Below, piece after piece: positions 1 through 64,000 of a DNA stretch of 64,000 nt (positions are counted from its first letter, which is position 1; each line of letters starts with the position of its first letter). A model generated the notes under the pieces. That model had not been told where the DNA came from, made no database searches, and saw only the letters and a list, made by a program, of their open reading frames with translations. Source of the DNA: Rhodoluna limnophila (GTDB lineage Bacteria; Actinomycetota; Actinomycetes; Actinomycetales; Microbacteriaceae); assembly GCF_005845365.1 (NCBI RefSeq), contig NZ_CP040509.1, forward strand, positions 496,001 through 560,000. Reading direction: 5' to 3'. A program made the position numbers and the translations under genes.

Positions 1-8
1 TGTTGCTT

Positions 9-158
9 ATGGCTGAGATTTGGCCCTTGATTGCCTGGCTGCTGCCGCTAGCCTGGGCCTTTGCCCTATGGGGCGTTGGGCTTTACTGGTGGGCTGGTTT
101 TGTTTACCTGCGTCAGGTCAGATCAATCGTGAAAAATGACCCGATTGAAGTCAAGTAG
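9..158 (+). CDS. small membrane protein, possibly 5'-partial
   Basis: An open frame runs from the window edge to a TAG at 156-158. The first ATG is at 9 and would give 49 residues, but the real start may lie before the window. The peptide is dominated by one long hydrophobic, tryptophan-rich stretch (about residues 4-34) followed by a short basic and charged tail ending PIEVK. That fits a single-pass or hairpin membrane protein with a cytoplasmic tail. It lies 27 bases before the FHA gene and could be co-transcribed with it. I do not recognise the family. In mycobacteria the gene before garA is gcvH, which this is not. Confidence 0.45.
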   Translation: MAEIWPLIAWLLPLAWAFALWGVGLYWWAGFVYLRQVRSIVKNDPIEVK

Positions 159-185
159 GCTAATCACCGAAGGAGTATGGGGATC

Positions 186-638
186 ATGAATTTTGCAGAG
201 TTGGGCTTTGGGGGCTCTTCAGATGAAGTTGGGTCAACCCTGCGTTTTAACGAAGACCTTTTGGCTCAGATGGGGCCCTCTTTATCAAACGACGAAGAAG
301 CTGCCATCGGTGCATTGCCTTCTGGATCAGCGCTTCTTATCGTCAAGCGCGGCCCGAACGAGGGTTCTCGCTTTTTGCTAGATCAGAACGTCACGACCAT
401 TGGTCGCCACCCAAATGCTGACATTTTCCTTGACGACGTCACTGTTTCGCGACGCCATGCTGAATTCCACCGCGATGGGGCAGTGTTTGAGGTTAAGGAC
501 CTCGGCTCATTGAATGGAACTTACTTCGATGGTCAGCGCATTGATGCGGCCAGACTAGTCGACGGGTGCGAAGTTCAAATCGGCAAGTTCCGGTTGACCT
601 TCTACGCTTCACGAGCAGATCTTGGTCAGGTGAACTAG
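186..638 (+). CDS. garA: FHA-domain regulator of the GarA/OdhI type
   Basis: This is a 150-residue protein whose C-terminal two thirds is an FHA phosphothreonine-binding domain. Visible motifs are GRHP, the SRRH segment and SLNGTY, with the DIFLDDVTVSRRHAEF stretch typical of GarA/OdhI. In that family the unphosphorylated protein binds and inhibits 2-oxoglutarate dehydrogenase, and phosphorylation of an N-terminal ETTS motif relieves the inhibition. Here the equivalent region reads DEVGSTLRF, with a single Thr (residue 18), so the classic motif is not intact. I chose ATG 186 because AGGAG (171-175) lies 10 bases before it, whereas ATG 177 would leave only one base. It is followed directly by FtsR, as in mycobacteria and corynebacteria. 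The family call is firm; retention of the phospho-switch is uncertain. Confidence 0.85.
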   Translation: MNFAELGFGGSSDEVGSTLRFNEDLLAQMGPSLSNDEEAAIGALPSGSALLIVKRGPNEGSRFLLDQNVTTIGRHPNADIFLDDVTVSRRHAEFHRDGAVFEVKDLGSLNGTYFDGQRIDAARLVDGCEVQIGKFRLTFYASRADLGQVN

Positions 639-1336
639 TGGCTGAGGTAGCTCCGGCAAGCATTTTTTCTGCGCGGCAGGTAAAACTTTTCAACATTGGT
701 CAGGTGCTGGCTGTTCTCAATCCAGACTTTCCTGATCTGACCCCTTCAAAACTCAGATTCCTAGAGGAACAGGGTTTGATTTCGCCTCAACGAACTAATT
801 CGGGCTACCGCAAGTTCACCGAACTAGACATTGAGCGGATTCAGATTGTTCTCGAACTGCAGCGTGATCAGTACCTGCCTCTGAGGGTAATTCGCACCTA
901 TCTAGCTGACTTGGATGCAGGTAAGCAGCCAACCCTGCCTGGTAGCGGTGCCGCACCGCAATTGGCATCTTCGCGCAATCGAAAATTTACTCGTATCGAG
1001 GTCATCACCGAAACCGGAATTACCGACGGTTTGATCGCTGAGGCGCAGGATGTTTCGCTGATTGGTCAAGAGCCCTTTGAAGCCACCGACCTAGAGATTG
1101 CCAAGTCAATCGTGCACCTGCAACGATTTGGAATTTCACCAAGGCACCTGCGCGGACTCAAAGCCTCTGCTGACCGAGAAATCGGAATCATTGAGGGCGT
1201 TGTGGCGCCGGTCCTTAGTAAAAAAGACACCGGTAGCCGGTCTCGCGCGGCTCACTATGCGGCAGAAATCGAGAGTCAATTTTCGGCTATCCGCTCCGAG
1301 CTAATCCGCGCCGTCGTAGACAAGATTGACGGCTAA
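638..1336 (+). CDS. ftsR: MerR-family regulator FtsR
   Basis: This is a 232-residue MerR-type transcription factor. The N-terminal winged helix-turn-helix is seen around residues 12-75 (FNIGQVLAVL, LRFLEEQGLI, SGYRKF, then the LQRDQYLPLRVIR helix). The C-terminal half has no obvious ligand-binding cysteines. Orthologues directly after the FHA gene are Rv1828 of M. tuberculosis and FtsR of C. glutamicum, the latter an activator of ftsZ. The GTG start overlaps the last base of the FHA stop codon (TAGTG), which implies translational coupling. No terminator is evident in the 110 bases that follow. Confidence 0.85.
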   Translation: MAEVAPASIFSARQVKLFNIGQVLAVLNPDFPDLTPSKLRFLEEQGLISPQRTNSGYRKFTELDIERIQIVLELQRDQYLPLRVIRTYLADLDAGKQPTLPGSGAAPQLASSRNRKFTRIEVITETGITDGLIAEAQDVSLIGQEPFEATDLEIAKSIVHLQRFGISPRHLRGLKASADREIGIIEGVVAPVLSKKDTGSRSRAAHYAAEIESQFSAIRSELIRAVVDKIDG

Positions 1337-1446
1337 AAAACCGCCTCTAGACCGCGACACGCCGAGGGTTTAAATTAACAGAGCATAGGGCCTATCAAGG
1401 GCAACAATTAAACCTGTACTTGAACGTTAACTAGAGAGGAGCAGAA

Positions 1447-1995
1447 ATGTCTGAGCACGAATCTGAAACCCAGATCGACTACTCACAAAACATGCTCTTC
1501 ACCGACGGTTTGCCTTCAAGTGACCCAAAAGTTGGCTACCGCGGCACCTCTGCTGCTGCAGCTTGCGGAATTAGCTACCGCCAGCTTGATTACTGGGACC
1601 GCACAGGATTGGTTCAACCAAGTGTTCGCGGTGCGGCAGGTTCTGGTTCACAGCGTCTATACGCCTTCCGCGACATTTTGGTTTTGAAGCTGGTCAAGCG
1701 CCTGCTTGACACTGGAGTTTCGTTGCAGCAGATTCGCGTTGCTGTAGATCAGCTGCACGCTGCTGGTATCCGTGACCTGGCTGAAATCACATTGATGTCT
1801 GACGGTTCGAGGGTTTACCTTTGCACCACCCAAGACGAAGTGATGGACCTATTGGGCCGAGGCCAAGGTGTATTTGGTATTGCCGTTGGTCGAGTGCTCC
1901 GCGAGGTTGAAGCCAGCCTCAGCAGCATAAAAGAAAATCACATCGATGACCTGGATGAACTTTCAGCTCGTCGTCAAAGCAAAAAAGCTGTCTAG
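1447..1995 (+). CDS. MerR-family regulator (Rv1830-like)
   Basis: This is a 182-residue MerR-type regulator with a DNA-binding domain at about residues 25-100 (YRGTSAAAACGISYRQLDYW, then SQRLYAFRDILVLKLVKRLLD). The acidic N-terminal extension and the C-terminal part resemble Rv1830, the second MerR gene of the conserved actinobacterial FHA-MerR-DUF151-MerR block. The DUF151 gene that normally separates the two MerR genes is absent here. AGAGGAG (1434-1440) gives a strong ribosome binding site for ATG 1447. The stop codon overlaps the stop of the convergent ParA-type gene through a shared CTAG. Its regulon cannot be read from the sequence. Confidence 0.82.
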   Translation: MSEHESETQIDYSQNMLFTDGLPSSDPKVGYRGTSAAAACGISYRQLDYWDRTGLVQPSVRGAAGSGSQRLYAFRDILVLKLVKRLLDTGVSLQQIRVAVDQLHAAGIRDLAEITLMSDGSRVYLCTTQDEVMDLLGRGQGVFGIAVGRVLREVEASLSSIKENHIDDLDELSARRQSKKAV

Positions 1996-2927
1996 CTTTC
2001 CTCTCGGCGACTAACCGATTCGGCGGTGTCGCTCAAAAGCGCCTCAACATCCTCGGTTAGCTCAGCCTGATGCTTCTGTCCGCGCATGATTTTACGAAAT
2101 TTGGTAAATTTAGATGCTTTTGCCCGAGTTCGTTTGATGTCCCGCTCCGCAAATGAGCTCTCGATGAAATCTAGGATGGACTCAAATTCGATAGCTATGT
2201 TCCTTGCGCCCTCACCCGGCCAAGTGTGAATTGGCCTTGCGGCGCCCTGGGCCTGCTGGATGGTCGATTTCTCTTCCAGTTGGACTTCTAGAACCGCGTT
2301 CCCAAGCATGTTTTTGAGCTCCTGGATGCGGAAGTCATGCTCACGCGAGAGTGGTCGCAGTCGATTGATTAGCACCCCGACCGAGTGGAGCCTCGGGGAA
2401 ATATCTCTGCGAAGTTCCTCGATGGCTCGCAGCGCGCGCTCGGCTGCCACCACTGAAAAAATTGAAGGCTCCGAAACCACCAGCACGCGGTCGCTAGCAA
2501 CCCAGGCAGTTCGGGTGAGGCCATTCATCGATGGAGGGGTATCGATCAGTACCAAATCGTAGTCATTCTCTACCCTGGAAAGCGCTTCCTCGAGCTTCCA
2601 GACTTCTCGAACAGTTGGGCTAGGAACGTCAAAAACCAAGGCTCGGGGGCTGCCAATCATTACATCTATGTGACCAGACTGAACTTTGCCCCAACTACTC
2701 GGTACGATTGACTCAAGCACGACGTTGTGCCGGGGATTCTTCAGTACATCAGCAACGGTGGCTTTTGAAGCTCCAATGGCGCCTAACCCAGTCGATGCAT
2801 CGCACTGCGGGTCAAGGTCTACTACTAAAGTCCTTAGCCCTCGAGCAAAAGCAGCTGAAGCCAGACCAAGAGTAATGGTGGTCTTGCCGACGCCTCCCTT
2901 TAGGGAGCTGACGCTAAGTACATGCAC
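1992..2927 (-). CDS. ParA/MinD-type ATPase
   Basis: This is a 311-residue deviant Walker ATPase. KGGVGKTT at residues 10-17 is the P-loop with its signature lysine, VVDLDPQCDAS is the Walker A' region, and VLIDTPPS is Walker B. Such proteins dimerise on ATP and position DNA or protein cargo. This one is chromosomal but has no ParB partner nearby, and the true chromosome-partition pair normally lies near the origin. The C-terminus (about residue 255 onward) is a charged extension with many Lys and Arg. The GTG start lacks a ribosome binding site, but TAGCCT sits six bases upstream, which suggests a leaderless message. It is divergent from pyc. The cargo is unknown. Confidence 0.75.
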   Translation of the reverse strand: MHVLSVSSLKGGVGKTTITLGLASAAFARGLRTLVVDLDPQCDASTGLGAIGASKATVADVLKNPRHNVVLESIVPSSWGKVQSGHIDVMIGSPRALVFDVPSPTVREVWKLEEALSRVENDYDLVLIDTPPSMNGLTRTAWVASDRVLVVSEPSIFSVVAAERALRAIEELRRDISPRLHSVGVLINRLRPLSREHDFRIQELKNMLGNAVLEVQLEEKSTIQQAQGAARPIHTWPGEGARNIAIEFESILDFIESSFAERDIKRTRAKASKFTKFRKIMRGQKHQAELTEDVEALLSDTAESVSRREES

Positions 2928-2939
2928 AGAAATAGGCTA
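2928..2939 (-). promoter_or_regulatory. candidate leaderless promoter of the ParA-type gene
   Basis: On the minus strand TAGCCT (2939-2934) is followed by six bases and then the GTG start. This is the same TANNNT-N6-start arrangement seen before several other genes here. No clear -35 element was found. Confidence 0.4.
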
Positions 2940-2996
2940 CCTTTTTATTTAGAGCGCCATGCACCCATGTTCGCCAATACGACGCTTGAGGAACTA

Positions 2997-5900
2997 ATGT
3001 TCAAGAAGATTCTGGTCGCCAACCGAGGCGAAATTGCCGTTCGCGCTTTTCGCGCCGCTTATGAGCTAGGCGCTAAGACTGTTGCCGTATTTCCTTATGA
3101 GGACCGCAACTCAACTCACCGTCTAAAAGCAGACGAGGCTTACCAGATTGGTTCAGTCGGTCACCCGGTCCGGGCTTACCTAGACGTTGCTGAAATCATC
3201 CGGGTTGCAGTCGAGTCAGGCGCTGACGCAATTTACCCTGGTTACGGCTTCTTGTCTGAGAACCCTGAATTAGCCGAGGCTGCAAAAGCCCACGGAATCA
3301 CCTTTATTGGTCCGTCTTCTGATGTTCTTGAAATGGCCGGCAACAAGGTAATTGCTAAAGAGGCGGCAATTCGCGCTGGCGTCCCGGTTCTAAAGTCTTC
3401 ACCCTCTTCAGCAAACGTTGATGAGTTGCTTGGCTTGGCCGGGGACATTGGTTTTCCGATCTTCGTTAAGGCCGTTGCCGGCGGTGGCGGTCGAGGCATG
3501 CGCCGCGTTGCTGAAGAAAAGGACTTGCGTGCAGCTCTGGTAGAGGCGTCACGTGAGGCCGAGAGCGCATTCGGCGATGCTCGAGTGTTCCTAGAGCAGG
3601 CTGTTCTTCGCCCACGACACATCGAAGTTCAGATTCTTGCCGACACCCAGGGCAACGTTGTCCACCTATTTGAACGCGATTGCTCGATTCAGCGCCGTAA
3701 CCAGAAGGTTGTGGAGATTGCTCCAGCGCCGCTCATCGATGACGAACTGCGTAAAACCCTTTACCGCGATGCTGTGGCATTTGCGAGCCAAATCGGTTAC
3801 CAGAACGCCGGTACCGTCGAGTTCTTGATTGACACAGTAGGTGCCAATGCAGGCAAGCACGTGTTTATCGAGATGAACCCACGTATTCAGGTTGAGCACA
3901 CGGTCACCGAAGAGATCACCGATGTCGACCTAGTTCAGAGCCAGATGCGCATTGCATCAGGGGAGTCCCTAGGTGACTTGGGGCTGACCCAAGACAAAAT
4001 CCAGATGCATGGATTTGCTGTTCAGTGCCGAATCACTACCGAAGACCCATCACAGAACTTCCGTCCAGACACCGGAAAGATCACTACATACCGCTCGCCG
4101 GGTGGTGCGGGTATTCGCTTGGACGGCGGAACGGTTTCAACCGGCGCCGAGGTAAGCCCATACTTCGACTCGATGCTGGTGAAGCTAATTGCAACTGGTC
4201 GCGACTTCAAGTCGGCTGTTACCCGCGCAAAGCGTGCGCTCGCCGAATTCCGTATTCGCGGCGTCTCGACCAACATTGCATTCATGCAGGCTGTGCTTGC
4301 CGACCCAATTTTTGAAACCGGTGATTTGAGTACCTCATTCATCGATGAGCACCCAGAGCTATTTACGGCCAAGGCATCTCAGGACCGCGGAACCAAGATT
4401 TTGTCTTGGCTAGCCGATGTAACGGTCAACCAGCCAAACGGTCCTCGAGCCGGTCACGTAAGCCCAGCCCTAAAGTTGCCAAAGGTAGACCTTTCGGTGC
4501 CGGCACCGGCTGGTTCACGTCAGCGGTTGCTAGAGCTTGGACCAGAGGGCTTTGCCAAGGCTCTGCGCGAGCAGACCACAGTAGCTATTACTGACACCAC
4601 CTTCCGTGATGCACACCAGTCGCTTTTGGCAACCCGTGTGCGCGGACGCGACTTAGTGCAGGTTGCACCTTATGTTGCGCGCCTAACTCCCCAGCTGCTC
4701 TCGGTTGAGGCCTGGGGTGGCGCAACCTATGACGTTGCCCTGAGATTCTTGGGCGAAGACCCATGGGAGCGTCTAGCTGCCCTGCGAGCAGCGATGCCTA
4801 ACCTTTGCATCCAGATGTTGCTTCGCGGCCGCAACACCGTGGGCTACACCCCTTACCCAACCGAGGTTACCGAGGCGTTTGTGGCCGAAGCAGCCGCAAC
4901 CGGCGTTGACATCTTCAGAATCTTTGACGCCTTGAACGACGTTGACCAGATGAAGCCAGCGATTGATGCAGTGCTCAAAACCAAGACTGCTGTTGCTGAA
5001 GTTGTGCTGTGCTACACAGCCGACCTGCTGGACCCAGATGAGAAGCTCTACACACTTGACTACTACTTGAACCTGGCCGAGCAGATTGTCGCTGCAGGTG
5101 CCCACATCATTGCGATCAAGGATATGGCAGGCCTGTTGCGGCCAGCTGCCGCTGAGAAGCTCGTCAGCGCCCTTCGCGAACGTTTTGACCTTCCGGTTCA
5201 CCTACACACCCACGACACCGCTGGCGGTCAGCTAGCCACCCTTATGGCGGCTATCAACGCCGGTGCAGACGCGGTTGACGTTGCCTCAGCGCCAATGGCC
5301 GGCACGACCAGCCAGCCATCTGCTTCAGCGCTGGTTGCAGCGCTTGCTCACACCAGCAAGGACAGCGGAATTCCACTTGCTGCCGTTGCTGAACTAGAGC
5401 CTTACTGGGAAGCAGTGCGCAAGGTTTACGCCCCGTTCGAATCTGGTCTTCCTGGCCCGACCGGACGCGTTTATCACCACGAAATTCCGGGCGGACAGCT
5501 GTCGAACCTTCGCCAGCAGGCAATTGCACTTGGACTGGGGGACCAGTTCGAGAAGGTTGAGAACATGTACGCGGCCGCAAATGAGATTTTGGGTCGCCCA
5601 ACCAAGGTGACTCCATCTTCAAAGGTGGTTGGCGACTTGGCACTCCACCTGGTTGCCGTAAATGCAGATCCAGCTGATTTTGCTGAAAACCCTCAGAACT
5701 ACGATGTTCCTGACTCGGTTGTCGGTTTCATGGCCGGAGAACTCGGTGACCTGCCGGGTGGTTGGCCGGAGCCTTTCCGCACCAAGGTCTTGCAGGGTAA
5801 GAACATCAAGTTCGGGGTTACTCCCGTCAACGAGACTGATTTGGCTGCGCTTCAGGGTGCCGATTCTGCGCTTCGCCGTTCTACCCTGAACAGACTATTG

Positions 5901-6404
5901 TTCCCAGCTCCGACCGCAGAGTTCTTGAAGTCACAGGAAACCTTCGGCAACCTCGACCAGATTGACACTGTCGACTACCTGTACGGTCTTGAAGCCGGTG
6001 CAGAACACGTTGTTCAGATCAGTCGCGGTGTTCAAATTTATGTTGGCCTAGAGGCAATCGGTACCCCTGACGCAAAGGGTTTCCGCACTGTCATGGCTAC
6101 TTTGAACGGCCAGCTGCGCCCAATCAACATCCGCGATCGAAAGGTCGCGGTTGACACTGTTCAAGCTGAGAAGGCTGACGCAGGAAACTTGGGTCACGTC
6201 GCGGCTCCATTTGCGGGTGTGGTTACTTTGGCAACCGTTGAGGGAACCCACGTTGAAGTTGGTCAGCCTGTGGCAACCATCGAGGCGATGAAGATGGAAG
6301 CGACCATTACCGCGAGCGTTGCCGGTGTAGTCAAGCGTTTGGCTGTATCGAAGACCCAATCGGTTGATGCAGGCGACTTGATTCTGGTTGTTGAGCCAGA
6401 GTAA
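2997..6404 (+). CDS. pyc: pyruvate carboxylase
   Basis: This 1135-residue multidomain biotin enzyme carboxylates pyruvate to oxaloacetate, the anaplerotic step feeding the TCA cycle. Domain order is standard: biotin carboxylase from residue 1 (KILVANRGEIA, with the ATP-grasp glycine-rich GGGGRGMRR segment), carboxyltransferase from about 530 (TDTTFRDAHQSLLATR), then the conserved PYC domain and the biotinyl domain. In the last, EAMKME carries the biotin-accepting Lys at about residue 1099. The length is normal for the family. ATG 2997 is chosen because GAGGA (2988-2992) precedes it; the open frame extends upstream without support. It is divergent from the ParA-type gene over about 70 bases. 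Confidence 0.97.
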   Translation: MFKKILVANRGEIAVRAFRAAYELGAKTVAVFPYEDRNSTHRLKADEAYQIGSVGHPVRAYLDVAEIIRVAVESGADAIYPGYGFLSENPELAEAAKAHGITFIGPSSDVLEMAGNKVIAKEAAIRAGVPVLKSSPSSANVDELLGLAGDIGFPIFVKAVAGGGGRGMRRVAEEKDLRAALVEASREAESAFGDARVFLEQAVLRPRHIEVQILADTQGNVVHLFERDCSIQRRNQKVVEIAPAPLIDDELRKTLYRDAVAFASQIGYQNAGTVEFLIDTVGANAGKHVFIEMNPRIQVEHTVTEEITDVDLVQSQMRIASGESLGDLGLTQDKIQMHGFAVQCRITTEDPSQNFRPDTGKITTYRSPGGAGIRLDGGTVSTGAEVSPYFDSMLVKLIATGRDFKSAVTRAKRALAEFRIRGVSTNIAFMQAVLADPIFETGDLSTSFIDEHPELFTAKASQDRGTKILSWLADVTVNQPNGPRAGHVSPALKLPKVDLSVPAPAGSRQRLLELGPEGFAKALREQTTVAITDTTFRDAHQSLLATRVRGRDLVQVAPYVARLTPQLLSVEAWGGATYDVALRFLGEDPWERLAALRAAMPNLCIQMLLRGRNTVGYTPYPTEVTEAFVAEAAATGVDIFRIFDALNDVDQMKPAIDAVLKTKTAVAEVVLCYTADLLDPDEKLYTLDYYLNLAEQIVAAGAHIIAIKDMAGLLRPAAAEKLVSALRERFDLPVHLHTHDTAGGQLATLMAAINAGADAVDVASAPMAGTTSQPSASALVAALAHTSKDSGIPLAAVAELEPYWEAVRKVYAPFESGLPGPTGRVYHHEIPGGQLSNLRQQAIALGLGDQFEKVENMYAAANEILGRPTKVTPSSKVVGDLALHLVAVNADPADFAENPQNYDVPDSVVGFMAGELGDLPGGWPEPFRTKVLQGKNIKFGVTPVNETDLAALQGADSALRRSTLNRLLFPAPTAEFLKSQETFGNLDQIDTVDYLYGLEAGAEHVVQISRGVQIYVGLEAIGTPDAKGFRTVMATLNGQLRPINIRDRKVAVDTVQAEKADAGNLGHVAAPFAGVVTLATVEGTHVEVGQPVATIEAMKMEATITASVAGVVKRLAVSKTQSVDAGDLILVVEPE

Positions 6405-6438
6405 CCCTCACTCAATTTCGTTCTAGTCGTTAGACTGT

Positions 6439-6450
6439 CTAAGCGCTTAG
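6439..6450. repeat. 12-bp perfect palindrome before the MinD-like gene
   Basis: CTAAGCGCTTAG is fully self-complementary. It lies just after a possible -10 hexamer TAGACT (6431-6436), in the 81-base gap between pyc and the MinD-like ATPase gene. Its position over the expected transcription start suggests an operator. The regulator is unknown. Confidence 0.4.
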
Positions 6451-6485
6451 GTTCGTTTGCGCTGACCAAAACATAGGAGTTCACA

Positions 6486-7694
6486 GTGTCAATTTGGGAG
6501 AAAAAACCTGAAGACGGTCAGAGTGACTTTCTAGCACCTCGTCCGGCAGCTGAAGAGACGCCAGTGCGCTCTCACTCACTTGCTGAAGTAGCCGTTGACG
6601 CTGGATCCATTGATGTGTCACCGGGAACCTCATCGATTGAGATTGTTGCCGAAGAGCCGCGATTTACCCGCGAGGTTGAAGTTGCCGACCCTAACGCGAC
6701 CCGACGTTCAAACTACTCCCGCCGCGACAGCCTACGCGGAGAAGTTTTTGACCAGCCAGAACCTGCCGCAATGCTCACCGCGGATCGTCTGCTTGATGGC
6801 AGTGCACGTAACCGTCCAGCGCCAGAAGCCGGATTCCGTCGCTTCCTCTACTTCTTGAGCCTAAAAACCATCAATCTTGGCGACTCACTCGCTGTGCGTG
6901 AGCGAAAGGCAGTTGATGCTCGAATTGGTGCGCCACTAGAGGGCGGTGCCCGATTTGTTCCAGTGCTTACTCGCAAGGGCGGCGTTGGAAAGACCACCGT
7001 AAGTACGCTCCTCGGTATGGCGCTAGCTCTAGCCCGCGAAGACCGCATTATTGCCATCGATGCAAACCCTGACCGCGGAACCCTTGCGGAGCGCGTCAGT
7101 AAGTCGACCCGCTTTACTGTTCGTGACGTAGTGAACCGTGCGGCAGCGGTCGATGGCTTCACTGACTTCTCAACCATGGTCTCGCGAGATGTTACCCGCC
7201 TAGACGTTTTGGCGTCTGACTCAGACCCAATGCTTTCAGAAGCTTTCGACGAGGGTGACTACAACGTGGTTGCCGATATGGCCGCCCGCTACTACTCAAT
7301 CGTGCTAACTGACTGTGGTACCGGTATCGTTCACTCAGTCATGCGCCCGACTCTGCAGCGCGCTAATGGTTTGGTCATTGTCTCTGGTGGATCTGTTGAC
7401 GAGGCTCGTTTGGCGTCGGAGACCCTAACCTGGCTGGAAGCCAACGGTTACGGCGATTTGGTTCGTAATGCCATCGTTGCTCTGAACACGGCTACCCAGG
7501 CCACTCAGCTGGTAAAGCTTGACGAAATTGAACAGCACTTCAAAACCCGCGTGCGCGCAGTGGTTCGCATTCCTTACGACCCTGCGCTAGCCGCCGGTTC
7601 TGTAATCAAGTTTGCCGACCTAAAGAAGGGCACTCGCGAGGCAGCACGTGAGCTAGCTGCACTCCTGGTGGACTCACTAAACAACCCAAACTAA
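6486..7694 (+). CDS. MinD/ParA-like ATPase with long disordered N-terminus
   Basis: This is a 402-residue protein. The first ~150 residues are low-complexity and charged with no recognisable fold, followed by a P-loop ATPase with KGGVGKTT at 164-171. The Walker A' region reads IIAIDANPDRGTLAERV and the Walker B site reads VLTDCGTG instead of the usual DTPP, so it is an atypical member. Such two-part MinD-like proteins are common in Actinobacteria, some near type VII secretion loci, but no secretion genes are visible here. The GTG start has AGGAG five bases upstream. The deformylase gene follows after three bases, so the two are probably one transcript. The substrate or cargo cannot be inferred. 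Confidence 0.7.
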   Translation: MSIWEKKPEDGQSDFLAPRPAAEETPVRSHSLAEVAVDAGSIDVSPGTSSIEIVAEEPRFTREVEVADPNATRRSNYSRRDSLRGEVFDQPEPAAMLTADRLLDGSARNRPAPEAGFRRFLYFLSLKTINLGDSLAVRERKAVDARIGAPLEGGARFVPVLTRKGGVGKTTVSTLLGMALALAREDRIIAIDANPDRGTLAERVSKSTRFTVRDVVNRAAAVDGFTDFSTMVSRDVTRLDVLASDSDPMLSEAFDEGDYNVVADMAARYYSIVLTDCGTGIVHSVMRPTLQRANGLVIVSGGSVDEARLASETLTWLEANGYGDLVRNAIVALNTATQATQLVKLDEIEQHFKTRVRAVVRIPYDPALAAGSVIKFADLKKGTREAARELAALLVDSLNNPN

Positions 7695-7697
7695 TCG

Positions 7698-8195
7698 ATG
7701 GCAGTGCGTGAAATACGCCTATTTGGCGACCCCGTTTTAAAAACGGTATCTGATCCGATTGCGAGTTTTGATGCAAAAACTCGTGCACTAATTGAGGATT
7801 TGCTCGACACCACCAAATTGCCTGGCCGAGCGGGTGTGGCCGCGCCTCAAATCGGTGTGAATCTGCGGGCCTTTAGTTACAACATCCACGGAGATGTCGG
7901 CTACCTAATCAATCCGGTCCTGACCGAACTCAGCGGCGAGAAGGTTTTGCTGGACGAGGGGTGTCTATCGGTGCCTGGGCTTTGGCACAAAACTCCGCGA
8001 TGGCAGTTTGCTCGGGCTGAGGGTCTCGATCTTGATGGTAACCCGATAGAGGTTAGCGGTTCCGGGCTTATGGCTCAGGCGCTTCAGCACGAGTGCGATC
8101 ACCTCGACGGCTTGGTTTATCTTGACCGACTTGAGTCAGACGAACGCAAAAATGCGATGCGCAATCTGCGCGCCACCGACTGGTTTATGAAGTAA
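7698..8195 (+). CDS. def: peptide deformylase
   Basis: This 165-residue metalloenzyme removes the formyl group from the initiator methionine of new proteins. All three family motifs are present: GVAAPQIG (about 46-53), EGCLSVPG with metal ligand Cys89, and QHECDHLDG with ligands His131 and His135 and catalytic Glu132. It begins three bases after the MinD-like stop, with no independent ribosome binding site, so translation is probably coupled. Its TAA directly abuts the stop of the convergent acyl-CoA ligase gene with no base between. Confidence 0.95.
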
Positions 8196-10022
8196 CTAAA
8201 CCGCTTGGTTTTCTTGAGTCGCCGGCCCAGAATCGTAAATCTCTGACAGAGCCGGTGCAAAGTCACAAAGCACAGTCTCACGCTTGATCTTTAGCGATGG
8301 GGTTAGGTGCCCGCTGTCTTCGCTTAGCTCTTGGGTTAGTACTACAAATTTGCGGATCGACTCAGCCTTAGAAACCGACTTGTTTACGCGGTCTACTGCA
8401 GTCTGAATTTCAGCGATAACCGCTGGCTCCTTAGCCGCCTCGGCAAGGCTTAGGTCTTTGTTTAGGCCGTGATTAGCCAGCCACATCGGAAGCATTTCAG
8501 GGTCAAGTGAAATCAGGGCCGCCACGAAAGGCTTCTGATCTCCGACCACAATTGCCTGTCCGATTAGTGGATTGGCGCGCAGCGGGTCTTCGAGCGGCGC
8601 TGGTGCAACGTTTTTTCCACCGGCGGTGACGATCAATTCTTTCTTTCGGCCGGTAATGCTCAAGAAGCCGTCTTCATCCAGTTCACCGATGTCGCCGGTC
8701 TTGAACCATTCGCCCTCCATGGTGGCTGCAGTGGCTGCAGGGTTTCGCCAGTAACCACGCATGATGTTGATTCCGCGAAGCCAGATCTCGCCGTCCTCGG
8801 CAATCTTGATGCCGGTGCCCGGCAACATACGACCAACCTTGCCGATTTTCAGCGAGTTTGGGCGACCAATCATGGCCGGTGCGGTGGTCTCAGTGAGTCC
8901 GTAGCCCTCGAGCACAATGAGTCCAATTGCGCGATAGAAGTGGCCAAGGCGCGCACCCAGTGGGGCACCACCCGAAACCGCGTAGTCAACGCGGCCACCC
9001 ATAGCAGCGCGAAGTTTTTTGTAAACCAAAACATCGAAAAGCTTGTGTTGAATCTTCAGGCCAAGGCCTGGGCCCTTTGGTGTGTCCAGCGCCTTTGAGT
9101 AGGCAATCGCGGTGTACGCCGCCTTGCGGAAAATGTTGCCCTTGCCGGCTGCCTCAGCTTTCTGCTCGGCTGAGTTGTAAACCTTTTCAAACACGCGAGG
9201 AACTGCCAAAAGGAAGTGAGGTTTGAAACTAGCCATCGCCGGGCCGACATTCTTGGAATCAGGTTGGTGGCCAACCTTAACGCCTCCGTGAACGGCCAGC
9301 ACTGAGATGAATCGGGCGAATACGTGTGCCAGAGGAATGAAGAGCAATGTGCTGTTTCCCTCTTTGACAACCATCGGAAGTTCGAGAGTCGCGTTTTTGC
9401 TCAGTTCGACGAAGCCGCGGTGAGTTAGCTCACAACCCTTTGGTTTGCCGGTGGTACCCGAGGTGTAGATTATGGTCGCGAGATCTGACAGTTTTGGAAT
9501 CCGGCGGCGAGCTTGCACTTCGTCATCGGTGACGGATCTGCCTTCTCTAACCAGTAGTTCAATGTCTCCGTTGTCGATGGTCCAAACTTGGCGGCACAGG
9601 GGAGCACTTGCCATAATTTCTTGGAATCGGGCCTTGTGCTCGTCGTTCTCGACGAAAAGCGCCACGCAGTCGGAGTCTGACAAAATCCATTCGATTTGGC
9701 TTGGTGCTGAAGATTCGTAGACCGGAACCGATACTGCGCCGATATACCAAATCGCAAAATCCAGAACGGTCCACTCGTAGCGGGTGCGGCTCATGATGCC
9801 AACAGCTTGCCCAGGCTGGATTCCAGCTGCGATAAGGCCCTTGGCGACGGAGATAACCTGCTCTTCAAAAGCCTTAGCAGAAACGTCTTCCCATTGGCCG
9901 GGTGATGACTCGATGGCAAAGAGTGGAAGATTTGGGGTCTTTTGTGCTCGATTCGCTAAAAGATCCGAGATGTTTTCTGACTCGTCTGAGACAACAATTG
10001 GTGCAACATCGTAAGTCTTCAT
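8196..10022 (-). CDS. long-chain fatty-acid-CoA ligase (FadD15-like)
   Basis: This 608-residue member of the adenylate-forming superfamily activates fatty acids to acyl-CoA through an acyl-AMP. Visible signatures are the P-loop-like IIYTSGTTGKPKG motif, EGYGLTET, the TGDIGELDEDGF segment and the ELIVTAGGKNVAP region near the C-terminal hinge. The closest named relative by length and motif style is FadD15 (Rv2187), which lies in the same chromosomal neighbourhood as plsC, aroG and pknL in mycobacteria. The ATG is preceded by GGAGGGG on the minus strand. It is divergent from the glucokinase gene. Chain-length preference is not readable. Confidence 0.9.
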   Translation of the reverse strand: MKTYDVAPIVVSDESENISDLLANRAQKTPNLPLFAIESSPGQWEDVSAKAFEEQVISVAKGLIAAGIQPGQAVGIMSRTRYEWTVLDFAIWYIGAVSVPVYESSAPSQIEWILSDSDCVALFVENDEHKARFQEIMASAPLCRQVWTIDNGDIELLVREGRSVTDDEVQARRRIPKLSDLATIIYTSGTTGKPKGCELTHRGFVELSKNATLELPMVVKEGNSTLLFIPLAHVFARFISVLAVHGGVKVGHQPDSKNVGPAMASFKPHFLLAVPRVFEKVYNSAEQKAEAAGKGNIFRKAAYTAIAYSKALDTPKGPGLGLKIQHKLFDVLVYKKLRAAMGGRVDYAVSGGAPLGARLGHFYRAIGLIVLEGYGLTETTAPAMIGRPNSLKIGKVGRMLPGTGIKIAEDGEIWLRGINIMRGYWRNPAATAATMEGEWFKTGDIGELDEDGFLSITGRKKELIVTAGGKNVAPAPLEDPLRANPLIGQAIVVGDQKPFVAALISLDPEMLPMWLANHGLNKDLSLAEAAKEPAVIAEIQTAVDRVNKSVSKAESIRKFVVLTQELSEDSGHLTPSLKIKRETVLCDFAPALSEIYDSGPATQENQAV

Positions 10023-10147
10023 TGACCCCTCCAGGCTCGATACTTTCCATAACTCTACTTGTCGTTTTCACTAATTTTGCACTGATTAGGCCAATCGTTT
10101 TTGCCGCCCAAGCTAAACTTTTACGAAGCGAATGGCCAAGTGGCCTG

Positions 10148-10167
10148 AGAGGGAGATTTTTCCCTCT
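10148..10167 (+). repeat. hairpin in the glucokinase leader
   Basis: AGAGGGA (10148-10154) and TCCCTCT (10161-10167) form a perfect 7-bp stem with a 6-base loop, 33 bases before the start codon. Just upstream, GGCCA-AG-TGGCC (10134-10145) is a second small inverted repeat. No U-run follows, so it is not a normal terminator. It could be an operator or a leader structure. Confidence 0.35.
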
Positions 10168-10199
10168 AAATCAAGCAGTTCGGACACCTAGAGGACACC

Positions 10200-11150
10200 A
10201 TGTATTCAATCGGAATTGACATCGGCGGAACCAAAATTGCGGGTGCCCTGGTCGATGAGTCCGGCCAAATCGTGAATGAACTTCGAGTACCGACCCCGGT
10301 TGAAGATCCGGCTGCGTTGGTTGATGCAGTTGTTGGTGTGATCAGTGAACTGCGCAATGGCCACGAAGTCCTTGGGGCCGGAGTCGCAATGGCCGGCTTT
10401 ATCGATGCAGCCCAATCGGCTGTTATCTACGGCACTAACTTTGGCTGGAAGAACTACCCGCTTAAGGCTGAAATTGAAGCCAAGCTCGACATTCCGGTAA
10501 TTATCGAGAATGATGCCAACGCTGCAGCTTGGGCGGAGTACCGATTCGGTGCCGGCAAGGGCTTCCAGCACATGGTCATGCTAACCCTGGGAACTGGCGT
10601 TGGCGGTGCAGTCATCGTTGACGGGCGTATGCTTCGCGGCGGTTTTGGAGTGGCCGGTGAACTCGGGCACATGCGCGTTGTTCCAAACGGCGTTGAATGT
10701 GGCTGCGGGCAACGCGGCTGCATCGAGTCTTATGCCTCGGGTACAGCGCTGGTTAGAACCGCCCGCGAATTGGTCGCCTCGGGTGACCCGCTCGGTGCTC
10801 GACTAGGTGAGCTGGCCGACCAGGCTGGTGAACTAACCGGTGTTCAGGTTTACGAGGCAATCCTCGAGGGTGATGCCGGAGCCAGAAAGCTGTTGGCTGA
10901 TGTCGGCTCTTGGACTGGCCAAGCCATTGCCTCACTTAGCGCAATCCTTGACCCGCAGATCGTGGTGATCGGCGGCGGCGTGAGCGCTGCAGGTGAATTA
11001 CTGTTGGGCTCAATTCGAGACGCCTACCGCAAGCACATGCCAGCAGCTGGTTTTAGGCCAGAACTCAAAATTGTGACAGCCGAATTTGTGAATGATGCGG
11101 GTGTGGTCGGTGCCGCTGACCTGGCCCGAGTCTCACTAGCCTCGAGATAA
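10200..11150 (+). CDS. glk: ROK-family glucokinase
   Basis: This 316-residue ROK-family sugar kinase probably makes glucose 6-phosphate. Visible are the N-terminal phosphate-binding IGIDIGGTKIAGA, the catalytic stretch IIENDANAAAWAE, and the zinc-binding CGCGQRGCIE that defines ROK kinases, followed by the GGGVSAAGE C-terminal motif. It lacks an N-terminal helix-turn-helix, so it is an enzyme rather than a ROK repressor. GAGGA lies eight bases before the ATG. PlsC follows 40 bases downstream with its own ribosome binding site. Glucose is inferred from the family; other hexoses or N-acetyl sugars are possible. Confidence 0.88.
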   Translation: MYSIGIDIGGTKIAGALVDESGQIVNELRVPTPVEDPAALVDAVVGVISELRNGHEVLGAGVAMAGFIDAAQSAVIYGTNFGWKNYPLKAEIEAKLDIPVIIENDANAAAWAEYRFGAGKGFQHMVMLTLGTGVGGAVIVDGRMLRGGFGVAGELGHMRVVPNGVECGCGQRGCIESYASGTALVRTARELVASGDPLGARLGELADQAGELTGVQVYEAILEGDAGARKLLADVGSWTGQAIASLSAILDPQIVVIGGGVSAAGELLLGSIRDAYRKHMPAAGFRPELKIVTAEFVNDAGVVGAADLARVSLASR

Positions 11151-11190
11151 ACTAGAAGTTCACCTAGGTACCGAGAAAGGGGATCAGGCT

Positions 11191-11880
11191 GTGGCGTACT
11201 TTATTTTCAAAACCCTGATTCTCGGCCCACTGCTGCGTGTTCTTTTTAGGCCATGGGTGCGCGGAATGGAGAACATTCCAAGCACCGGAGCAGCGATTTT
11301 GGCATCCAACCACCTTTCGTTTTCGGATTCCATCTTTTTGCCATTGCAAACACGACGCCCTGTTGTTTTCTTGGCCAAGAGTGAGTACTTCACCGGCAAG
11401 GGCATCAAGGGTGCTTTGGTTCGCTGGTTCTTCAAGTCAACTGGGCAGTTGCCGATCGACCGTTCGGGCGGAAAAGCTTCTGAGGCGTCGTTGAATACCG
11501 GCCTAGGAGTGCTTGGCCAGGGACAATTGCTGGGCATTTATCCAGAGGGCACTAGAAGCCCAGATGGACGGCTTTACCGTGGGCGAACCGGAATTGCTCG
11601 CATGGTCCTGGAGGCCAAAGTGCCAGTGATTCCGGTGGCGATGATTGACACCGAGAAGGTGCAGCCAATCGGTCAGCGTATGCCGAAAATTCGACGCATC
11701 GGTATTGTGGTGGGAGAGCCTTTGGATTTCTCCAGATTTGATGGCATGGAGGGTGACCGCATTGTCTTGCGCGCCGTCACCGATGAAATCATGTACGAAT
11801 TGCAAAAACTAAGTGGCCAAGAGTACGTCGATGCCTACGCATCGTCAGTAAAAGAAAAACGAGCTCGTCTCGCAAGGTAG
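11191..11880 (+). CDS. plsC: 1-acyl-sn-glycerol-3-phosphate acyltransferase family protein
   Basis: This 229-residue membrane-associated acyltransferase most likely makes phosphatidic acid from lysophosphatidic acid. Motif I is NHLSFSD (catalytic His41 and Asp46) and motif III is the PEGTRSPDG region around residue 117. A short hydrophobic N-terminus could anchor it. The GTG start at 11191 follows AAAGGGG at a good distance. It sits between glk and aroG as in the mycobacterial Rv2182c-Rv2178c neighbourhood. Acyl or acceptor specificity is not proven. Confidence 0.88.
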   Translation: MAYFIFKTLILGPLLRVLFRPWVRGMENIPSTGAAILASNHLSFSDSIFLPLQTRRPVVFLAKSEYFTGKGIKGALVRWFFKSTGQLPIDRSGGKASEASLNTGLGVLGQGQLLGIYPEGTRSPDGRLYRGRTGIARMVLEAKVPVIPVAMIDTEKVQPIGQRMPKIRRIGIVVGEPLDFSRFDGMEGDRIVLRAVTDEIMYELQKLSGQEYVDAYASSVKEKRARLAR

Positions 11881-11891
11881 AAAGTAGCAAA

Positions 11892-13253
11892 ATGAACGAA
11901 CATGTAGTTGCGCCGGATCCAGCTGTACTTGCCGGGCTCGACAACTATCTAAAGTTGCCTGCAGCTCAGCAGCCATCATGGCCTGACGCTGCCGCGGTTG
12001 CTGACGTTCGTGCGGAACTTGCAACCTTGCCACCTTTGGTTTTTGCCGGTGAAGTAGACATTTTGCGTGATCGCCTCGCTCAGGCCGCTTCTGGCAAGGC
12101 GTTCTTGCTTCAGGGTGGTGACTGCGCCGAGACTTTTGTTGACGCAACAGCAGATCGAATTCGCAACCGAGTCAAGACCCTGCTTCAGATGGCTGTCGTT
12201 CTGACTTACGGCGCTTCGATGCCGGTTATCAAGATGGGCCGCATGGCGGGTCAGTTTGCTAAACCTCGTTCCAGCGATAACGAAACCCGTGGTGACGTTA
12301 CTCTGCCTGCATTCCGAGGCGACATCATCAACGGGTACGACTTCACAGCAGAAGCACGTGTTCCAGACCCTAAGCGCATGATCAAGGCCTACAACACCTC
12401 GGCCTCTACGCTAAACCTCATTCGTGCATTCACCATGGGCGGATTTGCCGACTTGCGTTCGGTTCACGAATGGAACCGTGGATTTGCTAACAATCCAGCC
12501 AACGAACGTTACCTATCTTTGGCTCAAGAGATCGATCGTGCCATTAAGTTCATGGCTGCCTGTGGTGCAGACTTCAACGAACTTCGGACCACCGAGTTTT
12601 ACGTGAGCCACGAGGGCCTATTGATGGACTACGAGCGCCCGCTCACCAGAATCGACTCACGAACCGGTAACCCTTACATCACCTCAGGTCACTTCATCTG
12701 GATTGGTGAACGCACCCGTCAGATGGACCACGCTCACGTTGATTACCTATCGCGCGTGCGCAACCCAATCGGTGTCAAACTGGGCCCGACAACTCAGGTT
12801 GAGGATGTCATTGAGCTGATTGAGAAGCTCGACCCAAACCGCGAACCAGGACGCTTGACCTTCATTACCCGCATGGGTGCCGGCAAAATCCGCGATGAAT
12901 TGCCGAAGCTGGTTGAAGCGGTCCGCGACTCTGAGGCCAACCCGCTGTGGATCACCGACCCGATGCACGGCAACGGAATCACAACCAAGAATGGTTTCAA
13001 GTCTCGTCGCTTTGACGATGTGATGAACGAAGTTCAAGGCTTCTTTGAGGTTCACAAGGCTGCGGGCACATTCCCAGGCGGTGTTCACGTTGAACTCACC
13101 GGCGATGACGTTGCCGAGTGTCTTGGTGGATCAGAGCAGATTGACGAGGCGAGCCTAGAGGACCGCTACGAATCAGTTTGCGACCCACGCTTGAACCACA
13201 TGCAGTCACTGGAGCTTGCGTTCTTGGTGGCTGAGCAGCTGGCCAAGAGATAA
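11892..13253 (+). CDS. aroG: class II DAHP synthase
   Basis: This 453-residue enzyme condenses phosphoenolpyruvate and erythrose 4-phosphate, the first step of the shikimate pathway to aromatic amino acids. Length and motifs match the class II (plant/actinobacterial) type: FLLQGGDCAETF near residue 75, then GRMAGQFAKPRS, NPITSGH-like and WITDPMHGN segments carrying the metal and substrate ligands. It starts 11 bases after plsC and is probably co-transcribed with it. A strong bidirectional terminator follows and also serves the convergent kinase gene. Confidence 0.96.
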   Translation: MNEHVVAPDPAVLAGLDNYLKLPAAQQPSWPDAAAVADVRAELATLPPLVFAGEVDILRDRLAQAASGKAFLLQGGDCAETFVDATADRIRNRVKTLLQMAVVLTYGASMPVIKMGRMAGQFAKPRSSDNETRGDVTLPAFRGDIINGYDFTAEARVPDPKRMIKAYNTSASTLNLIRAFTMGGFADLRSVHEWNRGFANNPANERYLSLAQEIDRAIKFMAACGADFNELRTTEFYVSHEGLLMDYERPLTRIDSRTGNPYITSGHFIWIGERTRQMDHAHVDYLSRVRNPIGVKLGPTTQVEDVIELIEKLDPNREPGRLTFITRMGAGKIRDELPKLVEAVRDSEANPLWITDPMHGNGITTKNGFKSRRFDDVMNEVQGFFEVHKAAGTFPGGVHVELTGDDVAECLGGSEQIDEASLEDRYESVCDPRLNHMQSLELAFLVAEQLAKR

Positions 13254-13261
13254 GCCAAAAA

Positions 13262-13287
13262 ATAGACCCTACGGGGTCTATTTTTTT
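13262..13287. terminator. bidirectional intrinsic terminator between aroG and the PASTA kinase gene
   Basis: ATAGACCC (13262-13269) and GGGTCTAT (13274-13281) form an 8-bp stem with a 4-base loop, flanked by A-rich sequence on the left and a T-run on the right. It can therefore end transcripts from both directions. Confidence 0.85.
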
Positions 13288-13289
13288 AC

Positions 13290-15233
13290 CTAGCGAGAGT
13301 AAATCGTGACGGTGGAGCCGCGCTTCAAGAGCGTTCCTTCTGGGTGGCTGACGCGCTTCACTGTCACCACACCCCACTTGCTGCTGAGTTGGTTAGTGTC
13401 AATGGTCGCTTTGAAGCCGGATGATTCGAGAGCGCCTTGCGCGGCAAGAATGGTTTCACCAACAACCGCTGGTACTGCGACCAAATCTGGCCCCTTCGAA
13501 ATTATCAGGGTGACATTACCGCCTGTGGTCAAAGCATCAGCTTCGGGAACCAAAGAAATCACTTGACCCGCGCTGACTGTGTCGCTGAATTCCTCAGAGA
13601 TTGTCGAAACGCTAAGGCCCACGGCCTCAAGAGCTGCAACTGCAACAGCTTTGTCCAGGCCAGCAACTACGGGAATTGGCCCGAGCGAAATCTTGACGTC
13701 CACTGCAGTGCCAACTTCTACTTCTGCCTTGCCATCCAGGCTGCTGGCAAAAATTTGACCTATTGTGGCGTTGTCGAACCAGGATGAAACGGCTCCAATC
13801 CGCAGTCCGGCCTTGATCAGGGCTGCCGTGGCTTCAGCCACGTTGAGCCCGGTGATTTCTGGGACAGCCACCATTCGCTTGCCTTCGGATACGTACAGTT
13901 TGATGGCCCCTCCGAAGTGTAAGGCTCCGCTGGGCGGATCAGTCCGGGTAACTAGGCCTGCTGCCACCGAGTCACTTGTCTCGGTCAAAACCTCAAATTC
14001 AGCGCCGATAGCGTTCAGCGCTACTTCGGCTTGTTCCAGCGTGCGATTGGTAAGTTCGGGCACTGTTGCAAACCCGCCGGGGCCGCTGGAGAACCACCAG
14101 CCGGCACCAGAGCCCAGCAGAACAATCAGCACGGTCGCCAAAGCCAATCGAAGCCCGCGGCGCTTACGACCGAGCTTGACTAATCCTGAATCAGCTGCCG
14201 GCGTTAGCGAGTCCGCTGCTGCGAGATCTGAATCCAGGACCTGCGTTTGACCGAGCTCAGAAAGCACAGCTGTTTCGTTTCCGGCTAGGTTTCCGGCGGT
14301 AAAAATTTGGGTGGCGTCGGGGTCGACAGCATCGGTGGGCAAGACAGTGGTGGCGGAATTTAGGTCTACTGGGCGATCAGGGGTAAGTCTGATCGTTTGG
14401 TTCCCAGCCTTTAGCTCGGTTCTAGCCCGCTTCACCACTTCAAGTAATTCGCCGGCATCCACCGGGCGGTGGGCAGCTTCGCGCGCTGTAGCCCAAAGGA
14501 CAATTTCATCGACCAGCGGGCCAACCTTCGGATTCAGCGTCGAAGGGGCTGGAACCGAGAGGTGAGCGTGTTGATAGGCAATCTGAACTGCCTGTTCACC
14601 CTTGAAAGGCTGGCTGCCGGTGAGCATCTCAAAAAGTATGATTCCAGCGGCGTAAACATCGCTCCTGGCATCGGCTGTTCCCCGGGTGATAAGTTCCGGA
14701 GACAGGTATGCCACAGTGCCAACCAGCGAACCGGTAGATGTTGCGTTGTCGATGTCTCGAGCAAGGCCAAAATCGCCCAGTTTAATGCGCCCATCATCGG
14801 CCAAGAAGATGTTTTCTGGCTTTAAGTCGCGGTGCAAAATTCCACCCCGATGAGCCGCGGCTAGGCCGGCTAGAACGGTCTCAAAAAGTTCGAGTGCCCG
14901 GGCTGGTTCGATGGCACCAAAGTCGTTTATCGCATCGCGAAGGGTGATGCCTGCAACGAACTCCATGACCATGTAGGCAATTTCGCCGTCCTCGCCCTGA
15001 TCGAAGACGTTGATGAGGTTGGGGTGCGCAAGGCGGGCAGCCATCCGGGCTTCACGAATGAATTTTTCACGAAACTCGAGGTCATTGGCTAGGTGCGGGT
15101 GAATGGCTTTTAGCGCGACTTTTCGCTGTAGCCGAAGGTCTTCTGCCAGGTATACGGTGGCCATGCCTCCGCTTGCCACAATGCGCAAAACTTGGTAGCG
15201 GTCGCCAATCAGGCGCCCGATCAAATCTGCCAT
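13290..15233 (-). CDS. pknL: transmembrane Ser/Thr protein kinase with four PASTA domains (PknL-type)
   Basis: This is a 647-residue receptor kinase. The intracellular kinase domain (about 10-270) has the glycine loop, Lys42 in VALK, HRDLKPEN with catalytic Asp136, and DFG at 154-156. A Thr-rich linker leads to one membrane helix (about 361-383), then four extracellular PASTA repeats of about 65 residues that in this family sense muropeptides or lipid II. It lies next to an Rv2175c-like gene, which is the PknL context, and just upstream of the wall-synthesis cluster. GGAGAGG precedes the ATG. The exact PknL/PknB assignment rests mainly on context, since mycobacterial PknL lacks PASTA repeats while the corynebacterial form has them. 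Confidence 0.9.
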   Translation of the reverse strand: MADLIGRLIGDRYQVLRIVASGGMATVYLAEDLRLQRKVALKAIHPHLANDLEFREKFIREARMAARLAHPNLINVFDQGEDGEIAYMVMEFVAGITLRDAINDFGAIEPARALELFETVLAGLAAAHRGGILHRDLKPENIFLADDGRIKLGDFGLARDIDNATSTGSLVGTVAYLSPELITRGTADARSDVYAAGIILFEMLTGSQPFKGEQAVQIAYQHAHLSVPAPSTLNPKVGPLVDEIVLWATAREAAHRPVDAGELLEVVKRARTELKAGNQTIRLTPDRPVDLNSATTVLPTDAVDPDATQIFTAGNLAGNETAVLSELGQTQVLDSDLAAADSLTPAADSGLVKLGRKRRGLRLALATVLIVLLGSGAGWWFSSGPGGFATVPELTNRTLEQAEVALNAIGAEFEVLTETSDSVAAGLVTRTDPPSGALHFGGAIKLYVSEGKRMVAVPEITGLNVAEATAALIKAGLRIGAVSSWFDNATIGQIFASSLDGKAEVEVGTAVDVKISLGPIPVVAGLDKAVAVAALEAVGLSVSTISEEFSDTVSAGQVISLVPEADALTTGGNVTLIISKGPDLVAVPAVVGETILAAQGALESSGFKATIDTNQLSSKWGVVTVKRVSHPEGTLLKRGSTVTIYSR

Positions 15234-15336
15234 GGTAGGCCTCTCCGGGTTGTCTGCCGGTGTTCGGCAACTCTAAATATCATCCCACGGGCTGTGGGAT
15301 TGCTGAACTTAGCTCAAGGTGTGGCAGTCTTGTCTT

Positions 15337-15681
15337 GTGAATGATGTTCTAGATAGTGTGACCAATTGGCTGACCGTTCCTGAAGCGGCTGAAGAACTAA
15401 ATGTCCCGTTGGGCAGGGTTCGCCGCATGTTAGAAGAGCATCAGTTGATTGCCGCCAGACGGGACGGGGTCCTAAAGATTCCAGCTGAGGTTATCGTCGA
15501 CGGTGAACCTCTGGCCAGCCTTCAGGGAACAATGATTGTTCTTCTGGACTGCGTCCTAACCGAGCAGGAGGCTGTCGAATGGCTCTACACCTTCGACGAT
15601 TCATTGCCTGGTACCCCGATGGAGTTTCTCTTGAAAGGTCACAAATCGGCAGTTCGCCGACTTGCAATGCTGCTTGCCTAA
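15337..15681 (+). CDS. Rv2175c-like DNA-binding protein
   Basis: This small protein (114 residues from GTG 15337) has an N-terminal winged helix-turn-helix (WLTVPEAAEELNVPLGRVRRMLEE) and a C-terminal domain that matches the Rv2175c family (LLDCVLTEQEAVEWLYTFDDSLPGTPMEFL). In M. tuberculosis the Rv2175c protein binds DNA and is phosphorylated by the adjacent kinase PknL; here the kinase gene is divergent over about 100 bases. A GTG at 15319 could extend it by six residues. I prefer 15337 because CAGTCT lies six bases before it, like other leaderless starts here. Its stop abuts the convergent prenyl synthase gene. Confidence 0.75.
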   Translation: MNDVLDSVTNWLTVPEAAEELNVPLGRVRRMLEEHQLIAARRDGVLKIPAEVIVDGEPLASLQGTMIVLLDCVLTEQEAVEWLYTFDDSLPGTPMEFLLKGHKSAVRRLAMLLA

Positions 15682-16797
15682 CTAGGCCTGGCGGTTAATC
15701 ACCTTCAGAGCGAGTTCGCGGAGTTGATCCTTCGCACGGGCATCGATGTCCAAGGTCTGCAGGGCATTCATGCTCTCTTCTGCAAGCTCCTCAATCATTC
15801 TTTCGCTCTTGGCCAATGCACCAGATTCGGTGATGGTCCGCTGTAAGAATCCAATTTGCTCGCCATCGAGGCTTCGGCTGGTCAAAAGCTCATCAAAAAT
15901 TCGTCCAACTGATGGCGTCAAGGTTTCTCTGGTCAATCCGATAAGCACGGTGCGCTTGCCTTCGCGAAGGTCATCTCCTGCGGGTTTGCCGGTGACGGCC
16001 GGGTCGCCAAAAACACCGAGAACATCATCGCGTAACTGAAAAGCCATTCCAAGGGGAATTCCAAAGGCAGATAAGCCACGGAGCAGGCCTGATCCTGCGC
16101 CTGCAAAAGCGGCGCCGATCAGCAGCGGGGCTTCGATGCTGTACTTTGCGGTCTTGTAAAGCATCACTCGATTAGCGCGCCCCACAGACTCCGAAACCGG
16201 CCTGGTCATAGCTGCATTTTCTTCGAGGACGTCAAGGTACTGGCCGGCCATAACTTCAACGCGCATTTTGCTGAACTCATTGCGGCAAGCAGCCTGAATC
16301 TCATCAGATGGAGCGTTCAGCAGCGCAGTTCCAAAAATTTCGCTGCTCCAGCCGAGCATTAGGTCGCCAACGAGCACCGATCCGGCGACACCAAAGCGCT
16401 CGTGGCTTCCGGCCCAAGAAGAGTCGGCATGCAGCAGTTCAAAGCGTTTGTGCACCGCCGGCGCGCCACGGCGGGTGTCAGATTGATCTAGGAGGTCGTC
16501 GTGAACCAGGGCGGCAGCGTGAAACATCTCTAGTGCTGCGGTGATGCCAACAATGGCCTCGGCTGACTTTTGACGTTCGGCCTCGGTCTGCTGAAACCCA
16601 GATGTGCTGAGCGCGCCAACCCATGACCAGTAGGCAAATAGAGCCCTGAAGCGCTTGCCGCCCTGCAGTAGGTCTTTTGTGTAGTCGACAAGCGGGGAGA
16701 GGTCTTCTGAGATCAGATCAAAATCTTGTCTCTGTGCTGCACAGAATTCATCCAGGTGCTCTTGAATCAGGCTAAGTAATACTTTGGTTTCGCTCAC
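15682..16797 (-). CDS. polyprenyl diphosphate synthase
   Basis: This 371-residue trans-prenyltransferase condenses isopentenyl diphosphate onto allylic diphosphates. The first aspartate-rich motif is VHDDLLDQSDTRRG. The second is LRDDVLGVFGD, where the usual last Asp of DDxxD is Gly, a common variant in actinobacterial short- and medium-chain synthases. The family and neighbourhood (next to Rv2175c and DUF3040 genes) match mycobacterial IdsA2 (Rv2173). The product could be geranylgeranyl diphosphate for carotenoids or a longer chain for menaquinone; chain length cannot be fixed by reading. The GTG start has no ribosome binding site but TAGGCT six bases upstream. Confidence 0.87.
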   Translation of the reverse strand: MSETKVLLSLIQEHLDEFCAAQRQDFDLISEDLSPLVDYTKDLLQGGKRFRALFAYWSWVGALSTSGFQQTEAERQKSAEAIVGITAALEMFHAAALVHDDLLDQSDTRRGAPAVHKRFELLHADSSWAGSHERFGVAGSVLVGDLMLGWSSEIFGTALLNAPSDEIQAACRNEFSKMRVEVMAGQYLDVLEENAAMTRPVSESVGRANRVMLYKTAKYSIEAPLLIGAAFAGAGSGLLRGLSAFGIPLGMAFQLRDDVLGVFGDPAVTGKPAGDDLREGKRTVLIGLTRETLTPSVGRIFDELLTSRSLDGEQIGFLQRTITESGALAKSERMIEELAEESMNALQTLDIDARAKDQLRELALKVINRQA

Positions 16798-16809
16798 GGG
16801 AATAGCCTA
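16798..16809 (-). promoter_or_regulatory. candidate leaderless promoter of the prenyl synthase gene
   Basis: On the minus strand TAGGCT (16809-16804) is followed by six bases and then the GTG start. No Shine-Dalgarno sequence is present. Confidence 0.45.
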
Positions 16810-16869
16810 ACGGCCACAAGGTGTTTAGACTTTTACCAGTGGGTTTACCACACACCAAAGGAGCATCTA

Positions 16870-17241
16870 ATGGGTCTTTCCGAGCGTGAACAACGCCTTT
16901 TGGATGAGATGGAGCGCAGTCTCTACGCGACCGACGCCGACCTTGTCTCCAAACTGAGCCGGCCAGCAACATTTTCTCCACGAAGAATCATCGGCGGTCT
17001 AGCCGTCAGCGTTATTGGTATCTCATTGCTGATAGTCGCCGTGATGCTCCAGTTTGCGCTGTTTGGTGTCGTCGGATTCCTGGTTATGCTTACCGGCCTA
17101 ATCCTGGCCAGCTCGAATTCTGGTGTCGCAAAGGCTCCGTCAGTCGCTGCCTCAACCGGTAAATCAGCTCCAAAAGCCACCAAAAAAGAGTTCAACCGAA
17201 GCTTTTTTGAAGATCGCTGGGATAAACGCCAGGGCCAGTAA
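16870..17241 (+). CDS. DUF3040 membrane protein
   Basis: This 123-residue protein begins GLSEREQRLLDEME and has the acidic-Leu N-terminus typical of DUF3040. Two closely spaced membrane helices follow (about residues 40-60 and 63-82), then a Ser/Lys-rich tail. Orthologues (for example Rv2169c) sit just upstream of the mraZ cluster in many Actinobacteria. Its function is not known. AAAGGAG gives a good ribosome binding site, and TAGACT at 16826-16831 is a plausible -10 element. A strong terminator separates it from mraZ. Confidence 0.85.
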   Translation: MGLSEREQRLLDEMERSLYATDADLVSKLSRPATFSPRRIIGGLAVSVIGISLLIVAVMLQFALFGVVGFLVMLTGLILASSNSGVAKAPSVAASTGKSAPKATKKEFNRSFFEDRWDKRQGQ

Positions 17242-17251
17242 CTGAATATCC

Positions 17252-17277
17252 AAAATCCACCCTTCGGGGTGGATTTT
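17252..17277 (+). terminator. intrinsic terminator after the DUF3040 gene
   Basis: AAAATCCACCC (17252-17262) pairs perfectly with GGGTGGATTTT (17267-17277) across a TTCG tetraloop, ending in a T-run. It insulates the mraZ operon from upstream transcription. Confidence 0.88.
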
Positions 17278-17304
17278 TTGGTTTAACTGGGCTTTTCCCT
17301 CCAC

Positions 17305-17333
17305 TTGCTTAATCCCAGTAAATTACTGATACT
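17305..17333 (+). promoter_or_regulatory. candidate promoter of the mraZ cluster
   Basis: TTGCTT (17305-17310) and GATACT (17328-17333) are spaced by 17 bases, placing a start near 17340 and leaving a leader of about 100 bases that holds the MraZ boxes. A second possible -10, TAATGT (17393-17398), overlaps boxes 2 and 3. Confidence 0.35.
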
Positions 17334-17376
17334 TACAACACGCCGAACGCGAAATATCGCTGAATTTTCAGCATTT

Positions 17377-17402
17377 GTGGAGCAAAGTGGTGTAATGTGG
17401 AG
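17377..17402 (+). promoter_or_regulatory. MraZ operator: three direct repeats at 10-bp spacing
   Basis: GTGGAG (17377-17382), GTGGTG (17387-17392) and GTGGAG (17397-17402) repeat with exact 10-bp periodicity, 40 bases before mraZ. MraZ proteins are known to bind short G-rich direct repeats about one helical turn apart upstream of their own gene, so autoregulation of the whole cluster is likely. Confidence 0.65.
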
Positions 17403-17441
17403 TTAGTTAAGCATCGCGTCGATTTCGAAGGGGGAGCGCAC

Positions 17442-17873
17442 ATGTTGCTAGGTACGCACTCACCGAAACTCGACGAAAAAGGTCGCGTAATTCTTCCGGC
17501 AAAGTTCCGTGAGGAGTTGCAGGGGGGACTTGTAGTCACCCGCGGCCAAGAGAACTGCCTGTACGTATTCAGTGCAGCCGAGTTTGCCCAGGTTCATGAA
17601 AAGATCCGTCAGGCCCCGGTTACCAGCATTGAGGCTCGCAACTACCTGCGAGTTTTTCTATCAGGCGCATCAGATGAAGTTCCAGACAAGCAGGGTCGAG
17701 TAACTATCCCTGCTGCGCTGCGACAGTATGCCGGTCTTGAGAAGGACCTAGTAGTCATCGGTGTTGGTTCACGTGCTGAGATTTGGAATGCTGAAGCCTG
17801 GTCTGAGTACCTTGCCCAGCAGGAAACCGCATTCGCCAGTGTTGCTCAGGAGGTGATTCCAGGGCTTTTCTAG
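17442..17873 (+). CDS. mraZ: transcriptional regulator MraZ
   Basis: This 143-residue AbrB-fold protein has two tandem SpoVT/AbrB-like repeats. The first contains [16 protein letters not shown] and the second [14 protein letters not shown], the paired DxKGRV...P hallmark of MraZ. It forms ring oligomers that bind direct repeats at the head of the dcw cluster. I chose ATG 17442, which has AAGGGGG upstream and gives the family start [11 protein letters not shown]; the open frame extends further back without support. It is the first gene of the cluster and is followed by rsmH after 12 bases. Confidence 0.95.
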
Positions 17874-17885
17874 CCCAGGGTCACC

Positions 17886-18848
17886 ATGTCAAAGCAAATT
17901 TCTGAACTTCACGAACCGGTACTTCTAGAGCGAGCAATTGAACTTCTCGGCCCTGCACTCGAAATCGAGGGTGCAGTGCTCGTGGATGGAACCCTTGGTC
18001 TTGGCGGACACAGTGAGGCATTCCTGGAGCGTTTTCCCCAGCTGACACTGGTGGGCATCGACCGTGACCCTAAGGCACTTGAGCTGGCTGGCCAGCGTCT
18101 AGCTCGATTCGGCAGCCGGGTCCACCTAGTCCACGCTGTCTATGACGAGATCCTTGAAGTTCTTGACGACCTTGAAATTCCTGCCGTGCAGGGCATTTTG
18201 CTTGACCTCGGTGTTTCTTCGATGCAGCTTGACGAGCGCGACCGCGGATTTGCCTACTCGTATGAGGCTCCGCTGGACATGCGTATGAACTCGACTGAGG
18301 GTAAGACTGCCGCTGACGTTGTGAACGGCTATTCCGAATCAGAATTGGCCCGAATCTTCAAAGAGTATGGCGAAGAGCGTTACGCCAAGGCAGTCGCGAG
18401 AGAAATCATCGCGGTTCGCAAGGTAAAGAATTTCACCACCAGTACCGAACTGGCCGGTTTGATTGCAAAGGTTATCCCGTTCATTCCGGGTAAGAGTTCT
18501 GGGCACCCTGCCAAGCGGGTGTTCCAGGCCCTACGTATCGAGGTCAATGGTGAGCTCGAAGTTCTAGAACGAACCATTCCAGCGGCTCTGGATGCTCTAG
18601 CCGTCGGTGGCCGCATCGTCGTTATGTCTTACCACTCGCTTGAGGACCGCATCACCAAGCAGGCTTTGGTTGCCGCGGCCAACTCCTCGGCTCCGATTGA
18701 ACTGCCGATTGAGCTTCCTGAACATGCTCCAACCGTGCGTCTTTTGGTCAAAGGCGCCGAAGCAGCAACCGCCCAAGAAATTACTAGAAACCCAAGAGCA
18801 GCATCGGTCAGACTCCGTGCAGCAGAAAAGATCCGGAGCGCCGCATGA
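17886..18848 (+). CDS. rsmH: 16S rRNA (cytosine1402-N4)-methyltransferase
   Basis: This 320-residue SAM-dependent methyltransferase modifies C1402 in the decoding centre of 16S rRNA. It begins [13 protein letters not shown], has the SAM-binding [14 protein letters not shown] loop and the [18 protein letters not shown] motif, and ends with the [12 protein letters not shown] block. These are all standard for RsmH (MraW). The length is normal. It overlaps ftsL by the ATGA arrangement, so the two are translationally coupled. Confidence 0.96.
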
Positions 18849-19414
18849 GCACCCTTCGCCTAACCAAAGCGCCAGCACAGACTCGCGTACGCACTCAGCA
18901 GCTGAAGGCAGCGCCAATCCAGTGGCAGAACTCGCGTCCGGGCATGGTCGTAGTGGCAACCATCACTATCGGTGCACTTGCGATTGCACTGCTAAATCTG
19001 CTCCTGCACATCATGACCTCAAACGCCGTTTACGAGTTGGCTGCTCTCCAGCAGGAGCGCAAGGAACTTACTACCACCACTCAAATTTTGGGTGAAGAGG
19101 TTGACTCTCTGTCTTCTCAGCAGAACCTTTCAAACTCAGCGCAAAAGCTGGGCATGATTGCCAACGCCAACCCAGTTTTTCTTCGTCTCTCAGACCAGAA
19201 AGTATTGGGTAAGCCGCAGGAAGCTTTGAACACTGCGGGTCGCATTTCAAAGAACCTAATCGCCAACGCCGCTCTTACCGAGGTTTCAACTAACCTCACT
19301 GCAAGCGTGGCTTCAGCTGAGGCCGCTTCTGCCTCCGGTGTCGGTGCTGCAAAAAGTTCTACAAAGCCGGTAGTTTCAAATGGTGATGCAATTCCGGCTT
19401 CACCAACCCACTAG
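18845..19414 (+). CDS. ftsL: FtsL-like divisome protein
   Basis: This 189-residue bitopic membrane protein has a basic cytoplasmic tail of about 33 residues, one membrane helix (about 34-57), and an extracytoplasmic coiled-coil-like segment ([25 protein letters not shown]). An Ala/Ser/Thr-rich tail follows. Position between rsmH and ftsI, topology and size identify it as FtsL, which with FtsQ/FtsB activates FtsWI at the septum; sequence conservation in this family is always low. Its ATG overlaps the rsmH stop by four bases. Confidence 0.82.
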
Positions 19415-19430
19415 ATAGGCAGGACGGCAG

Positions 19431-21197
19431 ATGGTTTATCTGACGCCTGGGAACCCTAACAAACGACTCAAGAAAGTCGTTGCCTTTGTTCTAGGGCTTG
19501 CAGTGGTTTTTGGAATTCGGTTGGTTGATCTTCAAATCATCGAAGCAGACGCAATCAACGCAAAGTCTTACGAAAAGCGCGCGGTTACTCGAGTCATTCC
19601 GGCATTGCGCGGTTCAATTCTGGATGCCAACGGTGAGGTTTTAGCTCGAACCGTGTTTCGCTATGACATCAACGTTGCCCCAAGCAAGGTTGCGCCGGTT
19701 AGTCGCACCGTTGATGGCAAGTCCGTTGAAGTATCTGTCGATGAAATCGCCGGCGAGATTGGCATCATTCTCCAAATGGACAAAGCTGAGGTTCTCACCA
19801 AAATCTCTGGCGTTGGTGAATACGCTCAAGTTAAAAAACGTGTAGATGCAGAGATGTATCGCAAAATTCGAGACTTAGATATTCCCTGGATGTACTACGA
19901 CCCAATTCCTGATCGCCTTTATCCAAATGGTGCGGTAGCCGGCAACATCCTTGGGTTCCTTGACTCTGAGGGCATCGGTGTAGAGGGCGTCGAGGCAATG
20001 TATGAAAAGTGTTTGGCTGGCCAAGATGGAAGCGAGACCTTCGAAAAGGGCGTTGACGGCATCAAGATTCCATCGAGTGCCGTGATTACAAAAGAGGCTG
20101 TTCCAGGGCGCGACATCAAGATCACAATCAACGCCGACCTTCAGTATTTTGCCCAGCAAGTCATGGCTGACACGGTCAGAAACACCAATGCCGACTGGGG
20201 AACAGCGATTGTGATCGAGGCCAAGACCGGTCGAATCCTTGCCGCAGCTGAGGCACCTAGTGTTGACCCGAATGCGCCTGAAAAGAGCGATGCCGAGGAC
20301 CGCGGATCACGAATTTTCCGAACCGCATTTGAGCCGGGTTCAACTTTGAAGACGATTACCGCGGCTACCGTGGTCGACACCGGTGCCGGTAACGCCGAAA
20401 CCCAGGCTGTCGTTCCGTACGCATTCACGCTGCCAAAAACCGGTTACGTGGTGACCGATTCGCACTCCCACCCGAATGAAAAGCTAACGCTGACTGGAAT
20501 TCTGCGCGATTCTTCCAATACCGGAATCATCAAAATCGGCTCATCTGTTGACTACAAGACCCGCTATGAATACCTCGAGAAATTCGGATTGGGTAAGAAA
20601 ACCTCGATCAACTTCCCTGGCGAGGGTTCTGGCTTGCTCAACGCGGTTGAAGACTGGGACGGAATCAAGCAGTATGTCTCGATGTTTGGCCAGGGTATTT
20701 CGGTCACGCCTATCCAGTCAGCGATGATGTACCAGGCCATCGCAAACCAGGGTGTTCGATTGAACCCAATCTTGGTTGAGGGTTGTGAAGATGACGGCGG
20801 CAACATTCCAACGGCAGAGGTAAAACCAGGCGTCAAAGTAATTTCGCCGGAGGCTGCCAACGAAACCATGTTGATGATGGAGAAAGTTGTCGAGCATGGT
20901 CCGATCGGGCACTACGGATACGTTCCGGGCTACCGTCTAGGCGCCAAGACAGGTACCGCGGAAATTCGCGATGAGGCAACCGGTCGATACGGCAATCTTT
21001 ATGCGGTTTCTTACATCGGTGCCGGTCCGGTCGAAGACCCTGAGTATGTCGTTGCTGTGACTGCATTCAAGACCCGAACTATTCGAAACTCCCTTGCCGT
21101 GGCGACACCGTTCAAGCGAATTATGCAGCAGGTTTTGCGGACATACCGAGTACCGCCTTCAACCACGAAATCTCCGAATATTGCTGAAGAATGGTAG
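19431..21197 (+). CDS. ftsI: septal peptidoglycan transpeptidase FtsI/PbpB
   Basis: This 588-residue class B penicillin-binding protein cross-links septal peptidoglycan. It has an N-terminal membrane anchor (about 15-32), a pedestal domain, and a transpeptidase domain with nucleophile Ser304 in STLK, SSN at 361-363 and KTGTAE starting at Lys506. There is no C-terminal PASTA domain. It lies between ftsL and murE, with AGGA in front of the ATG. It works with FtsW, encoded later in the same cluster. Confidence 0.95.
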   Translation: MVYLTPGNPNKRLKKVVAFVLGLAVVFGIRLVDLQIIEADAINAKSYEKRAVTRVIPALRGSILDANGEVLARTVFRYDINVAPSKVAPVSRTVDGKSVEVSVDEIAGEIGIILQMDKAEVLTKISGVGEYAQVKKRVDAEMYRKIRDLDIPWMYYDPIPDRLYPNGAVAGNILGFLDSEGIGVEGVEAMYEKCLAGQDGSETFEKGVDGIKIPSSAVITKEAVPGRDIKITINADLQYFAQQVMADTVRNTNADWGTAIVIEAKTGRILAAAEAPSVDPNAPEKSDAEDRGSRIFRTAFEPGSTLKTITAATVVDTGAGNAETQAVVPYAFTLPKTGYVVTDSHSHPNEKLTLTGILRDSSNTGIIKIGSSVDYKTRYEYLEKFGLGKKTSINFPGEGSGLLNAVEDWDGIKQYVSMFGQGISVTPIQSAMMYQAIANQGVRLNPILVEGCEDDGGNIPTAEVKPGVKVISPEAANETMLMMEKVVEHGPIGHYGYVPGYRLGAKTGTAEIRDEATGRYGNLYAVSYIGAGPVEDPEYVVAVTAFKTRTIRNSLAVATPFKRIMQQVLRTYRVPPSTTKSPNIAEEW

Positions 21198-21199
21198 CG

Positions 21200-22741
21200 A
21201 TGAGTACCCAAGAGCAAATTCCTCCGATTCTTCGCCCTGACCACGTTGCACCGGTCAGTTTGTCAGCGTTCGCCGAGCGTTTTGGCCTTACCGCGCCGCA
21301 GCGCGAGGTTGAGGTGACCGGCATCAGCATGAACACCGGCGACTTGCGCGCGGGAGACCTCTTCGTTGCCATGCCCGGTAAAAAAACCCACGGTGCCAAG
21401 TTCATCGCAAAGGCCATTGAGCTTGGCGCTATCGCAGTTGTCACCGATGCCGCTGGGGTTGCCGAAGTTGGTTCCATGGATGTTCCGGTGCTAATTCAAG
21501 AGAATCCACGCGCCCACCTCGGTGAAATGGCAGCTTATGTCTACGGAAATGTTCCAGGCAACATGCCGCTATTGTTCGCGACAACCGGAACCAATGGCAA
21601 AACGTCGACCAGCTACCTACTCGAGGGAATCTTGCGCCAGCTGGGTGAGACTACCGGTCTAACTTCGACTGCCGAACGGCACATTGCGGGCGAGGTGATT
21701 GTTTCGCGTCTCACCACCCCCGAGTCACCTGAAATGCAGGCGCTGATCGCGAGAATGCGTGAAAAGGGTGTTACTGCCGTTGCCGTCGAAGTTTCTGCGC
21801 AGGCCCTCTCGCAGTTGAGAGTTGATGGTCTCCACTTTGACGTGGTTGGTTTCACAAACTTGAGTCACGACCACCTAGATGACTATGCGGACATGGATGA
21901 ATACCTAGCGGCAAAATTGCCGTTGTTCTCTACCCAACGCGCCAAGCGCGGCGTGGTTTGCCTAGACACCAAATACGGCCGTGAAGTTGTCAGAAAGAGT
22001 GAAATACCGGTGGTGACCATCACCAGCGAGATGGGTGTGGATGCTGACTGGCACGTTGCCATCACGGCTGAGACCCCGAAATACACTTCTTTCGTTTTGG
22101 CTGGGCCAGATGGCATAAATATCCGTTCGCGAATTCCAATTCTTGGTGCCCACATGGCGGCCAATGCAGGTCTGGCGATTGCCATGTTGGTTGAGGCTGG
22201 CTTTGACGCTGCTCGAATTGCAAAGGCAATTGCCGGTGGCATAGATGCCTACCTTCCAGGCCGCACAGAGCGAGTAACCGGTGAATCGGGTCCAGACGTA
22301 TATGTAGATTTTGGTCATAGCCCAGATGCATTTTTGAATACACTCGCGGCTGTCCGTAAAGTGACGCCGGGGCGAGTGTTTATGGTGTTTGGTGCTGACG
22401 GGGATCGCGATGCATCCAAGCGGCCAGCAATGGCCAAAGTCGCTGCCGAAGGTTGCGATGTTTTGGTCGTTACTGATCACCACCCGCGTTTTGAAGATCC
22501 AGCCTCGATTCGCAAGACGCTCGTCGAGAATGCACTGGCGGCTCGACCGGAGCTTGAGATTTACGAAGTGAGCCCTCCTGAAGCAGCTATTCGAAAGGCT
22601 GTCGCACTCGCTCAGCCAGGTGACGCGATTCTGTGGGCTGGTCCTGGCCACCAGGATTATCGCGACATCAGGGGAGTGAGAACTCCATACTCGGCAAGAG
22701 CTGAGGCCCGGTCAGCACTCAAAGAATCAGGTTGGTCATGA
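21200..22741 (+). CDS. murE: UDP-MurNAc-tripeptide ligase MurE
   Basis: This 513-residue Mur ligase adds the third stem-peptide amino acid to UDP-MurNAc-L-Ala-D-Glu. The ATP loop is TGTNGKTST, and the central VDFGHSPDAF and FGADGDRD motifs match the MurE family. The residue that reads the amino-acid substrate lies in the usual D-N-P-R motif of diaminopimelate-type enzymes. Here it reads VVTDHHPRFEDP, with His in place of Asn, so diaminopimelate use should not be assumed. I chose ATG 21200; an ATG at 21191 overlapping the ftsI stop is possible. The murF start overlaps its stop. Confidence 0.93.
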   Translation: MSTQEQIPPILRPDHVAPVSLSAFAERFGLTAPQREVEVTGISMNTGDLRAGDLFVAMPGKKTHGAKFIAKAIELGAIAVVTDAAGVAEVGSMDVPVLIQENPRAHLGEMAAYVYGNVPGNMPLLFATTGTNGKTSTSYLLEGILRQLGETTGLTSTAERHIAGEVIVSRLTTPESPEMQALIARMREKGVTAVAVEVSAQALSQLRVDGLHFDVVGFTNLSHDHLDDYADMDEYLAAKLPLFSTQRAKRGVVCLDTKYGREVVRKSEIPVVTITSEMGVDADWHVAITAETPKYTSFVLAGPDGINIRSRIPILGAHMAANAGLAIAMLVEAGFDAARIAKAIAGGIDAYLPGRTERVTGESGPDVYVDFGHSPDAFLNTLAAVRKVTPGRVFMVFGADGDRDASKRPAMAKVAAEGCDVLVVTDHHPRFEDPASIRKTLVENALAARPELEIYEVSPPEAAIRKAVALAQPGDAILWAGPGHQDYRDIRGVRTPYSARAEARSALKESGWS

Positions 22742-24150
22742 TTAATCTGACCCTGCGAGAAGTCGCCGGTGCTATTGGTGCCCTAATTCAGGCCAATGAT
22801 TCAGCTGCGGCCGCGAACATAGTGGTTTCTGGTTCGGTAGAAACCGATTCACGCCTAGTGGGCGCCGGGAGCCTATTTTTTGCCAAACCCGGTGAAGTTA
22901 CTGACGGTCACCTGTTCATCGGTGCTGCAGCTCAAAAGGGCGCAGTGGCTGCCGTGGTTGATCATTTTGTTGCAGAGGCTTCAGACACCCCGCAGTTGAT
23001 AGTCACTGATGTGGTGGCTGCTCTTGGCCAACTGGCAGCCTTTGTGCTGGCCAAGGTGCGCCAGGAATCCGATCTCAAAGTAATTGGCATTACCGGTTCG
23101 AACGGTAAAACCACTACCAAAAACATGCTCCGGGCTATTCTGCAGACCCAGGGCCCGACCATTGCCCCGATTGAATCTTTCAATAATGAGGTTGGCGCTC
23201 CCATTTCGATTCTGAAGGTAGATGCTGAAACCAAGTATTTGGTTGTTGAACTGGGCGCCGGTGGGCCAGGCAGCATTGCCTACTTGACTGACATCACGAA
23301 ACCAGACATCGCTGTGGTCCTGAAAGTTGGATTGGCCCACGTTGGTGAGTTTGGTGGCATTGAAGGCACTGCAAAAATCAAGGGCGAGTTGCCTGCGCGC
23401 CTGACGGCCGATGATTTGCTAATTCTGAATTCTGACGACGGCTACGTGCGTGACATGCCATCTGAAGCAAAGCGTTTGTCTTTCGGAACTGCAGGAGATG
23501 CCGATTACCGCGCAACCGGCCAGGCGTTGACCATTGACGGCACCGAGTTTGAATTGCACTGGCCAAATGCCGAATTGAGCAAAGTAAAGCTTCAGATTCT
23601 TGGCGAGCACCATGTCATGAATGCTCTGGCTTCAGCTGCAGTGGCTGATCAGCTTGGTGTTTCTAGGGCTCAAATTATCGGAGCTCTTGAGGCTATGCCG
23701 CTTGCCGAGCGCTGGCGCATGGAGGTTAGGCATCGGGCCGATGGGGTAACCGTAATCAACGATGCCTATAACGCGAGCCCGGATTCAATGAAGGCTGGCT
23801 TGCAGACCCTCGCTCAATTGGGTCGCTCGGGTCGCCGCACGATTGCCATCCTCGGCGAAATGGCCGAACTTGGCGCAGCTTCAAGAGAACAGCACGATGC
23901 AATTGGTCGAATCGTGGTTCGACTCAACATCGATCAGCTGATCGTTGTGGGCGCCCCGGCGAAACTGATTCACATGGGTGCTGAGCAAGAAGGTTCGTGG
24001 GCCGGCGAGTCAAAATACTTCGAGTCAATTGACGAAGCTTTGGCTCATGTTCGTGGAATGCTTGTGGCTGGCGATATTGTGCTGGTCAAGTCATCCAAAT
24101 CTGCCAACCTAAGACACCTGGGGGACGATTTGATGGAGGTTAGTTCGTGA
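22738..24150 (+). CDS. murF: UDP-MurNAc-tripeptide-D-Ala-D-Ala ligase MurF
   Basis: This 470-residue Mur ligase adds the D-Ala-D-Ala dipeptide to make the UDP-MurNAc-pentapeptide. The ATP-binding [14 protein letters not shown] loop is near residue 120, and the [15 protein letters not shown] block marks MurF specifically. ATG 22738 overlaps the murE stop (ATGA); the TTG at 22732 is less likely. The mraY GTG overlaps its own stop, with GGAGG upstream. No D-Ala-D-Ala ligase gene (ddl) is present in the cluster, so its substrate is made elsewhere on the chromosome. Confidence 0.96.
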
Positions 24151-25247
24151 GAGCGATCTTGCTTGCCGGTGGCGTTGCCATGGCGTTTACCCTATTGGCC
24201 ACACCAGGATTTATTTGGTTGTTCCGAAAGCTCAAGTGGGGCCAATTTATTCGCGAGGATGGCCCACAGGCACACCACACTAAGCACGGCACCCCAACCA
24301 TGGGCGGCGTGGTCATCATCGTTGCGGCTGTACTCGGCTACTTTGTAGGAAAACTCGTCAACTTTGAAACGCCTACCATTTCAGCCCTTTTGGTGCTCTT
24401 TATGCTTGTGGGCTTGGGCCTGGTCGGGTTTATCGATGACTTCATCAAGACTCATAAGCAACGCAGCCTTGGCCTCACCGGCTGGGCAAAAATAGCACTT
24501 CAGGGTGTTGTGGCAACCGTATTCGCAGTTCTAGCGCTGCAGTTTCCGAACGAAACCGGATTGACCCCAGCTTCAACGCAAATCTCATTGGTGCGGGACA
24601 CCGGCCTTGACCTGATGATGTTTGGTTCGATAGCCGGCGTAATCCTGTTTATCCTCTGGATTTACATCTTGGTTGCCAGCGCATCGAATGGTGTGAACAT
24701 CGCCGATGGTTTGGACGGTCTTGCTACCGGTTCATCGATTATGGCTATCGGTGCCTACACTGTGATCGGATTCTGGCAGTTCAACCAGGCCTGTGGTCAG
24801 GTCGTCGAGAACATTGCCTCCTGCTACAACGTGCGCGACCCTCTTGATTTGGCAGTGGTGGCATCTGCCATCGTCGGTGCCCTCACCGGTTTCCTCTGGT
24901 GGAACACTTCTCCGGCTCAGATTTTTATGGGTGACACGGGGTCCTTGGGTCTGGGTGGCGCACTCGCTGCGCTGGCAATTCTCTCGCGCACTGAACTCCT
25001 GCTTTTGCTTATCGGTGGAATTTTTGTCATCGTCACCGGCTCGGTAGTCGTGCAGCGCGTCTTCTTTAAGATCACTAAGTGGAAGACCGGCACGGGTAGG
25101 CGAGTGTTCCTGATGAGTCCGCTGCATCACCACTTTGAACTCAAGGGCTGGGCTCAGGTTACCGTTGTGGTCAGATTCTGGATCATCGCTGGTCTTTGCG
25201 TGCTTGGTGGCATCGGACTGTTTTACCTCGAGTGGATTTACGGCTAG
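24147..25247 (+). CDS. mraY: phospho-MurNAc-pentapeptide transferase MraY
   Basis: This 366-residue polytopic membrane enzyme transfers phospho-MurNAc-pentapeptide to undecaprenyl phosphate, forming lipid I. About ten membrane helices are apparent. Family signatures include [46 protein letters not shown] and [11 protein letters not shown]. It starts at a GTG overlapping the murF stop with GGAGG eight bases upstream. murD follows after two bases. Confidence 0.97.
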
Positions 25248-25249
25248 AC

Positions 25250-26716
25250 ATGAATGAATTAGAAAAGCTCAACAGTTGGCATGCCGATTGGCGAGGGCTT
25301 CGGGTTGTGGTTTTCGGTCTCGGAGTCACCGGTTTTTCAGTAGCTGACACCCTTGCCGAATTGGGTTGTCAGGTTTTGGTTGTGGCCGAAAAAGCTGACC
25401 CAGAGCTACTCGATATTCTCGATGTAATTGGTGTTACTCACATCACCGGTGAAGCCGCCAAAGGGCTTCCGCAACAGGTCATTGATTTCGAACCTCAATT
25501 AGTTGTTACTTCGCCCGGCGTTCGCCCAGACCACGACCTCCTCAGTTGGTCGGCCGAGCAAAGCATTCCTATCTGGGTAGACATTGATCTTGCATGGCGT
25601 GTGCGCGATAAAACCACACGTGTAGCCGATTGGTTAGTGGTCACTGGTACCAACGGTAAAACCACCACCGTCCAGATGGTCGAAGCGATGCTAAACCGCG
25701 GTGGAAAAAAGGCGATTGCCTGCGGAAATATTGGAACACCGATCCTCGATGCCATCCGTGACCCTGAGGGCTTTGACGCTCTCATCGTTGAATTATCGAG
25801 TTTTCAATTGCACTACTTGGGTGAAATCCACCCGTATTCAAGTGCAGTTCTGAACTTGGCTGACGATCACCTTGACTGGCACGGCTCATTCGAGGCCTAC
25901 CGAGATGCCAAGGCCAAGGTGTACGAGAACACTGCGGTTGCTTGTGTTTACAACACAGCCGACTTGGCTACCGAAAAAATGGTAGAAAACGCTGATGTTC
26001 ACGAGGGTGCCCGAGCAATTGGTTTCACGACCGGAACTCCGGGCCGCAGTCAGGTTGGGTTTGTCGAGGACATCCTGTGTGACCGCGCTTTCCTTGATGA
26101 CCGAGCCAATTCTGCACTCGAAATTGCCACGCTGGACGGCCTGTCAAAAATCGGTGTGCTAACCCCACACCTGATGGCAAATGCTGCTGCTGCCGTGGCA
26201 ATGGCACGTTCTTATGCAATAGATCCGGCAGATGTTAGAGCGGCGCTGCTCGACTTTCGTCTTGATGCCCACCGCATCGAACTAGTTACTGAACAGGATG
26301 GCATTCGCTGGATCGATGATTCCAAGGCCACCAACCCGCACGCAGCTGCTGCGTCATTGAACTCATTCGAAAAGGTCATCTGGGTAGTGGGTGGCTTACT
26401 CAAGGGCGTTGACCTCAACGATTTAGTCAAGAAATTTGCGGACCGGTTGAGCGCTGCCATTGTGATTGGTGTTGACCGCTCGCACGTCGTTGAGGTTTTG
26501 TCGACCCAGATTCCAAACCTGCCGGTGGTTGAAATTAGCTCTGCAGACAACACCGATGTAATGCCACAGGTAGTCGCCGCGGCAAGTAAATTCACCGAAT
26601 CCGGTTCGGTAGTGCTGCTGGCACCAGCTGCCGCATCTATGGACCAGTTCAAAGACTATGCCGACCGCGGAAACCAATTTGCCGAAGCCGTGCGAGCACA
26701 CTTGGAGACACCATGA
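25250..26716 (+). CDS. murD: UDP-MurNAc-L-Ala-D-Glu ligase MurD
   Basis: This 488-residue Mur ligase adds D-glutamate to UDP-MurNAc-L-Ala. Visible are the N-terminal Rossmann VVFGLGVTGFSVADTL, the ATP loop VTGTNGKTTTVQM and the C-terminal IDDSKATNPHAA motif diagnostic of MurD. It is somewhat longer than the usual ~450 residues. The ATG at 25250 lies two bases after the mraY stop; the frame is open further upstream inside mraY but unsupported. ftsW begins in its stop codon (ATGA). Confidence 0.95.
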   Translation: MNELEKLNSWHADWRGLRVVVFGLGVTGFSVADTLAELGCQVLVVAEKADPELLDILDVIGVTHITGEAAKGLPQQVIDFEPQLVVTSPGVRPDHDLLSWSAEQSIPIWVDIDLAWRVRDKTTRVADWLVVTGTNGKTTTVQMVEAMLNRGGKKAIACGNIGTPILDAIRDPEGFDALIVELSSFQLHYLGEIHPYSSAVLNLADDHLDWHGSFEAYRDAKAKVYENTAVACVYNTADLATEKMVENADVHEGARAIGFTTGTPGRSQVGFVEDILCDRAFLDDRANSALEIATLDGLSKIGVLTPHLMANAAAAVAMARSYAIDPADVRAALLDFRLDAHRIELVTEQDGIRWIDDSKATNPHAAAASLNSFEKVIWVVGGLLKGVDLNDLVKKFADRLSAAIVIGVDRSHVVEVLSTQIPNLPVVEISSADNTDVMPQVVAAASKFTESGSVVLLAPAAASMDQFKDYADRGNQFAEAVRAHLETP

Positions 26717-27948
26717 AGAAATCTCAGGTGAAGCCGGCCAGGCGTCCTTCTGTCAGCCAAGTTTCGGCAGCATCACCGAGTGTGGCCTCATTGGCGTCTC
26801 GCTGGTTCGACAAAGTCTTCCGAGCCCAGTCGATTCACTTTTACCGACTGCTAGGAGTCACGCTTTTCCTAGTTACCTTCGGAGTCGTCATGGTGCTGTC
26901 GGCATCATCTATCGACTCGCTGGTAGCCAACAACAATTCGTTCAGCGTGTTCGCGAAGCAGAGTTTTTTTGCCGTGGTCGGCCTTGGCGTAATGGCTCTG
27001 GCATCCTTGCTGTCTACGAGTTTTATCCGGTCAAAGGCAAAGCTCCTGTTCGGCATATCTATGCTCCTACAGGTTGCAGTTATCTTCATCGGTAAAGACA
27101 TTAACGGAAACCGAAACTGGCTTGACTTTGGTTTGTTCGCGATTCAACCATCAGAGTTTTTGAAAATCGCGGTCATTCTTTTTGTGGCTAATTACTTGGC
27201 GCAACAGGCAGATTACCTGCACGACCGTGCAGTTTGGGTGCGTGCCCTGGTGATTTCTGGCGCGGCCGCTACTTTGGTGATGTTGGGACGAGACCTCGGC
27301 ACCGTGATCATCATGGGCATCACCTTCGTGGGAATGCTTATTTTGGCGGGCATGCCCCAAAAACTAATCAACCTTGTGCTTGTGCTTGCAGCGGGGGCCC
27401 TCCCGCTGGCAGTAATGGGCAGTGGGTCCCGAATGGGTCGAATCACTGCTTGGATGAACCCAAATGCGCCAGACCCATTTGAATACAACTGGCAGTCAGA
27501 ACACGGCATGTGGGCATTGGCAGCCGGTCGAATTTTTGGTGCGGGTTTGGGCGAATCCAAAATGAAGTGGAGTTGGATTCCTGAAGTTGAGAACGACTTC
27601 ATTTTTGCCGTAATCGCTGAGGAACTCGGCCTAATCGGTGCCCTGGTCGTGATTATTCTGTTTGTCTTCCTCGCATTTGCCTTCCTCAGAATCATGCAGC
27701 GAACTCAAGATGATTTCAGTCGCATCGTGGTCTCCGCAGTCATGCTTTGGATTGTTTTCCAGGCTCTGGTAAACATCGCGGTAGTGCTTAGGTTGCTTCC
27801 GGTACTTGGTGTTCCGCTGCCATTGATTTCTGCCGGTGGATCCTCGTTGGTCGCTAACCTAGGTGCAATCGGAGTGGTTTTGGCAATTGAGCGAGAGAAT
27901 CACGCCAATCCGTACCAGGAACGTCGCAAGCCGGGGCGTCGCCGATGA
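26713..27948 (+). CDS. ftsW: SEDS-family septal glycosyltransferase FtsW
   Basis: This 411-residue polytopic SEDS protein polymerises lipid II into septal glycan together with FtsI. A basic N-terminal tail precedes about ten membrane helices. Recognisable stretches are GKDINGNRNWLDFG, QPSEFLKIAVILF, GRDLGTVIIM, ENDFIFAVIAEELG and GVPLPLISAGGSS, all typical of FtsW/RodA. Its place between murD and murG, with four-base overlaps at both ends, supports FtsW rather than RodA. Confidence 0.95.
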   Translation: MKKSQVKPARRPSVSQVSAASPSVASLASRWFDKVFRAQSIHFYRLLGVTLFLVTFGVVMVLSASSIDSLVANNNSFSVFAKQSFFAVVGLGVMALASLLSTSFIRSKAKLLFGISMLLQVAVIFIGKDINGNRNWLDFGLFAIQPSEFLKIAVILFVANYLAQQADYLHDRAVWVRALVISGAAATLVMLGRDLGTVIIMGITFVGMLILAGMPQKLINLVLVLAAGALPLAVMGSGSRMGRITAWMNPNAPDPFEYNWQSEHGMWALAAGRIFGAGLGESKMKWSWIPEVENDFIFAVIAEELGLIGALVVIILFVFLAFAFLRIMQRTQDDFSRIVVSAVMLWIVFQALVNIAVVLRLLPVLGVPLPLISAGGSSLVANLGAIGVVLAIERENHANPYQERRKPGRRR

Positions 27949-29012
27949 CCAATTTTTTGCTGGCTGGCGGTGGCACTGCTGGGCATGTGAATCCGCTACT
28001 TGCTCTGGCTGATCAAATCAAATATGATTCGCCGACCGACCAGGTGTGGGCCCTTGGAACCAAAGAGGGGCTGGAAAGCGCTCTGGTGCCGGCACGCGGC
28101 TACGAATTACTGACCATTGCTCGGCTGCCTTTTCCGCGGCGACTTGGCAGTTACGCTTTTGGGTTTGTACCTAAGCTTTTGCGCGCCATCAAGCAGGTTG
28201 AAAACATCATCACCGATAAAAAGATTGATGTTGTAGTTGGCTTTGGTGGTTATGCCAGTGCGCCGGCGTATTTGGCTGCCAGACGCCTGGGTGTTCCGGT
28301 TGTGGTGCACGAGGCCAACGCACTGCCAGGTTGGGCAAATAAATTGGGCGCAAAGCGTGCCGCTGCCGTGGGTGTGGTGTTTGAATCGACACCGATCAAG
28401 GGTGCGGTCAAAGTTGGTATGCCGCTACGCCGTGAAATCGAGGCCATCGCAGAATTTCGAGACAAGCGTGCTGCCCGCGAGCACTTTGGTTTAGATCCGG
28501 ATTCGGTCACAATTTTGGTGACTGGAGGGTCTCTCGGGGCCAAGCGTATTAACGAAACTCTCGACCAGTCACGACATCTGCTCGCCGCGGCTGGCATTCA
28601 GGTGCTGCACATCGTTGGTGGCAAATCTGAACTCGATGAAGTCAGCGAAGCGGGTTACGTGCGATTGAAATATTGCGACCGGATGGACCTAGCCATCTCA
28701 GCAAGTGACTTTGCGATTTCACGCGCAGGTGCCTCCACAGTCAGCGAATTTATGGCGGTTGGTTTGCCGGCTGCATACATCCCGTACCCGGTGGGCAACG
28801 GAGAGCAGCGCTTCAACGTTGAGGGTCTCGTTACCGCAGGTGGTTCCGTGCTGGTTGAAGACGCGCAGTTCACTCCGGAATACGTTGCCAGCGAGGTTAT
28901 CCCGATGGTGTCGAATACCAAGCTCTTGAGAAGCATGGCCGAAAAGGCCAAGGCTTTTGGAATTGCAGATGGCTCATCCAGGTTGCTATCGCTCATTCGC
29001 GGTGTTTTGTAA
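27945..29012 (+). CDS. murG: UDP-GlcNAc:lipid I N-acetylglucosaminyltransferase MurG
   Basis: This 355-residue GT28 enzyme converts lipid I to lipid II on the inner membrane face. The N-terminal GGGTAGHVNPLLALA loop, the VVGFGGYASAPAYLAAR segment, the TGGSLGAKRINE motif and the ISRAGASTVSEFMAVGLPAAYIPYP nucleotide-sugar site are all family hallmarks. It overlaps ftsW by ATGA. The murC gene follows after 51 bases that hold a possible -10 (TAGTCT, 29035-29040), so murC may have an extra promoter. Confidence 0.96.
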   Translation: MTNFLLAGGGTAGHVNPLLALADQIKYDSPTDQVWALGTKEGLESALVPARGYELLTIARLPFPRRLGSYAFGFVPKLLRAIKQVENIITDKKIDVVVGFGGYASAPAYLAARRLGVPVVVHEANALPGWANKLGAKRAAAVGVVFESTPIKGAVKVGMPLRREIEAIAEFRDKRAAREHFGLDPDSVTILVTGGSLGAKRINETLDQSRHLLAAAGIQVLHIVGGKSELDEVSEAGYVRLKYCDRMDLAISASDFAISRAGASTVSEFMAVGLPAAYIPYPVGNGEQRFNVEGLVTAGGSVLVEDAQFTPEYVASEVIPMVSNTKLLRSMAEKAKAFGIADGSSRLLSLIRGVL

Positions 29013-29063
29013 GCCAATTTTCAGGCCTCGAGCCTAGTCTTGTAGACGAGTGTTAGGAACCGC

Positions 29064-30455
29064 ATGATCAAGCCCGATTTTTCACAGCCTGTACCCGAAG
29101 ACCTTGGAGTGGTTCACTTCATCGGTATCGGTGGTTCGGGTATGAGTGGCATCGCCCGAATCCTGTTGGGCATGGGCCACCGAGTCACGGGCAGCGATTT
29201 GCGCGATACAGCGACTGTAGCCACACTGCGTGAACTCGGCGCCGAGATAACCATCGGGCATGATGCGGCGAACTTGGGTAACCCAGACACCGTGGTTGTG
29301 ACTTCTGCGCTTTGGCCGACTAATCCTGAGTATGTCCTGGCCAAAGAGCGGGGAATCCCAGTGATTCACCGTTCGCAGGCTCTTGCCTACCTAACCACCA
29401 AGCGAGATGTAATTGCCGTTGCCGGTGCCCACGGTAAAACCACCAGTACCGGAATGATTATCACAGCGCTTTTGGGCTTGGGTGAAGACCCGAGCTTTGT
29501 AAATGGCGGCGTAATTGCCTCGCTAAATGCTTCCTCAGCCAGCGGTACCGGAAACCTGTTTGTTCTCGAAGCCGATGAATCGGACGGTTCATTTTTGCTT
29601 TACAACACGGCCGCTGCCTTGATCACCAACGTGGACGCCGATCACCTCGACCACTATGGCACCGAAGAAGCGTTTGAGGCCGAATTCGCAAGGTTTGCCA
29701 GCGGCGCTCGAGATTTTGTTGCAATTAGCTCTGACGACCCTGGCGCGGTGCGAGTGACTCGGCTAATCAAGGACAAGCGGGTGCTGACTTTCGGTCGGGC
29801 TGATGACGCAAATTTCCGATTGTTCGATGTCGATGCCAGTGGCGCTCGGGTTTCGTTCAGCGTTGAACACGGTGGCCAAATTTACTCTGCTACGTTGCGT
29901 GTGCCTGGCGAGCACAACGCCATCAACGCAACCGGCGCGTTGGCAGTTTTGGTTGGCCTTGGTTTTGACGCAGAAAAGAGCCTGGCCCAGATTGCCGAGT
30001 TTGGTGGAACTGACCGTCGCTTCCAACTGCACGGCCAGGTTCGCGGTGTATCCGTTTATGACGACTACGCACACCACCCAACCGAGTCAGCTGCCGCCAT
30101 CAAAGCGGCCAAGGCTGTTCTTGGCGACCAGGGTCGACTCATCACAGTGTTTCAGCCTCACCTATACAGCCGGACGCGTCTGATGGCACAGGAGTTTGCT
30201 GACGCCCTTTCGCTGAGTGACGAAGTAATTGTTCTCGACATCTATGCGGCGCGAGAAGATCCAGAGCCGGGCGTGACGGGCGCACTGGTATCAGACCGAT
30301 TCGCCGATAAAAATAAGGTTCACTACGTGCCTGAGTGGGATGACGTTCCAGCCGTGGCGGCTTCGATTGCCAAAGACGGTGACTTCATCATGACCATGGG
30401 TTGCGGTGACATTTACCGGATGTGCCCAGAGCTGTTGGAAGAGTTAAAGAAGTAG
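29064..30455 (+). CDS. murC: UDP-MurNAc-L-alanine ligase MurC
   Basis: This 463-residue Mur ligase adds the first stem-peptide residue, L-alanine, to UDP-MurNAc. The N-terminal [14 protein letters not shown] and the ATP loop [11 protein letters not shown] are characteristic, as is the [11 protein letters not shown] motif in the C-terminal half. The ribosome binding site is TTAGGA. It is followed by ftsQ after four bases. Length and motifs are standard. Confidence 0.96.
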
Positions 30456-30459
30456 TTTC

Positions 30460-31416
30460 GTGAAGCGCCCCCAAGCACGTTCCGGCAATCCGAAGGCAAG
30501 GCCAACGGGGTTGCCGAGCGCACCGGCGAGGGCAGATTCTGCGTCAAAGGCGGCCAAGCCAACCAAGGCAGCAAAAGTTGCCAAGTCGACCAAAACATCA
30601 AGACCGACAAAGGCTATCGAACGTCGCGAAACTAAACGCCTCAACCTGGTGCGCAAGTCTTCGTCTAAGCGCGGGCTAAGCGCCAAACTCTCTGCCGAAG
30701 CAAAACGATTCACCGCTTACTCGCGTCGTCGTCGTGCCATCACAATCACCGTGGTGTCAGCGTTTTCATCGTTGTTGCTAATTGTTTTGGCTACCGTGGT
30801 CACTCCCGTTCTTGCGGTTGAAAAAATTACTATCTCTGGTACCGATCGGATCAAGCAAGAGTCGGTTCAAAAGGCCCTCAAGAGTCAGATTGGTAAGCCG
30901 CTTCCGACGGTTAATTCAGCTGAAATTGCGAGCCTGCTCGAAAAGTTTCCCCTGATTGAGAGTTTCGCGATTGTGAGCCTTCCTCCTCACGGTCTAAAAA
31001 TTCAAATCACCGAGCGTCAACCGATTGTGATCATTGAATCCGGGGGAGTGAAGTACCTCTACGACCCGGCTGGAGTTCGTGTTGGTAAGGCTACGAGTAA
31101 AGACAAGTACCCCGAAATGGCCATCGCTGGACTTCCAGAAAACAGTAAAAACTTTGCGGCGGCAATTGACGTGCTAATGGCGCTCCCAGCCAGCCTGCTC
31201 GAGCGGTTGGCCTCGATTGATGCCAAGTCAAAGGATGACGTCACCATGCGGTTGCGTGGGTATTCCGGGCAGCGAATTATTTGGGGCGATGGCTCCAACT
31301 CGGTGCTGAAATCTAAGGTGCTAGCTGCCCTAATCAAGAACCAAAAGAAGAACGACATGGTCACCTTTGACGTGTCCTCACCGAACGCACCGGCAGTGCG
31401 TTACGGAAACTTTTAG
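30460..31416 (+). CDS. ftsQ: divisome protein FtsQ/DivIB
   Basis: This is a 318-residue bitopic protein. A long basic Lys/Ala-rich cytoplasmic tail (1-90) leads to one membrane helix (about 93-118), a POTRA domain starting LAVEKITISGTDRIKQESVQ, and a beta-rich FtsQ domain with the ITERQPIVIIE segment. FtsQ bridges FtsL/FtsB and the early divisome. It starts with GTG. The tail is unusually rich in PTKA/AKS-like repeats and is probably disordered. Position between murC and ftsZ confirms the call. Confidence 0.92.
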   Translation: MKRPQARSGNPKARPTGLPSAPARADSASKAAKPTKAAKVAKSTKTSRPTKAIERRETKRLNLVRKSSSKRGLSAKLSAEAKRFTAYSRRRRAITITVVSAFSSLLLIVLATVVTPVLAVEKITISGTDRIKQESVQKALKSQIGKPLPTVNSAEIASLLEKFPLIESFAIVSLPPHGLKIQITERQPIVIIESGGVKYLYDPAGVRVGKATSKDKYPEMAIAGLPENSKNFAAAIDVLMALPASLLERLASIDAKSKDDVTMRLRGYSGQRIIWGDGSNSVLKSKVLAALIKNQKKNDMVTFDVSSPNAPAVRYGNF

Positions 31417-31447
31417 ACACGCCTACGAAGTTCCGACAATCTCCTTC

Positions 31448-31499
31448 GCTTACGGCTTACTTTCTTGGCGCAATGCATTAAATCGGTAAAACCGTAAGC
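31448..31499 (+). promoter_or_regulatory. ftsZ leader with inverted repeat and candidate promoter
   Basis: The 142-base ftsQ-ftsZ gap holds GCTTACGG (31448-31455) and its exact complement CCGTAAGC (31492-31499), 36 bases apart, plus a second GGCTTAC/GTAAGCC pairing. Between them TTGGCG (31465-31470) and TAAAAC (31487-31492) could be -35 and -10 at 16-base spacing. This suggests a separately regulated ftsZ promoter; FtsR, encoded at 638, is a candidate binder. Confidence 0.4.
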
Positions 31500-31558
31500 C
31501 TCATGTAGAGGTTGAGGGTTTGGGGTTGAAGCATAAAAAGCGGAAGCAGAGGATTATC

Positions 31559-32767
31559 GTGGGTCTAAATCAGAACTACCTAGCAGTTATCAAGGTTGTT
31601 GGCGTCGGCGGCGGCGGTGTAAACGCACTAAACCGCATGATTGATGCTGGCCTTCGTGGTGTTGAGTTCGTAGCCATTAACACCGATGCCCAAGCGCTTT
31701 TGATGAGTGAGGCACACGTGAAGCTCGACATAGGTCGCGAACTGACTCGCGGTCTAGGTGCGGGTGCTGACCCAGAGATCGGCCGTCGTGCGGCCGAAGA
31801 CCACGCCGATGAAATCGAAGCCGCCCTCAAGGGCGCCGACATGGTTTTCGTCACTGCCGGTGAAGGCGGTGGTACCGGTACCGGTGCCGCTCCAGTGGTT
31901 GCCCGCATTGCAAAGTCTCTTGAAGCGCTGACCGTGGGTGTTGTTACCCGTCCATTTGGTTTTGAAGGCAAGCGTCGTGCCCAGCAGGCCGACCAGGGCA
32001 TTGATGTGCTCCGTGGTGAAGTTGACACCCTAATTGTCGTTCCAAACCAGCGTCTGCTCGAGCTCGTCAACAAGACTGTTTCGGTCGTCGAGGCATTTGC
32101 CACCGCCGATGACGTTCTTCGTGCTGGTGTTCAGGGCATCACCGACCTGATCACCACTCCGGGTCTGATTAACCTCGACTTCGCCGACGTTAAATCGGTC
32201 ATGAAGGGCGCTGGTTCAGCGCTGATGGGTATTGGTACCGCCAAGGGTGAGGACCGCGCTGTTCGTGCGGCTGAGCTGGCTGTATCTAGCCCGCTGCTAG
32301 AGGCCAGCATCGATGGCGCACACGGCGTCCTGCTTTTGGTTCAGGGAGCATCAGACCTCGGTCTTCACGAGATCGATGAGGCCGCTCGACTGGTCCAAGA
32401 GGCCGTGAGCCCTGAAGCCAACATCATTTACGGTACGACCATCGATGACACTCTCGGCGATGAAGTCCGCATTACTGTTATCGCGGCTGGTTTTGATGGC
32501 GGCACCCCGCAGGTGCGCAAGGTTGAGCGCAAGCCCTACTCTGCCGCTCCTGCTGCGGCAGCTGGAGGCTGGTTTGCATCAAACCCTGCACCGGCAACCG
32601 AGGCCATTTCAGTTGTGACTCAAGACGCCGAGGTCGACGCAGTCGAAGCCACTTCAGTTGCTACCTCAGCAGAAGCTCGCTCTGAAGAATCAACCAGCGT
32701 GGCTCAGCCGCAGTCAAATGACGGAACCTGGGGCGACGACCTAGACATTCCTGAGTTCCTGCGCTAA
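31559..32767 (+). CDS. ftsZ: cell division GTPase FtsZ
   Basis: This 402-residue tubulin homologue forms the cytokinetic ring. The GTP signature GGGTGTG is at 103-109, the N-terminal [15 protein letters not shown] and the NTDAQAL loop are intact, and a Ser/Ala/Glu-rich linker ends in the conserved tail DLDIPEFLR that binds SepF and other partners. I chose GTG 31559 because AGAGGA lies six bases before it and it yields the family start [11 protein letters not shown]; an in-frame start at 31520 adds 13 basic residues with no family support. No ftsA is present, as usual in Actinobacteria; SepF, two genes on, provides the membrane anchor. Confidence 0.97.
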
Positions 32768-32770
32768 AAA

Positions 32771-33469
32771 TTGAGTCAGTCTGGCGCCTCACTTCGTGAT
32801 CGCTACTTCGATGTAGTGTCGCGGATTGAGTCTGCTGCTTTGTCTGCAGGCAGGGATTCGAGCGAAGTCGAATTAGTGGTTATTTCCAAAAATCACCCGG
32901 CTTCTATGGTGGTTGATTTGGCTGCGATGGGCGCCCGAAATTTTGGTGAAAATCGCGATCAAGAGGCAAGGCCAAAATCTGAAGAGGTTTCAGCCGCTGG
33001 TATTGAGGGAATAACCTGGCATTTTGTCGGGCAATTGCAGAGCAACAAGGCAAAGTCGGCGCTTTCCTATGCCAAAGTCCTGCATTCTCTTGACCGTGAA
33101 TCACTGCTTACGGCAGTTGCCAAGGCTGCTATTGATTTGCCCGAGCCGGTGCAGGTATTCATTCAGTTGAACCTAACCGATGACCCCGGGCGCGGGGGAA
33201 TTCAGCCTGCGAGACTTGAAGAATTTGCCAACCGGGTCCTATCTTCTCCAAATGTTGTGCTGCTGGGAGTCATGGGTGTCGCGGCCCTGGATCGACCACC
33301 GGCCCAAGATTTCGAAACCATTCGTCGGGCATCCCAAAAGCTGCAGACTATTCAACCGTCAGCGAAATTTATTTCTGCTGGAATGTCAGAGGATTTTGAA
33401 GAAGCGATTGCCTTTGGCGCGACACACGTTCGGGTTGGCAGCGCCATTACCGGAAAAAGGCAGTACTAG
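32771..33469 (+). CDS. YggS/PLPBP-family PLP homeostasis protein
   Basis: This 232-residue single-domain alanine-racemase-fold protein binds pyridoxal phosphate, probably through Lys40 (VVISK). The NFGENRDQEA and WHFVGQLQSNKAK motifs and the C-terminal FEEAIAFGATHVRVGSAI are typical of YggS. The family buffers PLP and affects amino-acid and vitamin B6 balance rather than catalysing a known reaction. The TTG start lies three bases after ftsZ with no clear ribosome binding site, so coupling is likely. Position between ftsZ and sepF is conserved in Actinobacteria. Confidence 0.93.
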   Translation: MSQSGASLRDRYFDVVSRIESAALSAGRDSSEVELVVISKNHPASMVVDLAAMGARNFGENRDQEARPKSEEVSAAGIEGITWHFVGQLQSNKAKSALSYAKVLHSLDRESLLTAVAKAAIDLPEPVQVFIQLNLTDDPGRGGIQPARLEEFANRVLSSPNVVLLGVMGVAALDRPPAQDFETIRRASQKLQTIQPSAKFISAGMSEDFEEAIAFGATHVRVGSAITGKRQY

Positions 33470-33508
33470 CCATATTCTGGAGTAGAAGTAATCCGCAGGA
33501 GGGTAATT

Positions 33509-33940
33509 ATGGCTGGTCTAATTTCACAGGTTTCAGGATGGCTTGGTCTTGCTGACGAGACCGAGGCTCTTCCAGCGCGTCCGGCAGCAGTTCCTGCCGG
33601 CGAACAGCGTCAGGTAGCACGTGTTACCCCGATGCGCCCACGTCGTGGAAACACCGACGTCAACGAGATTTTCACCATGGAGCCACGCTCTTACTCAGAG
33701 GCTCCTGAGGTTGCCGAGAACTACCGTGTCGGTATCCCAGTAATCGTAAACATGAGCAACATGTCTGAGGCTGACTCAAAGCGCATGCTCGACTTCATGC
33801 TCGGTCTAAAAGAAGGCCTAGAGGGTCACCTAAAGCGTGTAACTCCAAAGGTTTTCCTGCTTACCCCAAACCACGTTGCTGTTAATGACGAAGAACAGGG
33901 TCAGGCCGAAACCGGCGACGACCTAATCGTTCGTCCTTAG
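33509..33940 (+). CDS. sepF: cell division protein SepF
   Basis: This 143-residue protein has a short amphipathic N-terminus (LISQVSGWLGL) for membrane binding, a Pro/Arg-rich linker, and the compact SepF domain from about residue 65 (FTMEPRSYSEAPEVAENYRVGIPVIVN, then RMLDFMLGLKEGLEG and KVFLLTP). In Actinobacteria SepF is the main membrane tether of FtsZ. AGGAGG precedes the ATG, and TATTCT just after yggS may be part of a local promoter. Confidence 0.95.
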   Translation: MAGLISQVSGWLGLADETEALPARPAAVPAGEQRQVARVTPMRPRRGNTDVNEIFTMEPRSYSEAPEVAENYRVGIPVIVNMSNMSEADSKRMLDFMLGLKEGLEGHLKRVTPKVFLLTPNHVAVNDEEQGQAETGDDLIVRP

Positions 33941-33952
33941 TTTTAGATAGTT

Positions 33953-33964
33953 TAGGTTCGAGAA
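33953..33964 (+). promoter_or_regulatory. candidate leaderless promoter of the YggT gene
   Basis: TAGGTT (33953-33958) is followed by six bases and the ATG at 33965. No Shine-Dalgarno sequence is present in the short sepF-yggT gap. Confidence 0.4.
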
Positions 33965-34252
33965 ATGGGTCTGCTTTCAGTCGTTCTTTGGTGGCTGCTG
34001 CAGATCCTTTTTCTTGCCCTTTTGGGTCGTTTGGCCGTAGACCTGGTCAGATCAGTAAACCCAAGTTGGCGACCAAAGGGAATGGTCTTGGTCCTGCTCG
34101 AGATCATTATGACGATTACCGACGTGCCGCTTAACTTCGTTCGTCGATTCATCCCACCAATTCGAATGGGCGCCATTGCTTTCGACCTAGGTTGGACGCT
34201 TCTGGTGATGGTAATTTTCTTTGCCCAGCGACTGGTTCTGGCTATCGCCTAA
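33965..34252 (+). CDS. YggT-family membrane protein
   Basis: This 95-residue protein has two membrane helices (about 4-28 and 68-92) flanking the conserved cytoplasmic-side segment with NPSWRPKG and DVPLNFVRRFIPPIRMG. YggT proteins sit next to sepF and divIVA in many Gram-positive bacteria and are linked to division-site or envelope assembly, without a known reaction. DivIVA follows after 125 bases that contain an A/T-rich stretch and a good ribosome binding site. Confidence 0.9.
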   Translation: MGLLSVVLWWLLQILFLALLGRLAVDLVRSVNPSWRPKGMVLVLLEIIMTITDVPLNFVRRFIPPIRMGAIAFDLGWTLLVMVIFFAQRLVLAIA

Positions 34253-34377
34253 TTAACCACCGCTCCGCCACTTTTTGCGGATCTCGGTTGTACCCAACCA
34301 CAGTCTCTCTAAGGTAATCTTTTCTTTTATCGAGCCGTTTTCCCCAGCCGGTCGTTTAGCAAATAAAGAGGTGCGCG

Positions 34378-35136
34378 ATGCCATTGACTCCCGAAGATGT
34401 AGTCAATAAGAGATTTCAGCCGACCAAATTCCGCGAAGGCTATGACCAGGATGAGGTCGATGATTTCCTGGACGAAATCGTCGTTGAGCTTCGACGCGTA
34501 AACCAAGAAAACGAAGACCTACGCCAGCGTCTGTTGGCATCTGAGGCCCGCATCGCTGAACTCCAGCGCAGCGGCGCCGGCCTGGCCGACCAGCTTAATG
34601 CTCCGACTGCTGAGGCCGCTTTGACTCCGGTCTACAGTCCTGCAGCCCCAAGTGCCTTCCCAGAGGCAACTCAGGACCCATCGACTCTAGACACCAACAA
34701 CACCAACAACCTCCTTCAGTTGGCGCGAAAGCTACACGAGGAGCACGTCCGTGAGGGTCTAGCCAAGCGCGACGCGCTAATTGCAGAGGGTCACGCGACT
34801 GCCGCTCGTGTTGTTCGCGAGGCCGAAGCCCAGCAGCGTGCTGACATGAGCCGCCTTGAACAGGACAAAGCGCTTATCGAGCACCGCATTCAAGAGCTTC
34901 GGAGCTTTGAACGCGAGTACCGCATCAAGCTGAAGACATACATCGAGGCCCAGCTAGCCGATCTAGGTGACTCAGATGTTGCGCCCGAGGACCGACCAAT
35001 TACCTCGCCGGCTCTTGGCTACAACTTTGAGACAGCGCCGGCGCCAGCGCCAGCTGCCGACAACATTTTCCGACCAGAGCCTTACGGATTCCAGGCTTTC
35101 GGGAACGAACAGATCAACAACGAAAACAACTACTAG
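34378..35136 (+). CDS. divIVA: polar growth/septum protein DivIVA (Wag31)
   Basis: This is a 252-residue coiled-coil scaffold. The N-terminal membrane-curvature domain is typical (PLTPEDVVNKRFQPTKFREGYDQDEVDDFLDE), followed by a first coiled coil (to about 65), an Ala/Pro/Thr linker, and a long second coiled coil (about 115-195) before a Pro/Ala tail. In Actinobacteria this protein marks poles and recruits wall synthesis. Wag31-type proteins are also targets of PASTA kinases such as the one at 13290, although the phosphosite cannot be assigned here. AGAGG precedes the ATG. Confidence 0.94.
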   Translation: MPLTPEDVVNKRFQPTKFREGYDQDEVDDFLDEIVVELRRVNQENEDLRQRLLASEARIAELQRSGAGLADQLNAPTAEAALTPVYSPAAPSAFPEATQDPSTLDTNNTNNLLQLARKLHEEHVREGLAKRDALIAEGHATAARVVREAEAQQRADMSRLEQDKALIEHRIQELRSFEREYRIKLKTYIEAQLADLGDSDVAPEDRPITSPALGYNFETAPAPAPAADNIFRPEPYGFQAFGNEQINNENNY

Positions 35137-35139
35137 TCT

Positions 35140-35634
35140 GTGACTGTTAAAAAAGCGGCCTTGGTCCGCCAGGTTTGGTTTTTGGGTACGGCATGGCTGG
35201 TTATCGGCGTCGATCAGTTCACAAAGCATTTGGCTATCCAAAATTTAGAGTTTGCCAAACCGGTTGATTTTCTTGGTTCGATTGTTCGTTTGAACCTCTT
35301 GTACAACGACTCTGCAGCTTTCTCGCTAGGTTTCGGGGCAACCTGGATTTTCACCCTGCTCTCGACTTTGGCAACTCTGGCTCTGCTTTGGTTCAGTCGT
35401 AAAATCCAGTCAAACTCGTGGGCACTGATGGGTGGAATTTTGCTCGGGGGAGTCGTGGGAAATCTAATCGACCGCTTAACTCGCGATCCTGGATTTGCTA
35501 TTGGCCACGTGGTCGATTTCATCCAAATTCCATTTAATTTTGCCGTGTTCAACATTGCCGACATTGCGATCGTCAGCATGTGCGTCTTGGCTGCGATCCG
35601 TGTAATTCGCGGCGAAAAAATCGGCCAAGAATAA
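35140..35634 (+). CDS. lspA: lipoprotein signal peptidase
   Basis: This 164-residue membrane aspartyl protease cleaves prolipoprotein signal peptides after lipid attachment. Four membrane helices are apparent. The catalytic dyad is Asp111 (GNLIDRL) and Asp141 (FNIADIAI). The conserved N-x-G-A-A-F segment reads NDSAAFS, with Ser in place of Gly, a mild deviation. The GTG start is three bases after divIVA with no separate ribosome binding site. One client in this window is the CtaC lipoprotein. Confidence 0.95.
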   Translation: MTVKKAALVRQVWFLGTAWLVIGVDQFTKHLAIQNLEFAKPVDFLGSIVRLNLLYNDSAAFSLGFGATWIFTLLSTLATLALLWFSRKIQSNSWALMGGILLGGVVGNLIDRLTRDPGFAIGHVVDFIQIPFNFAVFNIADIAIVSMCVLAAIRVIRGEKIGQE

Positions 35635-35637
35635 TCC

Positions 35638-36564
35638 ATGACATCCCTCAAGCTACTTCCGGTTCCAGATTCATTGATTGGCGAGCGAGCCGACGCCGCT
35701 CTGGCCAAGATGATGGGATTGTCACGTTCCGCAGCGGCAGATTTGCTTGCTGATGGTCACGTACTGCTAAACGGAAAAACAATTGGCAAGTCAGATCGTT
35801 TAGTGGTTGATGGCTATCTAGAAGTTTCAATGCCGACTCCCAAGACACCATTGGCCATCGTTCCGGTTGAAGTTCCTGGATTCAAAATTGTTTACCAGGA
35901 TGAAGACATCATCGTGGTTGACAAACCGGCAGGAGTGGCCGCACACCCGTCGGTGGGTTGGGACGGCCCGACGGTCCCGGGGGCACTGCTGGCCCTTGGC
36001 ATCCAGATTTCGACATCGGGGGCGCAGGAGCGCCAGGGCATTGTTCAGCGCCTCGATGTTGGCACCAGCGGCCTAATGACCTTGGCAAAGTCTGAGATCG
36101 CCTATTCGCGCCTTAAGCAGGCATTTAGAGATCGTGCCGTTCACAAGGTTTACCACGCGGTGATTCAGGGCCACCCTGATCCGCTTTCGGGCACCTTCGA
36201 CGCCCCAATCGGCCGCCACCCCAAGGCTGAGTTCAAGTTTGCTGTCATGAATGACGGAAAGCATTCGGTTACCCACTACGAAACCCTTGAAGCTTTTCCT
36301 GCTGCATCGCTGGTCGAGGTGGTCCTCGAAACCGGACGAACTCACCAAATCCGAGTGCACTTCTCAGCTTTTAGGCACCCACTGGTTGGTGACACAATGT
36401 ACGGCGCCGATCCAAAGTTGGCAGCCAAATTAAACCTTGATCGCCAGTGGTTGCATGCCATGAGGTTGAGTTTTGAACACCCAACCCAGGGTGGCACCGT
36501 TGAATTCAGCAGTGAGTATCCAGCTGACCTTGCCCATGCCCTCGAGGTCCTCAGGGCCAGCTAA
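35638..36564 (+). CDS. RluA-family pseudouridine synthase (RluD-type)
   Basis: This 308-residue enzyme has an N-terminal S4 RNA-binding domain (about 14-62: [21 protein letters not shown]) and a RluA catalytic domain with the [13 protein letters not shown] segment and catalytic Asp140 in QRLDVGTSG. The family modifies uridines in 23S rRNA; the exact target cannot be read. It starts three bases after lspA, in the same order seen in many Actinobacteria (lspA-rluD-dnaE). Confidence 0.93.
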
Positions 36565-36641
36565 AATCACTCGGCAAGCCTGATATCTCGAGCCTCGGCG
36601 CGGGGTTAGGCTGGTCTTCCACCACTTTTAAGGAGTCGCTG

Positions 36642-39600
36642 TTGTCTGCGTCTAAAGACTCGTTTGTGCACCTACACGTGCACACCGAGTATTCGATGCT
36701 CGATGGCGCAGCTCGAGTGAAACCGCTGATCCAGGCTGCTGCAGAACAGGGCATGCCGGCCATTGGAATCAGCGACCACGGCAATAACTTTGGTGCCTTC
36801 GATTTTTACAAAACAGCCAAGGCTGCCGGCGTCAAGCCGATCATCGGCATCGAGGCCTACCTTGCTCCGGGAACCAACCGGCAGGAGCGAACCAGGGTCC
36901 GATGGGGATCTGGTGGCGAGGACGACATCTCGGGTGGTGGTGCATTCACCCACATGACCATGTTCGCCGAGAACACCGCGGGAATGTACAACTTGTTCCG
37001 GATGTCCTCAAAGGCTTGGCTCGATGGGTTCTACTTCAAGCCGCGAATGGACCGAGAGCTACTGCAGACCTACGGAGCGGGCGTCATTGCCACCACCGGC
37101 TGTGTTTCTGGTGAGGTTCAAACTCGATTGCGCCTCGGCCAGTACGAGGAAGCCAAGAAGGCTGCGGCTGAGTTTCAGGACATCTTTGGTAAAGAAAACT
37201 TCTTCGCCGAAATCATGGACCACGGCCTCGACATCGAGCGCCGAACCATGGCCGACCTGCTACGTCTAGCCAAAGAGCTGGACATGCCACTGCTGGCTAC
37301 CAACGATTTGCACTACACCCACGCCGGCGACGCCGAGGCACACGAGGCTCTACTTTGCGTTCAATCGGGCTCGACCTTGGACGATCCGAATCGCTTCAAG
37401 TTTGACTCCCAGGAGTTTTATCTAAAGTCAGCGCAGCAAATGCGCGCACTTTTTGCCGACTATCCAGAAGCCTGCGACAACACGCTATTGGTTGCAGAAC
37501 GTTGCAATGTTGATTTTCAAGAACGCGAGCTTATGCCTCGATTCCCAGTTCCTGAGGGGCACACTGAGGCCAGCTGGTTCGAGCAAGAGGTTGCTGCGGG
37601 TATGCAGAGACGCTATCGGGGAGATATTCCTGAGGCTCAGGCCAAGCAGGCCTCTTACGAGGTTGAAGTTATCAAGCAAATGGGTTTCCCAGGCTACTTC
37701 CTGGTAGTTGCCGACTTTATCGCTTGGGCTCGCGCCCAGGGCATCCGAGTCGGGCCGGGTCGTGGTTCAGCCGCTGGATCCATCGTGGCCTATGCGCTGG
37801 GAATCACAGAGCTTGACCCGGTTAAGCACGGATTGATTTTTGAGCGTTTCCTAAACCCAGAGCGTGTATCCATGCCCGACATCGATGTTGACTTTGATGA
37901 CCGGCGCCGCGGAGAAGTAATTCGCTATGTCTCGGACAAGTACGGTGACGACCGAGTTGCCCAGATTGTGACTTTTGGAACCATCAAGGCAAAGCAGGCC
38001 TTGAAAGATGCCGGTCGAGTTTTGGCAATGCCTTACTCTGTCGGTGAAAAGCTGACCAAGGCCATGCCTCCAATGGTTCTTGGCCGCGACATTGCCCTAA
38101 ACGATCTAATCGACAGTAAGTCTGAGCGATACAAAGAAGCCCAGGATTTCCGTGACCTCATCGAGGGTGATGAAGACTCCGCCAAGGTATTCAAACTCGC
38201 GCAGGGGCTTGAGTCACTTAAGCGCCAGTGGGGTGTTCACGCCGCCGGCGTTATCATGTCAGCCGAGCCGCTCATCGACGTTATTCCAATCATGAAGCGC
38301 GAGGATGACGGCGCCGTCATTACTCAGTTTGACCAACCGCCTTGTGAAAAACTTGGTCTACTCAAGATGGACTTCTTGGGTCTGCGAAACCTAACGGTGC
38401 TCGATGACACCCTGGCGAACATCAAGGCAAACCGCAATGAAACTGTGGTCCTTGAGGACCTAGATCTCGATTCAGACCCGGCAACCTTTGAGCTTCTATC
38501 CCGCGGTGACACCCTAGGTGTTTTTCAGCTCGATGGAACGGCAATGCGTTCCCTTTTGCGCTTGCTTAAGCCATCGTTGTTTGAACACATCTCAGCAGTT
38601 ATTGCTCTCTACCGACCAGGCCCGATGGGTATGAACTCCCACACCAACTATGCGCTTCGCAAGAATGGCCTGCAAGAAGTTGATTCAGTTCATCCAGAAC
38701 TATCTGAGTCACTCTCTGAGGTTTTGGACCCTACCTACGGCCTGATTGTTTATCAGGAGCAAGTAATGGCTGCAGCTCAAAAAGCTGCGGGCTTCACGCT
38801 GGGTAAAGCAGACCTTTTGCGTCGCGCGATGGGTAAAAAGAACAAAGAAGAGCTGGATAAGCAGTACGAAGGCTTCTCGGACGGCATGAAGGTCAACGGG
38901 TACTCTGAGGCAGCCATCAAGGCGCTTTGGGACACACTGTTGCCTTTTGCTGACTACGCCTTCAACCGAGCCCACTCTGCGGCTTACGGTGTGCTCTCGT
39001 ATTGGACTGCCTACCTGAAGGCCAATTACCCAGCCGAGTACATGGCAGCACTGCTTACTTCGGTGGGTGACTCTAAGGACAAACTTGGTCTTTACCTAAG
39101 TGAGTGTCGCCGCATGGGCATCAATGTTTTGGCACCTGATGTAAACGAATCGATTGCTGCGTTCACCGCTGTCGGTGAAGATATTCGATTCGGTCTGGGT
39201 GCTGTCAGAAATGTCGGCCTCAACGTCGTCGAAGGTATTGCTGCCTCCCGTGCCGAAAAAGGCCGATTCTCAAACTTCCACGATTTCCTTCGCAAGGTTC
39301 CGGCTACTGTCTGCTCAAAGCGTGTGATTGAGTCCCTGATCAAGGCGGGTGCATTCGACTCGATGGGGCACACTCGCCGTGCATTACTTGAAATTCACGA
39401 AGAAGCTGTCGACGCCCAATCATCTCTCAAGAAAAATGAGGCGGTAGGTCAAGTTGACCTCTTCGGCTCACTATTTGACACCGATGAATCGGTTCAGGAG
39501 ACCTTTGGTGGTTCGGTTCCTGACCGCCCAGAATGGCCTAAAAAAGAGAAGCTAGCCTACGAGCGCGACATGCTTGGTCTGTACGTCAGCGACCATCCTT

Positions 39601-40172
39601 TGGCCGGCCGAGAGGCTCAGTTGGCGAGATTCTCAGAGCAGACTATTGGTGCCATTGCTTCAAGCGAGACCATCAAAGATGGTGAAACGGTAACCGTTGC
39701 CGGTTTGATTACCTCGGTTCAGCACAGGGTTGCCAGAGCCTCAGGAAACCAGTACGGCTCGGTGGTAATCGAGGACTTCGAGGGTGAGATGAACGTCATG
39801 CTCATGGGTAAGACCTACCTCGAGTACGGTCGAAACCTTCAGCCAGACCAGGTAGTAGTGGTGCGCGGTCGCATCAGTCAGCGTGACGATGGCAATAGTC
39901 TGCACGCCTATTCAATCGAAACTCTGGAGGGTTCGACTGAGAACTCCAATGGTCCTGTAATTTTACGAATGCCTGAAACTGAGGCCACGCGAGAGGTTCT
40001 CGAAGAACTTGCTCGAATTTTGCGAGTGCACTCGGGGCGCGAAGAGGTCCAGGTGCTGCTCGTTGGAGAAGGTACCGAAAGGCTTTTCAAACTGCAGCAA
40101 AAAGTGACTGTTAGCCAGGACCTTTTTGGTGAGTTGAAAGTGTTGCTGGGAGCGCGCTGCCTTCAGGCTTAG
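36642..40172 (+). CDS. dnaE: DNA polymerase III alpha subunit
   Basis: This is the 1176-residue replicative polymerase. The N-terminal PHP domain (HLHVHTEYSMLDGA) and the polymerase palm with catalytic aspartates in MPDIDVDFDDRRR are present. Further on are the finger segments (QWGVHAAGVIMS, YRPGPMGM), helix-hairpin-helix regions, the OB-fold (TVAGLITSVQHRVARASG) near residue 1020, and a C-terminal domain. This is the DnaE1 type by length. The TTG start is supported by AAGGAG six bases upstream. Its stop overlaps that of the convergent flavin reductase gene by four bases. Confidence 0.97.
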   Translation: MSASKDSFVHLHVHTEYSMLDGAARVKPLIQAAAEQGMPAIGISDHGNNFGAFDFYKTAKAAGVKPIIGIEAYLAPGTNRQERTRVRWGSGGEDDISGGGAFTHMTMFAENTAGMYNLFRMSSKAWLDGFYFKPRMDRELLQTYGAGVIATTGCVSGEVQTRLRLGQYEEAKKAAAEFQDIFGKENFFAEIMDHGLDIERRTMADLLRLAKELDMPLLATNDLHYTHAGDAEAHEALLCVQSGSTLDDPNRFKFDSQEFYLKSAQQMRALFADYPEACDNTLLVAERCNVDFQERELMPRFPVPEGHTEASWFEQEVAAGMQRRYRGDIPEAQAKQASYEVEVIKQMGFPGYFLVVADFIAWARAQGIRVGPGRGSAAGSIVAYALGITELDPVKHGLIFERFLNPERVSMPDIDVDFDDRRRGEVIRYVSDKYGDDRVAQIVTFGTIKAKQALKDAGRVLAMPYSVGEKLTKAMPPMVLGRDIALNDLIDSKSERYKEAQDFRDLIEGDEDSAKVFKLAQGLESLKRQWGVHAAGVIMSAEPLIDVIPIMKREDDGAVITQFDQPPCEKLGLLKMDFLGLRNLTVLDDTLANIKANRNETVVLEDLDLDSDPATFELLSRGDTLGVFQLDGTAMRSLLRLLKPSLFEHISAVIALYRPGPMGMNSHTNYALRKNGLQEVDSVHPELSESLSEVLDPTYGLIVYQEQVMAAAQKAAGFTLGKADLLRRAMGKKNKEELDKQYEGFSDGMKVNGYSEAAIKALWDTLLPFADYAFNRAHSAAYGVLSYWTAYLKANYPAEYMAALLTSVGDSKDKLGLYLSECRRMGINVLAPDVNESIAAFTAVGEDIRFGLGAVRNVGLNVVEGIAASRAEKGRFSNFHDFLRKVPATVCSKRVIESLIKAGAFDSMGHTRRALLEIHEEAVDAQSSLKKNEAVGQVDLFGSLFDTDESVQETFGGSVPDRPEWPKKEKLAYERDMLGLYVSDHPLAGREAQLARFSEQTIGAIASSETIKDGETVTVAGLITSVQHRVARASGNQYGSVVIEDFEGEMNVMLMGKTYLEYGRNLQPDQVVVVRGRISQRDDGNSLHAYSIETLEGSTENSNGPVILRMPETEATREVLEELARILRVHSGREEVQVLLVGEGTERLFKLQQKVTVSQDLFGELKVLLGARCLQA

Positions 40173-40675
40173 GCCAGTTTTTCGCCCGGCTTTACGTAGC
40201 CGCGTTGGTAGTAAAGCAGCGCTGGCTGAAGTTCGCCGATTAGTCCTTCGATAACGTCCACAATGATTACCGCGTTTGAAGCAACCGCATGCTTCTCGCG
40301 AATTTTTGCAATCAAAATGGATGTTGCTGCCGGAAACACCGGAACTCCGTAAGGCCCCTCGTGCCAGTCATCATCAGCAAAGCGGAGGGTGTGGTCGGCT
40401 GCCATCTTTTGAGCTAGGGCCAAATTGCCTTCGCCAAGAGTGTGAATTGCCACGTAGCTGGCCTGCTCAAGGGCTGGCCAGGTACTTGAACCGCAGGCAA
40501 CGTTGAAGCTCGCCAGGGGAGGGTTTGCACCAAGAGAAGTCATCGATGTTGCGGTAAAACCAACTGGCTTGCCGGCGGCATCGAGCATGGTGATAACCGA
40601 AACACCCGAGGCGTGCCTTCTGAAGGTTGCCTTCAGTGCTTCAACCGGATCTTTTTCTATCTCTAACTCAGACAT
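40169..40675 (-). CDS. flavin reductase-like FMN-binding protein
   Basis: This 168-residue protein is of the HpaC-like flavin reductase domain family. The fold is recognised from FRRHASGVSVITM, GFTATSMTSLGANPPLASFNV and the C-terminal YYQRGYVKPG. Such proteins reduce FMN/FAD for a partner monooxygenase or act as stand-alone flavoproteins, and no monooxygenase gene is nearby. It is convergent with dnaE and divergent from hisD. The ATG has only a weak ribosome binding site. Confidence 0.82.
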   Translation of the reverse strand: MSELEIEKDPVEALKATFRRHASGVSVITMLDAAGKPVGFTATSMTSLGANPPLASFNVACGSSTWPALEQASYVAIHTLGEGNLALAQKMAADHTLRFADDDWHEGPYGVPVFPAATSILIAKIREKHAVASNAVIIVDVIEGLIGELQPALLYYQRGYVKPGEKLA

Positions 40676-40754
40676 GGCCCACTAACTGTTTGTTTCTTCA
40701 AGGGTATCCAACTCATCTCGCCGTTTAGACTTGTTTTCAAATAGAGGAGACACA

Positions 40755-42083
40755 TTGAACGAGCCAATTCCGGTTAATTTGCGAGTCGTTGACCTTCGCG
40801 GTCAGAGTTTCGACAGTGCGCAGGTTAACCGTTTGGTTCCGCGAGCCTCGGTTGATATCACCCAAGCCGTAGAACAAATTCGACCATTGCTCGAGGACGT
40901 TCGTACGCTGGGTGAATCGGCAATTGTCGATGTAACCCTCACCCGCGATGGAGTCGATCCTCGCCCCCTTCGGGTTACCGAGGAAGAGCTTCGACGAGCT
41001 GAGGCTGAGCTCAGCCCAGAACTTCGTCGTGCCATCGAAGAGTCAATTGAGCGCGTTTTCAAGGTGTCCCGGGCCACTCTTCCGCAGGACACTTCTGTAA
41101 CTCTTGCTGAGGGTGCCGTGGTCCACCAAAGGTGGCAGCCGGTCGATTCGGTTGGTCTATACGTGCCCGGCGGCAAAGCGGTTTATCCATCCAGCGTAAT
41201 CATGAACGTGATTCCAGCTCAGGTTGCTGGCGTCGAGCGACTGGCTCTGGCTTCACCGGCCCAAAAAGAATTCAACGGGCGTCCGCACCCGACGGTGCTG
41301 GCTACCGCGTCAATTTTGGGTGTCAAGGACGTCTTCTGCATGGGCGGTCCCGCTGCTGTGGCAGCCTTCGCCTATGGCATTAAGCAAATCGATTTTGAAC
41401 CGGTCAGCCTGGTGACTGGTCCAGGAAACATCTATGTGGCAGCCGCCAAGCGTGCTCTCCGAGGCGCCATCGGTATTGACTCTGAAGCTGGCACCACTGA
41501 AATCCTGATTCTTGCTGATGAGAGTGCAAATGCACGCTTCATCGCCTACGACCTAGTGAGTCAGGCCGAGCACGATGAGGCGGCCGCATCTGTTTTGGTC
41601 ACCGATTCAGAGGCGCTTGCTCACGCGGTTATAAATGAACTGGCGGCGATTGTGGCTTCAACCAGTCACACTGAGCGCGTTCGCACCGCTCTCGAAGGGC
41701 AGCAGTCTGCAGTTGTGTTGGTCAGCAGTCTGACTGACGCTATTAAGTTCACCAATCACTACGCAACCGAGCACCTAGAAATTCACACGAGTGACAACCA
41801 GGCTGCATTGGATGCCATTACCAATGCCGGTGCAATTTTCCTCGGTGAGTACTCACCTGTTTCTCTGGGGGACTACATGGCCGGGTCAAACCACGTTTTA
41901 CCTACCGGTCAACAGGCAAAATTCGGCGCTGGCTTGGGTGTGCACACATTCCTTCGCGCTCAGCAGGTCATTGATTATCAGAAATCCGGTCTGGAGCCGA
42001 TCGCCAAGATGGTCGCCGATTTTGCTGAATCCGAGGGATTGCCTGGCCACGGTGATGCCGTCACCGCGCGTTTTGATCGGTAA
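40755..42083 (+). CDS. hisD: histidinol dehydrogenase
   Basis: This 442-residue zinc enzyme oxidises L-histidinol to L-histidine in two NAD-dependent steps. Conserved segments include VGLYVPGGKAVYPSSVIMN, CMGGPAAVAAFAYG, VTGPGNIYVAAAKR, SEAGTTEILILAD, LVSQAEHDEAA and GDYMAGSNHVLPTG, which carry the catalytic His residues and zinc ligands. I chose TTG 40755, with AGAGGAG five bases upstream; the frame is open to 40731 without support. Other his genes are not in the window. TAGACT at 40726-40731 is a plausible -10. The dnaE-hisD-nrdR-nrdJ order is common in Actinobacteria. Confidence 0.95.
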   Translation: MNEPIPVNLRVVDLRGQSFDSAQVNRLVPRASVDITQAVEQIRPLLEDVRTLGESAIVDVTLTRDGVDPRPLRVTEEELRRAEAELSPELRRAIEESIERVFKVSRATLPQDTSVTLAEGAVVHQRWQPVDSVGLYVPGGKAVYPSSVIMNVIPAQVAGVERLALASPAQKEFNGRPHPTVLATASILGVKDVFCMGGPAAVAAFAYGIKQIDFEPVSLVTGPGNIYVAAAKRALRGAIGIDSEAGTTEILILADESANARFIAYDLVSQAEHDEAAASVLVTDSEALAHAVINELAAIVASTSHTERVRTALEGQQSAVVLVSSLTDAIKFTNHYATEHLEIHTSDNQAALDAITNAGAIFLGEYSPVSLGDYMAGSNHVLPTGQQAKFGAGLGVHTFLRAQQVIDYQKSGLEPIAKMVADFAESEGLPGHGDAVTARFDR

Positions 42084-42118
42084 TAAACAGATTTAACTTG
42101 CAAGTCGGCCTCCAAAAT

Positions 42119-42163
42119 CACAAGATATAGTGGTTAGGAAACAAAATATTTCTACATCTAGTG
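42119..42163 (+). promoter_or_regulatory. two NrdR-box-like sites before nrdR
   Basis: CACAAGATATAGTG (42119-42132) closely resembles the palindromic NrdR box, with CAC...GTG ends around an A/T core. A weaker copy ending TCTAGTG lies at 42150-42163, exactly 31 bases downstream. Paired boxes about three helical turns apart are the known NrdR arrangement, so nrdR-nrdJ is probably autoregulated. Confidence 0.6.
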
Positions 42164-42209
42164 CCAAAATTTGTAGACAGAACAAGGTTTGTTTCGGAAG
42201 GGCTTGATT

Positions 42210-42665
42210 ATGCACTGTCCATTTTGCAGATTCGCCGATTCGCGCGTGACCGATTCGCGCACCTCTGATGATGGTTCATCGATTCGTCGTCGTCGTCAGT
42301 GCCCTGAGTGTGGCATGCGCTTCAGCACCACCGAAACCGCCAGTCTTACAGTGGTGAAGCGCAGCGGTGTGACCCAACCTTTCAGCCGTGACAAAATCAT
42401 GAACGGTGTCAGAAAGGCATGCCAGGGGCGTCCGGTATCCGAATCAGACCTTGCGCTATTAGCCCAGACCGTTGAAGAAGACGTGCGTTCTACTGGCGCT
42501 GCTCAGCTCGAGGCAAACGACATCGGACTTGCTATTTTGGAGCCACTTCGAAAGCTCGACGAGGTTGCTTTTATGCGTTTCGCCAGCGTTTATCAGGGTT
42601 GGGAAACTCTAGAAGATTTCGAGGCTGCGATCGGAAAGCTTCGGGCCAGCCACCGAGAGCAGTAG
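42210..42665 (+). CDS. nrdR: ribonucleotide reductase repressor NrdR
   Basis: This 151-residue repressor has an N-terminal zinc ribbon with ligands Cys3, Cys6, Cys31 and Cys34 and an Arg-rich loop (SSIRRRRQ). An ATP-cone domain follows ([24 protein letters not shown]) that senses ATP and dATP. It represses ribonucleotide reductase genes when dATP is high. ATG 42210 gives the family start MHCPFC, with GGAAGGG at good spacing; upstream in-frame starts are not supported. It lies 53 bases before nrdJ. Confidence 0.97.
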
Positions 42666-42718
42666 TGTCGTACCCTCGGCTCAGAATTACTTTTTAGTCA
42701 CAGACGAAAGGCAAGTTC

Positions 42719-45619
42719 ATGAATGACCACCAAGACTTCGGAGATTCAACACCAACCGGCCGCGGACTGACTATTAGCCGGATTTACACGCAAGAGGGCG
42801 TTCACCCGTTCGACCAGGTGAATTGGGAATACCGGGACGTCGTGCAGACCAATTGGCAGACCGGCGAGACAATTTTTGAGCAATCTGGCGTTGAATTCCC
42901 CGACTTCTGGAGCATCAACGCCAGCACAATTGTGACTACCAAGTACTTCCGCGGTGCCGTTGGGGCTTCTGACCGCGAATTCAGTCTCAAACAACTGATC
43001 AACCGGGTAGTCCACACCTACACTCACGCGGGGAGAGAAAACGGATATTTTGCCTCCGAGAATGACGCCACGGTTTTTGAGCACGAACTCACATACATGC
43101 TCCTAAACCAGATCTTCAGCTTCAATTCACCGGTATGGTTCAACGTTGGCACCAAGAGCCCGCAACAGGTATCCGCCTGCTTCATTCTCGCCGTCGATGA
43201 TTCCATGGATTCGATTTTGAACTGGTATCGCGAAGAGGGGCTGATCTTTAAAGGCGGTTCCGGAGCCGGGCTCAACCTGTCACGAATTCGCTCATCCAAG
43301 GAGCTTCTCAAAAAGTCAGGCGGAACCGCGTCCGGCCCAGTTTCGTTCATGCGTGGGGCAGATGCCAGCGCTGGCACAATCAAGTCGGGCGGGGCCACGC
43401 GCCGAGCAGCCAAAATGGTAGTCCTGGACGTCGATCACCCGGACATCGAAGAATTCATAGAGACCAAGGCACGTGAAGAGGGCAAGATTCGCGTTCTCCG
43501 AGACGCCGGTTACAACATGGAACTCGGCGGCAAGGACATCATCTCGGTCCAGTATCAAAATGCCAATAACTCCGTGCGGGTAAATGCTGAGTTCATGGAA
43601 GCGGTGGAACACGGTGGCTCCTTTGGTCTTCGTGCCCGCACCACCGGTGAAGTGATCGAAACCGTTGATGCACGCGAACTGTTTGCAAAAATTGCTGATG
43701 CCGCGTGGCAATGTGCCGACCCAGGTATTCAGTACGACGACATTATTAACGACTGGCACACTACTCCCGAGTCAGGTCGCATTTCAGCATCTAACCCTTG
43801 CTCGGAGTACATGCACCTTGATAACTCAAGCTGCAACCTAGCCTCGCTCAACCTGCTCAAGTTCCTTCTTCCAGACGGTTCTTTTGACAGCGATACCTTC
43901 ATCAAGGCCAATGAACTTATTTTTACGGCCATGGACATTTCAATTTGCTTTGCCGACTTCCCAACCGAGGCAATTGCCCAGACAACTCGTGCTTTCCGCC
44001 AACTAGGCATTGGCTATGCAAATCTCGGTGCCCTGCTTATGGCGATTGGCGTTCCTTATGACAGTCGCGAAGGTTTTGCCCTCGCGGCCGCAATCACCTC
44101 ACTGATGACAGCAACCGCTTATCGCCGTTCGGCAGAGCTTGCCGGTGTAGTCGGGGCTTACGAGGGATTTGCTAAAAACCAGTTCGCTCACGAGCGAATT
44201 ATGGCCAAGCACCAAGAGGCCAGTTTGCAGGTTGATCCGGTCAGTCAGATTGATGCTGACGTAATCGATGCAGCCAATTATCAGTGGGCTTTGAACCGTG
44301 AGATCGGTGCCCAAAATGGCTGGCGCAACGCCCAAGCCTCACTCTTGGCCCCAACCGGGACCATCGGCTTCATGATGGATTGCGACACCACCGGAATTGA
44401 ACCTGATTTCTCGCTAGTCAAGTACAAGAAGCTCTCAACTGGCGGTTCGATGCAGATCGTCAACCAAACTATTCCGTTTGCACTTCACCGCCTTGGCTAT
44501 GCCCAAGAAACCATTGAGCAAATCATTGAGCACATTGGTCAGCACGGTCACGTGGTTGATGCTCCTGGTTTGAAGGTGGAACACTATCCGATTTTTGATA
44601 CCGCGATTGGGGTCCGGGCAATTGAGCCGATGGGCCATGTTCGCATGATGGCTGCGGTTCAACCCTTCCTATCGGGTGCTATTTCAAAGACCGTAAACAT
44701 GCCTGAGACAGCAACTCGCGAGGAAATCGCTGACGTCTACTTCCAGGGCTGGAAAATGGGTCTGAAGGCTCTGGCTATCTATCGCGACAACTGTAAAGTC
44801 GGTCAGCCACTTTCTGATGCCAAGGCAAAATCTGCCCCCGCTCCAGAGAGTGATCAAAAAGTCGTCTCTTCAGGGCTGGGTTCGCCAATGGCTCACCCAG
44901 TTCGCAAACGCCTACCAAAGTCGCGGCCATCCTCAACAACTTCATTCACTGTGGGCGGAGCTGAGGGTTACATGACCGCCGGGTCTTACCCTGACGGTGG
45001 CCTCGGTGAGGTATTCCTCAAGCTTGGTAAACAGGGCTCAACCTTGGCCGGCGTAATGGACGCATTCTCGATTGCAGTCTCGATCGGCCTGCAATATGGC
45101 GTCCCACTTGAAACCTTTGTGCAAAAGTTCACGAATGTGTCCTTCGAGCCGGCTGGACTAACCGATGACGCCGACATTCGAATGGCCAAGTCGCTGATGG
45201 ATTACATCTTCAGGCGCCTGGCTCTTGACTACTTGCCAATCGAGACGCGAACCTACCTAGGTATTCTCTCCTCGGAGGAGCGCACCGCGGCACTCGATGC
45301 CAATTCGACCTACGGACTGCCAGAGGTTGTCCCGCCAACCACTCAGCCTGTTTCGAAAAACACCGACTCACCAATTTCCGCAGGAGCGGTGGTTGACGAC
45401 GCACTGCGTCAGGTGGCCGAAGCAGTAGCTGAGGTAGTTGTTGCAACTCCGCCACAGGCCAGTGTGAAACGCGAAATTCATTCCTCGGCCGAGCTTTTCG
45501 AAATGCTGCAGGGCACTGAATCAGATGCGCCACTCTGTTTCAACTGCGGCATCAAGATGCGTCCGTCTGGTTCCTGCCACGTTTGTGAGGGTTGTGGCTC
45601 AACCTCGGGCTGCAGCTAG
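42719..45619 (+). CDS. nrdJ: adenosylcobalamin-dependent ribonucleotide reductase (class II)
   Basis: This 966-residue class II enzyme makes deoxyribonucleotides using adenosylcobalamin as radical source. Visible are the N-terminal substrate domain, the loop with PQQVSACFIL (first active-site Cys), the NPCSEYMHLDNSSCNLASLNL active-site region, the LLAPTGTIGFMMDCDTTGIEPDFS block and a zinc-finger-like Cys-rich C-terminus (CFNCGIKM...CHVCEGCGSTSGCS) that donates electrons. Together with nrdR it forms an operon under NrdR-box-like sites. No class I genes are in the window, so DNA synthesis may depend on cobalamin. Confidence 0.96.
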   Translation: MNDHQDFGDSTPTGRGLTISRIYTQEGVHPFDQVNWEYRDVVQTNWQTGETIFEQSGVEFPDFWSINASTIVTTKYFRGAVGASDREFSLKQLINRVVHTYTHAGRENGYFASENDATVFEHELTYMLLNQIFSFNSPVWFNVGTKSPQQVSACFILAVDDSMDSILNWYREEGLIFKGGSGAGLNLSRIRSSKELLKKSGGTASGPVSFMRGADASAGTIKSGGATRRAAKMVVLDVDHPDIEEFIETKAREEGKIRVLRDAGYNMELGGKDIISVQYQNANNSVRVNAEFMEAVEHGGSFGLRARTTGEVIETVDARELFAKIADAAWQCADPGIQYDDIINDWHTTPESGRISASNPCSEYMHLDNSSCNLASLNLLKFLLPDGSFDSDTFIKANELIFTAMDISICFADFPTEAIAQTTRAFRQLGIGYANLGALLMAIGVPYDSREGFALAAAITSLMTATAYRRSAELAGVVGAYEGFAKNQFAHERIMAKHQEASLQVDPVSQIDADVIDAANYQWALNREIGAQNGWRNAQASLLAPTGTIGFMMDCDTTGIEPDFSLVKYKKLSTGGSMQIVNQTIPFALHRLGYAQETIEQIIEHIGQHGHVVDAPGLKVEHYPIFDTAIGVRAIEPMGHVRMMAAVQPFLSGAISKTVNMPETATREEIADVYFQGWKMGLKALAIYRDNCKVGQPLSDAKAKSAPAPESDQKVVSSGLGSPMAHPVRKRLPKSRPSSTTSFTVGGAEGYMTAGSYPDGGLGEVFLKLGKQGSTLAGVMDAFSIAVSIGLQYGVPLETFVQKFTNVSFEPAGLTDDADIRMAKSLMDYIFRRLALDYLPIETRTYLGILSSEERTAALDANSTYGLPEVVPPTTQPVSKNTDSPISAGAVVDDALRQVAEAVAEVVVATPPQASVKREIHSSAELFEMLQGTESDAPLCFNCGIKMRPSGSCHVCEGCGSTSGCS

Positions 45620-45628
45620 TCGCTGAGG

Positions 45629-45640
45629 TATTCTTTACCG
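45629..45640 (+). promoter_or_regulatory. candidate leaderless promoter of pyrD
   Basis: TATTCT (45629-45634) is followed by six bases and GTG 45641, right after the nrdJ stop. No Shine-Dalgarno sequence is present. Confidence 0.4.
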
Positions 45641-46663
45641 GTGCTGTATCGCCTAATTTTTAAACTTTTCTTCGCTCGTCTAGATGCTGAGCAAGCTCAC
45701 CACATCGGAATGTTTGGCATTCGGTTTGCGGGTGCCATTGGGCTCACAAAGTTGGCTCGGGTTCGCACCAGCGGTCGCGGATCAGTGCAGGCTTTTGGTC
45801 TTCACTTCGATGCTCCATTTGGTGTAGCCGCTGGCTTTGACAAAAATGCAGTGGCTATTAAAGCTCTCGGAGAGCTTGGGTTCTCTCACGTTGAAATCGG
45901 CACCGTAACGGCAATTCCTCAGGGTGGCAACGAGAAACCACGCCTGTTTCGCTTGATTCCTGACCGTGCCCTGATTAACCGCATGGGCTTTAACAACGAT
46001 GGCGCTCAGGCAGTGGCCAATCGGTTAGAAAAGCTCAGGAACCGTCACGGATCAAACCTGCCGGTTATCGGCGTCAACATCGGCAAAAGTCGCGTGGTTG
46101 AGGTTGAGCAGGCAGAGTCTGACTATCGTGCAAGCGCTCGATTGTTAGCCCCGCATGCCGACTATTTGGCAGTGAACGTTTCATCACCAAATACGCCAGG
46201 CCTGCGTTCACTGCAATCGGTTGAGGCCTTGGAGCCAATCCTCAATGCCGTTCTAGAAGAAGCCGGAAGCACCCCGGTCCTAGTCAAGATTGCCCCAGAT
46301 CTTGCTGACGAAGATATCGCTGCAGTTGCTGATTTGGCATTTGACCTCGGGTTGGCCGGTGTGATTGCAACCAACACAACAATTTCTCGCGATGGCCTCA
46401 AAACTAACCCCAACATCGTCGCTGCAGCTGGCGCCGGAGGGCTTTCGGGCGCTCCGCTCAAGGCAAGATCGCTCGAGGTGCTCCGTTTGCTTAGGGCTCG
46501 CCTAAATGGCCGGGTTGCCATTATTTCTGTTGGCGGAATCGAAACCGCGGCTGAAGCGCAAGAACGCTTGGATAACGGTGCAACCCTAGTCCAGGGTTAC
46601 ACAGGGTTTATTTACGAGGGTCCGCTCTGGGCAAGGCGAATCAACCGCGAACTAACTCGCTAA
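45641..46663 (+). CDS. pyrD: dihydroorotate dehydrogenase (quinone), class 2
   Basis: This 340-residue FMN enzyme oxidises dihydroorotate to orotate and passes electrons to the membrane quinone. The amphipathic N-terminal membrane-association segment ([22 protein letters not shown]) marks class 2. [11 protein letters not shown], the [11 protein letters not shown] stretch, the catalytic-Ser region [15 protein letters not shown] and the C-terminal GASLVQ-like phosphate loop are present. The GTG start appears leaderless. A strong bidirectional terminator follows. Confidence 0.95.
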
Positions 46664-46664
46664 T

Positions 46665-46697
46665 AAAAAAGGACCGCCATCAAGGCGGTCCTTTTTT
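46665..46697. terminator. bidirectional terminator between pyrD and the DUF3043 gene
   Basis: GGACCGCC (46671-46678) pairs with GGCGGTCC (46684-46691) over a 5-base loop, flanked by an A-run and a T-run, so it works for both convergent genes. Confidence 0.9.
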
Positions 46698-46711
46698 GCT
46701 AAGTCGTTTGG

Positions 46712-47248
46712 CTACTTCTTCCGTCCACGCTTGACACGGGCTTTTGGCAAGCGCATTGGGCGCATCTGAATCGAGCGCATCGCGGCGTACCAGCGAAGGC
46801 CTGACTCTACCTTGTCGGCTCCATACTTTTCGGCAAGTTCCTTGGTAGCTCCGCGGCCGATCAAAGTTGCATTAACACCTACAACAATGAACAACAACCA
46901 CATGGCAACCAGTGTGGTCAGCTGAACGATGTAGCTGTCGATGGCCGAGATGATAATTACCAAGAACAGCGTCGGCATAACCATTTCGCCGGCAGTGAAT
47001 CTTGAGTCCACGTAGTCACGCACAAAAGCGCGCTGTGGTCCACGGTCGCGAGCACTTAGGTACTTCTCGTCGCCTCTAGCCATACCCTCGCGTGCACGCA
47101 GACGTTCTTCTTTCAGGCGAGCCTTGGCAGCGGCACGAGCCTCTGGGCTTCGGTCGCCAACCAGTGGCTTGCGGTTTAGCGCTTCGCGTTCTTTACGGCT
47201 CGGGGTAGGGCGCCCCTTTGGCTCGACAGATTTCTTTTGCTCGGTCAT
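46712..47248 (-). CDS. DUF3043 membrane protein
   Basis: This is a 178-residue protein. The highly charged N-terminal half (KGRPTPSRKEREALNRKPL, then many Arg/Lys/Glu) is followed by two membrane helices (about 88-110 and 113-132) and a basic C-terminus ending RVKRGRKK. The layout and the PTPSRKEREA and DYVDSRF motifs match DUF3043, found throughout Actinobacteria. Its function is unknown. GAGGA precedes the ATG on the minus strand. It is divergent from the M20 peptidase gene over only 41 bases. Confidence 0.85.
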   Translation of the reverse strand: MTEQKKSVEPKGRPTPSRKEREALNRKPLVGDRSPEARAAAKARLKEERLRAREGMARGDEKYLSARDRGPQRAFVRDYVDSRFTAGEMVMPTLFLVIIISAIDSYIVQLTTLVAMWLLFIVVGVNATLIGRGATKELAEKYGADKVESGLRWYAAMRSIQMRPMRLPKARVKRGRKK

Positions 47249-47277
47249 TAATGTCCTCAGTAACTTGCTTGGGCTTA

Positions 47278-47289
47278 TAGATTACTCTC
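47278..47289 (+). promoter_or_regulatory. candidate leaderless promoter of the M20 peptidase gene
   Basis: TAGATT (47278-47283) is followed by six bases and ATG 47290, with no Shine-Dalgarno sequence. Confidence 0.45.
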
Positions 47290-48693
47290 ATGACCCCAGT
47301 GCCAGACTCAGAATTCAGCCGATTTGCCCAAGATTCGGCCTCCAGTGTCGACAACCGCTTCGAGGCCACGCTTACCTCGCTGATGGAGCTAGCCAAGGTG
47401 CCGGGAATCGCCTGGGAGGCCTTTGATAGTTCACATCTTGATACCAGCGCTCAAATGGTTTCGGATTTGTTCAGAAACCTAAATATTTTTGACTTTGTCG
47501 AGGTTAGAAGATCCGCAGTTGACGGAAAACCCGGCGCACCGGCTGTTATTGCCAGACGAGCTGCCAAAAACGGCAAACCCCAGGTGCTCCTCTATGCCCA
47601 TCACGATGTTCAGCCGCCGGGCAACAGCGATGAGTGGAAAACCAACCCATTCGATCCGGTAAGGACAGAGGATCGAATTTTTGGCAGGGGAGTGGCTGAC
47701 GACAAGGCGGGCATTGTTGCCCACCTGGCAGCGCTGCAGGCCCTAGTCGATTCAGAGGGTAAAGACTTCGACCTCGGTATTTCACTCTTCATTGAGGGCG
47801 AGGAGGAGGCCGGTTCGCCCACCTTTAGAAACTTTCTCGAAGAAAACCAAGCTGATCTAGCCGCTGATGTAATCATCGTTGCTGACTCTGGAAACTGGAC
47901 CACCGAAGTACCAGCCCTGACCACGACCCTCCGAGGATTAGTTTCGGTGGTTGTTCAGGTTAAGACCCTGGATCATGCCGTGCACTCGGGGATGTATGGG
48001 GGAGCCGTGCCCGACGCGATGTTGGCCATGATCAAATTGCTGGCCAGCCTGCACGATGATCAGGGCGACGTAGCGGTTACGGGGCTAAAATCAGCCCAAA
48101 CCGACGAACTTGCCTATTCCGAGGATTCACTGAGGCAGGACTCAGGGCTTTTGCCAAAAACTCAAACAATCGGATCTGGCGGCATCCTGCAGAGAATTTG
48201 GGGCAAGCCGGCCATCACTGTAATCGGAATCGACGGGCAAACCGTCGCCCTGTCATCGAACACCCTCTTACCGAGTGTGAGGGCCAAAATCAGCATGAGA
48301 ATAGCACCGGGGCAAGATCCGGCCGAGGCGCTGAACCTCCTAAAAGCTCATCTGCTAAGTCACACGCCGTTTGGTGCTGAGCTTTCATTTGGTGAAGTTG
48401 AATTGGGCAAGCCTTTCGACATGGATGATTCAGGCTGGGCAGCGCAATTGGTCAAGAAATCTTTGGCTCACGGATGGCGTGAGGCTCCGGTGAACATTGG
48501 CATCGGTGGCTCAATTCCGTTCATCGCAGACTTGACCGAGGTATTTCCGGCCGCCCAAATTCTGGTTACCGGAGTTGAGGACCCCGATTCGCGAGCTCAC
48601 AGCCCTAACGAATCCGTTCACATTGAAAGCCTAAGAAAAGCCATGGTTTCTGAGGCGATTTTCCTGCTCGCAGGGAATGAACTAGAGCTCTGA
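47290..48693 (+). CDS. M20-family dipeptidase
   Basis: This 467-residue zinc peptidase is of the M20/ArgE/DapE superfamily, dipeptidase branch. Metal-binding motifs are LLYAHHDVQPPG, GRGVADDKAG and the IEGEEEAGSP segment with catalytic and ligand Glu residues. The dimerisation domain with DHAVHSGMYGGAVPDA follows. Natural substrates are probably dipeptides, but this family is hard to assign by sequence. The gene stands alone, leaderless by appearance, and is followed by the Fe-S protein gene. Confidence 0.88.
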   Translation: MTPVPDSEFSRFAQDSASSVDNRFEATLTSLMELAKVPGIAWEAFDSSHLDTSAQMVSDLFRNLNIFDFVEVRRSAVDGKPGAPAVIARRAAKNGKPQVLLYAHHDVQPPGNSDEWKTNPFDPVRTEDRIFGRGVADDKAGIVAHLAALQALVDSEGKDFDLGISLFIEGEEEAGSPTFRNFLEENQADLAADVIIVADSGNWTTEVPALTTTLRGLVSVVVQVKTLDHAVHSGMYGGAVPDAMLAMIKLLASLHDDQGDVAVTGLKSAQTDELAYSEDSLRQDSGLLPKTQTIGSGGILQRIWGKPAITVIGIDGQTVALSSNTLLPSVRAKISMRIAPGQDPAEALNLLKAHLLSHTPFGAELSFGEVELGKPFDMDDSGWAAQLVKKSLAHGWREAPVNIGIGGSIPFIADLTEVFPAAQILVTGVEDPDSRAHSPNESVHIESLRKAMVSEAIFLLAGNELEL

Positions 48694-48697
48694 GGGG

Positions 48698-48726
48698 TTC
48701 ACTTAAGGCGTCGAGAAAGTTAGACT
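48698..48726 (+). promoter_or_regulatory. candidate promoter of the Fe-S insertion gene
   Basis: TTCACT (48698-48703) and TAGACT (48721-48726) are spaced by 17 bases, about 32 bases before the start codon. The -10 is a good match and the -35 is weak. Confidence 0.35.
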
Positions 48727-48758
48727 TAAGACACCAAAGTACGTAGAAGGCGGACCAA

Positions 48759-49100
48759 ATGACTCAGACTCTAGAAACCGGCGTAACTCTTACCGAGCAG
48801 GCTCAGGACAAGGTTCGCACTCTCATTTCTGCTGAGGGTCGCGACGACCTGCGTTTGCGCGTAGCGGTCCAGCCTGGAGGTTGTTCAGGACTGATTTACC
48901 AGCTTTACTTTGACGAGCAGTTGGCCGAAGGTGACGTCGTATCGGAGTTCAACGGTGTAGAAGTTGTCGTCGACAAGATGAGTGTTCCTTACCTCGACGG
49001 AGCTTCGATTGACTTCGAAGACACCATCCAGAAGCAGGGTTTCACCATAGACAACCCAAATGCAGCTGGTTCATGTGCCTGCGGAGATTCATTCAACTAG
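48759..49100 (+). CDS. A-type iron-sulfur cluster carrier (ErpA-like)
   Basis: This 113-residue HesB/IscA-fold protein has the three conserved cysteines: one in QPGGCSGL and two in the C-terminal SCACGDSF. It carries or inserts Fe-S clusters into target proteins. It lies just before the respiratory genes and matches the mycobacterial Rv2204c context. The Rieske protein encoded at 54444 is an Fe-S protein of the same neighbourhood, but a direct link is not shown. AGAAGG is the ribosome binding site, and a terminator follows. Confidence 0.93.
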   Translation: MTQTLETGVTLTEQAQDKVRTLISAEGRDDLRLRVAVQPGGCSGLIYQLYFDEQLAEGDVVSEFNGVEVVVDKMSVPYLDGASIDFEDTIQKQGFTIDNPNAAGSCACGDSFN

Positions 49101-49122
49101 TCACAATTCAGAAAAAATTTCT

Positions 49123-49158
49123 AAAACCCCGATTTGCTCAGCGGCGAATCGGGGTTTT
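49123..49158 (+). terminator. intrinsic terminator after the Fe-S insertion gene
   Basis: AAAACCCCGATT (49123-49134) pairs with AATCGGGGTTTT (49147-49158) over a 12-base loop and runs into T residues. It separates this gene from ctaC. Confidence 0.85.
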
Positions 49159-49259
49159 TCTAGTCAAAAATCCGTTATTCAACAGCGTTTGTGGCTGGAT
49201 GGCGGCCACAATGAGCGTAGGATAGACAACGTAACGATTCGATATTCGAAGGGTCGATT

Positions 49260-50117
49260 GTGCTAAAAAAGCGTGCAATTAAGTGGGCAGCCTTGCCTAC
49301 TGCAGCATCATTGATGTTGCTCCTCAGTGGCTGTACTCCTCAGGAGTTCCAGCGTGGTCTACTGCCGGGTGAAACCGGTGTAACCAACCACACCGAGCGC
49401 ATTGTTGGTCTCTGGACCACATCATGGATTGTCCTATGGATCGTCGGTGGTATTGCTTGGGCTCTGATGTTCTGGGCAATCATCGTCTACCGTCGCCGCA
49501 AGGGAGACACCGCACCACCTTCGCAGCTTCGTTACAACAACCCGATTGAGACCATGTTCACCGTGGTCCCGCTAATCATCACCATCGGATTCTTTGCCTT
49601 CACCGCCCGCGACATGGCAGCCATCGAGGCACCGGTCGCAAACCCGGACGTAGAAATCGAAGTTATCGGTAAGCAGTGGAGCTGGGACTTCAACTACGTT
49701 GACGGCAACGTTTACGACTCTGGTGTTCAGTCTGACTTCGATGGCGAAGAGGGGGCTGAAGCAAAGCTTCCAACCTTGTACCTGCCAGTCAACAAGTCAG
49801 TCAAGATTGACCTTTCTGCTCGCGACGTAATCCACTCTTTCTGGGTAATCGATTTCCTTTACAAGAAGGACATGTTCCCGGGTCGCACCAACACCATGTA
49901 CTTCACCCCTCAGGTTGAGGGAACCTACCAGGGTAAGTGTGCTGAGCTCTGTGGTGAGTACCACTCATTGATGTTGTTCAACGTCAAGGTTGTCTCACAG
50001 GCCGAGTATGACGCTCACCTTGCTGACCTAGCTGCAGCCGGCAATGTCGGTCAGCTGGATGAAACCTACGACCGCAACCAGAACCTTCCGGGCGACAACC
50101 CAGAGATCAGAGGATAA
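49260..50117 (+). CDS. ctaC: cytochrome aa3 oxidase subunit II (lipoprotein)
   Basis: This 285-residue subunit carries the CuA centre that receives electrons from cytochrome c. The N-terminus is a lipoprotein signal with lipobox LSGC (Cys25). Two membrane helices follow (about 50-75 and 95-115), then the cupredoxin domain with the CuA motif [12 protein letters not shown] and an upstream His (RDVIHSFW). The GTG start has GAAGGG upstream. It is the first gene of ctaC-ctaD-ctaF. Maturation should need LspA and Lnt, both encoded in this window. Confidence 0.95.
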
Positions 50118-50122
50118 GGACT

Positions 50123-51799
50123 ATGGCTACCGCAACTGCAACCAAGCCGGCCTACGGAACTTCTAAGAAGACCAAGGGACAGATCCTGGTCGACTGGCTA
50201 ACCACAACCGACCACAAGAAGATCGGTTACCTGTACCTAATTACCTCGTTCGCATACTTCCTTATCGGTGGTGTGATGGCGTTGGTAATTCGTGCCCAGC
50301 TGGCTGCTCCAGGTCTTGACATCGTTCAGACCAAAGAGCAGTACAACCAGTTGTTCACCATGCACGGAACCATCATGTTGCTGATGTTCGCGACCCCATT
50401 GTTCGCGGCATTCGCCAACATCTTGATGCCAGTTCAGATCGGTGCTCCAGACGTGGCATTCCCTCGTCTAAACGCCATCGCCTACTGGTTCTACTTCTTC
50501 GGTTCATTCGTAGCTGTTGCTGGTTTCTTCACCCCACAGGGTGCAGCAAGCTTCGGTTGGTTTGCCTACGCTCCGCTAAACAGCACCACATTCTCGCCCG
50601 GTCTAGGTGGCGACCTCTGGGTTTTCGGTCTTGCACTTAGCGGTTTCGGAACCATCATGGGTGGTGTCAACTTCATCACCACGATTTTGACCATGCGTGC
50701 TCCTGGTATGACCATGTTCCGTTTGCCAATTTTCGTTTGGAACACTCTGGTTACCTCGATTCTGGTCATCATGTGTTTCCCTCCTCTAGCTGCTGCACTT
50801 TTTGCACTAGGTGCCGATCGTCGTTTCGATGCTCACATCTTCGACCCGGCTAACGGTGGACCAATGCTTTGGCAGCACCTGTTCTGGTTCTTCGGCCACC
50901 CAGAGGTTTACATCCTTGCGTTGCCGTTCTTCGGAATCATTTCTGAGATCTTCCCGGTCTTCAGCCGCAAACCAATCTTTGGTTACAAAACCTTGGTTTA
51001 CGCAACCATCGCTATTGCTGCGCTGTCGATGACTGTTTGGGCTCACCACATGTACGTGACCGGTTCGGTGCTACTACCGTTCTTCGCGTTCACCACCATG
51101 CTTATCGCAGTGCCTACCGGTGTAAAGATCTTCAACTGGATTGGTACCTTCTGGAAGGGCTCAGTCTCGTTCGAAACCCCAATGCTTTACGCTCTGGGCT
51201 TCTTGACCACCTTCATCTTCGGTGGTTTGACCGGTGTAATTCTTGCTTCACCAGCATTGGACTTCCACTTGTCTGACAGCTACTTCGTGGTCGCTCACTT
51301 CCACTACGTAGTATTCGGTACCGTTGTGTTCGCAATGTTTGCCGGTATCTACTTCTGGTACCCAAAGATGACCGGAAAGATGCTGAACGAGCGCCTCGGA
51401 AAGATCCAGTTCTGGCTTTTGTTCACCGGCTTCCACGTGACCTTCTTGATTCAGCACTGGTTGGGCATCATCGGTATGCCACGCCGTTACGCGACCTACC
51501 TGCCTGAAGACGGCTTCACCTGGATGAACGGCGTTTCAACTGCTGGTTCAGCACTGTTGGCTCTCTCGATCATTCCATTCCTTTGGAACATCTACATCAC
51601 CGCTCGTAAGGGTGAAAAGACCACCCTCAACGACCCATGGGGCTACGGACGCTCACTTGAGTGGGCTACAGCTACTCCGTTCCCACGCCACAACTTCACC
51701 TCGATTCCACGTGTGCGTTCAGAGTCTCCAGCATTCGACTTGAACCACCCAGAGTTCGCAGCACCTGAGGCCAAGGCTTCTGCTGCACCAAAGAAGTAA
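50123..51799 (+). CDS. ctaD: cytochrome aa3 oxidase subunit I
   Basis: This 558-residue catalytic subunit has 12 membrane helices. Metal ligands are in conserved blocks: [13 protein letters not shown] (low-spin heme), [15 protein letters not shown] (CuB His and the cross-linked Tyr), WAHHMYV (CuB His pair) and [10 protein letters not shown] (heme a3 and heme a His). It reduces oxygen and pumps protons. It starts five bases after ctaC, and ctaF follows after 11 bases. Confidence 0.98.
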
Positions 51800-51810
51800 G
51801 GGCTAGCAAC

Positions 51811-52224
51811 ATGAAGTTCAACGGAAACCTGTTCTGGTTCCTAACCGTCTTCTACTTTGTAGATGCAATCGGTTATGCCATCTGGTGGTACAACACCAAT
51901 GGTGGGTACGAGCCAATTGGTACCGCGGCTATCGCGATGCTTGGCTTTATGTCGGCATTCTTGGCTTTCTACATCAAGAAGACCTACAAGGTTCAGGGGC
52001 CGGTTCCTGAGGACCGCCTAGACGCAAACATTGAAGATGGTGACTCTGAGCTTGGCTACTTTGCCCCATGGAGCTGGTGGCCACTATTCCTTGGTCTATT
52101 CGCATCGATGGCTTTCGCAGCATTGGCTGTGGGCTGGTGGCTATTCTTCATCGCCTTCCCACTCTGCTTGGTTGCCATCATCGGTTTCGTATTCGAACGC
52201 AGCCGCGGTCTAAACGCCCACTAA
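51811..52224 (+). CDS. ctaF: cytochrome c oxidase subunit IV (CtaF)
   Basis: This 137-residue membrane protein has about four helices (7-25, 34-54, 88-107, 108-127). The N-terminal MKFNGNLFWFLTVFYF and the central WSWWPLFLGL segment are typical of the actinobacterial-specific subunit IV. It stabilises the bcc:aa3 supercomplex. It ends the ctaCDF operon before a strong terminator. Confidence 0.93.
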   Translation: MKFNGNLFWFLTVFYFVDAIGYAIWWYNTNGGYEPIGTAAIAMLGFMSAFLAFYIKKTYKVQGPVPEDRLDANIEDGDSELGYFAPWSWWPLFLGLFASMAFAALAVGWWLFFIAFPLCLVAIIGFVFERSRGLNAH

Positions 52225-52238
52225 ACGCTTCAAAAAAA

Positions 52239-52271
52239 GGCCCCAGCCACTTGTTGGTTGGGGCCTTTTTT
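52239..52271 (+). terminator. intrinsic terminator after ctaF
   Basis: GGCCCCAGCCA (52239-52249) pairs with TGGTTGGGGCC (52255-52265), one G-U pair included, then a T-run. An A-run precedes the stem, so it may also work leftward for the TipAS-domain gene. Confidence 0.88.
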
Positions 52272-52349
52272 ATGCGCTGGATCGATGAGCGTGCACTTTG
52301 CATCGCGCAATCGCTATCTACGTAGGGGATAAGTCAGGGGCAGTTCGCG

Positions 52350-52691
52350 TCAGGCGAGGTTGGCGTCTGCCCAGTAGTAAATAGCCCGTTGGATGAACAA
52401 TGCCAACCCAGGTTCATAGGCCTCGTACGTCGCCTTGAATGCCGGATCCATTGTGTAGGTTAGGGCCAGAGATTTGTAGGCCACTCTACTCGGAGTCCAG
52501 AACTGGCAGACGTATGCGTAGTGCTTTCCAATCCACTCCTGAATAGCTTCAGAATCAGCTGAATTGCCTTCAACCATGAGAGCTGCGATGTTCTGGGCTA
52601 TGTGATCATGGCCGCGCTTGTACTCGTTGTATTGCTCTTGGTTGGTGTGCAGACTCGCGTGGTGCGAGCTGGCTGTTGGTTCGAAAGTCAC
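52350..52691 (-). CDS. stand-alone TipAS-like domain protein
   Basis: This 113-residue protein resembles the C-terminal antibiotic-recognition domain of TipA: an all-helical globin-like domain with IAALMVEGNSADSEAIQEWIGKHY, then PAFKATYEAYEPGLALFIQRAI. The MerR DNA-binding half that normally precedes it is missing, and the upstream 88 bases hold only a terminator and promoter, so this is a free-standing form like TipAS itself. TipAS-type domains sequester thiopeptides and other hydrophobic ligands; the ligand here is unknown. The GTG start looks leaderless (TAGAAT six bases upstream). It separates the two respiratory operons. Confidence 0.72.
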   Translation of the reverse strand: MTFEPTASSHHASLHTNQEQYNEYKRGHDHIAQNIAALMVEGNSADSEAIQEWIGKHYAYVCQFWTPSRVAYKSLALTYTMDPAFKATYEAYEPGLALFIQRAIYYWADANLA

Positions 52692-52703
52692 CCTTTGATT
52701 CTA
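52692..52703 (-). promoter_or_regulatory. candidate leaderless promoter of the TipAS-domain gene
   Basis: On the minus strand TAGAAT (52703-52698) is followed by six bases and the GTG start. Confidence 0.45.
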
Positions 52704-52733
52704 GAACGCGCAGCCAGCGCCCAACCGGGTAAA

Positions 52734-52765
52734 AGAAAACCCCCACAGCCTTTGGGCCGCGGGGG
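52734..52765 (-). terminator. intrinsic terminator after qcrB
   Basis: Read on the minus strand, an 11-bp G/C-rich stem with G-U pairs (52755-52765 with 52740-52750) and a 4-base loop is followed by a T-rich tail. It ends the ctaE-qcrCAB transcript. Confidence 0.8.
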
Positions 52766-52779
52766 AGTTCTCAGAGAAC

Positions 52780-54441
52780 TTACTTCTTCGCTGGGGTTTT
52801 CTTCGCAGCTACAGCCTTCTTAGGCTTTTCCTCAACCGCAGGTGCGTGGTCGTGGTGTGCTGCGTCAAGCTCACTCTGAGTTACCGGCGCGATGCGGTCC
52901 TCGAAGTAGAAGCGTGACAGACCTGCACGGATTCGAGCACCGATGGTGATCTTTCCGGCAGCGTTCGGGCGGGCCAAGGTTGGAGCGTAGTCCTTGAAGT
53001 CGACCAGCTTCCACTGCTCAAACTCATCTAGAGGCTCGTGGACCTCAATGTACTCACCGTGTGGCAAGCGCACGATTCGACCGGTTTCGCGACCGTGAAG
53101 AACAATTTCGCGGTCCTTACGCTGTAGCGATAGACAGGTGCGCTTGGTAATGATGTAAGCCAAGATCGGGCCTACGATGAGCAGAATCTGCATCGAGGTT
53201 AGAACCTGGTTTAGTGACATCTTGAAGTTGGTCGCAATCAAGTCGGTTGCTGCGCCAGCCCAGAGGACTGCGTAGAAGACCACACCAGCTGCACCGATAG
53301 CGGTACGGGTTGGAGCGTTGCGTGGGCGGTCAAGCACGTGGTGTTCGCGCTTGTCTCCGGTTACCCAGGCTTCGATGAACGGGTAGACGGCTACGACAAT
53401 CAAGAAGCCAACGCCAACGATCATCGGCAGCAGAATGTTGAATGCCCAAGTGTTTCCACCAATGATGAATTCAAGTCCGGTAGGTGCCAAGCGTAGGGCA
53501 CCGTCCAGCCAACCAATGTACCAGTCAGGCTGGGTACCAGCTGAAACTGGAGACGGGTCGTAGGCACCGAAGTTCCAAACCGGGTTGATGGTGAAGGTTG
53601 CTGAGATCAGCATGATTACACCGAACACGATGAAGAAGAATCCACCAGCCTTTGCCACGTAAACAGGCATTAGCGGGTAACCAACAACGTTGCTGTCCTT
53701 ACGTCCAGGGCCTGAGTAGTGGGTGTGCTTGTGAATAACCACCATGAAGAGGTGAATCACGATGAACACCAAAATCAGTGCTGGAACCAGAAGAATGTGC
53801 AGACCGTAGAGGCGCGCGATGATTTCTTCGCCTGGGAACTCGCCACCGAATAGAAGTGAAGAGGTGTAGGCGCCGATGACCGGTAGGCCCTTGATCATTC
53901 CATCGATGATGCGAAGACCGTTACCTGAAAGAAGGTCATCAGGGAGTGAGTATCCGGTGAATCCACCAGCCATACCCAAAACGAAAAGTACGAAACCGAC
54001 TACCCAGTTGATTTCACGAGGCTTGCGGAATGCACCGGTGAAGAACACGCGGAGCATGTGCAGACCGGCAGCAGCTACGAATAGTAGAGCTGACCAGTGG
54101 TGAACCTGGCGCATCAATAGACCGCCACGAACCTCAAACGAAATGTCCAGGGTCGATGCATAAGCGATCGACATCTCGGCACCCTTGAGGGGTCCGTAGA
54201 CGCCATCGTAAATAACCGGAGTCATGGCCGGTTGGAAGAAGAAGGTCAAGAAAGTACCTGACAACAGCAACACAAGGAAGCTGTATAGGGCAACTTCACC
54301 CAGCATGAACGACCAGTGGTCAGGGAAAACCTTGCGGCCGAATTCTTTCAGGATGCCTGCTACGCCGACGCGTTCGTCTAGGTAGTTAGCGGTGCCCGCA
54401 AGAAATCCACCCTTTTTAGGTGCTGCAACTGCGTTACTCAT
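52780..54441 (-). CDS. qcrB: cytochrome bc1-type complex, cytochrome b subunit
   Basis: This 553-residue polytopic protein has eight core helices binding two b hemes and the quinol sites. Recognisable parts are the RQVHHWSALLFVAAAGLHMLRVF heme region, GYSLPDDLLSG, the paired His of the fourth helix (VIHLFMVVIHKHTHY) and the quinol-site PVWNFGAYDPSPVSAGTQPDWYIGWLDG. A Lys/Ala-rich C-terminus follows the actinobacterial extension. It starts two bases after qcrA. It oxidises menaquinol within the bcc:aa3 supercomplex. Confidence 0.96.
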   Translation of the reverse strand: MSNAVAAPKKGGFLAGTANYLDERVGVAGILKEFGRKVFPDHWSFMLGEVALYSFLVLLLSGTFLTFFFQPAMTPVIYDGVYGPLKGAEMSIAYASTLDISFEVRGGLLMRQVHHWSALLFVAAAGLHMLRVFFTGAFRKPREINWVVGFVLFVLGMAGGFTGYSLPDDLLSGNGLRIIDGMIKGLPVIGAYTSSLLFGGEFPGEEIIARLYGLHILLVPALILVFIVIHLFMVVIHKHTHYSGPGRKDSNVVGYPLMPVYVAKAGGFFFIVFGVIMLISATFTINPVWNFGAYDPSPVSAGTQPDWYIGWLDGALRLAPTGLEFIIGGNTWAFNILLPMIVGVGFLIVVAVYPFIEAWVTGDKREHHVLDRPRNAPTRTAIGAAGVVFYAVLWAGAATDLIATNFKMSLNQVLTSMQILLIVGPILAYIITKRTCLSLQRKDREIVLHGRETGRIVRLPHGEYIEVHEPLDEFEQWKLVDFKDYAPTLARPNAAGKITIGARIRAGLSRFYFEDRIAPVTQSELDAAHHDHAPAVEEKPKKAVAAKKTPAKK

Positions 54442-54443
54442 TT

Positions 54444-55484
54444 TTAGCGCTCCCAGAAGCTAGGGCCAACAGGTTCGGTGAAGTCGCTCTGGGCGATCAG
54501 GTAACCTTCGGCGTCAACGGTGATTGGTAGCTGTGGCAATGGGCGTGATGCAGGCCCGAAAACCACCTTGCAGGCATCAGTGACATCGAATGTCGACTGG
54601 TGGCAAGGGCAAAGCAGGTGGTGAGTGTGCTGCTCGTAGAGTGCAACTGGGCAACCTACGTGGGTACAGATCTTTGAGTAAGCAACGATGCCGTCGTATG
54701 ACCAGCTCTTGCGCTCATCAGATTCTTTGATGTCGGCTGGGTCAAGGCGAACCAAAAGAACAGCTGCCTTAGCCTTCTCCTCGAGCTTGTGGTGCTCTAG
54801 CTCGCTGAGGCCTTCAGGAATTACGTGGAAAACAGAACCAATTGTTACGTCTGAAGCCTTGATTGGTAGACCGCTTGGGTCCTTAGCCAAACGAGTGCCC
54901 TTCTTCCACATGGTGTGACGAAGAGTGTCACCAGGGTTTGGTCCCAAGTCGCCGAAAATCATGATTGCTGGCAGCGGGAACAAAGCCAATGCGCCGTAGA
55001 GTGAGCGGCGAATTAGTTTGCGACGGCTAAAACCAGACTCAGAGTCGGCAAGTTTGATGATCTCGACTGCACGCGCACGAACTTCTTCTGAACCACGAGC
55101 AATGTGGCGCTCCTCTGAAACTTCAGCATCAGGCATCAGGGTCTTGGCCCAGTGCACAGCACCGATTCCAATTCCCAAGAGGCCGAGGGTAATGCCGAGA
55201 CCTAATAGGAGAGTGTTTAGGCGAACGGTGCCGAGCTCTTCGGTAATAGGGAAAGCGAAGTACGCGTAAACCGCAAATGCGCTACCGACGATAGAAGTGA
55301 AGAACAAAGCAGCAACCTGACGAGCAGCTGCCTTCTCGTGCTTCACGCTCTTGTCTGTCATGCGGACACGGTGAGGCTCCAGGCCTGGGTCCTGCAGTCG
55401 ATCAGCTGGAATCACGGCCAAGCCTGCGGCGTAGTCGTGCTCTGGCTCTTGCGAATCCGCTGAAGTGATGCTCTTGTTGCTCAC
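54444..55484 (-). CDS. qcrA: Rieske iron-sulfur subunit of the bc1-type complex
   Basis: This is a 346-residue protein of the actinobacterial form, with three N-terminal membrane helices (roughly 55-75, 88-108, 160-180) and a C-terminal Rieske domain. The 2Fe-2S ligands are in CTHVGC and CPCHQSTFD. It passes electrons from quinol to cytochrome c. The GTG start has GGGAG upstream on the minus strand. It lies between qcrC and qcrB as usual. Confidence 0.96.
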   Translation of the reverse strand: MSNKSITSADSQEPEHDYAAGLAVIPADRLQDPGLEPHRVRMTDKSVKHEKAAARQVAALFFTSIVGSAFAVYAYFAFPITEELGTVRLNTLLLGLGITLGLLGIGIGAVHWAKTLMPDAEVSEERHIARGSEEVRARAVEIIKLADSESGFSRRKLIRRSLYGALALFPLPAIMIFGDLGPNPGDTLRHTMWKKGTRLAKDPSGLPIKASDVTIGSVFHVIPEGLSELEHHKLEEKAKAAVLLVRLDPADIKESDERKSWSYDGIVAYSKICTHVGCPVALYEQHTHHLLCPCHQSTFDVTDACKVVFGPASRPLPQLPITVDAEGYLIAQSDFTEPVGPSFWER

Positions 55485-55518
55485 TCTATGCTCCCTTGTA
55501 TTTCTAAAGTTCTAAAAG

Positions 55519-56316
55519 TTAGTTTGACTTTGCGCCAAGCCAGATGGTGATGGCGATGATCAGACCCAAAACAAATACCCAAGCAAACAGACCCTCAACA
55601 ACAGGACCAAGGTTCGCTAGTTCATAACCACCGGCTGATGGGTTTTCTTCCACGTACTTCAAGTAAGTGATGATGTCTTTTTTGTCTTCTGGAGTCAGGT
55701 TTGCGTCATTGAACACAGGCATGTTCTGTGGACCGGTAACCATGGCCTCGTAAATGTGCTTCGACTCAACACCCTTCAGGGCTGGAGCAAACTTACCCTC
55801 GGTTAGTGCTCCACCAGCACCAACGGCGTTGTGGCACATTGCACAGTTGATGCGGAACAGCTCGCCACCGCGAGTTGCATCGCCGTCAGCGGCAAGCATT
55901 TCTTCGGTCGGAACAGCAGGCCCAGGAGCCAGTGAGGCTACGTAGGCAGCCAGTGAGTCGATCTGCTCCTGTGTGAACTGGACCTTCTTGGCCTCTAGCT
56001 GGGGACCTGAAGCCTGGCCAGGCATACGACCCGTGCCCACCTGGAAGTCGACCGAAGCTGCTCCAACGCCAATCAGGCTTGGACCAGCTGCAGAACCTTC
56101 AGCAGCCTTACCGTGACAGCTGGCACAGTTAGCCAAAAAGAGCTTGCGGCCTTCTTCGACCTGAGCGGCGCTGGCCACAGCAGATGCTGGCTTGACCTGC
56201 TCGACCGCTGCTGTAGCAGCTGCGTAGCCACCACCGGTTAGAGCAAGACCAGCCGCCATTACTAGAACGGCAGCAAATGGGCTGCGTCGCGAGCCCTTGT
56301 TTTTCATGAAAGCCAT
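55519..56316 (-). CDS. qcrC: di-heme cytochrome c subunit of the bc1-type complex
   Basis: This 265-residue subunit has an N-terminal membrane segment or signal anchor, two cytochrome c domains with heme motifs CASCH (Cys64, Cys67, His68) and CAMCH (Cys158, Cys161, His162), and a C-terminal membrane helix (about 238-260). In Actinobacteria this di-heme subunit replaces a soluble cytochrome c and feeds CuA of CtaC directly. It lies between ctaE and qcrA. Confidence 0.96.
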   Translation of the reverse strand: MAFMKNKGSRRSPFAAVLVMAAGLALTGGGYAAATAAVEQVKPASAVASAAQVEEGRKLFLANCASCHGKAAEGSAAGPSLIGVGAASVDFQVGTGRMPGQASGPQLEAKKVQFTQEQIDSLAAYVASLAPGPAVPTEEMLAADGDATRGGELFRINCAMCHNAVGAGGALTEGKFAPALKGVESKHIYEAMVTGPQNMPVFNDANLTPEDKKDIITYLKYVEENPSAGGYELANLGPVVEGLFAWVFVLGLIIAITIWLGAKSN

Positions 56317-56331
56317 CTTTGGAGTCTCTCT

Positions 56332-56943
56332 TTATTTCAAAACGTAAACGATAAGGAACAGGCCGATCCAGACCACGTCAACGAAGTGCCAGTAGTAAGA
56401 AACCACGATGGCACTGGTCGCCTCGTAGTGTCCGTACTTCTTGGCTGCGTAGGTGCGGCCGATGATTAGCAGAAACGCGACTAGACCGCCGGTTACGTGA
56501 AGTGCGTGGAATCCGGTGGTGATGTAGAAGGCGCTGCCGTAAGAGTTTGAGTTGAGAGCGACACCCTCGGAGATCAAGGTGGCGTACTCCCAGACCTGAC
56601 CGGCCACGAAGATTGCGCCCAAGAAGTAGCTGAGCATGAACCACTCGGCCACACCCCACTTGGCTGGTGACCAACCGGTGGCACGTGGCTGAAGGCGCTC
56701 AGCAGCAAAAACACCGAACTGAGCGGTGAAAGATGAGGCGACCAAGATGATGGTGTTTACCAGAGCGAACGGGACGTTCAGGATCGCTGTGTCGTGAGCC
56801 CAGATTTCAGGCGAGTTTGCGCGAAGGCTGAAGTACATCGCGAAAAGGCCAGCAAAGAACATCACCTCGCTTCCAAGCCAAACGATTGTTCCAACCGAGG
56901 TTGAACTTGGGCGGTTAATGACAGGTGCGCTTAAGGTCGTCAT
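56332..56943 (-). CDS. ctaE: cytochrome aa3 oxidase subunit III
   Basis: This 203-residue polytopic protein has about five helices with the family segments [30 protein letters not shown] and [15 protein letters not shown]. It stabilises subunit I and its proton uptake. It is the first gene of ctaE-qcrC-qcrA-qcrB; qcrC follows after 15 bases. The ATG has TAGGAT six bases upstream, suggesting a leaderless transcript. Confidence 0.96.
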
Positions 56944-56955
56944 GCTTCAATCCTA
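56944..56955 (-). promoter_or_regulatory. candidate leaderless promoter of ctaE-qcrCAB
   Basis: On the minus strand TAGGAT (56955-56950) is followed by six bases and the ATG. It would drive the whole four-gene respiratory operon. Confidence 0.45.
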
Positions 56956-57013
56956 ACCCTGAGAAGTGCCTGAAATCGGCATTTTTTGGGCATGAATTCG
57001 AGAAATTCGGCAA

Positions 57014-57026
57014 TAAACTTTGGGTT
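57014..57026 (+). promoter_or_regulatory. candidate leaderless promoter of trpD
   Basis: TAAACT (57014-57019) is followed by seven bases and ATG 57027, with no Shine-Dalgarno sequence. Confidence 0.45.
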
Positions 57027-58088
57027 ATGACCTCAGCATTGACCTGGCCTTCGATTTTGACCAAACTGATCGACCGAACCGATCTAACTCGAGCAGAATC
57101 CAGCTGGGTCATGGGTCAATTTCTTGGGGGAGAGACACCTGAACCAGTGATGGCCGGATTCATGACGGCCATGCGCGCCAAGGGAGAAACCGTGGCTGAA
57201 CTTTCTGGTCTGGTCGACGCCATGCTGCTCAATTCGGTCAAGCTCGATACTGGTTCTGACGCAGTGGATATTGTTGGAACCGGGGGAGACCTCATCGGGA
57301 CCGTGAACATTTCCAGCATGGCTTCGATTGTGGTTGCCAGTGCCGGAATTCCGGTCCTCAAGCACGGTTCACGTTCTGCATCAGGCAAGACCGGCTCTTC
57401 TGAGATGCTCGAGGCATTGGGTATCCGGTTAGACCAAACTCCCGAACAGGTTGCAGAGGTTTTCAGAAAAGTGGGCATCACTTTCTTCTTTGCTCCGGTT
57501 TTTCACCCAGCCATGCGCTTCGTTGGTCCGGTGCGCAAGGCGCTTGGCGTGCCAACCACATTCAACTTTTTAGGTCCGCTGGCCAACCCAGTCCAACCAA
57601 TTGCAACTTCACTCGGTGTTTCAAATGCCACCATGGCGCCTCTTTTGGCGCAGGAGTTAGCAGCGCGCGGCCGTACCGGCTTGGTATTTAGAGGCAACGA
57701 TGGCCTCGATGAACTCTCAACCGTTGCTGACAGCCAAATTTGGCAGGTAGTCGGGGGAGAGGTGCAGCAATTTGGGCTTCAACCGACAAAACTTGGCTTG
57801 GCCAAGGCTAATGTCGATTCGCTACTTGGCGGGGATGCCGTTCAGAACGCTGCCGTTGCTCGTGACCTGTTTGCCGGGGAATCCAGTGGAAACTTGGGTG
57901 CGATTAAGGACATCGTTTTGCTTAACGCAGCCGGTGGCGTGGTTGCCTACGAATTGGCCAAAGATCCATCCCGAAGCGATGTTTCATTGGAGCTTCGATT
58001 TGAAGACGCACTCCAGAAAGTGACCACAGCCCTAGAAAGCGGCGCAGCGGCTGAAAAAGTTGCTGATTGGGTCGCTGCAACAGCGTAG
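57027..58088 (+). CDS. trpD: anthranilate phosphoribosyltransferase
   Basis: This 353-residue enzyme joins anthranilate to PRPP in tryptophan synthesis. Motifs are DIVGTGGD (PRPP site) with the following TVNISSMASIV, KHGSRSASGKTGSSE, and the HPAMRFVGPVRKALGVPTTFNFLGPLANP block. I chose ATG 57027; the frame is open upstream to 56925 but that part overlaps the divergent ctaE promoter. Other trp genes are not in the window. It is the last gene before the dif site and matches the mycobacterial trpD-ctaE neighbourhood. Confidence 0.94.
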   Translation: MTSALTWPSILTKLIDRTDLTRAESSWVMGQFLGGETPEPVMAGFMTAMRAKGETVAELSGLVDAMLLNSVKLDTGSDAVDIVGTGGDLIGTVNISSMASIVVASAGIPVLKHGSRSASGKTGSSEMLEALGIRLDQTPEQVAEVFRKVGITFFFAPVFHPAMRFVGPVRKALGVPTTFNFLGPLANPVQPIATSLGVSNATMAPLLAQELAARGRTGLVFRGNDGLDELSTVADSQIWQVVGGEVQQFGLQPTKLGLAKANVDSLLGGDAVQNAAVARDLFAGESSGNLGAIKDIVLLNAAGGVVAYELAKDPSRSDVSLELRFEDALQKVTTALESGAAAEKVADWVAATA

Positions 58089-58137
58089 CCCGAGCACCTC
58101 GTGGAAAATTCTCGGCGGGGACCGGTTTCGAAACATT

Positions 58138-58165
58138 ACTTGACATAATGTACATTATCGGCGTT
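58138..58165 (-). other. dif site (XerC/XerD chromosome dimer resolution)
   Basis: This 28-base site matches the published actinobacterial dif consensus at about 26 positions when read on the minus strand; only the two outermost bases of the XerC side differ. The XerD-type arm is ACTTGACATAA (58138-58148 on +), the 6-base centre TGTACA (58149-58154) and the XerC-type arm TTATCGGCGTT (58155-58165). The core ATAATGTACATTAT (58145-58158) is a perfect palindrome. It lies in the trpD-Nudix gap. The consensus was recalled, not searched. Confidence 0.88.
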
Positions 58166-58176
58166 AGTGGTTGAGC

Positions 58177-58632
58177 TCAAAAGTGGTTGCGCAAAAAGGA
58201 AACCAACCCGTGTGGTCCAACTAACTCGCCAGAGGCAATTAGTTCGTCAACGCTCCACCATCGGTGTTCTAAGACATCTCGGCGCTCGTCATCAGTCCAG
58301 CCGGTTGTCTCAAGTTCAAAGTTCGAAACCCGATGGCTATAGAAATAATCCACATACGTGTGCTGATTTCCGTCAGCCCAGGTCCAGGTTCCCGATGTTT
58401 GCCAAATTTGATCTCCGAGGTCTTCTGGAGCCAGCTTGATGCCAGTTTCTTCGCTAAGTTCACGCACGGCGGCCTCTAATGGCGTCTCACCAAAGTCAAT
58501 CCCGCCACCCGGAGTTATCCATCTAGGTGGCAAACCGACCTCAGGATCAAAATGGGTGAGCAACAGGAAGAATCGATTTTCATCGTCCACAAGAATTACA
58601 CGGGCCGTTTCACGGTGTTGTCCGGGTCTCAT
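58177..58632 (-). CDS. Nudix hydrolase
   Basis: This 151-residue protein contains a complete Nudix box (GGGIDFGETPLEAAVRELSEETG) with the metal-binding REL-EE residues. The family hydrolyses nucleoside diphosphates linked to another moiety; the N-terminal RVILVDDENRFFLLLTHFDPEVGLPP and the C-terminal WWSVDEL segment do not fix the substrate. On the minus strand CAAACT lies six bases before the ATG, a near match to the leaderless pattern here. It is the first gene to the right of dif. Confidence 0.9.
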   Translation of the reverse strand: MRPGQHRETARVILVDDENRFFLLLTHFDPEVGLPPRWITPGGGIDFGETPLEAAVRELSEETGIKLAPEDLGDQIWQTSGTWTWADGNQHTYVDYFYSHRVSNFELETTGWTDDERRDVLEHRWWSVDELIASGELVGPHGLVSFLRNHF

Positions 58633-58658
58633 GAGTTAAGTTTGCCCCAGAACTGTCA

Positions 58659-58670
58659 TATGCTCGGATT
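58659..58670 (+). promoter_or_regulatory. candidate leaderless promoter of the GDPD gene
   Basis: TATGCT (58659-58664) is followed by six bases and ATG 58671. The Nudix gene starts divergently 38 bases away. Confidence 0.4.
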
Positions 58671-59438
58671 ATGAGTTCGAGTCTGCACGGTAAAACGCCA
58701 GCCTTCCAGATATTGGCGCACCGAGGGCTCATCACTGAAGATTCACCGCACGAGAACACCATCGCAGCTTTTCAGGCGGCTCTGGCTGCAGGTGCCGACA
58801 TTATCGAAACCGATGTGCGCGCTACATCTGACGGTGTTGCGTTGGTTTTTCACGATGCCGACCTTTTGCGATTCACCGGTCAGAAGATCCGGATTGGCCG
58901 GCAGCCTTTTTCGATGCTAAAAAGCCACTTGGGCGCTGTAGGTGTTCAATTGCACTCACTTGAAGAGGTATTGCTGACCTTTCCTTCGGCTCGATTCAAC
59001 ATCGATGTCAAGGATATTCGTGCGGCGTCAGCGGTTGCCGAAGTCGTCAATCGTCATTCCGCTGCTGATCGGGTGCTGATCACCTCGTTTCGAAAAAGGC
59101 GCCGGGCAGCGGCGCTTCGGTCAATTTCAAATCCAGTTCAATCCTCGGCAAGTGCAACCGAGCTTTTGGTCATTTATCTGCTGATAAAACTCAGACTCGG
59201 CCGCTTATTGCCGGTGTTTTTTGGCTCGTTGACTGCCCTGCAAATTCCTCGCTCCAGTGGACTCCTCCGGTTTGACAGCGCTGGATTTATACGGGCGGTT
59301 CAGCAGGCTGGGCTAGAAGTGCACTACTGGACCATCAACTCCCCTGATGAAATGAGCGAATTGCTCGATCTCGGTGCCAATGGGCTGGTCACCGATAGAT
59401 GTGATTTGGCTGTGAATATCCGTCAAAACAGGCTGTGA
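58671..59438 (+). CDS. glycerophosphodiester phosphodiesterase family protein
   Basis: This 255-residue GDPD-fold protein has the catalytic signature split as AHRG (with His and Arg), SPHENT, IETDV and FHDADLLRF, which hold the metal ligands and general acid-base His. It would hydrolyse glycerophosphodiesters from lipid turnover to glycerol 3-phosphate and an alcohol. A hydrophobic patch (LLVIYLLIKLRLGRLLPVFFG) in the middle is longer than usual and could associate with the membrane. No signal peptide is seen, so it is likely cytoplasmic. Confidence 0.88.
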   Translation: MSSSLHGKTPAFQILAHRGLITEDSPHENTIAAFQAALAAGADIIETDVRATSDGVALVFHDADLLRFTGQKIRIGRQPFSMLKSHLGAVGVQLHSLEEVLLTFPSARFNIDVKDIRAASAVAEVVNRHSAADRVLITSFRKRRRAAALRSISNPVQSSASATELLVIYLLIKLRLGRLLPVFFGSLTALQIPRSSGLLRFDSAGFIRAVQQAGLEVHYWTINSPDEMSELLDLGANGLVTDRCDLAVNIRQNRL

Positions 59439-59535
59439 GTTTGCTGTTAACCCCACCTTTGCGGGAAGATTGACTGTTCTCGCCGAGTTGTTCCTCGTCG
59501 AAAGGCCCAAAAGGCCGTGATTATTTGGAGGATAA

Positions 59536-59898
59536 ATGGCACAGCAGACCATGCGCGGAATGCGCCTAGGTACCCAGAGTCTTGAAAGTGAACGCGGAGT
59601 CAACTACTCAGCTCGTTCAAACCACTCTTACCAGTGTGTAAACAACCACGTTTCTGAGATGGTTTTTGCAGCTGACGCAGAAATTCCTCAGACCTGGCAG
59701 TGCAAGCAGTGCCCAGAGCAGGCAACCCTTTTGGAAGACGGCAAGATGATTGTTCTTGACGCTTCGGATGACAAAACCCCACGTTCTCACTGGGAGATGC
59801 TGCTGGAACGCCGCACCCGCGAAGAACTTGAAGAGATTCTTCAGGAGCGCTTGGACTACATCCGTGCACGCCGTGCCGGTGGTCAAGCAGACCTGTAA
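59536..59898 (+). CDS. rbpA: RNA polymerase-binding protein RbpA
   Basis: This 120-residue actinobacterial transcription factor binds the group 1 sigma factor and the promoter. The order is an N-terminal tail (MAQQTMRGMRLGTQSLE), a core domain with Cys residues (YQCVNNHV...WQCKQCP), a basic linker, and the sigma-interaction helix (RTREELEEILQERLDYIRARR). It stabilises open complexes, which matters for weak -35 promoters such as those seen here. GGAGG precedes the ATG. Its 3' end overlaps the convergent ppm1 gene by 16 bases. Confidence 0.97.
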   Translation: MAQQTMRGMRLGTQSLESERGVNYSARSNHSYQCVNNHVSEMVFAADAEIPQTWQCKQCPEQATLLEDGKMIVLDASDDKTPRSHWEMLLERRTREELEEILQERLDYIRARRAGGQADL

Positions 59899-60587
59899 AA
59901 ACCCCACTTGGTGACCAGCCATAGTGCCTCGAGCACTATGGCTGTTGTCATTTTTGAGGAACCCAGTGTGCGTTCTACAAATGTGATTGGAACTTCGACT
60001 ACTTCTCCCCCGGCGCGCTTTGACCTTAGGGCCATTTCAACTTGAAAAGCGTATCCGCGTGCGGCAATGCCTTCCAGGTTCAGCCCCTTCAGGAATTCAA
60101 CATTAAATGCGCGGAATCCTGCGGTCATGTCCTTGATGCCGGTTCTTAGCATCAGGTTTGCATAGAGGTTGCCGATTTTAGAAATAGCTTTTCGGTGTGC
60201 TGGCCAGTTGACCACCGCTCCCCCAGGAATCCAACGAGAGCCGATTACTAGGTCGGCTGTTTGGGCTTTCTCCAAAATTTTCGGCAAATCAATTGCCCGA
60301 TGACTACCATCAGCGTCCATCTCGATGACAATCTCATAGCCTCTATCAATCGCCAAGCCGAATCCCGAAAGGTAAGCGGCGCCCAAACCGCCTTTTTCAG
60401 AGCGGTGCAGCACAGAAATCTGTGGATCTTTGGCGGCAAGGCGATCAGCCAGGTGTCCGGTGCCATCGGGGCTATTGTCATCGATGATTAGCAGGTCAAC
60501 CTGCGGGCAAACTTCGCGAAGCTCGGCAACCGAGTGTGCCAAGCTTTCGATTTCATTGAAGGTTGGCATCAAAACCAAAGTTCTCAA
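59883..60587 (-). CDS. ppm1: polyprenol monophosphomannose synthase
   Basis: This 234-residue GT2 glycosyltransferase transfers mannose from GDP-mannose to polyprenyl phosphate, the lipid donor for lipoglycans and protein O-mannosylation. Visible are MPTFNEIESL, LIIDDNSPDGTG, EMDADGSH (metal site) and the GSRWIPGG stretch. It has no C-terminal membrane helices, so it is the soluble catalytic domain. The TTG start overlaps the lnt stop by four bases. The Lnt-Ppm order equals the fused Ppm1 of M. tuberculosis, here as two genes. Its 3' end overlaps rbpA. Confidence 0.92.
   Translation of the reverse strand: MRTLVLMPTFNEIESLAHSVAELREVCPQVDLLIIDDNSPDGTGHLADRLAAKDPQISVLHRSEKGGLGAAYLSGFGLAIDRGYEIVIEMDADGSHRAIDLPKILEKAQTADLVIGSRWIPGGAVVNWPAHRKAISKIGNLYANLMLRTGIKDMTAGFRAFNVEFLKGLNLEGIAARGYAFQVEMALRSKRAGGEVVEVPITFVERTLGSSKMTTAIVLEALWLVTKWGFYRSA
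59919..59941. repeat. 9-bp perfect inverted repeat after rbpA, inside the ppm1 3' end
   Basis: CCATAGTGC (59919-59927) and GCACTATGG (59933-59941) form a stem over a 5-base loop, 20 bases after the rbpA stop. A T-rich stretch follows about 10 bases later. It may terminate rbpA while lying within ppm1 coding sequence. Confidence 0.5.
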
Positions 60588-62152
60588 GCTAACTCCTTTG
60601 GTTTTCTAGTGCGGTAACGGTGAGCGATAGCCAAGACGGTCAGCAGAGATGCCAAAAGATTGATTGCCAGGTCTACTGCTCCCCCAACAGCGACCCCAGG
60701 TGTAAGGCTGGTCCGAAGAGGAACTTCGGTAACCATCGCGCCGGCGGTGAAAGTTTCTAGTTGGTCGAGGGTTTGCCCATCCGGTCCATAAACGGCAGTG
60801 ACGCCAACGGTCGACACGTTTACAACTGCCCGACCGGTTTCGATAGCCCTGAGTTTGGCAAATGCTGCCTGCTGAAAAGTCTCGTCACTGAAACCAAAGT
60901 CTGCGTTGTTGGTCTGGGAAAGTATTACCTGGGCCCCTTGATTGACTAGGTTGCGTCCGATGTCATCAATCGCAATCTCAAAGCAAATCAGGGTGCCAAC
61001 TGGCCCCTGAGCCAACTCGTAGATGCCGTCACGCTCGCCAAACGAGTATCCGCGAGAAATCAACCCAATTAGATCCGGGGCCAATTGGTACCAGAAGTCA
61101 CGGTCAGGCACATACTCGGCAAACGGAACGGGGCGCTGTTTATCGTAGTAGTCCACCGGTCCGGTGAGTGGCTCCCAAAGGATGGAACTGTTGAAGAGCT
61201 TCTCACCGCGCTCCGTTATGGTTCCAAAAACTAGAGGAACACCTAGTTCCTCATCAACAAGATGGCTAATCTGCTGACTTGCCGTGACATCTCTGAATGG
61301 GCTCAGATCTGAAGCGTTCTCTGGCCAAACCACTAGGTCCAGCTCATTGAATCGAGGGTGCTCCTTCAAAAGCTCAGTTGCATCGAGATGGTTGTTGAGG
61401 ATAGTCCCCCGCTCAGTGTTGGCAAACAGACCAGCTTTGGCATTTCCCTGCACACTTCCCACCACAAGGGTCCCGTTTTCAGGTTCGGTCGGCAACAAAA
61501 TGGCCAGTGGTAGCGCCAGTACTAAAAGTGAGGCAGCTGCAGGTGTAACCCAACTGAACCGCACTCGGCCTTTAAAGTTTGTGGCGACAAATACAGCCAA
61601 TGCAGCCCCAACCAACGCAACGAGAAATGTCAGCCACCCCAAGCCGCCGACATAAACCCACTTAGAAAGAATTGACTCCGATTGAGTTTGTGCCAGTCGA
61701 CTCCAAGGAAAGCCTCCGTAGGGCAGGCTGATAGCCACCCACTCTCGGGCAGTCCAGACCAGGGCCAGTGCCAAGGCGGTGAGAATAGGCTTCCAGGCAG
61801 ATGCCGATAGGGTCTCGTCAAGCCAACGCCACACCAACGCCAGCACTGCCAGACCGCCCGCAAAAATCGCTGCCTCTAGAACTGAAAGCGCCAGCCATGG
61901 TACCGGACCTAGATATAGGCTCAGCCACTCGATTTGGCTCAGGTAATAGGTCAATCCTCCGATGAAACCGATACCAAGCGCTGCCCTGAAGCGTAAGTTG
62001 TGAACGGACAGTACGAGTAGGGCAACCGATGCAAAAATCAGTGGCCAGATGCCCTCCCTCGGCATTGCCAGGCTGGACAGCAGACCGCCCACGAGGGCAG
62101 CAAGCACGCGCCAAACCCGAGCTAGGCGATACAAGATGTGCTTAGGGGCCAT
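60584..62152 (-). CDS. lnt: apolipoprotein N-acyltransferase
   Basis: This 522-residue membrane enzyme adds a third acyl chain to the N-terminal Cys of lipoproteins. About six N-terminal membrane helices are followed by a nitrilase-fold domain with the catalytic Glu278 (VWPENAS), Lys338 (YDKQRPVPFAEYVP) and Cys390 (ICFE), and a final membrane helix near 495-515. With lspA at 35140 it shows that lipoproteins are triacylated here. It starts two bases after the helicase stop, and ppm1 overlaps its stop. Confidence 0.93.
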   Translation of the reverse strand: MAPKHILYRLARVWRVLAALVGGLLSSLAMPREGIWPLIFASVALLVLSVHNLRFRAALGIGFIGGLTYYLSQIEWLSLYLGPVPWLALSVLEAAIFAGGLAVLALVWRWLDETLSASAWKPILTALALALVWTAREWVAISLPYGGFPWSRLAQTQSESILSKWVYVGGLGWLTFLVALVGAALAVFVATNFKGRVRFSWVTPAAASLLVLALPLAILLPTEPENGTLVVGSVQGNAKAGLFANTERGTILNNHLDATELLKEHPRFNELDLVVWPENASDLSPFRDVTASQQISHLVDEELGVPLVFGTITERGEKLFNSSILWEPLTGPVDYYDKQRPVPFAEYVPDRDFWYQLAPDLIGLISRGYSFGERDGIYELAQGPVGTLICFEIAIDDIGRNLVNQGAQVILSQTNNADFGFSDETFQQAAFAKLRAIETGRAVVNVSTVGVTAVYGPDGQTLDQLETFTAGAMVTEVPLRTSLTPGVAVGGAVDLAINLLASLLTVLAIAHRYRTRKPKELA

Positions 62153-62154
62153 TG

Positions 62155-64000
62155 TTATCCGTAGTAGGAATAGGCGACGATGCCGCGTTTGACTTTAGTG
62201 ACAGCAAGTTTTGCTGTTTCCGCAAGACCTGAATCTGCGGTTTGGGCAATTTGATCGAGCAGGTCAATGATTTGCTTGGTCCAACGGATAAAGTCACCGG
62301 CCAGCAAGTCAGCGCTGTCTAGCACCGTATCCAGGCGTGCGCCGCTTGCCCATCGATGGATTGGCAACGCCAGGCTTAGGTCCAACGGTGGCGTTTGGCG
62401 CAACTTGTGGTGGCGAGATAGTTCCTCGAGTTCGTGCCAAATATCCTGCGTAGTTTCAATTACCTCAGCAAAATTTCCCTTTGGAACCCTAGGTTCCCAC
62501 TCTTCATCTCGTCTGGCCTCATAGACCAGAGATGCTGCCACGGCGGCCAGTGACGGTGCATCCAAGTTCTTCCAAACACCTTCGCGCAGACACTCTGAAA
62601 TCAGCAGGTCGCGCTCGCCGTAGATGCGGGCCAAGGTTCGACCAGCGTCCAGGACGTCGTAATCTCCTTCTTGGTCAGGAGCGATGTAATTTAGGTCCGC
62701 CAGCATTCCGCAGATGCGGTCGAAGGTTTTCGCAACCTGATTGGTGCGCCCCTCGATCTGGTTGAGGATACCCTCCAGCTCACGCTGCAGTTTGAACCAA
62801 CGCTCGCCCCACCTGGCGTGGGCTTCGCGATCCTGACAACTGTGACAGGCGTGAGATCGCATGTCGCGCTTCAGCTGATTGAGGCGCTGTTCTTGAAGGT
62901 GGCGACCTTTGCTCTGGCGAATGTCTTTGCCTCGATCTGCGCGAACTCGGCTGGCCGCCAAAGCGCGCTCTAGGTCGCTGATTTCGCGTCGAATAGTGGC
63001 GTACTCAACGAAATCGCCCTTGTGGCACTCCATTGCCTTGGCATAACCATCCAGAGAAACCTGCTTTTCGCGGATTCCTCTTGCCAAACCAACCACCGAG
63101 CGGTCAGCTTGAAATTGGGCGAAAGAGGTTTCGAGCACTTCTCTTGCTCGCTCGCGACCAAATGCCTCAATCAGGTTTACAGCCATGTTGTAGGTAGGTC
63201 GGAATGGGCTCACCAACGGATAGGTGCGCTTGCTGGCAAGACCCGCAACGTTGTTTGGGTCCATGTTCGCACTCCACTGAATGACCGAATGTCCCTGAGT
63301 GTCGATACCTCGACGACCAGCGCGACCGGTCAATTGGGTGTACTCCCCCGGTGTGATTTGGACTCGGCCCTCGCCGTTGAATTTATCCAGGCGCTCAAGA
63401 ACCACGGTTCGAGCCGGCATGTTTATGCCCAGTGCCAAGGTCTCAGTCGCAAAAACCACCTTGACTAACTTGCGTAGAAAGAGTTCTTCGACAACCTCTT
63501 TGAACGCCGGCAACATACCTGCGTGGTGCGCGGCGACGCCCCGCTCCAATCCGCTAAGCCACTCAAAGTAACCAAGGGTAGCGAGGTCCTCATCGGCAAT
63601 GTTGTAGCACTTTTCTTCTACTACCCGGCGGATTTCTTGCTTTTCTTCAGTTGTCGTTAGGCGAATCGAGCTGCTTTGGCAAGCCTTCACCGCAGCCTCA
63701 CAGCCAACTCGGGAGAAGATAAAGAAGATCGCCGGTAGTAGCTCTGCCTCGTCAAGAATATCGACTATTTCAGGCTTCGAAATTCTAGGAATTCGTGCTT
63801 GCTGGGCGCGGGCTTCGTGGTACGAGACTTTCTTGCCTCGCTGAGGTCGGTTTATCGGCTGCCGCATCTTTGAGGCATGCATTTGAGCTAGTTCTGGGTT
63901 GACTCGTACGTCTTTACCCTGATCATCGAACAACTCGATGAGTTCGTCGCCAAAGAGTACGTGCTGGTTGAGTGGGACCGGTCGGATTTCAGAAACGATA
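62155..64000 (-). CDS. helY: DEAD/DEAH-box RNA helicase of the HelY/Mtr4 type, 5'-partial
   Basis: The gene runs off the right edge; about 615 C-terminal residues are present and the frame is open to base 64000. Visible are the RPVPLNQHV segment and the superfamily 2 motifs of the second RecA domain (AIFFIFSRVGCE, VAAHHAGMLP, VVFATETLALGINMPARTVV, QLTGRAGRRGID). A long charged insertion and a Cys-rich stretch (CHSCQDREAHARW) are followed by a C-terminal DSHCT-like helical domain. This is the Ski2/Mtr4-like helicase HelY (Rv2092c). The Walker A and DEVH region lies outside the window. A TTG at 63933 is not the true start. Confidence 0.9.
   Translation of the reverse strand, partial: IVSEIRPVPLNQHVLFGDELIELFDDQGKDVRVNPELAQMHASKMRQPINRPQRGKKVSYHEARAQQARIPRISKPEIVDILDEAELLPAIFFIFSRVGCEAAVKACQSSSIRLTTTEEKQEIRRVVEEKCYNIADEDLATLGYFEWLSGLERGVAAHHAGMLPAFKEVVEELFLRKLVKVVFATETLALGINMPARTVVLERLDKFNGEGRVQITPGEYTQLTGRAGRRGIDTQGHSVIQWSANMDPNNVAGLASKRTYPLVSPFRPTYNMAVNLIEAFGRERAREVLETSFAQFQADRSVVGLARGIREKQVSLDGYAKAMECHKGDFVEYATIRREISDLERALAASRVRADRGKDIRQSKGRHLQEQRLNQLKRDMRSHACHSCQDREAHARWGERWFKLQRELEGILNQIEGRTNQVAKTFDRICGMLADLNYIAPDQEGDYDVLDAGRTLARIYGERDLLISECLREGVWKNLDAPSLAAVAASLVYEARRDEEWEPRVPKGNFAEVIETTQDIWHELEELSRHHKLRQTPPLDLSLALPIHRWASGARLDTVLDSADLLAGDFIRWTKQIIDLLDQIAQTADSGLAETAKLAVTKVKRGIVAYSYYG

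Follow-up and report, generated by a model that had tools for sequence, protein, structure and literature searches.

The dif site is the place where bacteria separate joined chromosomes. Among the closest described systems, which are cited throughout from excerpts of the respective papers, the dif of Frankia alni and other actinobacteria is a 28-bp sequence with an 11-6-11 layout that occurs once per chromosome and works with XerCD (PMC3025954); its length, layout and copy number are shared by the site reported below. KOPS, which in E. coli and V. cholerae read GGGNAGGG, are G-rich and polar, converge on dif and are densest in its vicinity (PMC5357621, PMC13342612). In three Corynebacterium genomes, the octamers (T/C)GGGGGAG and G(A/T/C)GGGGGA were described, with reference to earlier work, as architecture imparting sequences (PMC3022926, PMC3219685, PMC3350403); they were plotted there as a leading/lagging strand bias, with dif lying opposite the origin.

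With regard to the relation between dif and the end of replication, Kono et al. doubted that termination occurs at dif, both from simulation (PMC3317982) and from dif positions (PMC3025954), and across 65 bacteria, skew shift and dif were on average 0.39% of the genome length apart (PMC3317982). Marker frequency places dif off the terminus in several replicons, P. aminophilus and S. meliloti among others (PMC13342612), and in V. cholerae strains with added origins the forks met about halfway, with no fork trap (PMC6549158). Here, we describe a chromosome for which the joint best explanation, to which we assign a probability of roughly 0.7, would be a dif site with its guide motifs and a replication end about 145 kb away from them.

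The dif site and its neighborhood

The window, i.e., the whole stretch of 64,000 bases that was analyzed, covers positions 496001–560000 of C1, the single contig (1,398,704 bases) of this genome (G000). On its minus strand, at window positions 58138–58165 (~554 kb of C1), it contains the 28-mer AACGCCGATAATGTACATTATGTCAAGT, which has the 11-6-11 layout reported in the first-pass annotation. A left arm, AACGCCGATAA (58155–58165), a 6-bp central region, TGTACA (58149–58154), and a right arm, TTATGTCAAGT (58138–58148), follow one another on that strand, and by their positions the arms would be those of XerC and XerD, respectively, an assignment for which we presume an analogy with E. coli dif. 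The core palindrome that had been claimed, ATAATGTACATTAT, was indeed perfect, and the two full arms were identical at only 5 of 11 positions. Recounting the agreement with TTSRCCGATAATVNACATTATGTCAAGT, which we take to be the actinobacterial dif consensus, returned 26 of 28 positions, the figure first estimated. The same degree of identity (26/28) was found with the F. alni dif sequence printed in the excerpted text of PMC3025954.

The location of the site in the gap between trpD and a Nudix gene was likewise borne out, since it follows the trpD stop codon by 49 bp, and the Nudix gene, running convergently, ends 11 bp from it. The product of trpD (57027–58088, plus strand), anthranilate phosphoribosyltransferase, comprises 353 aa from its ATG and scored over the TIGR01245 cut-off; the listed ORF containing the gene begins farther upstream, at 56925. 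The convergent gene (58177–58632, minus strand) was assigned to a Nudix-type hydrolase from weak Nudix-family matches that were below the cut-offs.

When the whole genome (1 contig, 1,398,704 bp) was scanned with up to 3 mismatches, one match was found for the dif pattern, in agreement with the single copy expected beforehand and not with the several equally good copies that had been named as counter-evidence. The pattern read backward gave no match in the same genome-wide scan, and none of 100 window shuffles contained a match at up to 3 mismatches. No repeats of at least 12 bp were found in the 401 bp around the site.

When as many as 2 mismatches to the consensus core were tolerated, a dif match was recovered in 33 of 36 genus members (G000 counted) and in 9 of 23 order-level relatives, i.e., in 42 of the 59 genomes searched, nearly all of which held one match. 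In G021, the same match was present twice, at equal offsets in two contigs, and G058 had two that differed from each other. The genus genomes in which no core match was found were G001, G026 and G035, which are 91%, 70% and 85% complete, respectively. In all 23 genus loci compared (own included; these are part of the 33 matching genomes, with neighbors searched at E up to 1e-5), dif was flanked by trpD and the Nudix gene, one to each side, and neither gene was seen beside dif in 7 order-level loci or in 12 loci of other named genera. On a wider scale, 84 of 396 genomes across the phylum had a match with up to 3 mismatches, never with more than one match per genome, and a looser core matched in 239 of 295 class members. 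For class, family and phylum, the loci retrieved numbered at most 30 per search. The exact 28-mer occurred in 12 genome-contig stretches, from Amycolatopsis, Arthrobacter, Phytoactinopolyspora and Actinoalloteichus. None of the genomes of family f21 listed in the phylum and class searches (~6–11 Mb) matched the dif core; these may, as we would guess, have linear chromosomes.

Three tyrosine recombinases are encoded in the genome. The one at C1:488 kb was narrowly over the XerD cut-off (331.2 vs. 329.6), while the one at 874 kb had XerC as its best family, yet scored below the corresponding cut-off (297.1 vs. 335.15). FtsK is encoded at 446 kb, with a gamma domain scoring 80.9 bits (cut-off, 30.6). 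The presence of XerD and of this gamma domain is a further trait in common with actinobacterial dif systems. The gamma helix VGFAKAGRLMDL was common to the nine actinomycete genomes read (9/9), in contrast to IGYNRAAR in the solved chains 2iut and 2ius, presumably the FtsK proteins of P. aeruginosa and E. coli; we take the residues that are changed to be in contact with DNA. In the proposed mechanism, XerC and XerD would bind dif and resolve dimers once FtsK has joined the two copies at the septum, with XerCD cleavage presumably taking place at the site. The third recombinase (L005:1438–2691, C1 ~59 kb, 417 aa), far below both the XerC and XerD cut-offs, is perhaps the integrase of a mobile element.

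A polar motif converging on dif

A gene-strand-stratified scan of a 1.0-Mb sample of the own genome placed CGGGGGAG at rank 1 of 32,968 octamers, with all 42 sampled copies oriented toward dif. Of 85 sampled GGGGGAG copies, 82 were oriented in the same manner, the polarity switching between −397 and +1,861 bp of dif. The three exceptions were all among the 7 intergenic copies, such that genic copies pointed toward dif without exception (78/78; 63 sense and 15 antisense). Within the window, this applied to 12 of 12 copies: the three closest ones to the left of dif (57126, 57282 and 57753; 57126–57759) and those farther left at 17430, 31042, 35446, 47998 and 52761 are on the plus strand, and the four on the right side (60005, 60218, 60679 and 63343; 60005–63349) are on the minus strand. 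Motif density was highest near dif, at 4.50 copies per 10 kb for distances of up to 10 kb, and fell to 0.56 at 250–400 kb and to 0.18–0.32 past 400 kb (0.18 at 400–560 kb).

A similar orientation was observed in relatives. Orientation toward dif was found for 29 of 31 copies in G006 and 24 of 24 in G017, both of the same genus, and for 140 of 142 and 113 of 118 copies in the family outgroups G335 and G285, respectively. It was also found for 15 of 15 copies in the 7 order-level loci, for 40 of 41 in the 12 named dif loci, and for 78 of 79 in 29 loci from six families, a set that overlaps with the G335 and G285 stretches. The 3-kb loci of the genus gave 48 of 48, although these copies are not independent because many of them occupy homologous places.

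One-base variants of the word were mostly non-polar in G000, AGGGGAG still being largely polar (44/51). Among 11 control words in the six-family loci, AGGGGAG (28/29), GGGGGAC (20/20) and GGAGGAG (18/21) were polar as well, and the other eight ranged from 7/16 to 12/16 toward dif; nine control words in the set of order-level, named and genus loci ranged from 2/26 to 12/23. The proteobacterial KOPS GGGNAGGG was rejected as a guide motif here, with just 20 of 29 copies oriented toward dif.

GGGGGAG was initially a candidate for a new motif, which we dropped, as it is the core of the octamers printed for Corynebacterium. As in the excerpts on that genus, the core comes with a strand bias and a switch at dif; what differs from the plots shown there is that polarity here follows dif within a zone (C1:554–699 kb) that has the skew of the other arm, where 26 of 26 copies pointed toward dif although the skew is of the right-arm type. 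It resembles the E. coli and V. cholerae KOPS in the properties listed above, but differs from them in the word itself and in the FtsK gamma helix of its host. Taken from sequence, a role of GGGGGAG in guiding FtsK appears probable, and FtsK would then be led to dif by motifs converging from either side.

These data also bear on whether the 28-mer might resemble dif by chance, be the remnant of a former site, or serve a mobile element for attachment instead of being a working dif. The recombinase at 59 kb, far under the XerC and XerD cut-offs, would suit such a view, as would three class members (G616, G643 and G675) with two, two and three dif-core matches, respectively, which may reflect elements that carry or use dif. 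Against it stand the lack of a second genomic copy and of any match in the shuffles, the genomic place conserved in the genus, the flip of GGGGGAG polarity within ~2.3 kb that include the site, and the lack of a repeat of at least 12 bp in the surrounding 401 bp, all of which make it highly improbable. We are all but certain that the 28-mer is the dif of this chromosome, and it is very probably a working dif with converging FtsK guide sequences.

Position of dif, strand skew and gene orientation

dnaA is located at C1:164–1510, and four exact parS cores, searched with a core sequence that we assume to be correct, lie beside it at 1,390–1,396 kb; on these grounds, the origin was set to 0 and its antipode to 699,352. 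dif thus lies 39.6% of the way around the circle from dnaA and misses the antipode by 146 kb (10.4% of the genome length), and the skew turns elsewhere, both in contrast to actinobacterial dif. In a non-random set of 16 single-contig chromosomes, the short arm measured 39.6 to 49.9%, with the three members of this genus at the bottom (39.6, 39.6 and 40.9%); G335 and G127 had values of 43.0 and 42.5%, respectively. For this set, G409, G095 and G397, which consist of several contigs, were dropped from one group of 15, and only G006, G017 and G046 were kept from another group of 15.

The first-pass annotation had taken the site to mark the replication terminus. This is supported by the orientation of genes and of GGGGGAG, which turn at dif, but not well by its position, which is not opposite dnaA, or by the strand-corrected skew, which turns ~150 kb away. 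Raw GC skew, whose extreme had been proposed as a check, mixes with gene orientation, and this serves as a warning, since its turning point is thereby blurred too much for a choice between dif and the antipode: the best turn was at 640 kb (range 585–705 kb), with dif and the antipode 3.4 and 2.1 log-likelihood units worse, respectively. A turn far from the site, which had been named as evidence against the claim, was largely what the strand-corrected keto skew yielded (705 kb vs. 554 kb for dif).

Because gene orientation by itself creates skew, synonymous-site skews were compared with gene strand fitted separately, on the basis of 548 genes between 180 and 1,100 kb (sample of 850,000 to 1,000,000 genome bases; genes were ORF-based, with no trained gene finder). 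The keto (G+T) skew at fourfold sites turned at 705 kb, 77.8 log-likelihood units over the no-turn model, and the antipode (699 kb) was 3.5 and dif 47.2 units worse than this best position. A turn at 705 kb was also obtained for the AT skew (antipode 5.5, dif 36.1 worse) and for twofold pyrimidine sites (0.9 and 10.7), and the strand-corrected GC skew turned at 685 kb (0.4 and 7.4). Twofold purine sites turned at 605 kb, favoring neither place (4.6 and 5.4). Taken as single-strand sets, plus genes turned at 705 kb and minus genes at 690 kb. A 20-kb block bootstrap left 0.25% of turns under 620 kb, and in it the 554–699 kb zone differed from the left arm (CI −0.106 to −0.071), with no difference from the right arm (CI −0.018 to 0.026). 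No skew step was present at dif, and intergenic skew was too sparse to choose between dif and the antipode. GC-only skew was discarded as a guide, being weak and having as its best whole-circle model a local outlier at 135–150 kb.

Around the origin, the skew was flat for more than 100 kb on either side of dnaA, near-flat stretches extending from C1 ~1,260 kb through 0 to ~130 kb and, in G006, over C1:1–170 kb. The best two-switch keto model placed the origin switch at 1,290 kb and was 15.6 units better than dnaA combined with the antipode, which counts against a replication axis running from dnaA to its antipode, although dnaA with dif was 37.7 units worse. On account of this flat skew near dnaA, we weighed a true origin at ~1,250 kb, antipodal to dif, and rejected it in view of the four parS cores by dnaA.

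The synonymous-site skews would be accounted for most simply if two free-running forks met at the antipode of dnaA, near C1:699–705 kb, in which case the 554–699 kb zone would be copied rightward, away from dif. A meeting at the antipode also fits, by analogy, species without a fork trap, and the 6-kb agreement between skew turn and antipode could in part be luck. As in P. aminophilus, S. meliloti and V. cholerae (in the excerpts cited above), dif and the meeting point of the forks need not coincide; the P. aminophilus and S. meliloti cases rest on marker frequency, whereas the evidence here is that of sequence. Overall, the data lean toward a termination of replication away from dif.

Gene orientation turned at 545–550 kb, i.e., at dif, and did so at dif in G017 and G006 as well. 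Of the 233 genes between 180 kb and dif, 184 were on the plus strand, compared with 24 of 109 in the 554–699 kb zone and 70 of 206 from there to 1,100 kb; most genes in the zone would therefore be head-on to a rightward fork, which speaks against such a fork, and they face dif, as do all sampled guide motifs in the zone. The minus-strand genes of the zone, named from a reading of the translations in two 10-kb stretches, include gap-pgk-sod-whiA-rapZ-uvrC-uvrA as well as pyr and aro genes.

If replication instead ended at dif, with the 705-kb skew turn arising secondarily from gene content, codon usage or an old rearrangement, these housekeeping operons would become co-directional with replication. 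The turn of gene orientation at dif in G000, G017 and G006, the compatible raw GC skew (dif 3.4 units below best) and the twofold purine sites at 605 kb are also in line with such an end, as is the mean distance of 0.39% between skew shift and dif in the excerpted account of 65 bacteria (PMC3317982), obtained by another skew measure, compared with which a turn at 705 kb would put the distance here at ~10.8%. However, separate turns of plus and minus genes at 705 and 690 kb are not expected from an effect of transcription or codon choice, the AT, keto and twofold pyrimidine skews concur, the skew has no step at dif and turns 6 kb from the dnaA antipode, and G006 leans as G000 does. We thus regard an end of replication at dif as rather unlikely.

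Two further features of the chromosome were observed. In the six stretches searched, a 16S-23S-5S rRNA operon was found on the plus strand (L087:9616–10000 and L088:1–4832; C1 ~474.6–479.8 kb, outside the window), at a distance of ~75–80 kb from dif and well away from the origin. In L042 (C1:1155001–1165000), a minus-strand frame was open throughout the 10-kb stretch (9,999 bp), so that it would be part of a very large gene, with 3,300 codons as a minimum.

The skew in relatives was analyzed as well. G017, with a turn at 660 kb, its antipode at 669 kb and dif at 531 kb, is not independent of G000 because the two are ~95% identical where aligned. G006 is ~73% identical to G000 where aligned and largely its mirror image except near the origin, the origin region being inverted relative to the remaining map. 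Its keto skew turned at 720 kb (antipode at 715 kb; dif at 846 kb, 11.7 units worse), whereas the AT turn was at 790 kb, with dif 9.6 and the antipode 3.3 units worse, and the GC turn at 505 kb, with dif 4.3 and the antipode 3.3 units worse. Gene orientation in G006 turned at 850 kb. With more DNA, the whole-circle keto model of G006 was best at 120 and 705–720 kb, dnaA plus antipode being 7.4 and dnaA plus dif 12.9 units worse; for AT, dif plus its own antipode was 7.0 and dnaA plus antipode 9.5 units worse. By its keto skew, G006 leans to a turn away from dif, like G000, an agreement that is just partly independent because gene content is common to both; its AT circle model and its GC turn at 505 kb speak against a terminus at the antipode. 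In the outgroup G335, the turn at 1,400 kb fell between antipode (1,272 kb) and dif (1,546 kb) and does not discriminate. G285 has dif and antipode at almost the same place, and its keto turn was 71–82 kb from both (400 kb of 3,371,690 bases sampled), a fair gauge of the error of the method at that sampling depth; its AT skew was uninformative.

A proposed separation of dif from the replication axis

It is also conceivable that the offset is transient, in that a change in arm length or origin moved the meeting place of the forks and the synonymous sites followed, with dif, motifs and gene orientation marking an older terminus. The flat skew around the origin suggests a past change there, G000 and G006 differ by an inversion of the map relative to dnaA, and dif lies nearer to the antipode in family members with larger genomes (49.7, 49.9 and 43.0%). 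Conversely, the offset is about equal in G000 (39.6%) and G006 (40.9%) and therefore appears old, given their nucleotide identity of ~73%, and the inversion between their maps, being almost symmetric, would not account for an offset, for which reason an origin-spanning inversion was rejected as its source. We give a transient offset somewhat less than even odds; it is a cause for our main reading, in which dif and its motifs lie ~145 kb from the end of replication, and not a mechanism contrary to it.

In E. coli with engineered replichore asymmetry, a displaced polarity junction was harmful, according to the excerpted text of PMC2585057; the junction here is likewise off the replication midpoint, but naturally and, apparently, lastingly so. 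Among the open-licence papers searched, we found no printed account of such an offset between dif and terminus in an actinomycete, and a natural separation of 130–146 kb between the dif and replication axes, as suggested by three genomes from a single genus, may be new. dif itself is routine, yet easily missed by annotation. Where dif is at the antipode, replication, gene orientation and FtsK guidance are indistinguishable as setters of terminus architecture; here, their signals separate by ~145 kb, which is the useful part of the finding.

More tentatively, and on balance doubtfully, the chromosome of this genus may have two axes, ~10% of its length apart, one defined by FtsK and dif and the other by dnaA and its antipode. 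If this were true, the FtsK/dif axis would hold gene orientation and guide motifs, and the replication axis would set mutation skew. A zone of ~145 kb, with ~80% of its coding bases head-on, would have been kept since before the split of G000 and G006, and segregation directed by dif, rather than the direction of replication, would maintain gene polarity near the terminus.
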